Positions 1 to 36,114 of a stretch of 36,114 nt of DNA are shown in pieces. Source of the stretch: Oscillospiraceae bacterium (GTDB taxonomy: Bacteria; Bacillota; Clostridia; Oscillospirales; Oscillospiraceae); NCBI GenBank assembly GCA_022795905.1, contig JAAWHO010000004.1:1-36114 (forward strand). Reading direction: 5' to 3'. Within the stretch, counting starts at the first letter, position 1. The number at the start of each line of letters is the position of its first letter. The notes beneath the pieces are model-generated. The model saw only the letters and a list, made by a program, of their open reading frames with translations. It was not told the origin of the DNA and made no database searches. The position numbers and the translations under genes are program-made.

Positions 1-1058
1 GGCAGCAGCAGCACATCCGCCGGCGCGGTCCCGGCCTCCTCATTGAGCATCTTCTGCTCCTGCAAAACATAGAACAGCCGGGTCAATCCGATGGAAATTC
101 CGACACCGGGCAGTTGTTTATTGGTGTAATATTCCGCTAAGTTATCATAACGCCCCCCGGAACAGATAGAACCAATCTCCGGATGGTCTGTCATCATCGT
201 CTCATATACCGTCCCGGTGTAGTAGTCCAGCCCCCGGGCGATGGTCAGATCCACGGCGAAGTTCTCCTCCGGCACCCCGAAGGCCCCCAGATACTTCACC
301 ACGGTTCCCAGCTCCTCCAGCCCCTGGTCAAAGAGCTCATCCTTTCCCCGATAGCTCTCCAGGGCCTTCAGCACCTGGCTGTTTTTTCCGCAAATCCCGA
401 TAAACCGCAGGATCTCCCCGGCCTTTTCCTCCGAGACCCCAGCCTCCATCAGCAGCTCCCGGACCTTGTCGCCGCCGATTTTCTCCAGCTTGTCCACAGT
501 CCGCATGATCTCCCCGGACTGCTCGCGGAGCCCCAGCATATCATAGAACCCGTTGAGGATCTTCCGGTTGTTGACCCGTATCTGGAACCTCTCCAGCCCC
601 AGTCTGCTGAACGTCTGATAGATAATGGCGGGGATTTCCGCCTCGTTGACGATATCCAGCTTCCCGTCCCCGATGATATCAATATCCGCCTGATAGAACT
701 CCCGGAACCGCCCCCGCTGGGCCCGCTCGCCCCGGTAGACCTTTCCGATCTGATAGCGCCGGAAGGGGAAGGAGAGCTCCCCATAGTGCAGCGCCACATA
801 CTTGGCCAGGGGCACGGTCAGATCAAAGCGCAGGCTCAAATCGCTCTCGCCCTTGGTAAAGCGGTAGATCTGCTTTTCGGTTTCCCCGCCTCCTTTGGCC
901 AGCAGCACTTCGCTGGCCTCGATGACCGGCGTATCCAGGGGCGTGAACCCATAGAGGGAATAGGTTTCCCGCAGGGTTTCCATTATTTTCTCCATCAGGA
1001 CCTGGTCCTTGGGCAGCAGCTCCATAAACCCGGACAGGGTCCTAGGCTGAACATTCAT
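1..1058 (-). CDS. hisS: Histidyl-tRNA synthetase, 3' end truncated at the window edge
   Basis: Open minus-strand frame translates MNVQPRTLSGFMELLPKDQ...LSLRFDLTVPLAKYVALHYGELSFPFRRYQIGKVYRGERAQRGRFREFYQADIDIIG, class II HisRS motifs; ATG at 1058 preceded by AAAAGGAGAAGC. Runs off the left edge, so it is absent from the ORF track. Confidence 0.95.
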   Translation of the reverse strand, partial: MNVQPRTLSGFMELLPKDQVLMEKIMETLRETYSLYGFTPLDTPVIEASEVLLAKGGGETEKQIYRFTKGESDLSLRFDLTVPLAKYVALHYGELSFPFRRYQIGKVYRGERAQRGRFREFYQADIDIIGDGKLDIVNEAEIPAIIYQTFSRLGLERFQIRVNNRKILNGFYDMLGLREQSGEIMRTVDKLEKIGGDKVRELLMEAGVSEEKAGEILRFIGICGKNSQVLKALESYRGKDELFDQGLEELGTVVKYLGAFGVPEENFAVDLTIARGLDYYTGTVYETMMTDHPEIGSICSGGRYDNLAEYYTNKQLPGVGISIGLTRLFYVLQEQKMLNEEAGTAPADVLLL

Positions 1059-1129
1059 CGTTGCTTCTCCTTTTCGGTATGGATAAACTGTTTCCCGGCA
1101 GCATATGCGGGGGCGGGACGGTCCCGGCC

Positions 1130-1558
1130 CTATCTGGGCAGCCCATCCCGCTTGAATTTATTTTTGGGGTTGACGATATTCCGCCAATCCAGGTCCCCCC
1201 TGGCCATCCCCAGAACCAGCATCTCCGCCGTCGCCACATTGGACGCGAAGGGGATATTGTTCTGGTCGCACAGGCGGGAGATATACAACAGCTCCTTCTC
1301 CAGGGAGGCGTCGTTGGGGTCCACAAAGAACAGGACCATATCCATCTCATTGTAAGCGATCCGCGCCCCGATCTGCTGGCTCCCGCCGTGCTGGCAGGAG
1401 AGGAACAGGTGGACGTGCAGGCCGGTAGCTTCATGGATAATGCGGCCCGTAGCATTGGTGGCGCACAGGTTGTGCCGGGAGAGCACACCGGCATAGGCCG
1501 TGCAGAACTGGACCATCAGATCCTTTTTTGTATCGTGGGCCATCAGTGCGATATACAT
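1130..1558 (-). CDS. mgsA: Methylglyoxal synthase
   Basis: MYIALMAHDTKKDLMVQF...HLFLSCQHGGSQQIGARI...MVLFFVDPNDASLEKELLYISRLCDQNNIPFASNVATAEML matches the MgsA family; SD AGAAAGGAAG upstream. Confidence 0.95.
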   Translation of the reverse strand: MYIALMAHDTKKDLMVQFCTAYAGVLSRHNLCATNATGRIIHEATGLHVHLFLSCQHGGSQQIGARIAYNEMDMVLFFVDPNDASLEKELLYISRLCDQNNIPFASNVATAEMLVLGMARGDLDWRNIVNPKNKFKRDGLPR

Positions 1559-1664
1559 AAATAATCACGCTTCCTTTCTAGGGCGTACCCGTGAACAGTA
1601 CTTATCTACCCCGAATAAGTATGAATTTCAAATTTTTCGGTCAAGTCGTACACAAAATATCCTC

Positions 1665-2396
1665 CTAGCGCAGGCGCATCAGCGGCGCCCGCTGTCCGTC
1701 CAGTCTCTTGGCAATATTGCGGTAGGCCTGTGCCGCGCAGTCGTTGCCGCTCAGCAGCAGCGGGATATTTCTTCCGGCGTACAGCGGCATCGTCTCATCT
1801 TCCGGCACCACTCCCAGCAGGGGCAGGCCAGTGGTATCAATGGCGTCGTCAATGGTTTGGTGCAGGCTTTTCATCAGCTTTTTCCGGCACCGGTTGACCA
1901 CCAGGTGTACGGTTTTCAGCTCCCTGAGCTCCATGACAGTCCTTTGGGCGTCCCGCAGGCTGCTGGCCTCCGTGGTCGTGACCACCACAGCCCGCTCCGC
2001 TCCGGACACGGCCAACCGGAACCCGCTGCCCAGCCCCGCCGGCGCGTCCACCAGGCAGTAGGCAAACCGCTGCCTGATCTCCGAGAACAGCCCCTTGAGC
2101 TGCTCCACGTCCACCCAGGTTTCCCGGTTCGGCGCGGTCAGCAGGAACAGATTTTTTTGTTCAGGGTGGGCCGCCGCAGCCTCCTCCAAAGTACACCGTC
2201 CGGCCAGCACGTCGGTAAAATCCATCACCGCCCGGTCAGTCATGACCATTGCGATATCCAGATTGCGCAGCCCCACATCGCAGTCCAGGCAGAGCGTCGG
2301 GTGCCCCATCTGCGCCAGCGCCATTCCCACGTTGGCTGTAAAGGAGGTTTTGCCGGTCCCGCCCTTGCCGGACACCACGGAAATGATTTGGCCCAA
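1665..2396 (-). CDS. minD: Septum site-determining protein MinD (ParA/MinD ATPase)
   Basis: GQIISVVSGKGGTGKTSFTANVGMALAQMGHPTLCLDCDVGLRNLDIAM: deviant Walker A typical of MinD. Start re-assigned from the ORF track (2447) to TTG at 2396, which has SD GGGAGG at 8-nt spacing. Confidence 0.88.
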   Translation of the reverse strand: MGQIISVVSGKGGTGKTSFTANVGMALAQMGHPTLCLDCDVGLRNLDIAMVMTDRAVMDFTDVLAGRCTLEEAAAAHPEQKNLFLLTAPNRETWVDVEQLKGLFSEIRQRFAYCLVDAPAGLGSGFRLAVSGAERAVVVTTTEASSLRDAQRTVMELRELKTVHLVVNRCRKKLMKSLHQTIDDAIDTTGLPLLGVVPEDETMPLYAGRNIPLLLSGNDCAAQAYRNIAKRLDGQRAPLMRLR

Positions 2397-2417
2397 TCGC
2401 TCCACCTCCCTGTTGTT

Positions 2418-2477
2418 CATTCTTTTTCTTGTAAGAAAAAGAATCAAAAAGAACTTTTGCGCAAAACTCCGTTTTGC
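2418..2477. repeat. Dispersed double-hairpin repeat, family R1, copy 1
   Basis: ATTCTTTTTCTT-GT-AAGAAAAAGAAT (2419-2444) then GCAAAAC-TCC-GTTTTGC (2461-2477); same architecture at 11713-11774. Confidence 0.85.
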
Positions 2478-2495
2478 TTCTTTGCTTTTATGATT

Positions 2496-3191
2496 TTACA
2501 GCGGCTGCTTCTTAATCAACGCGAACCGCCTGGGGTATTTTCGCGGGGTGGGGGAGACCTTTTCCACCTTCACCAGCCGGTGAAGCACATCGGTAGTCGG
2601 GATGCGGTAGTTTTCCACATCGGCGAGCCGCCCCCCCAGCACCCGGATCGCCCGTTCGGACTGCCTGATTTCCTCCTCGGTATGGCTGGACTTCATCGCC
2701 ACGAAGCACCCGCCCACCTTCACCAGCGGCAGGCACAGCTCACACAGCATCGGCAGCGCCGCCACCGCCCGGCTCACCGCCGTATCGAAGCTTTCGCGGT
2801 GCTCCCCGGCGAACTCTTCGGCCCGGGCCTGGACGCAGGACACGTTTTTCAGGCCCAGCGCCCCGGCAGCCTCCTCCAGGAAGGCGATCCGCTTCCCCAG
2901 GCTGTCCAGCAGCGTTACCTCAATTTCCGGCACGGCGATAGCCAGGGGCATCCCCGGAAAACCGGCCCCGGTGCCAACGTCCACGACGCTTTTTCCCAGT
3001 TTCCCGCCGCTTCCCAGCAGGCACAGGCTGTCCAGCAGGTGCAGCCTCGCCACATCCGCCGGCTCGGTGATGGCCGTCAGGTTCATCACCTTGTTTTTTT
3101 CCAGCAGCAGCCGGGAGAATTCCTCCAGCGCTGGAATGCAGCTTGTCCCAAGGCCCGTCTCTGTCAGGCCCTTCTCCAGAATTTCTCTCAC
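2496..3191 (-). CDS. rsmG: 16S rRNA (guanine527-N7)-methyltransferase
   Basis: NLTAITEPADVARLHLLDSLCLL...VVDVGTGAGFPGMPLAIAVPEIEVTLLDSLGKRIAFLEE matches GidB/RsmG. GTG start overlaps the mscL stop (GTGA). Confidence 0.95.
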   Translation of the reverse strand: MREILEKGLTETGLGTSCIPALEEFSRLLLEKNKVMNLTAITEPADVARLHLLDSLCLLGSGGKLGKSVVDVGTGAGFPGMPLAIAVPEIEVTLLDSLGKRIAFLEEAAGALGLKNVSCVQARAEEFAGEHRESFDTAVSRAVAALPMLCELCLPLVKVGGCFVAMKSSHTEEEIRQSERAIRVLGGRLADVENYRIPTTDVLHRLVKVEKVSPTPRKYPRRFALIKKQPL

Positions 3192-3592
3192 GGCTTCTCC
3201 TTCAGCAGGTCCCGGATCTCCGTCAGCAGCTTCTCCTCAGCGGAGGGCCCCGGCGGCGGGGGAGGGGAGGCGGCTTCCTTTTCCTTCTTCTGCGAGAGCC
3301 TGTTGAGAGCTTTCACCAGGCAGAACACCACAAACGCCATGACAAGAAAATTCAGCACGGCGCTGATAAAGCTCCCCAGCAGCAGCTTGCCGCCCCCGGG
3401 CAGCCGGAAGGCCAGAGACTCCGTAAGCCCCACATTATCCCCGGCGAACATCCCCAGAATGGGGTTCAGAATGTCATTAATCAGCGAATTTGTAATCCCG
3501 CTGAAGGCTCCGCCCACGATAACGCCCACGGCCAGGTCCATCACATTGCCCCGCATGGCAAAGGCCTTGAATTCCTCTAAAAACTTCTTCAT
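3188..3592 (-). CDS. mscL: Large-conductance mechanosensitive channel
   Basis: MKKFLEEFKAFAMRGNVMDLAVGVIVGGAFSGITNSLINDILNPILG matches MscL. Confidence 0.97.
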   Translation of the reverse strand: MKKFLEEFKAFAMRGNVMDLAVGVIVGGAFSGITNSLINDILNPILGMFAGDNVGLTESLAFRLPGGGKLLLGSFISAVLNFLVMAFVVFCLVKALNRLSQKKEKEAASPPPPPGPSAEEKLLTEIRDLLKEKP

Positions 3593-3620
3593 TCCTTTTT
3601 CCCTGTTGTGTCCTGCCGTT

Positions 3621-3998
3621 TTACGCCCCGGCAGCCTCCTCCGAGTCTCCGGATTCGCTGTTTTCCTCCGGCGCGGCGGCCGCTGCCTCTTCGGCAGGCT
3701 CCTCCGCCGGCGCGGGCTGCACCACCATCACCGGCTCGTCCTCCTCCAGGCCCCCGCCGTACTCCACGGTCACGCCGTCAACAAAGATTTCCGACTCCCC
3801 TTTCTTCCGTTCAAAGGGAGAAATAAAACCGATATTGACAACGGTTTTATCCTTCTCTCCGTCCCGGGGCGTCCGGGTGGCTCTCCACAGCAGGGCCTGG
3901 ATTTTCTGCTCACCGGTCTCCTCATTCTTGCTGTACCGGTAGGGGGTCACACCGGCGATCAGCGCGGCGGTACCCAGAGCTGTCAGCAGCTTCTTCAT
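3621..3998 (-). CDS. Hypothetical small protein with hydrophobic N-terminus and acidic Ala/Glu-rich C-terminal tail
   Basis: 125 aa ORF MKKLLTALGTAALIAGVTPYRYSKNEETGEQKIQALLWRATRTP...; SD GGAGAA; fits the gap between mscL and serS on the operon strand. Confidence 0.75.
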   Translation of the reverse strand: MKKLLTALGTAALIAGVTPYRYSKNEETGEQKIQALLWRATRTPRDGEKDKTVVNIGFISPFERKKGESEIFVDGVTVEYGGGLEEDEPVMVVQPAPAEEPAEEAAAAAPEENSESGDSEEAAGA

Positions 3999-4093
3999 CG
4001 TTCTTCTCCTTTTCCATTGGTTGAAGGGACACGGACGGCATTTCTATGACCCGCCCCGTCCGGGCGGGCTCGTTCCATATTATTCCTTCGGCA

Positions 4094-5398
4094 TTATTCC
4101 TTCGGCAGGATTGCGCTCTTCCCGCCCATATACGGTTGGAGTGCCTTGGGGATACTCACGCTCCCGTCCGCCTGGAGGTTGTTCTCCAGCAGGGCGATAA
4201 GCATCCGGGGCGGCGCCGCCACCGTATTGTTCAGCGTATGGGGCAGATAGGTCTTACCGTCGCCCCCCTTGACCCGCAGCTTCAGCCGCCGGGCCTGGGC
4301 GTCGCCCATGTTGGAGCAGGAGCACACCTCGAAGTACTTCTTCTGTCTGGGGCTCCAGGCCTCGATATCGCAGCTCTTGACCTTCAGGTCCGCCAAATCT
4401 CCGGAGCAGCACTCCAGCTGCCGCACAGGGATCTCCATGCTCCGGAACAGCTCCACGCTGAACCGCCACATCTTCTCATACCACTCCATGGACTCCTCGG
4501 GTCTGCAGACCACCACCATCTCCTGCTTTTCAAACTGGTGGATGCGGTACACGCCCCGCTCCTCGATACCGTGAGCGCCCTTCTCCTTCCGGAAGCAGGG
4601 GGAGTAGGAGGTCAGCGTCTGGGGCAGGTCCTTCTCCTGGAGAATCTGGTCAATATACCGCCCGATGACGGAGTGCTCGCTGGTCCCGATCAGGTATAGG
4701 TCCTCTCCCTCAATTTTATACATCATAGCGTCCATTTCCGCAAAGGACATGACGCCGGTGACCACATTGGAGCGGATCATAAAGGGCGGGATGCAGTAGG
4801 TAAAGCCCTTGTCAATCATAAAATCCCGGGCATAGGCCAGCACCGCCTCATGGAGCCTGGCGATATCCCCCAGCAGGTAGTAAAACCCGTTCCCGGCCAC
4901 CCGTCCGGCGGCATCCAGGTCGATCCCGCCAAACCGCTCCATAATCTCCGTATGATAGGGCACCTCGAACTCCGGCGCCGCCGGCTCCCCGAACCGCGCC
5001 GCCTCCACATTGCAGGAGTCGTCCGGCCCGATGGGCACCGAGGCGTCGATAATATTCGGGATCACCAGCATGATCTCCCGGATCTTCTCCTCCAGCTCGC
5101 TCTCCTTCTTCTCCAGCTCCGCCAGCCGGTCGGCGTTGGCCTTCACTTGGGCCTTGGCCTTCTCGGCCTCCTCCAGCTTGGAGGGGTCCTTCTTGGCCTG
5201 GCCCATGAGCATCCCCACCTGCTTGCTGAGGGTGTTCCGCTGTGAGCGGAGCTCGCTGGCCTCCGTGATCGCGGCCCGGTTTTCCTCATCCAGGGCCAGC
5301 ACCTGGTCCACCAGGGGGAGCTTTTCCTCCTGGAACTTCTTCTTTATATTTTCCTTGACGGCCTCCGGATTTTCCCGGATAAACTTTATGTCCAGCAT
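4094..5398 (-). CDS. serS: Seryl-tRNA synthetase
   Basis: MLDIKFIRENPEAVKENIKKKF...LIGTSEHSVIGRYIDQILQEKDLPQTLTSYSPCFRKEKGAHGIEERGVYRIHQFEKQEMVVV...NMGDAQARRLKLRV; class II SerRS. Confidence 0.97.
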   Translation of the reverse strand: MLDIKFIRENPEAVKENIKKKFQEEKLPLVDQVLALDEENRAAITEASELRSQRNTLSKQVGMLMGQAKKDPSKLEEAEKAKAQVKANADRLAELEKKESELEEKIREIMLVIPNIIDASVPIGPDDSCNVEAARFGEPAAPEFEVPYHTEIMERFGGIDLDAAGRVAGNGFYYLLGDIARLHEAVLAYARDFMIDKGFTYCIPPFMIRSNVVTGVMSFAEMDAMMYKIEGEDLYLIGTSEHSVIGRYIDQILQEKDLPQTLTSYSPCFRKEKGAHGIEERGVYRIHQFEKQEMVVVCRPEESMEWYEKMWRFSVELFRSMEIPVRQLECCSGDLADLKVKSCDIEAWSPRQKKYFEVCSCSNMGDAQARRLKLRVKGGDGKTYLPHTLNNTVAAPPRMLIALLENNLQADGSVSIPKALQPYMGGKSAILPKE

Positions 5399-5428
5399 AG
5401 GGCTTCTCCTTTTATTTTCATTGCCGGA

Positions 5429-5444
5429 TGTTTCACGTGAAACA
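5429..5444. promoter_or_regulatory. parS centromere site 1
   Basis: Perfect 16-bp palindrome TGTTTCACGTGAAACA between serS and parB. Confidence 0.95.
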
Positions 5445-5452
5445 GACCGTAT

Positions 5453-6325
5453 TTATTTCAGTCGCTCCAGTGCCTCCAGCAGGTCATTCAAATCATCCAC
5501 GCCGTAGTATTCGATTTCAACCTTGCCCTTCTTTTTCCCGTGGGAAATGTGGCAGGCTCTTCCCAGCCGGGCGGTCAGGGACCGCTCCGCTTCCTTCACA
5601 TAATCCACCTGGAGGGGTTCCTTTTTCTCCGGCTTCTCTGTCTCCTCGACTTTCGCTCTGGCCTGCAATTTTTTGACCAGCTGCTCCGTCTGCCGGACAC
5701 TTAGGCCGGAATCTATAATGGTTTTCACCGCCTCCACCCGCAGGGCAGGGGAGAGGGGCAGAATTGCCCTGGCATGGCCGGCGGAAATTCTTCCATCCTC
5801 CACCAGGTTCCGGATCGAGACGTTCAAATCCAGCAGCCGCATAGCGTTAGCCACAGCGCTCCGGGACTTGCCCACCTGCTGGGCGGCCTGCTCCTGGGTG
5901 AGACCGTACTCCTCGATGAGCATCCGGAAGCCCTCGGCCTCCTCAATGGGATTCAGGTCCTCCCGCTGGAGGTTTTCGATCATGGCCAGCTCCATGGCCT
6001 TCCGGTCGTCCGCCTCGATAATGACAGCGGGGATCTCCTCCAGCCCGGCCAGCCGGGCAGCCCGCCAGCGCCGCTCACCGGCGATGATCTGGTAGTACCC
6101 GCTGGCCAGCTTCCGCACGGTCAGGGGCTGGATGACCCCGTGCTGCCGGATGCTCTCCGCCAGCTCCTCCAGTTTCTCCTGGTCAAAGCTTTTTCGGGGC
6201 TGGCCGGCATAGCTCTCCACCTGGGAGAGCGGCAGGGAGGAGGGGCCGGCCGCCGGTTCCATTGAAAAGTTGTCGCCCAACAGGGCGCCCAGGCCCTTGC
6301 CCAGGCCGCTGCTTTTGTTTGCCAT
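5453..6325 (-). CDS. parB: Chromosome-partitioning protein ParB/Spo0J
   Basis: MANKSSGLGKGLGALLGD...QPRKSFDQEKLEELAESIRQHGVIQPLTVRKLASGYYQIIAGERRWRAARLAGLEEIPAVI: ParB N-terminal CTPase box and HTH. Confidence 0.97.
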   Translation of the reverse strand: MANKSSGLGKGLGALLGDNFSMEPAAGPSSLPLSQVESYAGQPRKSFDQEKLEELAESIRQHGVIQPLTVRKLASGYYQIIAGERRWRAARLAGLEEIPAVIIEADDRKAMELAMIENLQREDLNPIEEAEGFRMLIEEYGLTQEQAAQQVGKSRSAVANAMRLLDLNVSIRNLVEDGRISAGHARAILPLSPALRVEAVKTIIDSGLSVRQTEQLVKKLQARAKVEETEKPEKKEPLQVDYVKEAERSLTARLGRACHISHGKKKGKVEIEYYGVDDLNDLLEALERLK

Positions 6326-6453
6326 GGAGGCTCCTTTCCTGCATTCCGTTGATAATATCCCTTTTCGGGGTCTGCTCTTCCTGGACGGCCTGACTTTCCG
6401 CCGGACAGAAAATCGAAATATTATGGGGGCATTTGGGCCGCTGAGGGCGGCGG

Positions 6454-7209
6454 TTACACGCTCTTTCTCAGAAATTCCTCCGCCAGGGCGGCATAGGCCT
6501 CGCTGCCCCGGGAAGTCCGATCGTAGGCGCTGATGGGCTTTCCATGGCTGGGCGCTTCACTCAGGCGCACATTTCTGGGCACCACCGTGGCATAGACCTT
6601 GCCGGGGAAATACCGCTTGACCTCCTCCGCCACCTGGACCGCCAGGTTGGTCCGGCTGTCAAACATGGTCAGCAGCACTCCCTCCAGCTCCAGCTTGGGG
6701 TTCAGGTTCCGCTTGACAATGCGGATGGTATTCATCAAATCGCTCAGCCCCTCCAGGGCGAAGTACTCCCCCTGAACTGGCACCATGGCGCTGTCCGCGG
6801 CGCACAGGCCGTTGAGGGTCAGGAGCTCCAGAGAGGGCGGACAGTCGATGAATATGTAGTCATAGCTTGGGGCCAGCGCCTCCAGGGCCCTCCGCAGCAG
6901 GTGCTCCCGGCCCTCCAGGCCGATCATCTCAATGCCGGCCCCCGCCAGGGACTTGCAGGAGGGAAGGACGTCGCCGTACCGGGTGGAGACCACCCGCTTA
7001 GCCGGCTCCACCGCGTTGATGAGCACGTCATAGACGCCCTGGGTCAGGCTCTTGTCCACACCCATGCCGGAGGTGGCGTTGGCCTGAGGATCGAAGTCGC
7101 AGAGCAGGACCCGCAGTCCCTTTTCCCGAAGCGCGGCGGTTAAGTTCACGCAGGTTGTGGTCTTGCCCACGCCTCCCTTTTGATTGACGATTGCAACGAT
7201 CTTCCCCAA
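6454..7209 (-). CDS. parA: Chromosome-partitioning ATPase ParA/Soj
   Basis: GKIVAIVNQKGGVGKTTTCVNLTAALREKGLRVLLCDFDPQANATSGMG. Start re-assigned from 7287 to TTG at 7209, preceded by GGAGG. Confidence 0.95.
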   Translation of the reverse strand: MGKIVAIVNQKGGVGKTTTCVNLTAALREKGLRVLLCDFDPQANATSGMGVDKSLTQGVYDVLINAVEPAKRVVSTRYGDVLPSCKSLAGAGIEMIGLEGREHLLRRALEALAPSYDYIFIDCPPSLELLTLNGLCAADSAMVPVQGEYFALEGLSDLMNTIRIVKRNLNPKLELEGVLLTMFDSRTNLAVQVAEEVKRYFPGKVYATVVPRNVRLSEAPSHGKPISAYDRTSRGSEAYAALAEEFLRKSV

Positions 7210-7267
7210 AACACCGCCTCCTAGAATCAACAGGGCGCACCGCCCCAGTATTTTAGCATATAAAGGT

Positions 7268-7295
7268 AGTATAACACAAATATTCAAGTTTTCAA
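7268..7295 (-). promoter_or_regulatory. Predicted sigma-A promoter for parA/soj
   Basis: Minus strand TTGAAA - 16 nt - TATACT (-35 at 7290-7295, -10 at 7268-7273). Confidence 0.65.
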
Positions 7296-7525
7296 CAGGA
7301 AGTTAGCAAATTTTTTCCTCCAAAATGATTCATTTTGTGAGATTGGCGTGCAAAGGGCATTTTTGTGAAAAAAAGCGGCCATTTTGGATATGCACCCGTA
7401 GGGACCGGCCCGCTGTCCGATATACCTGGCTCTTCGCAGGTCCGCCACTTTAACGATTCTATACGCCTTATGAAAGATTTTCTGCCAGACTGAAAGCCGC
7501 CCCGGATTTCTCCAGGGCGGCTCCA

Positions 7526-7541
7526 TGTTTCACGTGAAACA
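7526..7541. promoter_or_regulatory. parS centromere site 2
   Basis: Perfect TGTTTCACGTGAAACA just past the 3' end of the GH13 gene. Confidence 0.95.
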
Positions 7542-7542
7542 A

Positions 7543-9414
7543 TCAAATCAGCAGCATTCCGGTTCTGGGCCGCACCGTCAAGCGCAGCTCCCCATCACAG
7601 GGGAAATATTCCTGCCCGGACATCGCGTCGACAACCGCGGCGGAGCAGGGGAGGCTCAGGGCCGCCGGCTCGCTCCCGGCGTTGATCACAGCGGCAGTCG
7701 TCTCCCCCTCCAGGTCCCGGGCGAAGGCCAGGACCCAGTCCTTGACATAGAGCCAGCGGAGCTCGCCTGTCTGTAAGGAGGCCCGGTTCTCCCGCAGCGC
7801 GCCCAGCTTCGCAAACCAGCTCTGGAGCTCCCGGTCCTCCCGGCCCCAGGGGAAGGTTCCCCGGTTCATGGGGTCCTCATAGCCCTCCATGCCGGCCTCG
7901 TCGCCATAAAATATGGTGGGGGAGCCGGGAAAGGCATAGAGCAGCACCGCGCCCGCCTTCAAAAGAGCTATTCCCCGTTCCCGCTCCTCCGGCGTCAGGC
8001 GATAGGAGAAGCGGTCCTCCCGGCTCTCGGGAGTCTCCCAGGGACCGCCCAGCATGGTCAGAACACGGGGCGTATCGTGGGTACTGAACATATTCATGGC
8101 GCTGTAAAAGGCCGGGCGGGGATAGTTCTCCCGGATCGTCTCCATCGCCTCCCGGAAGTACTCCGCATAATAGGGCTGGGGACTGTCCATGATGTCATAG
8201 CCCAAAAGATAGCTCAGAGCCGCCACCCGAAAAGGGTAGTTCATCAGGCCGTGAGTTTCCCGGCCCAGAAGGTATCTCCGGCGCCGGTCATAGGCAATTT
8301 TATTGCTGCCGTCCTCCCAAACCTCGCCCAGGAGGAAGCTGTCCGGCTTTTCCTCCGTCATGACCCGTCGGATACGGGCAATGAACTCATCCGGGAGCTC
8401 GTCGGCCACGTCCAGCCGCCAGGCGTCCGCGCCGGCCCGGAGCCAGCGCCGAATAACAGAATTCTCCCCCTCAATGATGAAATCCATATAATCCGGGTGC
8501 ATTTCGTTGACGGCGGGGAGAGTCCTGACGCCCCACCAGGCCTCGTATTCATCGGGCCAGGACCGGAAGGTATACCAGGGGAAGTATGAACTCTCCTGGC
8601 TCTGGGCCGCGCCGACGGTGGAGTAGAAGCCGTCGGCGTTGAAATAACGGCTGTTGCTGCCGCTGTGGTTAAACACGCCGTCCAGCATGACCCGGATCCC
8701 CCGCCTTTTTGCCTCCGCGCAGAGGCAGCTGAAATCCTCCTCGGCGCCCAGCATGGGGTCGATTTTCTCATAGTCGCCGGTGTTATAGCGGTGGTTGCTG
8801 GCCGACTCAAAAATCGGGCAGAGATAGAGGGTACTGATATGCAGGCTCTGCAGATAGTCCAGCTTTTCCATAATACCGGCCAGCGTGCCGCCGTAGAAGT
8901 CCCGGTTTGGGTTGTCCCCCTGGTTCTCCGGCAGCTCCACAGGCTCGTCCCAGCTCGTGTGGACAAGGCGTTTCCCTACCATACCGGCGGGGTCGGGGAT
9001 CCCGGTACGGCGGAAGCGGTCGGGGAAGATCTGATAGGTCACGCCCCGGCCAAACCAGCCGGGGGTGGGGAGACTGTCGTCATAGACAGTCTGCTGCCAG
9101 TAGACGCCGTCCTTATTCAGCCAGACCTCCTCCCTGTTTTGGCGGGTCAGGCGGAAGGCGTACCAGATGAGCTCCGGCTCATCTGGAGCGGCATAGGAGC
9201 CGGTAAAGACAGTCCGGTCCCCCTCCGCTCTGGAGAGAGTCAAGGGGATCTCCCGGCGGCGATCCGCAAACTCCTGGAAAAGGACCAGGCTACAGGCAAC
9301 AAAGCCCTCCGCCGCAGACGGGCGGAGGGTCAGGGTGATCTCTGTTCCGCAGGGAACCGCCCCGTAAGGGGTTTTGCAGGACGCGCTTCGGGGATCAAAA
9401 ACGGGTATTTGCAT
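7543..9414 (-). CDS. GH13-family alpha-glycosidase (neopullulanase/cyclomaltodextrinase/alpha-amylase-like), no signal peptide seen
   Basis: GVTYQIFPDRF, YNTGDYEKIDPMLG, GIRVMLDGVFNHSG, GADAWRLDVADELP, FLLGEVWEDG, FSTHDTPR: classical GH13 conserved regions including catalytic Asp/Glu. Confidence 0.92.
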   Translation of the reverse strand: MQIPVFDPRSASCKTPYGAVPCGTEITLTLRPSAAEGFVACSLVLFQEFADRRREIPLTLSRAEGDRTVFTGSYAAPDEPELIWYAFRLTRQNREEVWLNKDGVYWQQTVYDDSLPTPGWFGRGVTYQIFPDRFRRTGIPDPAGMVGKRLVHTSWDEPVELPENQGDNPNRDFYGGTLAGIMEKLDYLQSLHISTLYLCPIFESASNHRYNTGDYEKIDPMLGAEEDFSCLCAEAKRRGIRVMLDGVFNHSGSNSRYFNADGFYSTVGAAQSQESSYFPWYTFRSWPDEYEAWWGVRTLPAVNEMHPDYMDFIIEGENSVIRRWLRAGADAWRLDVADELPDEFIARIRRVMTEEKPDSFLLGEVWEDGSNKIAYDRRRRYLLGRETHGLMNYPFRVAALSYLLGYDIMDSPQPYYAEYFREAMETIRENYPRPAFYSAMNMFSTHDTPRVLTMLGGPWETPESREDRFSYRLTPEERERGIALLKAGAVLLYAFPGSPTIFYGDEAGMEGYEDPMNRGTFPWGREDRELQSWFAKLGALRENRASLQTGELRWLYVKDWVLAFARDLEGETTAAVINAGSEPAALSLPCSAAVVDAMSGQEYFPCDGELRLTVRPRTGMLLI

Positions 9415-9458
9415 AGGCAGGCTTTCTCCTTCAGAAAATTTCGTCGGGCTTGATCGTA

Positions 9459-9474
9459 TGTTTCACGTGAAACA
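9459..9474. promoter_or_regulatory. parS centromere site 3
   Basis: Perfect TGTTTCACGTGAAACA between the GH13 gene and PBP2. Confidence 0.95.
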
Positions 9475-9477
9475 GCC

Positions 9478-11685
9478 TCAGGGGATCAGAGCTCCCTCGG
9501 GGAGCAGCACCGCTCCCATATCTCCGTCGGAGAAATAGGCGTTGACAATCTCCACCGCCGTGGAGGCCAGGGCAGCGCCGCTGCCGCCCTTTTCGATGAC
9601 CACCGCCACCGCGATCTCCGGATCCTCGTAGGGGGCGAAGCAGACGAAGACGCCGTTGGTTACGTTGACCGCGCCGGTCTGGGCGCTGCCGGTCTTGGCG
9701 CCGGCGGTGACGACGCAGTTGTTGAAATAGCGGGAGACGCTGGCATTTTTGGTGGCCAGGTCGTACATTCCCTTCTTGACCGCCTCCAGAGTACCCTCGT
9801 CCATCTCCACTGTGGAGAGGACCTCCGGCTCGTAGGTGTAGAGGACCTCCCGGTCGTCGTAGGAGCGGACGGATTTCAGCAGATGGGCCGCGTAGCGGTC
9901 GCCGCCCCGGACCAGAGTGGCAATGTAATTGGCCAGCTGGAGGGGGGTAAAGGTGTTGTCGGACTGGCCGATGGCCGCCTGGAGGGTATTGCCGTCGTAC
10001 CAGGGCTGGCCCTGGGAGGCGGAGTAGGCGGGTCCGGCCAGGGTGCCGGTGCGCTCCGGGATCTCAATGCCTGTAGGTTGGCCCAGGCCGAAGGCCGTAT
10101 AATACTCGTCCAGGGCGGAGATGCCCACAAGACGGCCCACCTCGTAGAAGAAGTAGTTGCAGGAGTGGTAGATTGCCTGGGAGACGGAGAGGGGACCATG
10201 GCTGCCGCCGCTCTGGTTATAGAGCCAGCAGGCGGGCGTGTAGCTGGCGGGGGAATTGGGGATATAGTAGTACATATAGCGGCCCAGACAGCGGATGGTG
10301 GAGGAGGTGGTGATGACGCCGCTCCCAATACCGGCCACAGCTGTGGCCGGCTTGATGGTGGAGCCGGGGGCATAGGTGCCGTCCAGGGCCCGGTTGACAA
10401 AGGGGTGGCCGGGGTCCTCCATGTTCGCGGCAAAATCCTCCTGGTAGGTTCGCTGGCTGTAGGTGGGGTAGGTGGCCAGCGCCAGGACGTCGGAGTCCTT
10501 CACGGAGACAACAGCGGCGGCAGCACCCCGGGTCTCCAGGCCGTCGGCGGCGTTCATGGCCAGCACCGCTTCCTTCAGGGCCTCCTCCACCTCCGTCTGG
10601 AAGTCGATGTCGATGGTTAGGACTACGGTCTTGCCGGGCTCGGGGTCCTGGGAGTAGACCTCGCCGGTGATCTTGCCCTCCTCGTTGGTGTAGACCAGCC
10701 GGCGGCCCTCCAGTCCGCAGAGGTAGGACTCAAATGCCTGCTCCACGCCGTCCCGGCCCACCACGTCGTCCATCTGGTAATAGTGATAGCCGGAGGTGTC
10801 CTCACCGGCCTCCCGGGCGGCGTTATAGGGGGCGTTGAGGGCGTCCCGCTCGGCGGTGTCCGAAAATTTGCCAACCCGGCCCAGGATATGGGCGGCATAG
10901 TCTGTGTTGTAGACACGGCTGGACTCCCGGCCGATGCTCACGCCGGCAAAACCGCCGTCGTTGAGCACGGAGATGAGCTCCACGGAGATATCCCGGGCAA
11001 AGACATAGCTGTCAATATTGACCAGCTTCCGCAGCTCCAGCTCGTAGAGCACGCCCAGGACCAGACGGGCCTCCTCGTCGGACAGGTCCTCGTCCAGATC
11101 GAAGTCCTCCCGCATCAGCTTGAAAAGCTCCCGGGCGGGGAGGAGCGAGGAGGACAGGCCCAGCTCCCGGCGCAGGGAGGGCACGGCGTGGGGGTAGGGG
11201 GATTCCGCCGTCAGCTCGCTCTCGCTCCAGCCCCGGTCCGCCAGGTACTTCTGGAACCGGGAGCGCTGGGTGTCCCCGGCCTGGGCCGCGGTATAGTCAC
11301 AGGGGACGGCGGTGCTCAGGGGGAGGTTGTCCTCCCAGGTTACGCCGTACTCCTGGCAGACGCGGATGAGGCGGAGGACCGCCCGGCTGACATTCCGCTT
11401 CGCGGAGACGTCGGGCTCGTCGGAGGCGGGAACCTCGCCGGGGTCAAAGGTGATGGTATAGACCTGCTGGTTGGAGATAAGGACCTTGCCGTTCCGGTCT
11501 GTGACGATGCCCCGGGAGGTCTCCACAACCTCCTGGCGGGCCACTCGGGTGGTGGATTTTATTAAGTAGTCCTCGTAGTTGACCACCTGGGCCTGGTAGA
11601 GAAGACCGACGAAGGAGAACAGCGTCAGGAGAAAGACCATCAGCAGGAATCGGAGACGCCGGTAAAAACGCTTGGTATCTTCCAA
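9478..11685 (-). CDS. mrdA: Penicillin-binding protein 2 (elongasome transpeptidase)
   Basis: FLLMVFLLTLFSFVGLLYQAQV...TSRGIVTDRNGKVL...YAPGSTIKPATAVAGI (SxxK), SCNYFFYEVG (SxN), AKTGSAQTG (KTG). Start re-assigned from 11715 to TTG at 11685, with SD GGAAGG. Confidence 0.92.
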   Translation of the reverse strand: MEDTKRFYRRLRFLLMVFLLTLFSFVGLLYQAQVVNYEDYLIKSTTRVARQEVVETSRGIVTDRNGKVLISNQQVYTITFDPGEVPASDEPDVSAKRNVSRAVLRLIRVCQEYGVTWEDNLPLSTAVPCDYTAAQAGDTQRSRFQKYLADRGWSESELTAESPYPHAVPSLRRELGLSSSLLPARELFKLMREDFDLDEDLSDEEARLVLGVLYELELRKLVNIDSYVFARDISVELISVLNDGGFAGVSIGRESSRVYNTDYAAHILGRVGKFSDTAERDALNAPYNAAREAGEDTSGYHYYQMDDVVGRDGVEQAFESYLCGLEGRRLVYTNEEGKITGEVYSQDPEPGKTVVLTIDIDFQTEVEEALKEAVLAMNAADGLETRGAAAAVVSVKDSDVLALATYPTYSQRTYQEDFAANMEDPGHPFVNRALDGTYAPGSTIKPATAVAGIGSGVITTSSTIRCLGRYMYYYIPNSPASYTPACWLYNQSGGSHGPLSVSQAIYHSCNYFFYEVGRLVGISALDEYYTAFGLGQPTGIEIPERTGTLAGPAYSASQGQPWYDGNTLQAAIGQSDNTFTPLQLANYIATLVRGGDRYAAHLLKSVRSYDDREVLYTYEPEVLSTVEMDEGTLEAVKKGMYDLATKNASVSRYFNNCVVTAGAKTGSAQTGAVNVTNGVFVCFAPYEDPEIAVAVVIEKGGSGAALASTAVEIVNAYFSDGDMGAVLLPEGALIP

Positions 11686-11712
11686 GGGGGGACCTTCCTT
11701 TCTTTGGTTGTG

Positions 11713-11774
11713 CATTCTTTTTTCTTGGAAGAAAAAAGAATCAAAAAAGAACTTTGCGCAAGGCTCTGCCTTGC
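11713..11774. repeat. Dispersed double-hairpin repeat, family R1, copy 2
   Basis: ATTCTTTTTTCTT-GG-AAGAAAAAAGAAT (11714-11741) then GCAAGGC-TCT-GCCTTGC (11758-11774); same orientation and spacing as copy 1 at 2418-2477. Confidence 0.85.
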
Positions 11775-11778
11775 TTCT

Positions 11779-12291
11779 CTAATAGTCCGACGCGCAGCGC
11801 AGGTGGATGACCCGGTAGAGGGGCAGGACCGCCAGCAGAGCGGGGAGAGTAATCAGGGTTTCGATCAGGGCAATCCGGCCCATGAGCACCAGGTGGGTAT
11901 TGCCCCGCAGCAGCTCCACCAGGATGCGGCCCCCGTTGGTCAGCAGCATGGCCATGGCGGAGACCGTCAGGGCGCAGAGAAAGCCCGGCGAGAGCAGATT
12001 CTCTCCGACAAGGGCGGAGAGAAGGGCGATGAGGGTGAACAGCAGGGTATAGAAGCCCTCGAAAGGGCCTACCGTCAGCTGGTCGCAGACAAGGCCCAGG
12101 ATCAGCCCGAACACCGCCCCCCGTCGGGGCCCCTCGTAGGAAGCTACCACCGCCGGCAGGATCGGGTACACAAACGGAGCCAGGCCCATGACCCGCACCT
12201 GACCCAGCACAAGGTACTGGAGGCAGAAGAGCAGGAGGGTCGCCAGGGCGTAAACGGTCCATTTGAGGATGATATAACTTTTAGGAAGCAT
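11779..12291 (-). CDS. mreD: Rod shape-determining protein MreD
   Basis: Hydrophobic polytopic 170 aa protein (LKWTVYALATLLLFCLQYLVLG...GAVFGLILGLVCDQLTVGPFEGFYTLLFTLIALLSALV) immediately downstream of mreC. Confidence 0.85.
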   Translation of the reverse strand: MLPKSYIILKWTVYALATLLLFCLQYLVLGQVRVMGLAPFVYPILPAVVASYEGPRRGAVFGLILGLVCDQLTVGPFEGFYTLLFTLIALLSALVGENLLSPGFLCALTVSAMAMLLTNGGRILVELLRGNTHLVLMGRIALIETLITLPALLAVLPLYRVIHLRCASDY

Positions 12292-12306
12292 AACGTTTCC
12301 TCCGCC

Positions 12307-13146
12307 TCATTCCACAATGTCGAAGCTGGTGACGACGAAGACCTCCGTCAAGCCATCCAGGTCCACGCTGGGGACGATAATGGCGTACTGGTCCATGCCG
12401 TCGTCCCCGGCGGTCAGCTCCTCTACATAGCCGATGACCAGCTGGGAGGGGTAGTATCCCGCCAGGCCGGAGGTGACCACAAGGTCCCCGGACACAACAT
12501 CCGGACTCGTGCCCAGATAGGCCAGGCGAAGACGGCCCTCGCTCATGAGGGAGAACTCGCCCTGGGCCACGGCGCTCACGCCGCTGCGGAAGATGAGGGC
12601 GCCGATGGAGGTGTCGCTGTCCAGGACGGTGCGGACGGTGGACCAGTTCAGGCCGGCCTCTGTTACGACGCCCACCAGACAGCCGGTCTCCGTGATGACG
12701 CAGTCGCCCACGTTGATGTCCTGGCCGGTACCCTTATTGATGGTCAGCATACTGGCCCAGTTGGAGTAGTCCGACTCCACAACACGGGCCGCCGCGAATT
12801 TCAGGTCCCGCCGCTGCTCCTGGAGATTCATCAGCTCCCGGAGACGGGCGTTTTCCTCCCGGTCGGACTTGGCCTGCCGGTTTTCCTCCTCCATCTGCGC
12901 AATCTGGAGCTTGAGGGCCTCGTTTTCCGCTTTTAAGGCATCGTAGTTGGTCAGATAGTCGAACCAGGCGTTAATCTGCTCCGTGACGGCGGCCCCGGCG
13001 TTCCGGAAGGGCGCTGCCGCGATTCCCGCCAGGTTGGGCAGCACCGCCGCCGTGGAGGAAAAGTAGGTCATAACGCTGAGAATAACGGCGATGGCGGCCG
13101 CCAGGGCCAGCATGGTCAGGCCGTATTTGGTCAGAAATCGCTTCAC
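12307..13146 (-). CDS. mreC: Rod shape-determining protein MreC
   Basis: N-terminal TM, coiled coil LKAENEALKLQIAQMEEENRQAKSDREENARLRELM, then AARVVESDYSNWASMLTINKGTGQDINVGDCVITETGCLVGVV; GTG start overlaps the maf stop. Confidence 0.95.
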   Translation of the reverse strand: MKRFLTKYGLTMLALAAAIAVILSVMTYFSSTAAVLPNLAGIAAAPFRNAGAAVTEQINAWFDYLTNYDALKAENEALKLQIAQMEEENRQAKSDREENARLRELMNLQEQRRDLKFAAARVVESDYSNWASMLTINKGTGQDINVGDCVITETGCLVGVVTEAGLNWSTVRTVLDSDTSIGALIFRSGVSAVAQGEFSLMSEGRLRLAYLGTSPDVVSGDLVVTSGLAGYYPSQLVIGYVEELTAGDDGMDQYAIIVPSVDLDGLTEVFVVTSFDIVE

Positions 13147-13733
13147 TGGTCTTCCTCCCGGAAAAATGGGTCTACGCCGAACCGCTTCAGCATCCTGCCC
13201 AGGCGGCAGAGGGGGAGGCCCATGACATTGAAATAGTCGCCGTCGATATGCTCCACAAAGAGAGCGCCAAGGCCCTGCACGCCGTAGGAGCCCGCCTTAT
13301 CCATCGGTTCGCCGGTGAGCACGTAGCGGGCGATCTCCCAGCCCGTCAAGGGGCGGAAGGTCACAGAGGTGGTCTCCGACTCCGTGAACACCTGGGGTCC
13401 CCGGCAGACGGTTACCCCGGTACAGACGTGGTGGGTCCGGCCGGAGAGCGCGGTGAGCATTTCCCGCGCCTCCTCCTGGGTTTTGGGCTTTCCAAGACGA
13501 AGGCCGTCCAGAAAGACCATTGTATCCGCCGCGATAACCAGGGCGTCCTTCGCCAGGGGACGGACGGCCTCTGCCTTTTTGCGGCTGATGGAGGATACGA
13601 TCTGCTCGGGGGAGAGGGCGGGGTCATAAGTCTCGTCGGCGTCCGGCACGATGATTTCAAAATCCGCAATCCCAATCTGCCGCAGCAGCTGCTGGCGGCG
13701 GGGGGACTGGGAGGCTAGTATGAATTGCAGCAT
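13143..13733 (-). CDS. maf: Maf family nucleotide pyrophosphatase
   Basis: FILASQSPRRQQLLRQIGI...VIAADTMVFLDGLRLGKPKTQEEAREMLTALSGRTHHVCTGV...GSYGVQGLGALFVEHIDGDYFNVMGLPLCRL. ATG at 13733 with SD GGAG is preferred to the ORF-track start at 13748. Confidence 0.95.
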   Translation of the reverse strand: MLQFILASQSPRRQQLLRQIGIADFEIIVPDADETYDPALSPEQIVSSISRKKAEAVRPLAKDALVIAADTMVFLDGLRLGKPKTQEEAREMLTALSGRTHHVCTGVTVCRGPQVFTESETTSVTFRPLTGWEIARYVLTGEPMDKAGSYGVQGLGALFVEHIDGDYFNVMGLPLCRLGRMLKRFGVDPFFREEDQ

Positions 13734-13756
13734 AGATTTTTTCTCCAATGCTCTGT

Positions 13757-14203
13757 CTATCGGCCCGTAGAGCCGAAGCCGCCCTCACCCCGGCTGGTGG
13801 GCGGCAGCTCGTCAACAACCTCAATGCTCTCCCGGACCACGGGAACCACCATCAGCTGGGCAATCCGGTCCCCCGGCTGGACGACATAGGGCGTCTGGTT
13901 CAGGTTATAAAGGGCAATACCCAGAGGGCCGCGGTAGTCGCTGTCAATGACGCCGATGCCGTTGGTGAGGGTGATGCCGTTTTTGACACCCATGCTGCTG
14001 CGGATGGCAAGAATGCCCACATAGCCGGTGGGGATGGCTGCGGCGATCCCTGTGGGCACCATGGCCTGCCCCCGGGCCGGGATGGTCATCGGCTCGTCCA
14101 GACAGGCGTGGAGATCCAGAGCCGCCGCCCCTTGGGTGGCGTAGTAGGGGAGGGGGATCTCTTTTCCGATTTTATCGGATAATGCTTTGATCTTCAGTTT
14201 CAT
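13757..14203 (-). CDS. dut: dUTP diphosphatase
   Basis: ALDLHACLD...RSSMGVKNGITLTNGIGVIDSDYRGPLGIALYN...VQPGDRIAQLMVVPV...RGEGGFGSTG: all trimeric dUTPase motifs. Confidence 0.96.
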   Translation of the reverse strand: MKLKIKALSDKIGKEIPLPYYATQGAAALDLHACLDEPMTIPARGQAMVPTGIAAAIPTGYVGILAIRSSMGVKNGITLTNGIGVIDSDYRGPLGIALYNLNQTPYVVQPGDRIAQLMVVPVVRESIEVVDELPPTSRGEGGFGSTGR

Positions 14204-14230
14204 GGACCTTCCTCTAAATTTGAGATATCA

Positions 14231-15034
14231 TTATGATACCATAAAATCATTTAATATTTCTTTTGCAATTTTATCTATTTCTCTTGAAAAACCATGTCCG
14301 CCATTTTTAATGATTTCAATTCTTGCTTTTCTATTTGAACTTGTTTCCCTGTATACTTTATATGCCTCTTTTGAATACTTTATATTTACAATTTTATCTT
14401 TTGCTCCGTGAACGATTAAAACATCGTTCTTATAGCCCTTGATTTCCTGAAATGGATCTATTCTTATAACATCCTCCACATAACATTTGCCAAGCTTCAT
14501 AGGGCCGCATTGAATGACCTCCGGCAAATGATTGGGGTCAAATCTCGCAAACATCATCTTTCCTGCCCTGGCGTCATCTGGAATGCAAAACGCAGGGTAA
14601 AAGAGAATCAATTTCTTTATGTTATAGTTTTCCTTTGCTGCAGCTAAAGAAGAAACAAATCCACCCTGGCTGCACCCCATAACAACAATATCATTTTGAT
14701 TCGCATATTCCCTGCTCGTCGCATAGTCAAGTACGCTCTCTAAATCCTTAACTTCTGTTAATACGGACATTTCAGTTGTCAATCCATCGCTTTTCCCTTT
14801 GATAACACTGCCTCCGCAAAAATCAAACGTATAGGTTAAATACCCCATATTCGCCAGCTCTATTGCATATTGCTTCACTGTGTCTTGAAATGCCATAAAA
14901 CCATGGCAAACGATTGCTATCGGTAAACTTTCTCCTGTTGGCCTATATTCGGTCCCCCGAATTGTGAGATGATCTCTCTTGCATTCAAACGGTTTTTTTG
15001 TGATGATGTTATTTTTTTGCGTTATCTTAAACAT
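14231..15034 (-). CDS. Alpha/beta hydrolase
   Basis: IAIVCHGFMAFQDTVKQYA...VVMGCSQGGFVSSLAAA (nucleophile elbow GCSQGG)...VLIVHGAKDKIV...NGGHGFSRE. Strikingly AT-rich relative to neighbours. Confidence 0.88.
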   Translation of the reverse strand: MFKITQKNNIITKKPFECKRDHLTIRGTEYRPTGESLPIAIVCHGFMAFQDTVKQYAIELANMGYLTYTFDFCGGSVIKGKSDGLTTEMSVLTEVKDLESVLDYATSREYANQNDIVVMGCSQGGFVSSLAAAKENYNIKKLILFYPAFCIPDDARAGKMMFARFDPNHLPEVIQCGPMKLGKCYVEDVIRIDPFQEIKGYKNDVLIVHGAKDKIVNIKYSKEAYKVYRETSSNRKARIEIIKNGGHGFSREIDKIAKEILNDFMVS

Positions 15035-15064
15035 TTTTACACCCTTATTTTCAAATTACTAAAA

Positions 15065-15088
15065 GCTGTCATCCGTGGAATGGACAGC
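15065..15088 (-). terminator. Probable terminator of the U32 peptidase gene
   Basis: Minus strand GCTGTC-(12 nt)-GACAGC followed by TTTT. Confidence 0.5.
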
Positions 15089-15133
15089 GCTTGAACTCAC
15101 CAATACAAAAAACAAAAGGACCAAATAAACAGA

Positions 15134-17248
15134 TTATTCCACACCGCGATAGAAAAGACCTCTGGTATAGGAGGCGGGGATATCCCCGCTCCTTCCCTGA
15201 TAGCGCCTCAGGAGCTGGACGCATTCCTCCGGCGTCTCCGTGGTGAAGCGCAGACGCGCATACCGGAGGCCGCAGCGGCGGTACTCCGGCTTGTCCGCCA
15301 GGAAGAGGGTCCTGCTGTTCTCAATTTCGCTCCGGCATCCGAATACAGGGAGGATTGGAAATACTTCATTTTTACGGTCTGTTATTGTATGAAACCGGGA
15401 ACAGGGGGTTGGATCGCCCCTTCGGGCGGGACACCCCTTTCCGGCATTTGAGATTAAGCAGTTCTCCGTGACCATCAGGGGGAGGCGGCCGCAGACAATA
15501 GCTTCGCAGGGGAGGGACTTTTGCAGGTCGCGGACCTGTTCGTGGCGCAGCTCAAAGGAGAGACAGGCGCTCTCCAGTCCCCAGGCCCGGAGCTGGTCCA
15601 GGGAACGGCTGTTGAAAATATTCAGACCGTAGTCGCCCCTTACGGTAAAGCCGAATTTCTCCGCCAGATGGAGCTGCCCGATATTCTGAATCGCCAGGGA
15701 GGTGCAGCCTCTCTCCTTCGCCGCCTCCAGAAGGCGGTACAGGGACCGCTCCTCGCTGTCCTTGCAGATGCGGGGCAGGGCGGCGCAGAATTCTGTGTCG
15801 GGACAGCGCTCCCGGTCGGAGGAGAGAAGGTCAAAGGCCGCGATCCGCTCTATCGGCAGATAGAGAATGGATGGGGCCAGCTCCAGAAGATCGGTGGTCA
15901 GCTGCGAGGGATGGGATAGCGAAACGGATAAAAGCGGCTCTTTTATACCAGCAGTATTCTCCGGCATCGGGGGCGCGGGGTTTTCCCGGCGGGCCAGCTT
16001 CGTGGTCCGCAGGGAAACAAGCCGCTCCAGAGCGCTCCGCCGGAGGCCGTTGACGTCGCCGGCAGGAAGAAACAGGCCGGGGGAGAGGGTTACGCTGATT
16101 TCTGCCTCCGTCAGGCGGAAGGGAGTGCCGCCGGTTTTGCAGAGCCGGGCTTTGATCTCCCCCGCCTCCAGAGCGCGGGAGCGGGCCGGCTCCGGGACGG
16201 GGCCCTCCGCAGAGGCGGTATGGCCGTCCCGGTCCGAGACGGTGAGGCGGCAGGGGCGGTCAGAGGGAAATTCCGCCTGCATGGCGATGGGGATCGTGCG
16301 CAGGTCCCCCTGGTCATAGGCGGCTTTGGCCTCCTTGAAAAGCCCGGCGGGGTCCGGAGCCGTTTCGCTCCGAGCGCCGAACATGGCGGGGCCTGGCCTG
16401 CCCTGCCAGTAGGCGTCGGTAAAGCCGTCCCGGGAGAAGGCCAGGGCCAGCTGGTCCAGCTCCTCTTCGGTGGGAAGGCGGTTTTCCTTCAGCAGGGCGG
16501 AGTAGACGCGGGTGATGACCGCCACATACTCCGGGCGCTTCATGCGGCCCTCCAGCTTCAGGATGGAGACGCCCATGTCCCGCAGCTCCTGGAGATGGGA
16601 GGCGAGACAGGCGTCCTTCAGGCTCAGGAGGCGGGAGGGCCTGCCGCCGTCAAAGCGGTAGGGCAGACGGCAGGGCTGGGCGCACAGGCCCCGGTTGCCG
16701 CTGCGCTGGCCGATGAGGGCGCTCATGGCGCACTGGCCGGACCAGCACATACAGAGTGCCCCATGGGCAAAGACCTCGATAGAGATGGGGCTGCGGACGC
16801 AGATAGAACGGACGTTCTCACGGTCGAGCTCCCGGCCCAGGACGACGCATTTCATGCCCAGCTCCGCGGCCTTTTCCACCCCAGAGAGGCTGTGGACAGT
16901 CATCTGAGTGGAGCCGTGGAGGGGAAGATCCGGAACAATCGTTCTGGCCAGGGCCGCAAGGCCCCAGTCCTGGACGATGACGCCGTCCACGCCGCAGCGG
17001 CTGGCCAGGCGGAGCATTTTCTCCGCCTCGCCGAGCTCCCGGTCAGAGGGCAGGGTATTGAGGGTCAGATAGAGCTTTACGCCGTAGAGGCGGCAGTAGT
17101 CCGCCGCCCGGGGCAGCTGGTCCGGGGTAAAATTTTCCGCGCCCCGGCGGGCGTTCAGCTCGCCGCAGCCCAGATAGACGGCGTCCGCCCCGTTCTGGAC
17201 GGCGGCCTCCATGGCCTCCCAGCGGCCGGCGGGTGCAAGCAGCTCCAT
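15134..17248 (-). CDS. U32 family peptidase / prephenate-dependent tRNA or rRNA hydroxylation-type protein
   Basis: MELLAPAGRWEAMEAAVQNGADAVYLG...RRGAENFT...VFAHGALCMCWSGQCAMSALIGQRSGNRGLCAQPCRLPYRFDG...LKLEGRMKRPEYVA: PF01136 signature plus C-terminal extension. Confidence 0.93.
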   Translation of the reverse strand: MELLAPAGRWEAMEAAVQNGADAVYLGCGELNARRGAENFTPDQLPRAADYCRLYGVKLYLTLNTLPSDRELGEAEKMLRLASRCGVDGVIVQDWGLAALARTIVPDLPLHGSTQMTVHSLSGVEKAAELGMKCVVLGRELDRENVRSICVRSPISIEVFAHGALCMCWSGQCAMSALIGQRSGNRGLCAQPCRLPYRFDGGRPSRLLSLKDACLASHLQELRDMGVSILKLEGRMKRPEYVAVITRVYSALLKENRLPTEEELDQLALAFSRDGFTDAYWQGRPGPAMFGARSETAPDPAGLFKEAKAAYDQGDLRTIPIAMQAEFPSDRPCRLTVSDRDGHTASAEGPVPEPARSRALEAGEIKARLCKTGGTPFRLTEAEISVTLSPGLFLPAGDVNGLRRSALERLVSLRTTKLARRENPAPPMPENTAGIKEPLLSVSLSHPSQLTTDLLELAPSILYLPIERIAAFDLLSSDRERCPDTEFCAALPRICKDSEERSLYRLLEAAKERGCTSLAIQNIGQLHLAEKFGFTVRGDYGLNIFNSRSLDQLRAWGLESACLSFELRHEQVRDLQKSLPCEAIVCGRLPLMVTENCLISNAGKGCPARRGDPTPCSRFHTITDRKNEVFPILPVFGCRSEIENSRTLFLADKPEYRRCGLRYARLRFTTETPEECVQLLRRYQGRSGDIPASYTRGLFYRGVE

Positions 17249-17252
17249 AGGC

Positions 17253-17591
17253 CTACTTCTTTTGGCTCTGGGCCTTCTGGAGCTGCTGCTGGAGCTTGAA
17301 GATCTCCCGCTTGCACTCGCTGAGCTCCGCCTTGGCCTTGTTGGCCTCGTCCAGGTAGCCCTTCAGCTGGGCGCGGAGGTTTTCCGCGTTGCTTTGCTGC
17401 TTAATCATTTCGTCGGTGATATTGACGGCCACAAGGACCGCGGCGTCCATCTGGCTGAGTCTGCCGCTGGACATGATCTCCGCCATTTTTTCATCCACAA
17501 AGGCCGCAACCTTCTCCATGTAGGAGCGGTTCTCCTCCGACAGGAAGGTATAGTCTATGCCGCAGATGCTGACAGTGACTCGGTTTTCCAT
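17253..17591 (-). CDS. zapA: Cell division protein ZapA
   Basis: MENRVTVSICGIDYTFLSEENRSYMEKVAAFVDEKMAEIMSS...AVLVAVNITDEMIKQQ: ZapA domain and C-terminal coiled coil. Start moved from 17702 to ATG 17591 (SD AAAGGGGAAAG). Confidence 0.92.
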   Translation of the reverse strand: MENRVTVSICGIDYTFLSEENRSYMEKVAAFVDEKMAEIMSSGRLSQMDAAVLVAVNITDEMIKQQSNAENLRAQLKGYLDEANKAKAELSECKREIFKLQQQLQKAQSQKK

Positions 17592-17649
17592 AGCTTCTTT
17601 CCCCTTTATTGTATCAATGGCTATACCACACCAGAATAATTTTATGTAA

Positions 17650-17678
17650 AGTATACTATATCTTCCGGAAAAGAGCAA
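17650..17678 (-). promoter_or_regulatory. Predicted sigma-A promoter for zapA
   Basis: Minus strand TTGCTC - 17 nt - TATACT. Confidence 0.6.
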
Positions 17679-17701
17679 GGGGAAGCGGGATTTTTTTGTC
17701 A

Positions 17702-17731
17702 CGAAAAACCGCCGGAAACCGGCGGTTTTCG
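17702..17731. terminator. Strong near-symmetric hairpin in the zapA/rnj divergent region
   Basis: CGAAAAACCGCCGG-AAA-CCGGCGGTTTTCG; terminator-like on either strand. Confidence 0.6.
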
Positions 17732-18055
17732 CCCTCCCGGGCGGGGTCCGGCAGAAAAAATCTTGGCCGGTGCAAAAATTACTGTATACTTTTCGGAAAA
17801 ACCGTGGTATACTAGTCCGGAATGAGCGGAGACCGGGCGCCGGACTCCGCCGGCTGATTGGTTTATTTACGGACGGCTGCGGCGTGTCCGTGATGAAATA
17901 ATATTTTGAAAACAGAAGGGTCTACATAACGGGCGGCTGCCTTCCTCCTCCGCGCGAAGCGGGGCGCGGAAATTTGGGAGGCTCCTACCCGTCTTATTGT
18001 GCTGCGGTTTTTCCAGCGGGATTTTGACTGTTTTCGACAAAAGGAGTGACCTGTT

Positions 18056-19711
18056 TTGGCAGAAAAAATGAAGATTATCCCCCTTGGCGGTCTCAATGAG
18101 GTAGGAAAGAACATGACAGTCTATGAGCACGGCGGCGAGATGATCGTTGTCGACTGCGGCATGGGCTTCCCGGACGATGATATGTACGGGATCGACCTGG
18201 TGATTCCCGACGTGTCCTATCTGGTGAAAAATAAGGCGCGGATCCGGGGGCTGTTTATTACCCACGGCCACGAGGACCACATCGGCTCTATCCCCTATGT
18301 GCTGCGGCAGGTGAATATGCCCATCTACTGCACACGGCTGACGGCGGGGCTTATCAAGCTGAAGCTGGAGGAGCACGGGCTGCTCAAGCAGACCAAGCTC
18401 ATTACCGTGGAGGCCGGAGAGATGATCCGGGCCGGGAAATTCTATGTGGAGTTTATCCATGTAAATCACTCTATCGCGGACTCTGTGGCCTTCGCTATCC
18501 ATACGAGTATGGGCGTCATCATTCATACCGGAGATTTTAAGATCGATTCTACCCCGATTGACGGGGAGGTCATCGACCTGGGCCGCTTCGGAGAGCTGGG
18601 CAAGGAGGGCGTGCTGGCCCTGCTGGCGGACTCCACCAACGTGGAGCGGCCGGGGTACACCATGAGCGAGTCCATTGTGGGCAGGACCTTTGACAGGCTG
18701 TTTACCGGGTGCAAGCAGAGAATTATTGTGACGACCTTCGCGTCTAACGTCCATCGGATTCAGCAGGTTATCGACGCCGCCGCCGCCTGCGGGAGGAAGG
18801 TGGCCGTCACCGGGCGGAGCATGGAGAATATTATGCGGGTCTCCACAGAGCTGGGGTATATGAAACTGCCGAAAAATACGGTGGTGGATATCAATAAGAT
18901 CAAGTCGATGCCCTTGGATAAGCAGGTCCTGGTGACCACCGGCAGCCAGGGGGAGGAGATGAGCGCCCTCTATCGGATGGCCTTCTCCCAGCACAGACAG
19001 ATCGACGTGGGGCCGGGGGACCGGGTCATTGTGTCCGCCAGCGCCATCCCGGGGAATGAAAAGACCATCGGCAAGGTCATCAATGAGCTGTTCCGGAAAA
19101 ATGTGGATGTGGTCTATGACAAGTCCGACGCGCTCCATGTGTCCGGACACGCCTGCCAGGAGGAGCTGAAGATTATACACGCGCTGACACGGCCCAAGTT
19201 CTTCGTGCCGCTTCACGGAGAGCAGAAAATGCTGCGCAGGCATATGAACCTGGCCCTGGAGATGGGGATGGAACGGAAAAATATGGTCCTGCCTGATATC
19301 GGCAGCGTCATCGAGCTGACGACAAAGACTATTAAGATCGCTGAGAACCCCGCGCCCTCCGGGTCCGTGTTCGTGGACGGCAGCGGCGTGGGCGACGTGG
19401 GGGCCGTGGTGCTTCGGGATCGGAAGATCCTCGCCCAGGACGGCATGGTGGTCGTTATCCTTAATTTGCAGAACTGGCGCCTTATCAGCGAGCCGGAGAT
19501 CATTACAAGGGGCTTTATCTATGTCAAGGAGTCCGAGGAGATTATGAATGAACTCCGGGAGGTGGCCAAGAATGCCGCCGAGGGCGCTGTGGAGAAAAAT
19601 GCCAAGGATTTGGGAGAGCTGCGCAGCGCGGTGAAGTCCGCTGTCAGCGGGTACCTCTTCAAGCATACAAAACGCAGTCCTATGGTCATTCCGGTGGTGA
19701 ATCGGATATGA
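18056..19711 (+). CDS. rnj: Ribonuclease J
   Basis: MKIIPLGGLNEVGKNMTVYEHGGEMIVVDCGMGFPDDD...LFITHGHEDHIGSIPYVL (beta-lactamase/beta-CASP HxHxDH), HTGDFKID, ADSTNVERPGYT, SGHACQEEL, PLHGE; TTG start with AAGGAG. Confidence 0.97.
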   Translation: MAEKMKIIPLGGLNEVGKNMTVYEHGGEMIVVDCGMGFPDDDMYGIDLVIPDVSYLVKNKARIRGLFITHGHEDHIGSIPYVLRQVNMPIYCTRLTAGLIKLKLEEHGLLKQTKLITVEAGEMIRAGKFYVEFIHVNHSIADSVAFAIHTSMGVIIHTGDFKIDSTPIDGEVIDLGRFGELGKEGVLALLADSTNVERPGYTMSESIVGRTFDRLFTGCKQRIIVTTFASNVHRIQQVIDAAAACGRKVAVTGRSMENIMRVSTELGYMKLPKNTVVDINKIKSMPLDKQVLVTTGSQGEEMSALYRMAFSQHRQIDVGPGDRVIVSASAIPGNEKTIGKVINELFRKNVDVVYDKSDALHVSGHACQEELKIIHALTRPKFFVPLHGEQKMLRRHMNLALEMGMERKNMVLPDIGSVIELTTKTIKIAENPAPSGSVFVDGSGVGDVGAVVLRDRKILAQDGMVVVILNLQNWRLISEPEIITRGFIYVKESEEIMNELREVAKNAAEGAVEKNAKDLGELRSAVKSAVSGYLFKHTKRSPMVIPVVNRI

Positions 19712-19752
19712 TTTGAAAAGTCTGACAGGGCTATCTTTCATACGGGATAACA

Positions 19753-19791
19753 CCTTGTTAAAATGCCTTGTTAAAACGCCTTGCTAAAGGG
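19753..19791. repeat. Three tandem copies of a 13-bp unit
   Basis: CCTTGTTAAAATG / CCTTGTTAAAACG / CCTTGCTAAAGGG, head to tail; the third is the outer end of the R2 element. Confidence 0.8.
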
Positions 19792-19942
19792 AGGGATCGC
19801 CGGGCAAAGCCCGGTGGTGGCATTCGTCGCAGGGAACCTTCGTCTGCTGGAAATCTGACGCAATATGGGTCCTTGGGTGCTGGAATCCCCCCGCCACGCC
19901 TTCGGCGCGGCCCTCCCCCCTTTCACAAGGGGGGCGAGAGGG
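19779..19942. repeat. MITE-like inverted-unit repeat R2, copy A
   Basis: Left unit CCTTGCTAAAGGGAGGGATCGCCGGGCAAAGCCCGGTGGTGG..ATTCGTCGCAGGGAACC; right unit GGAATCCCCCCGCCACGCCTTCGGCGCGGCCCTCCCCCCTTTCACAAGGGGGGCGAGAGG; matches 32638-32803 across its whole length. Confidence 0.85.
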
Positions 19943-19974
19943 CGAATCTTGTCTGAACTGAATTTTGACACGCA

Positions 19975-20007
19975 AAAAGCGCGGCCTTTGGCAAAGGCCG
20001 CGCTTTT
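19975..20007 (-). terminator. Intrinsic terminator (cobC side; bidirectional symmetry)
   Basis: AAAAGCGCGGCCTTT-GGC-AAAGGCCGCGCTTTT, 15-bp perfect stem flanked by A/T runs, directly after the cobC stop and convergent with rnj. Confidence 0.92.
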
Positions 20008-20008
20008 G

Positions 20009-20572
20009 TTATTCAATGGATGTCTCCACCGTCAGACCGGCTCCGTCCCAGGTGCAGAGGTAGCCGCAGCCGTTTTCGGCCTGCCAGCGGTAGAACTCGT
20101 GGGAGGGCTCCAGTGATTCCAAGATCGTCATGATGGTTCCTCCGTGGACCACCAGGGCAATGGTCCCCGCCTCGTGCTGGGAGACAATGGCATGGAAAGC
20201 ACGCAGGGTACGGGATTTTTGCTCGGATTTGCTCTCGCCGTCAGGGGGAGAGGTCTCGCCGCCGGTGTCCAGCCAGGCCCGGTAGGCCGGGTCGTCCTTC
20301 AGCTCCTCGTAGGTGCGGTTCTCAAAAGCGCCGAAGCTGCACTCCCGGAGGTCGTAGACAGGTTCCGCCGGCTGGTTCGGGAACAGGATTGCCGCTGTCT
20401 CCCCGCAGCGGAGCAGAGGCGAGGTATAGATTCTGTCCACAGGCGGGAGCGTCCGGTTGAAGAGAGCGGCCCGGCCCTGGATGCAGAGGGGCTGGTCCGT
20501 GGAGCCGATGTAGCGCCGCTCCAGGTTGCCCTGGGTCTGGCCGTGGCGGAGGAGGAGTATTTTCAAAGGCAT
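20009..20572 (-). CDS. cobC: Histidine phosphatase family protein, probable alpha-ribazole phosphatase
   Basis: MPLKILLLRHGQTQGNLERRYIGSTDQPLC...RIYTSPLLRCGETA...VVHGGTIMTILESL: RHG phosphoglycerate-mutase-like fold. Specific role inferred from adjacency to cobS. Confidence 0.8.
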   Translation of the reverse strand: MPLKILLLRHGQTQGNLERRYIGSTDQPLCIQGRAALFNRTLPPVDRIYTSPLLRCGETAAILFPNQPAEPVYDLRECSFGAFENRTYEELKDDPAYRAWLDTGGETSPPDGESKSEQKSRTLRAFHAIVSQHEAGTIALVVHGGTIMTILESLEPSHEFYRWQAENGCGYLCTWDGAGLTVETSIE

Positions 20573-21327
20573 AGGGACACCACCTTTTCCGTCAGGACGA
20601 CTGATGCGAGAATGACCAGCTCGCAGACTGTGAGAAACCATCCCGCCAAATCGCCGGTGAAGCCGCCAAACTCCCGCAGCGCCATAGACTTATACACAAA
20701 ATAGAAGATAATTGTGGAAAACAGGGCGATACACCCTGGTAAAACAGCCCCGGTCAGCCAGGACACGGCGAGAAAGATCAACAAGTACACAAGAAAAACC
20801 CAGAGAGGATAGCGGCTGCCGGATTTGAGGGACGCCCCCATACCGGCCCGAGCGGAGGGCAGGCGCGCCACCGCCAGGGCGCTGAAGGCGCGGCTGAGAA
20901 GAAAGCCGGCGGCGGCGGCGGCGGTGCTCTGCAGCTCCGTGAGCAGGCCGAAGTAAAGCGCAAACCAGACGCAGCACCAGATCACCGCGAATGCGCCGGC
21001 GTTGGAGTCCTTCAAAATTTGCAGCTTTTTCTCCCGGGAGGCGTGGGAGGAGAGGGCGTCGATGGTGTCGCAGTAGCCGTCCAGATGGATGCCTCCGGTC
21101 AAAGCCGCAGGGATGGCGGCCAGGACCGCGGCGGCGGCGGACGGGCCGAAACCCAGAAGGGCGCAGAGCCGGGCCGCGCCGTAAAAGAGCAGGCCAAGGA
21201 CAGCGCCTACCAGCGGGAAAAAGGACAGGGTGTGGCGCATATTGGCCTCGCTCCACGCCACCTGGGGCATGGGGAGCTTGGAATAGGTGGAGAAGGCGAT
21301 GACGAAGGAGGCATAGAACCGCTTCAT
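20563..21327 (-). CDS. cobS: Adenosylcobinamide-GDP ribazoletransferase (cobalamin synthase)
   Basis: AFSTYSKLPMPQVAWSEANMRHTLSFFPLVGAVLG...GGIHLDGYCDTIDALSSHASREKKLQILKDSNAGAFAVI: CobS signature. Confidence 0.95.
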   Translation of the reverse strand: MKRFYASFVIAFSTYSKLPMPQVAWSEANMRHTLSFFPLVGAVLGLLFYGAARLCALLGFGPSAAAAVLAAIPAALTGGIHLDGYCDTIDALSSHASREKKLQILKDSNAGAFAVIWCCVWFALYFGLLTELQSTAAAAAGFLLSRAFSALAVARLPSARAGMGASLKSGSRYPLWVFLVYLLIFLAVSWLTGAVLPGCIALFSTIIFYFVYKSMALREFGGFTGDLAGWFLTVCELVILASVVLTEKVVSLCL

Positions 21328-23834
21328 TACAGCTTCTCCGGCTCCTCAGGGGTTTCGGCAGTCTCCTGGGTCTCCTCGCGGTCGGTCAGGGCGATGGAAA
21401 TAACATGGTCGTCCTCCTCCTTGAAGCGCATGACGATGACGCCCTGGGTGGAGCGGCCGCAGGTCTTGATGGTGTCCACGGCGGTGCGGAGCAGTATGCC
21501 CTTTTCGGTGAGGACAAGCAGGTCCTCGCTGCCGTCCACAACCTTGATACCCACGACCTTGCCGGTTTTCTCCGTCAGGCCGTAGTTCTTGATGCCCAGG
21601 CCGCCCCGGGCGGTGACGCGGTACTCCTCCACCGGGGTCTGCTTGCCGTAGCCCTTCTCCGTGATGGTCAGGACATTCCTGCCGGGGAGGGCACGGGCGG
21701 CGCCGACAACATAGTCCCCCTCCCGGAGGCGGATGCCCCGGACGCCTATGGCGTCCCGGCCCGTGGGCCGGACGTCCGTCTCGTCAAAGCAGACAGCCGA
21801 TCCGTCGTGGGTGGCCAGGAGCAGCCGCATAGAGCCGTCTGTCTCCCGGACGGAGATGAGCTCGTCGCCCTCGTCCAGCTTCAGGGCCCGGATGCCGTTG
21901 TTGCGGAGGTTGCGCAGAGATTCGCCGGGGAGGCGCTTGACCGTGCCGTTCCGGGTGACCATCACCAGGAAGCGGGCGCCGGTGGAGATATCGTCGGTGT
22001 GGAGCATGGCGCTGACGGACTCGCCGGGCTCCACAGGGAGGATATTGACAATATTGGTGCCCTTGGCCGTCTTGCCGGAGGCCGGGATCTGGTAGCCCTT
22101 CCGGCGGTAGACCCGGCCTGTATTGGTGAAAAAGAGGATATAGTCGTGGGTGGAGGCGGTAAAGACCGTGTTCACCGTGTCCTCCTCCTTGGTGGACATG
22201 GACTTGTTGCCCTTGCCCCCCTTGCCCTGGAGGCGGTACTCGCTGGCGGGGGTGCGCTTGATATAGCCCCCCTGGGTGAGGGTATAGACGCACTGCTCCT
22301 CCTCGATGAGATCCTCAATGTCGATCTCGTCCTCCACGTCCTGGATGTCCGTGACGCGGTCGTCGCCGTACTTGTCCCGGATGGCGATGAGCTCCTCCTT
22401 GAGAACGCCCCGCAGCAGCTCCTCAGAGCCAAGGAGCTGGTTGTAGTAGGTGATCTTTTCCTCGATCTCCTTGTACTCCGCCTCCAGCTTCTCCCGGTTG
22501 AGACCCTGGAGGGAGATGAGGCGCATATCGCAGATGGCCTGGGCCTGGACGTCGTCCAGGCTGAAGCGCTCCATGAGGCGGTCCTTGGCCTCGTTGTAGC
22601 TGGAGCGGATGATGCGGATAACCTCGTCAATGTTGTCCTGGGCGATGAGAAGGCCCTCCAGCAGGTGGGCGCGCTCCTGGGCCTTGCGCAGGTCGAATTT
22701 GGTCCGGCGGATGATGACCTGCTCCTGGAAGGCGATGTACTCGTCCAGGATGTTCCGCAGAGAGAGAATCTTTGGCTGCTTCTGGTCGTCCACCAGAGCC
22801 AGCATGATAATGGAGAAATTCGACTGCATGGCGGTCTGCTTGAAGAGCTTGTTGAGCACCACCTGGGGATTGGCGTCCCGCTTGAGCTCGATGACGATGC
22901 GCATTCCGTTGCGGTCCGTCTCGTCCCGGAGGTCGCTGATGCCCTCCAGACGCTTGTCCTTGACCTGCTCGGCGATGTTTTTAATCATCTGCCGCTTGTT
23001 GACCTGGTAGGGCAGCTCGGAGACAATGATGCGGATGCGGTCCTTGCCGAACTCCTCAAACTCCGTCTTGGCCCGAATGACGATCTTGCCCCGGCCTGTG
23101 GCGTAGGCGGCGCGGATGCCGCTGCGGCCCATGATGATGCCCCGGGTGGGGAAATCCGGGCCCTTGACGTGCTCCATCAGATCGCTGAGGCCCGCGTCGG
23201 GGTTGTCCAGCACGCAGACAGCCGCGTCGATGACCTCCCGCAGGTTGTGGGGGGGGATGTTGGTGGCCATGCCCACGGCAATGCCGCTGGAGCCGTTGAC
23301 CAGCAGGTTGGGAAAGCGGCTGGGCAGGACCCGGGGCTCCTGACGGGACTCGTCAAAGTTGGGGTCCCAGTCCACCGTCTCCTTGTCGATGTCCCGGAGC
23401 ATTTCGTTGGAGATCTTGGAGAGGCGGGCCTCCGTATACCGGTAGGCCGCCGGGGGGTCGCCGTCCACGGAGCCGAAGTTTCCGTGGCCGTCCACCAGCA
23501 TATAGCGCATGGAGAAATTCTGGGCCAGGCGGACCATGGCGTCGTAAACGGAGCTGTCCCCGTGGGGGTGGTAGCGGCCCAGCACGTCGCCGACGCAGGT
23601 GGCGGATTTCTTGAAGGGCTTATCCGAGGTCAGGTTGTCCTCGTACATGGCGTAGAGGATGCGGCGGTGGACGGGCTTCAGCCCGTCCCGGACGTCCGGC
23701 AGGGCCCGGCCCACGATGACGCTCATGGCGTACTGCTTATAGCTCTCCTCCATCTCGCCAACCAGCTCTGATTCCGTGATGATCTGGTTGGGAAAGGCGA
23801 TATCCTCCGGTTTATAGTCTCTGTTGTGTGCCAT
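21327..23834 (-). CDS. gyrA: DNA gyrase subunit A
   Basis: [78 protein letters not shown]-terminal beta-pinwheel repeats. Confidence 0.98.
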
Positions 23835-23848
23835 CTGGCGTCACCTCC

Positions 23849-25816
<1,968 letters not shown>

Positions 25817-25881
25817 CTAATGAAAAAGCATTTACGATCATATGAAAAATTTATGCGGGCCCACACAAACAGCAGCTGCTG

Positions 25882-26154
25882 TCAGCTGCCGGAGGACAAT
25901 GTGTCTCCCAGAATCCGGCCCTGGAGCGTGGCTGGGGCCATGGGGGAGAGGTAAATCCGCTGCCAGCTGCCCCGGGGACAGCAGACAACCATGGACTTGG
26001 GAAGCTCCTCCCCGATCGGGAAAATCATCCCCTCCTCCTGGGCCCGCGCCAGAAACTGCCGGGTGCGGCCGGAGGCCGATACGTTGTCCAGGTCAAAAAT
26101 GGCGATGAGATCATCCGCCGGGATGGTCACTCCGCCGCCCAGATGCAGATACAT
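25882..26154 (-). CDS. remB: DUF370 / RemB-like extracellular matrix regulator
   Basis: MYLHLGGGVTIPADDLIAIFDLDNVSASGRTRQFLARAQEEG; located between recF and gyrB as YaaB/RemB; SD GGGAGG 9 nt before ATG 26154. ORF-track start (26286) rejected. Confidence 0.88.
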   Translation of the reverse strand: MYLHLGGGVTIPADDLIAIFDLDNVSASGRTRQFLARAQEEGMIFPIGEELPKSMVVCCPRGSWQRIYLSPMAPATLQGRILGDTLSSGS

Positions 26155-27274
26155 GGTCCGTCTCCTCCCTGCCGGCCACGCGGCCGGCCTGAATCCGGTA
26201 GACATTCCCCTGGAGCAGGGTGTGGAGCCGGTCCTCCTCGCAGCAGGTGATGAAAATCTGCCCTCCGCCGATGCGGTTGAGGACAAACTCCTGCCGCTTC
26301 GGGTCCAGCTCGCTGAGCACGTCGTCCAGCAGCAGCACCGGGTACTCCCCCAGAAGCTCCTGGTGGAGCTCCCGGGCCGCCAGCTTCAGAGCCAGAGCCG
26401 CCGTCCGGGTCTGGCCCTGGGAGGCAAAAGACTTGGCGCTCAGGCCGTCGAGGAGCACCTCCATGTCGTCCTTGTGGGGACCGGAGAGGCATTGGCGGCT
26501 GGAGACCTCCGCGTAGTGGTGGGCGCGCTGGTGCTCCACCAGCTGCATGACCAGGACCCGCTCGTCCGCCAGGGGGTCCGTGACAGTCCGGACCGTCTGG
26601 TAGGACACCTGCAGCCGCTCCCTTCCGCCGGAGCATTCGCTGTAGGCCGAGGCCGCGTGCCGGGCCAGGCGCCGGACAAAGCGGGAGCGGTAGTGGATGA
26701 GCACCGCCCCCGTCTCCGCCATGCGGAGGTTGAAGTCCGGCAGCGTGGCGATGAGGTCCGGCCGGTCGATGCAGTCCCGGAGAATCCGGGTCTTGTGCTC
26801 GTGGAGGCGGCTGTACTCCGCCAGGGCCGCGGCGTACCGGGGCCGCAGCTGGCAGAGGGAGGCGTCCATGAAGCGGCGGCGCTGGGCCGCCCCCTCCCGG
26901 ATAAGCTGGAGATCCTCCGGGCTGAAAAAAATGGTGTTCAGCACGCCGCTGAGCTCCGAGGCCGCCTTGGCCGGGACCCGGTTGATGGTGATTTTCTTGC
27001 GCCGCCCGCCGCCGGCCTCGATGCGGCTGACAAAGTCCCGCTCCCGGGAGCGGATGGCCCCCTCCAGAAGAAGGCCGGCCTGTCCGAAGCGAACGAGCTC
27101 CCGGTCCGCCCTCGTCCGGGGGGACTTCCCGCAGGCCAGGCAGACCATGGCCTCCAGCAGGTTTGTCTTGCCCTGGGCGTTCTCGCCGCAGATGACGTTG
27201 CACTGGGGGTGGAAGATAATCTCCTCCCGCTGGTAGTTGCGGAAGTTCTCCAGCAGAACGCGGTCAATCCGCAT
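26111..27274 (-). CDS. recF: DNA replication/repair protein RecF
   Basis: MRIDRVLLENFRNYQREEIIFHPQCNVICGENAQGKTNLLEAMVCLACGKSPRT...VLLLDDVLSELDPKRQEFVLNRI. Confidence 0.97.
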   Translation of the reverse strand: MRIDRVLLENFRNYQREEIIFHPQCNVICGENAQGKTNLLEAMVCLACGKSPRTRADRELVRFGQAGLLLEGAIRSRERDFVSRIEAGGGRRKKITINRVPAKAASELSGVLNTIFFSPEDLQLIREGAAQRRRFMDASLCQLRPRYAAALAEYSRLHEHKTRILRDCIDRPDLIATLPDFNLRMAETGAVLIHYRSRFVRRLARHAASAYSECSGGRERLQVSYQTVRTVTDPLADERVLVMQLVEHQRAHHYAEVSSRQCLSGPHKDDMEVLLDGLSAKSFASQGQTRTAALALKLAARELHQELLGEYPVLLLDDVLSELDPKRQEFVLNRIGGGQIFITCCEEDRLHTLLQGNVYRIQAGRVAGREETDHVSASGRRSDHPGG

Positions 27275-27479
27275 AGGCCACAGTGTAGTCCCTGCCCCGG
27301 AAGGTCATGACGTCGCCGGGGCGGAGCTTTCTGCCCCGCTGGAGGCAGATCTCGCCGCCGACAGAGACCTGGCCGTCGAGAATGAGGACCTTGGCCTCCC
27401 CGCCGGAGCCAACCAGGTCCGCCAGCTTCATGAGGTCCTGGAGCTTGATGAATTCGGTTGTAATCTGGATAGTTTCCAT
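27264..27479 (-). CDS. yaaA: S4-domain RNA-binding protein YaaA
   Basis: IKLQDLMKLADLVGSGGEAKVLILDGQVSVGGEICLQRGRKLRPGDVM: S4 fold, conserved dnaN-yaaA-recF position. Confidence 0.93.
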   Translation of the reverse strand: METIQITTEFIKLQDLMKLADLVGSGGEAKVLILDGQVSVGGEICLQRGRKLRPGDVMTFRGRDYTVAYAD

Positions 27480-27494
27480 TCTAATTTTTTCCGA

Positions 27495-28604
27495 TCAGCT
27501 GTTTTTCAGACGGACAGGCAGTACCATATAGAGAAAATTTTCTTCTCCCTCTACCGGGGTGATGATGCAGGGGGAAATACCGGTGTTCAGCTCCAGACGG
27601 ACCTTCTCCGCAGGAGCGTACTTGAGGGCATCCATGAGGTAGCGGTTGTTAAAGCCGATCTCCAGCCCGCCGCCGTCCCCCTCCAGGCGGCAGATGTCCT
27701 TGGCCTCGCCGCTGCCGGTCTTTGCGGAGAGGGAGACCTTGTCCAGATCAAAGACGCAGCGGACCGGGCTCTTCTGCTTGTCGGAGATGACCACGCTGAC
27801 GCGGTCGATGGAGGACATGAGGGCCTTGCTGTCCGCTGTCAGGACGATGGGGTTGGCGCGGGGGATGGCCGATTTGTAGTCCAGGAATTCTCCTTCAAGC
27901 CGGCGGCAGATGAGCTGGGTGGGGCCGACCTCGAAGAGAAGGTGGCGGCTGCCGAGCGTGATGACGGCGTTGTCCTCTGTGTCGCCGCAGATTTTCTCCA
28001 CCTCGTTGAGGGCGGAGCCGGGGGCGACAAAGCGGAAGGCGCCGGCAGATAAATTTTCCAGCTTCTCCTTCCGCAGAGCCAGGCGGAAGCCGTCAACGCT
28101 GACAACCGTTAAGGTCTGCTCCTCGATTTCAAAGAGGGAACCGGTGTGGACAGGGCGGGCCTCGTTGGTGGAGACGGCGAAGGAGGTCTCGCCGATCATT
28201 GTCTTGAGGAGCTGCTGTCTGATGGTGACGGAGTACTCGTCCTCTACCTCGGGGAGCTCCGGATAGTCGTCGGCGGGGATGGCCGTCATATCGTAGGAGG
28301 CGTCGCCGCAGGTCAGGGAGACGTTGAGACTGCTGTCGGAAACGAAGGTTACGACGTCATCCGGCATACGGCGGATCATGTCTCCAAAGAGGCGGGCGTT
28401 GAGAGCCAGACAGCCGCTTTCAGTGACGCTCGCTTCTACGGCGGTGCGGATGCCTGTCTGCATATTGTAGCCGGAGACGGTCAGTTGGCCGTCCGCCTGC
28501 AGAAGAAGGCCCTCCAGCGCCGGAATGGAGCTTTTGGCGGACACGGCCCGGGAGGCTGTGTTGATGGCGCTGAGCAGAAGCGCTTTCTCACAGGAGAATC
28601 GCAT
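27495..28604 (-). CDS. dnaN: DNA polymerase III subunit beta (sliding clamp)
   Basis: MRFSCEKALLLSAINTASRAVSAKSSIPALEGLLLQADGQLTVSGYNMQTGIRTAVEA. Confidence 0.98.
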   Translation of the reverse strand: MRFSCEKALLLSAINTASRAVSAKSSIPALEGLLLQADGQLTVSGYNMQTGIRTAVEASVTESGCLALNARLFGDMIRRMPDDVVTFVSDSSLNVSLTCGDASYDMTAIPADDYPELPEVEDEYSVTIRQQLLKTMIGETSFAVSTNEARPVHTGSLFEIEEQTLTVVSVDGFRLALRKEKLENLSAGAFRFVAPGSALNEVEKICGDTEDNAVITLGSRHLLFEVGPTQLICRRLEGEFLDYKSAIPRANPIVLTADSKALMSSIDRVSVVISDKQKSPVRCVFDLDKVSLSAKTGSGEAKDICRLEGDGGGLEIGFNNRYLMDALKYAPAEKVRLELNTGISPCIITPVEGEENFLYMVLPVRLKNS

Positions 28605-28676
28605 AGTGTTTTCTTCCTTTCAGAAATTTTTGTCAGAGCGGTATTTTCCCGGAATAGAAAACATAGAATATCTTTT

Positions 28677-28862
28677 TAGCAGCAGGGTCAGTAGGGAAAA
28701 TTTTTGTGGAAAAGGGGCTGAAACCGCTGGAAATAGGGAAAAATGACGTTCTCAGAGGCTGTGGATAAATGGGCGTGATTTCCGCCGGTTTCCACGGGGG
28801 CCTGGAGCCGAAAAATTTTCCACGGGTTTTCCCCTGTTGATATCAGTTTGTATTGTGGAAAA
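28677..28862. other. Candidate oriC: DnaA-box cluster with DnaA-trio-like run
   Basis: Perfect box TGTGGATAA (28760-28768); variants TGTGGAAAA (28705-28713, 28854-28862), GTTTCCACG (28788-28796), TTTTCCACG (28816-28824); triplets TAG CAG CAG GGT CAG TAG (28677-28694) beside an AT-rich stretch. Confidence 0.75.
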
Positions 28863-28895
28863 CGCTGGGGAAAATGTTGATTTACAGAGCCGCCG

Positions 28896-30209
28896 TTATC
28901 TGGCGGAGTTGATGTTGGTGGTGATGGCCTTGACCGTTTCGGCGAAGGCGGGGTTGGCGGTCATCTGTTTCTCTACCTTTTTGATGGAGTTGATGACTGT
29001 GGCGTGGTCCCGGCCGCCGAAATGCTGGCCAACGTCGTCCTGGGAGAGGCTGGTCATGCGGCGGATGAGATACATAGCCACCTGCCGCGCGTTGAGGCAG
29101 TCCCGGCTCCGGGAGGGGCCCCGGATCTGATCCTCCTCCAGGTGGTAGTAACGGCAGACCTCCTTGATAATGTGCTCCGGGGTAATGATGAACTCGTTGG
29201 ACTGGCTCATGTCCCGGATGGCCCGGTCGGCGGTGTCCTTGTTGACAGGCATTCCGTGGAGCTCCTTGAAGGCCTTGATTTTTTTGACGGTTCCCTCCAG
29301 CTGGCGGACGTTGGCGGTGATTTTGGCGGCGATATAGGAGGCGGTCTCGTCGTCGAGGAGGAAGCCCAGCTGAACAGCCTTGTTCTTGAGAATGGCGATG
29401 CGGGTTTCCAGGTCCGGCGGCGTCACGTCCGTCAGGAGTCCCCACTCGAAGCGGGTCCGCAGGCGGTCGTCCAGAAGGGTCATCTCGTGGGGAGGGCGGT
29501 CGGAGGTGAGGACGATCTGCTTCTTGGACTCATAGAGGGTGTTGAAGGTGTGGAAGAATTCGTTCTGCACCTGCTCCTTGCCGGCCAGAAACTGGACGTC
29601 GTCCACCAGGAGGAGATCCGCCTCCCGGTACTTGGTGCGAAACTCGCTGCCCCGGCCGGCGCGGATGAGTTCGATGAACTCGTTGATGAAGTCGTCGCCC
29701 TTGATGTAGACAAGGCGGGCGTTGGCCTCCCGGGAGCGGATGACGTGGGCGATGGCGTAGAGCAGGTGGGTTTTGCCAAGGCCGGAGTCCCCGTAGATGA
29801 GCAGAGGGTTGTAGTGCTGGCCGGGGGCGTCGGCCACCGCCTGGGCCGCGGCGTGGGCCAGGGTGTTGGAGGGACCGACAACAAAGGTTTCAAAGGTGAA
29901 CTCTCCGGACTCCATGAAGGAGGCGGGCCTCTTCTCCTCAGGGTGGCGGTAGAGGCGCAGGCCCTCGTCGTCGAGAAGACGGACGGTCATGTCGGAGGAA
30001 AAGATATCCTTCAGGCTGGCCTCGATGCTGGGGAGGAAGCGGTCCTGGATGTTGCTGCGCTTGAATTCGTTGGGGCAGTGGAGAACCAGGGTGTTGCCCT
30101 CCAGGGACACCACCGAGGTCTCGTCAAACCAGGTCTTGATGGTGGTTTCGGACAGGTCCTCCCGGAGCCGGGTGAGGATCATTGTCCAGATATCGGCGAC
30201 TGACTGCAT
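28896..30209 (-). CDS. dnaA: Chromosomal replication initiator DnaA
   Basis: YNPLLIYGDSGLGKTHLLYAIAHVI...LLLVDDVQFLAGKEQVQNEFFHTFNTLYESKKQIVLTSDRPP...GRDHATVINSIKKVE. Confidence 0.98.
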   Translation of the reverse strand: MQSVADIWTMILTRLREDLSETTIKTWFDETSVVSLEGNTLVLHCPNEFKRSNIQDRFLPSIEASLKDIFSSDMTVRLLDDEGLRLYRHPEEKRPASFMESGEFTFETFVVGPSNTLAHAAAQAVADAPGQHYNPLLIYGDSGLGKTHLLYAIAHVIRSREANARLVYIKGDDFINEFIELIRAGRGSEFRTKYREADLLLVDDVQFLAGKEQVQNEFFHTFNTLYESKKQIVLTSDRPPHEMTLLDDRLRTRFEWGLLTDVTPPDLETRIAILKNKAVQLGFLLDDETASYIAAKITANVRQLEGTVKKIKAFKELHGMPVNKDTADRAIRDMSQSNEFIITPEHIIKEVCRYYHLEEDQIRGPSRSRDCLNARQVAMYLIRRMTSLSQDDVGQHFGGRDHATVINSIKKVEKQMTANPAFAETVKAITTNINSAR

Positions 30210-30269
30210 AGAAGCTCTCCCTTTTTCTGTGTTGGCCCGCGGAGGGCACGGCGGTTCCTTAACTGGCCT

Positions 30270-30298
30270 ATTATATCAGAATTTGGGGGGGATTGCAA
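30270..30298 (-). promoter_or_regulatory. Predicted sigma-A promoter for dnaA
   Basis: Minus strand TTGCAA - 17 nt - TATAAT. Confidence 0.7.
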
Positions 30299-30414
30299 CT
30301 AATACTTATTCTAAATAAAAATGGAAATTGTGTTTTCTGCGGAAAGCGGCGGCGGGTTTTCAGCACTGCACTTCTTCATTTCTTCTTCATATTGAAAGAT
30401 TTTTGGTGGGGGAC

Positions 30415-30502
30415 GGTTCGCTGCGACGAATCCCCCCGCCACCGCTTCGCGGCGGCCCTCCCCCCTTTAGCAAGGGGGGCAAGAGGGCCGGCAGAGCCGG
30501 CC
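30415..30502. repeat. MITE-like repeat R2, copy B (single unit plus GGCCGGCAGAGCCGGCC hairpin)
   Basis: GGTTCGCTGCGACGAATCCCCCCGCCACCGCTTCGCGGCGGCCCTCCCCCCTTTAGCAAGGGGGGCAAGAGG, near-identical to the right unit of copy C; 17-mer GGCCGGCAGAGCCGGCC recurs at 32616-32632. Confidence 0.85.
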
Positions 30503-30573
30503 CCGGGCCAGGGGGGACGAGTGGCCGGCTCCGCTTAACAGGATTTTTGTCGTTTGCAGGACGGAATTCGCTC

Positions 30574-30601
30574 TTGACGGGGTGGCAGTTTTTGCTATAA
30601 T
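30574..30601 (+). promoter_or_regulatory. Predicted sigma-A promoter for the WG-repeat gene
   Basis: TTGACG - 16 nt - TATAAT. Confidence 0.75.
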
Positions 30602-30608
30602 GAAAGCC

Positions 30609-30650
30609 AAAGAGAGACGTCTCTCTTTTTCCCTTGGTGACTACCAAGGG
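30609..30650 (+). promoter_or_regulatory. 5' UTR with two tandem hairpins (attenuator-like)
   Basis: AAAGAGAGAC|GTCTCTCTTT followed by TT, then CCCTTGGT-GACT-ACCAAGGG. Confidence 0.6.
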
Positions 30651-30680
30651 AAAACCTTATTTAACGGAGGAGAAAACAGT

Positions 30681-32501
30681 ATGAGAAAGAAACTTCTATC
30701 CCTCGCGCTGGCCCTGGTGCTGTGCCTGGGCCTGACGGTCCCGGCGGCGGCTGCCACCATGACCGAAATTGTCTCGCCGGAGACCTATTACAGCTTCTGC
30801 GAATGGGCCGGGTATACGATTGAAGGCTTCCATGAGGGAATCACCTGGCGGGGACATAGCGGCGGGGCCGGCTACGGCGCTTTCGACAAAAACGGCAACA
30901 TCATCATCCCGCCCCACTCCTATGCGATCGAGAGTGATCCCACTGTCATGGACTTCTCTGACGGCGCCGCATGGGCGAGAAAAGACAACAGATGGCACGC
31001 TGTGGACAACACCGGCAAATATCTCTTTACCTTGGAGAAAAACGTGGTGCCGGAGGAGGATGGAAAGAGCGATTTCCACGAGGGCCTTGCCAGAGTTTAT
31101 GATAAAGAAACAAAAAAGTACGGCTATGTAGATAAAACCGGCAAGGTGGTCATTCCCTTCGAGCATGACTATCGGGCAGGGAATTTCTATGACGGCCTGG
31201 CTGTGACCTATGACGCTACCAACGCTTATTACGGCTACATGGACAAAACCGGCAAGGTAGTTATCCCCTGCCAGTACGCCAATGCAAGACACTTTGTCAA
31301 TGGCTTCGCAGTGGTGCAGCTGGGCAATCGCCAGACGGTCATTGACACAACGGGTAAAGATCTGCTTCCTCAGGACTACAGTTATAGGAGTAATAATTGG
31401 CCGGAGGATATTTCCTCGGAGGTTGTACCGATGTACCAAAAAGACAGCTTTCACTACGGTTACGCGTTTGTCAATAAGTCCGGGCAGATCGTCAGCGGCG
31501 GCTATGATTTTGTATGGGGCTTTGCCAACGGTATGGCTTTAGTGCAAAAGGACGATAAATATGGCTATGTAAACGAGGCAGGAGTATTGGTCATCCCTTG
31601 CCAGTATATATCTGTATCTGCCTTTGAATTCTGTGACGGCTATGCGTTGGTAAATTCCCATAGTATCATTGATAAAACGGGCAAGGTGACAGGAACCACC
31701 AACAATTCTGCCGTCAATGCCGGCAACGGCTGTTTCCGCATCTCGAGCAGTGAGTCCGGCAGGCGGCGGTACGGCTTCATCGACTACACAGGGCGGGAAA
31801 TCGTGTCCTGCAAGTACGCCGAGGTGAAGGATTTTTCCGGCGGCGTAGCGGCGGTGAAAACCTTTGACGACAAATGGGGCTTTGTGGACACCACCGGCGC
31901 GGAGGTCGTGCCCTGCACACTCACCGAGGTAGAATACACCGACGAGCCTGGAGTTTTTGTGGTAAAGAATTTTAACGGCGACGGTAAAATGAGCATTATA
32001 AAGTCCTCCGGCTGGACTGAGCCGTCCGTGTCCTCCGCTCCCGGCGCTCCCAGCACCCCCGCCCAGCCCTCCGGACCCAGCGCCAGCCCCACCAATTCCA
32101 AGGTACTGGTCAACGGCAAGGAAGTGGCCTTCGACGCCTATACTATCGACGGGAGCAACTACTTTAAGCTGAGAGATCTGGCCTATGTGCTCAGCGGCAC
32201 CGAGAAGCAGTTCGAGGTGGGCTGGGACAATGCCTCCAAAACCATCACGCTGACCTCCGGCCAGGGCTACACCGCCAACGGCAGCGAGATGGGCGCCAAG
32301 AGCGCCGGGAGCAAGGCCGCCGCCGTCTCCGCCTCCAAGCTGCTGATTGATGGGAAAGAGGTGGCTTTGACCGCTTACACCATCGACGGGAATAACTATT
32401 TTAAGCTGCGGGATATCGGGCAGGCGTTTGATTTCGGGATTGGCTGGGATAATGCCAGCAAGACGATTACTATTGACACCAGCGCGGGGTATACCGCCTG
32501 A
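30681..32501 (+). CDS. Secreted WG-repeat protein with two C-terminal stalk (copper amine oxidase N-terminal-like) domains
   Basis: Signal peptide MRKKLLSLALALVLCLGLTVPAAAA; repeated (K)YGYVDKTGKVVIP.. WG-type repeats; two copies of VNGKEVAFDAYTIDGSNYFKLRDLAYVL / IDGKEVALTAYTIDGNNYFKLRDIGQAF. Start moved from 30582 to ATG 30681 with GGAGG. Confidence 0.88.
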   Translation: MRKKLLSLALALVLCLGLTVPAAAATMTEIVSPETYYSFCEWAGYTIEGFHEGITWRGHSGGAGYGAFDKNGNIIIPPHSYAIESDPTVMDFSDGAAWARKDNRWHAVDNTGKYLFTLEKNVVPEEDGKSDFHEGLARVYDKETKKYGYVDKTGKVVIPFEHDYRAGNFYDGLAVTYDATNAYYGYMDKTGKVVIPCQYANARHFVNGFAVVQLGNRQTVIDTTGKDLLPQDYSYRSNNWPEDISSEVVPMYQKDSFHYGYAFVNKSGQIVSGGYDFVWGFANGMALVQKDDKYGYVNEAGVLVIPCQYISVSAFEFCDGYALVNSHSIIDKTGKVTGTTNNSAVNAGNGCFRISSSESGRRRYGFIDYTGREIVSCKYAEVKDFSGGVAAVKTFDDKWGFVDTTGAEVVPCTLTEVEYTDEPGVFVVKNFNGDGKMSIIKSSGWTEPSVSSAPGAPSTPAQPSGPSASPTNSKVLVNGKEVAFDAYTIDGSNYFKLRDLAYVLSGTEKQFEVGWDNASKTITLTSGQGYTANGSEMGAKSAGSKAAAVSASKLLIDGKEVALTAYTIDGNNYFKLRDIGQAFDFGIGWDNASKTITIDTSAGYTA

Positions 32502-32502
32502 G

Positions 32503-32539
32503 AAAAGGAGGAGCGCCCCAGAGGGCGCTCCTCCTTTTT
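32503..32539 (+). terminator. Intrinsic terminator of the WG-repeat gene
   Basis: AAAAGGAGGAGCGCCC-CAGA-GGGCGCTCCTCCTTTTT. Confidence 0.93.
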
Positions 32540-32615
32540 GCAGGATAGTATATTGCTCAAAGATAGATTCGCCCTCTCGCCTCCCCGTGGGCCGCCTTTG
32601 GCGGCTTAGGGCTGG

Positions 32616-32803
32616 GGCCGGCAGAGCCGGCCTAACGCCTTGCTAAAGGGAGGGGGACCGCCGGGCAAAGCCCGGTGGTGGTGGGATTCGTCGCAGGGAA
32701 CCTGCGCCTACCGAAAATCTGGAGCAATACGGGACCTTGGGTGCTGGAATCCCCCCGCCACCGCTTCGCGGCGGCCCTCCCCCCTTTAACAAGGGGGGCA
32801 AGA
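32616..32803. repeat. MITE-like inverted-unit repeat R2, copy C, with leading GGCCGGCAGAGCCGGCC hairpin
   Basis: CCTTGCTAAAGGGAGGGGGACCGCCGGGCAAAGCCCGGTGGTGG...ATTCGTCGCAGGGAACC ... ACCTTGGGTGCTGGAATCCCCCCGCCACCGCTTCGCGGCGGCCCTCCCCCCTTTAACAAGGGGGGCAAGA, collinear with copy A. Confidence 0.85.
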
Positions 32804-32902
32804 AGATTGATCTGCCCTGTAGAAATGCTCCGGTCCGGGGGCCGTAGGCCACAGGATGATTGGATAATCTATCGAAATTGCCGGTAAAAGAAGAATTTTA
32901 TG

Positions 32903-32931
32903 TTGACACCTTCCAGAAATTTATGTATAAT
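32903..32931 (+). promoter_or_regulatory. Predicted sigma-A promoter for rpmH-rnpA-yidD-yidC-jag
   Basis: TTGACA - 17 nt - TATAAT, both hexamers consensus. Confidence 0.92.
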
Positions 32932-33059
32932 GAGTTTCACCTGTCAAAAGACAGAATTTTTCTTGTCAACTGCGGGGCGGCATCTGAACGGACGCCGCCC
33001 GCCGTCGAGTAGTACGGCCCCTCGCCGTACAGCAGATTCTGAACAGGAGGTGTATGCAA

Positions 33060-33194
33060 ATGTTCCGTACCTATCAGCCCAAGAAGCGCCAGCGCTCCAA
33101 GGAGCACGGCTTCCGCAAGAGAATGCGGACCGCCAACGGCCGCAAGGTGCTCGCCCGCCGCCGGGCCAAGGGCCGCGCTCGCCTGACCCACTGA
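33060..33194 (+). CDS. rpmH: 50S ribosomal protein L34
   Basis: [44 protein letters not shown] (44 aa); AGGAGG 9 nt before ATG 33060. Below the ORF-track size cut-off. Confidence 0.98.
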
Positions 33195-33294
33195 GTAAAG
33201 CGGAGCTTGCATCGCGAATAGATGGATCACGGGGACGGTCAGGGCGTTTTCCTGCCGTCCCTTCGCCGTTTTCTTGTCCCCCGGAGGTGAGAGC

Positions 33295-33633
33295 GTGAAA
33301 AACACCATCAAGGAAAACAGAGAGTTCAAGCGGATGTACGCCAAGGCCAAATCCGCCGTTACCCCCTGCATGGTGGTCTACTGCCGCCGCAACCGCCTGG
33401 GGAGGAACCGCCTGGGCGTCACCGTCAGCACCAAGCTGGGGGGCGCCGTGGTCCGCAACCGGGCCAGAAGGCGGCTCCGGGAGGTCTTCCGCCTGGCGCA
33501 GCCGGGGATGAAGCAGGGCTGGGATATGATCCTGGTCGCCCGGGCACGGGCGGTGGACGGGCCCTGGAAGAAGCTCACGGCTGCCTTTGACCGGGCCTGC
33601 CGGGAGCTGGGCGTGCTGGAGGAACAGGGATGA
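33295..33633 (+). CDS. rnpA: Ribonuclease P protein component
   Basis: [18 protein letters not shown]...[31 protein letters not shown] start with GGAGG. Confidence 0.95.
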
Positions 33634-33842
33634 AAGGACTTCTGATCGGATTTATCCGCTTCTACCAGAGAAATATCTCCCCGGGACTGCCGCCCCGGTG
33701 CCGCTTTATCCCCACCTGCTCCCAGTATGCCCTGGAGGCGGTGGAGAGGTACGGCGCGGTGAAGGGCGGCTGGCTGGCCCTGAGGCGGTTTTTGCGATGC
33801 CACCCCTTCTATAAGGGGCCCCTTTACGATCCGGTCCCCTGA
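33630..33842 (+). CDS. yidD: Membrane protein insertion efficiency factor YidD
   Basis: [57 protein letters not shown] overlap with rnpA. Confidence 0.96.
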
Positions 33843-33886
33843 GGGGCCGGGAACCCATCGACTTTTCGATCGGAGGAAAAACAGCA

Positions 33887-34996
33887 ATGTTTGGTGCCTT
33901 TGGCAAAATCATCAGCCTGCCCTTCGCGGCGGTGATGCGCTTGATGTACAGCATCACAGGGTCCTACGGGCTGTCCCTGATTCTCTTCAGCCTGGTGGTC
34001 ACTCTGATTATGGTGCCCTTCCAGATGAAGTCCAAGCGCAGCATGGTCCGTATGGGCAAGCTGTCCAACAGACAGGCGGAGCTGCAGAAGCAGTACGCCA
34101 ACAACCAGCAGAAGTACCAGGAGGAGCTGGCCAGGCTCTACCAGGAGGAGGGCATCAACCCCATGGGCGGGTGCCTGTGGTCCTTTATCCCCATGTTTAT
34201 CATCGTCCCCCTGTACTCCATTATCCGCCAGCCCATTGTCTACTTTATGGGCATCAGCGAGACCGCCTGCGGCGCGCTGCGGGAGGCCGCCGAGAGTCTG
34301 GGGTACGTGGCCGAGACGCTCTCCAACGGGGCCTATGGCGCCTATGAGCAGGTGGACCTGGCAAACTTTATCTCCAACAACTGGACAAACTACAGCTGGG
34401 CCGATATTGAGGGCGTGGGAGACAAGCTGCTCCGGATGCACTTCAGCTTTCTGGACGTGGATTTGAGCCTCCAGCCCCAGGTGGCTATCAAGAGCTTTGC
34501 CCCTGAGTGGGCGATGATCGGACTTATCCTGATCCCGGTGCTCGCCGCCGCTATGAACTATGTGCAGACCATTATCATCAGCAAGTCCAACGGCCAGTCC
34601 GAGGAGCAGCAGAAGAGTATGCGGATGGTGAATATCATGATGCCGCTGATGAGCCTCTGGTTCTGCTTCGTCATGCCCGCCGCCCTGGGCCTCTACTGGA
34701 TTGCCAACAGCGTGTGGGGGATGCTCCGGGAGTACACCCTGGGCAGGTTTATTACCAAGAAGATCGACGCCGAGGAGGAGGAGCGGGCCGCCAAGCGGGA
34801 GGCCGCCCGGAAGCTGCGCATGGAGGAGGCCAAGAAAAAGGCCCAGGAGCAGCGGGAAACCGAGGCGAAAAAACCCAGAAAGATCCAGCAGCCTAAATCC
34901 AGCGGACCGGCCACCACGGAGGCCGGCCGGGTGGACAACCGCCCCTACGCCAGAGGACGCAGCTACAGAGCAGACCGATATGATACGGAGGAGTAA
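33887..34996 (+). CDS. yidC: YidC/Oxa1 family membrane protein insertase
   Basis: SYGLSLILFSLVVTLIMVPFQMKSKRSMVRM...GGCLWSFIPMFIIVPLYSIIRQPI...MRMVNIMMPLMSLWFCFVMPAALGLYWIANSVWGMLREY. Confidence 0.95.
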   Translation: MFGAFGKIISLPFAAVMRLMYSITGSYGLSLILFSLVVTLIMVPFQMKSKRSMVRMGKLSNRQAELQKQYANNQQKYQEELARLYQEEGINPMGGCLWSFIPMFIIVPLYSIIRQPIVYFMGISETACGALREAAESLGYVAETLSNGAYGAYEQVDLANFISNNWTNYSWADIEGVGDKLLRMHFSFLDVDLSLQPQVAIKSFAPEWAMIGLILIPVLAAAMNYVQTIIISKSNGQSEEQQKSMRMVNIMMPLMSLWFCFVMPAALGLYWIANSVWGMLREYTLGRFITKKIDAEEEERAAKREAARKLRMEEAKKKAQEQRETEAKKPRKIQQPKSSGPATTEAGRVDNRPYARGRSYRADRYDTEE

Positions 34997-35004
34997 TACC
35001 CGAT

Positions 35005-35925
35005 ATGGCAATGAAATTTCTTGACATGACGGGCAAGACCGAGGAGGAGGCTATCAGCAGGGCTTTGGCGGAGCTGGGCCTTGACCGGGACGATGTGTCC
35101 GTCGAGATTTTGGAGAGGGCAAAAAAGGGTATCCTTGGCTTTGGGGCCAGCCCCGCCAAGGTGCGGGTGACCTATGGACTGGATGAGCCCGAGCCTGTAC
35201 CGGTGCGGGAGACGGCCGGACCGGCTCCCCAGCCGGCCCCCGGGCCGGCGAAAAGACCGGCAGCCGAGGCCCCCGCGGCGGCTCCGGCGGAGGAGAAGCG
35301 GGAGCGTCAGGAGCGTCCGGAACATCAGGAGCGACGGCGCGGCAGGGGCGGCGAGCGCCGCCCCCGTCCGGAGAGGGAGAAGGTCCCGGCCGAGGAGCGG
35401 GAGGAGGAGATCCAGCTCCCGCCGCAGGAGCTGGGCGAGCCCTGCAGCGATGAGAAGGCGCAGCAGATCCGGGAATTTCTCACCGGGCTTCTGGAACATA
35501 TGGACAGCGCCGCCGGCATCACCATCTATCAGCCGGAAAAGGGCAGGTATAAGGTCCTCCTGGAAGGGGAGAAGATGGGGCAGCTCATCGGGCGGAGAGG
35601 GGAGACCTTGGACGCTATTCAGCAGCTCACTAACTATGCCGTCAACCGGGGGGCGGACAAGCGGGTACGGGTCCATGTGGACGCGGAGAACTACCGCCTC
35701 AAGCGGGAGCAGAGTTTGCAGAGGCTGGCGCTAAAGGTGGCGGGGAAGGTGACCCGCTTTAAGAGAAGCGTGCCCCTGGAGCCCATGAACGCCTATGAGC
35801 GCCATGTCATCCACACGGCTTTGCAGAATGTGGAGAACGTGACTACCTACTCCATGGGCACAGAGCCCAACCGGCGGGTGATTGTGGCCTACGAACGGGA
35901 AAAGAAGAGCCGGGAGCAGGTCTAG
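35005..35925 (+). CDS. jag: Jag/KhpB RNA-binding protein (Jag-N, KH, R3H)
   Basis: MAMKFLDMTGKTEEEAISRALAELGLDRDDVSVEILERAKKGILGFGASPAKVRV; KH-like LIGRRGETLDAIQQLTNYAVNR; R3H MNAYERHVIHTALQ. Confidence 0.95.
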   Translation: MAMKFLDMTGKTEEEAISRALAELGLDRDDVSVEILERAKKGILGFGASPAKVRVTYGLDEPEPVPVRETAGPAPQPAPGPAKRPAAEAPAAAPAEEKRERQERPEHQERRRGRGGERRPRPEREKVPAEEREEEIQLPPQELGEPCSDEKAQQIREFLTGLLEHMDSAAGITIYQPEKGRYKVLLEGEKMGQLIGRRGETLDAIQQLTNYAVNRGADKRVRVHVDAENYRLKREQSLQRLALKVAGKVTRFKRSVPLEPMNAYERHVIHTALQNVENVTTYSMGTEPNRRVIVAYEREKKSREQV

Positions 35926-35938
35926 CCGCTCCCGGAGA

Positions 35939-35980
35939 TAAGCGGGCCGGTCCGCCGCCCGGCTGCGTCCGGCCCGCTTA
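35939..35980 (+). terminator. Hairpin after jag, probable terminator
   Basis: TAAGCGGGCCGG-(18 nt)-CCGGCCCGCTTA; T-run only after a 10-nt gap. Confidence 0.55.
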
Positions 35981-36018
35981 GCCCTCTTAAATTTTTTCGG
36001 AGATTTTCAAAAAACAGG

Positions 36019-36047
36019 TTGACAAATCCGGCAGAATGCGGTATCAT
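36019..36047 (+). promoter_or_regulatory. Predicted sigma-A promoter for the tRNA gene
   Basis: TTGACA - 17 nt - TATCAT. Confidence 0.8.
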
Positions 36048-36064
36048 ATCAATGTTCCGCATCC

Positions 36065-36114
36065 GGACGCTTAGCTCAGCTGGCTAGAGCACCTGCTTGA
36101 CGTGCAGGGGGTCA
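36065..36114 (+). tRNA. tRNA-Val (anticodon GAC), 3' part beyond window
   Basis: GGACGCT acceptor, TAGCTCAGCTGGCTAGAGC D-arm, CCTGC-TTGACGT-GCAGG anticodon arm (GAC at 36099-36101). Confidence 0.92.

Follow-up and report, generated by a model that had tools for sequence, protein, structure and literature searches.

Bacteria are known to gain or replace genes when homologous recombination runs through the core genes on either side, and they also carry MITEs or other interspersed palindromic repeats (PMC10969869), such as the REP families (PMC3733652), which are short, non-coding elements. Hairpins near the 5′ end stabilise bacterial mRNA (PMC3997798), and Pfam describes both the WG beta repeat (WG_beta_rep, PF14903) and the stalk/copper amine oxidase N-terminal domain (PF07833). 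Here we describe a locus that resembles each of these systems in part. It lies in a window of 36,114 nt, by which we mean the whole stretch of DNA that was analysed, from contig C88 of G000, an Oscillospiraceae MAG that is 71% complete. In this window, a gene for a secreted WG-repeat/stalk protein stands between dnaA and rpmH.

The interval between dnaA and rpmH

To the left of the gene lies dnaA (28896-30209, minus strand; Pfam Bac_DnaA, 1.5e-69), and its right-hand neighbours are rpmH (33060-33194; L34), rnpA and yidC, all of them plus-strand genes. The first feature in the interval is a repeat segment, R2 copy B (30397-30520, plus strand), which consists of a single arm. It is followed on the plus strand by the near-consensus promoter of the WG gene, TTGACG-16-TATAAT (30574-30601), which has a form common to the paralogue genes, by two adjacent mRNA-leader hairpins (30610-30653), by the coding sequence of 606 aa (30681-32501) and by an intrinsic terminator, GGAGGAGCGCCC..GGGCGCTCCTCCTTTTT (32503-32539), with a z of -6.6. 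R2 copy C (about 32567-32812) comes next as an inverted arm pair, with arms at 32601-32730 on the minus strand and 32747-32803 on the plus strand and with degenerate terminal inverted repeats (AGATTCGCCCTCTCGCC), and is followed by the rpmH promoter, TTGACA-17-TATAAT (32903-32931, plus strand). The 17-mer GGCCGGCAGAGCCGGCC is present in both copies, as a hairpin at 30486-30502 in copy B and at 32616-32632 in copy C. A further inverted arm pair, R2 copy A (19775-19943), is distant from the cassette and is absent at the matching place in the sister species G002. An earlier note on this DNA had listed the promoter, the hairpin leader, the signal-peptide WG/stalk protein, the terminator, R2 copies B and C and the 17-mers, and we found all of these parts where it had put them.

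We compared this interval across 24 congeners. In the nine of the 24 that were readable in this respect, dnaA and rpmH are separated by 344-542 bp that hold no WG gene; these nine include G005, whose empty site keeps the TTGACA...TATAAT of the rpmH promoter. Another of the 24 holds 920 bp of repeat-like sequence in the interval, and in several dnaA stands at the end of a contig or away from rpmH. The only congener with a WG gene in the interval is G002 (contig JAAWUC010000002.1). The claim that normally just a short gap divides rpmH from dnaA is thus borne out, and the WG gene, with a promoter and a terminator of its own, is an accessory insertion at a site that is empty in the nine readable congeners.

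Several congeners have a dnaA without rpmH within 4-9 kb, and in G007 (C39) ORFs that by eye resemble GPR protease and ClpC lie upstream of dnaA instead. DnaA boxes, one perfect and two with one mismatch, sit in the dnaA-dnaN gap, and none occurs in the dnaA-rpmH gap outside the coding sequence, so the insertion of the WG gene does not obviously split oriC. An Rfam search over 28000-34500 returned nothing credible, and its four sub-threshold matches (E 0.045-0.79) were taken as chance.

A tract shared with a sister species

The WG gene of G002 occupies the same site as that of the window, shares promoter and leader with it, and shows 98.5% DNA identity over 1,987 bases (30523-32507). Aligned with the window, the G002 site lacks both R2 segments, and 3′ of the gene a different palindrome with a T-run stands in place of the window's terminator segment. 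The rpmH gene is identical in the species compared, and the rpmH flank shows 100% identity between the window and G002, against about 85% outside the tract described below. The closest relative of G002 is G005. Outside the tract, G002 is about 95-97% identical to G005 and about 85% identical to the window; inside the tract, it is 98-100% identical to the window and 75-90% identical to G005.

Diagnostic sites place the left breakpoint at 30084-30096 and the right one between 33023 and 33264. On the left, the ratio of window-like to G005-like sites in G002 is 34 : 8 from 30120 on and 23 : 189 earlier, and on the right it is 29 : 1 before 33262 and 42 : 469 after. Together with the alignment, these sites give a minimum shared tract of 30096-33023. 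The 5′ end of dnaA (up to 30096) forms the left arm of the recombination tract, and rpmH forms its right arm. Because the nearest relative of this roughly 3 kb tract switches sharply at both ends, each in shared core DNA, we attribute the tract to homologous recombination through dnaA and rpmH. On the simplest reading of the sequences, G002 received the ~3 kb tract, anchored in dnaA and rpmH, from a relative of the window species; this is the one transfer seen, among genomes that are all draft MAGs.

Two other accounts of the tract have to be weighed against this reading. Without any biological transfer, a chimeric assembly of either the G002 or the G000 MAG could also join sequences in this way, since both MAGs are fragmented and an assembler could switch at rpmH, which does not differ across species. 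However, the left switch falls within an 11-base interval, in which a k-mer jump would find little common sequence, and other islands of 96-99% identity occur. Furthermore, the G002 tract is not the window's own DNA, because it departs from the window version at about 27 positions, carries another palindrome on its 3′ side and lacks R2, and we consider a chimera unlikely. The WG gene might instead have been present in the common ancestor and lost by G005 and the other species, an account that fits the empty sites, which loss always leaves. Yet an empty interval is what the genus shows most often, and the gene and its flanks are far more alike in G000 and G002 than the 82-86% background, so that a recent exchange would be needed even if the gene were ancestral. 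We regard ancestral presence followed by loss as highly improbable.

The R2 repeats

The R2 core is not a chance motif, since it has three matches in the window and none in 100 shuffles. At the scale of the genome, which was covered by searches and fetched stretches, a 101-base R2 arm has 61 matches in G000, most of which form inverted pairs, in one arrangement or the other. The ends of R2 carry terminal repeats like AGATTCGCCCTCTCGCC, and the internal stem varies freely in sequence; one stem differs between copies in both sequence and length, yet stays self-complementary. The distribution of R2 among the 60 relatives searched is patchy, with 46 core matches in G000, 32 in G002 and none in G005; the core is common in G041, which belongs to another family, and R2 is nearly absent otherwise. 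In a citrate-lyase-like operon, about 400 bp with R2 separate two genes in G000 and G002, and 10 bp separate them in G005. R2 has several properties of a MITE, namely ends like AGATTCGCCCTCTCGCC, inverted arms, a length of about 150-300 bp, non-coding sequence, multiple copies and, as in this operon, insertion polymorphism at matching sites. No clear target-site duplication was read at R2. A search for the Y1 (RAYT) transposase, Y1_Tnp, found none in G000, G002 or G005 (genomes 70-89% complete), which speaks against a REP/RAYT origin of R2.

The recognised neighbours of R2 are core or metabolic genes, among them those for alanyl-tRNA synthetase, aspartate kinase, isocitrate dehydrogenase, Der, IF-2, acyl-CoA synthetases, a P-type ATPase and a response regulator, drawn from ten scanned neighbour genes that were chosen as recognisable and so are not an unbiased sample. 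Neither at the citrate-lyase-like operon nor at copy A is the presence or absence of R2 linked to a cargo gene. In other fetched stretches, G000 and G002 form a mosaic of 82-86% background and 96-99% islands (e.g., G000:C152 100-2738, in stretch numbering). About ten R2 sites are common to the two genomes, with flanks that are 91-99% identical and mostly above 94%, and R2 may travel with recombined flanks.

The earlier note had likened the unit to a repeat-flanked cargo. There are indeed R2 copies on both sides, with the same 17-mer in arms that face opposite ways, and the gene is absent from most relatives, which is what we would expect if it had been brought in between two R2 copies that G002 either lost or never copied. 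The bracketing does not amount to matching ends of one unit, however, because copy B is a single arm and copy C is an inverted arm pair. In addition, the gene and both repeats are not gained or lost together, as the gene is present at the same site in G002 without R2; this absence is specific to the site because G002 carries R2 elsewhere. The 2.2 kb that separate copies B and C are also unremarkable: about 36 elements spread over 1.73 Mb should by chance alone give 1.6 pairs that lie no more than 2.25 kb apart, with P(>=1) of 0.81. No further cargo between close R2 pairs came to light, as the copies found include no closer pair, the nearest others being about 4.5 and 6.2 kb apart. Together with the placement of R2 beside many core genes and the lack of a Y1 transposase in the three genomes searched, these results make an R2-bounded mobile cassette very unlikely. 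They largely agree with a random placement of R2 that has no association with accessory genes, and the idea of R2-flanked cargo is not upheld.

Taken together, the cassette is apparently accessory and mobile via core-gene recombination, with R2 as a bystander. In the order of events that we infer, the window's lineage would first have acquired an accessory surface-protein gene by insertion between the divergent promoters of dnaA and rpmH, and the gene would later have been copied into G002 by homologous recombination anchored in those two genes. R2, as an independent interspersed palindromic repeat, would most likely have landed on both sides afterwards, although its polarity at this site could be either gain in G000 or loss in G002, so that R2 could also have come first and then have been lost in G002. 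We consider it probable that the explanation holds as a whole, with insertion, transfer to G002, independent R2, a modular surface protein and a hairpin leader. This explanation is significant because an accessory surface gene would have crossed species by ordinary recombination via a pair of essential genes next to the origin of replication, with mapped breakpoints, and because transfer by recombination is set apart from bystander repeats.

The surface protein and its leader

Pfam recognises six WG_beta_rep stretches in the 606-aa protein (E 1.2e-55, 185.5 bits against a cut-off of 25.6) and one PF07833 (Cu_amine_oxidN1/stalk) match over a duplicated C-terminal pair (1.9e-7, 31.4 bits against a cut-off of 24.2), and a signal peptide, MRKKLLSLALALVLCLGLTVPAAAA, was recognised by eye at the N-terminus. 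The protein thus combines WG repeats with the stalk domains of a secreted protein, which confirms its description as a signal-peptide protein with WG repeats and two stalk domains. NCBIfam and a sequence search of the PDB gave no match for the protein, and the literature on WG-repeat or stalk proteins yielded nothing useful. An AlphaFold model has a pLDDT of 61, with confident parts only in the WG region and values below 50 in the stalk part. The top Foldseek matches of this pLDDT-61 model in the PDB are mostly propellers (BamB, YxaL, sortilin), at a low query TM of about 0.1-0.4, and a viral structure library gave loose repeat-protein matches only. The protein is likely a wall-anchored, propeller-like protein that would bind a ligand.

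The stalk pair recurs, 88-92% identical, behind RCC1 repeats in G000:C81 and behind LRR_5 repeats in G005:C19, for which a matching 5′ part lies on C200. It also follows the WG repeats of a second protein, in G002:C11, which is cut at the contig end. An M23-adjacent locus encodes an RCC1-stalk protein in G000:C81 and a WG-stalk protein, cut at the contig end, in G005:C291. Because the DNA that follows is common to both, at 91% over 2.7 kb, these matching loci hold different ectodomains, an apparent swap of RCC1 and WG. In the congener G019, the WG protein has SLH domains at its end where the stalk pair would otherwise stand. This points to wall attachment as the task of the stalk pair too, and the pair probably serves as the protein's wall anchor. 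The protein belongs to a modular family, in which a conserved promoter, a two-hairpin leader and a signal peptide precede an exchangeable ectodomain (WG, RCC1 or LRR) and a near-identical stalk pair.

The two hairpins stand right after the promoter in the leaders of the window, G002:C118, G002:C11 and G005:C200, and the three of these four leaders that were folded have a z of -3.6 to -4.4. In a small set of four sequences in two groups, the leader pairs are 100% kept in all four, with 6 of the 18 pairs changed on both sides, which indicates that the structure is kept with compensatory changes; slid controls showed no such covariation. A covariance model built from the four leaders recovered this form upstream of a distant stalk-protein gene in each of G000, G002 and G005 (E 5e-4 to 5e-3), with weaker matches before genes for a 5′-nucleotidase-like and an SLH-type protein, both named by eye. 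The leader has no significant match in Rfam. The second hairpin (window 30630-30649) has the loop GACT in the window, and in G002 the loop is the reverse complement, AGTC, which amounts to a clean inversion of the loop. The hairpins most likely stabilise the 5′ end of the mRNA or act as a regulatory leader, and we favour stabilisation as their role. A bolder proposal, which we hold to be possible but doubtful, is that these Oscillospiraceae maintain a repertoire of surface proteins in which the ectodomain (WG, RCC1 or LRR) can be exchanged, while the block of promoter, two-hairpin leader and signal peptide in front of it and the stalk pair behind it stay fixed, that whole genes and ectodomains recombine within and between species, including at the origin-proximal dnaA-rpmH slot, and that the leader is a new co-regulating structured RNA. 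If ectodomain swapping and the common leader hold, the family would provide a case in which surface variation among uncultured gut bacteria can be put to the test.

Compared with known systems, the locus shares with gene gain through core genes the sharp mosaic boundaries and the accessory gene between them, but differs in its site, the interval beside the replication-initiator gene. R2 resembles MITEs and REP families (PMC10969869; PMC3733652) as a short, non-coding, inverted-arm, multi-copy and insertion-polymorphic repeat, and differs from them in its very variable internal stem, its two arm arrangements and the lack of an assigned transposase. The six repeats of the protein are like those of known WG_beta_rep proteins (PF14903), but here they are joined to a duplicated stalk pair, or to SLH in G019; the C-terminal pair matches PF07833 and is re-used under WG, RCC1 and LRR ectodomains. 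Like the 5′-terminal mRNA-stabilising stem-loops described previously (PMC3997798), the leader places a hairpin a few bases past the promoter of a secreted-protein gene; unlike them, it has two adjacent hairpins, in a structure conserved across paralogues.
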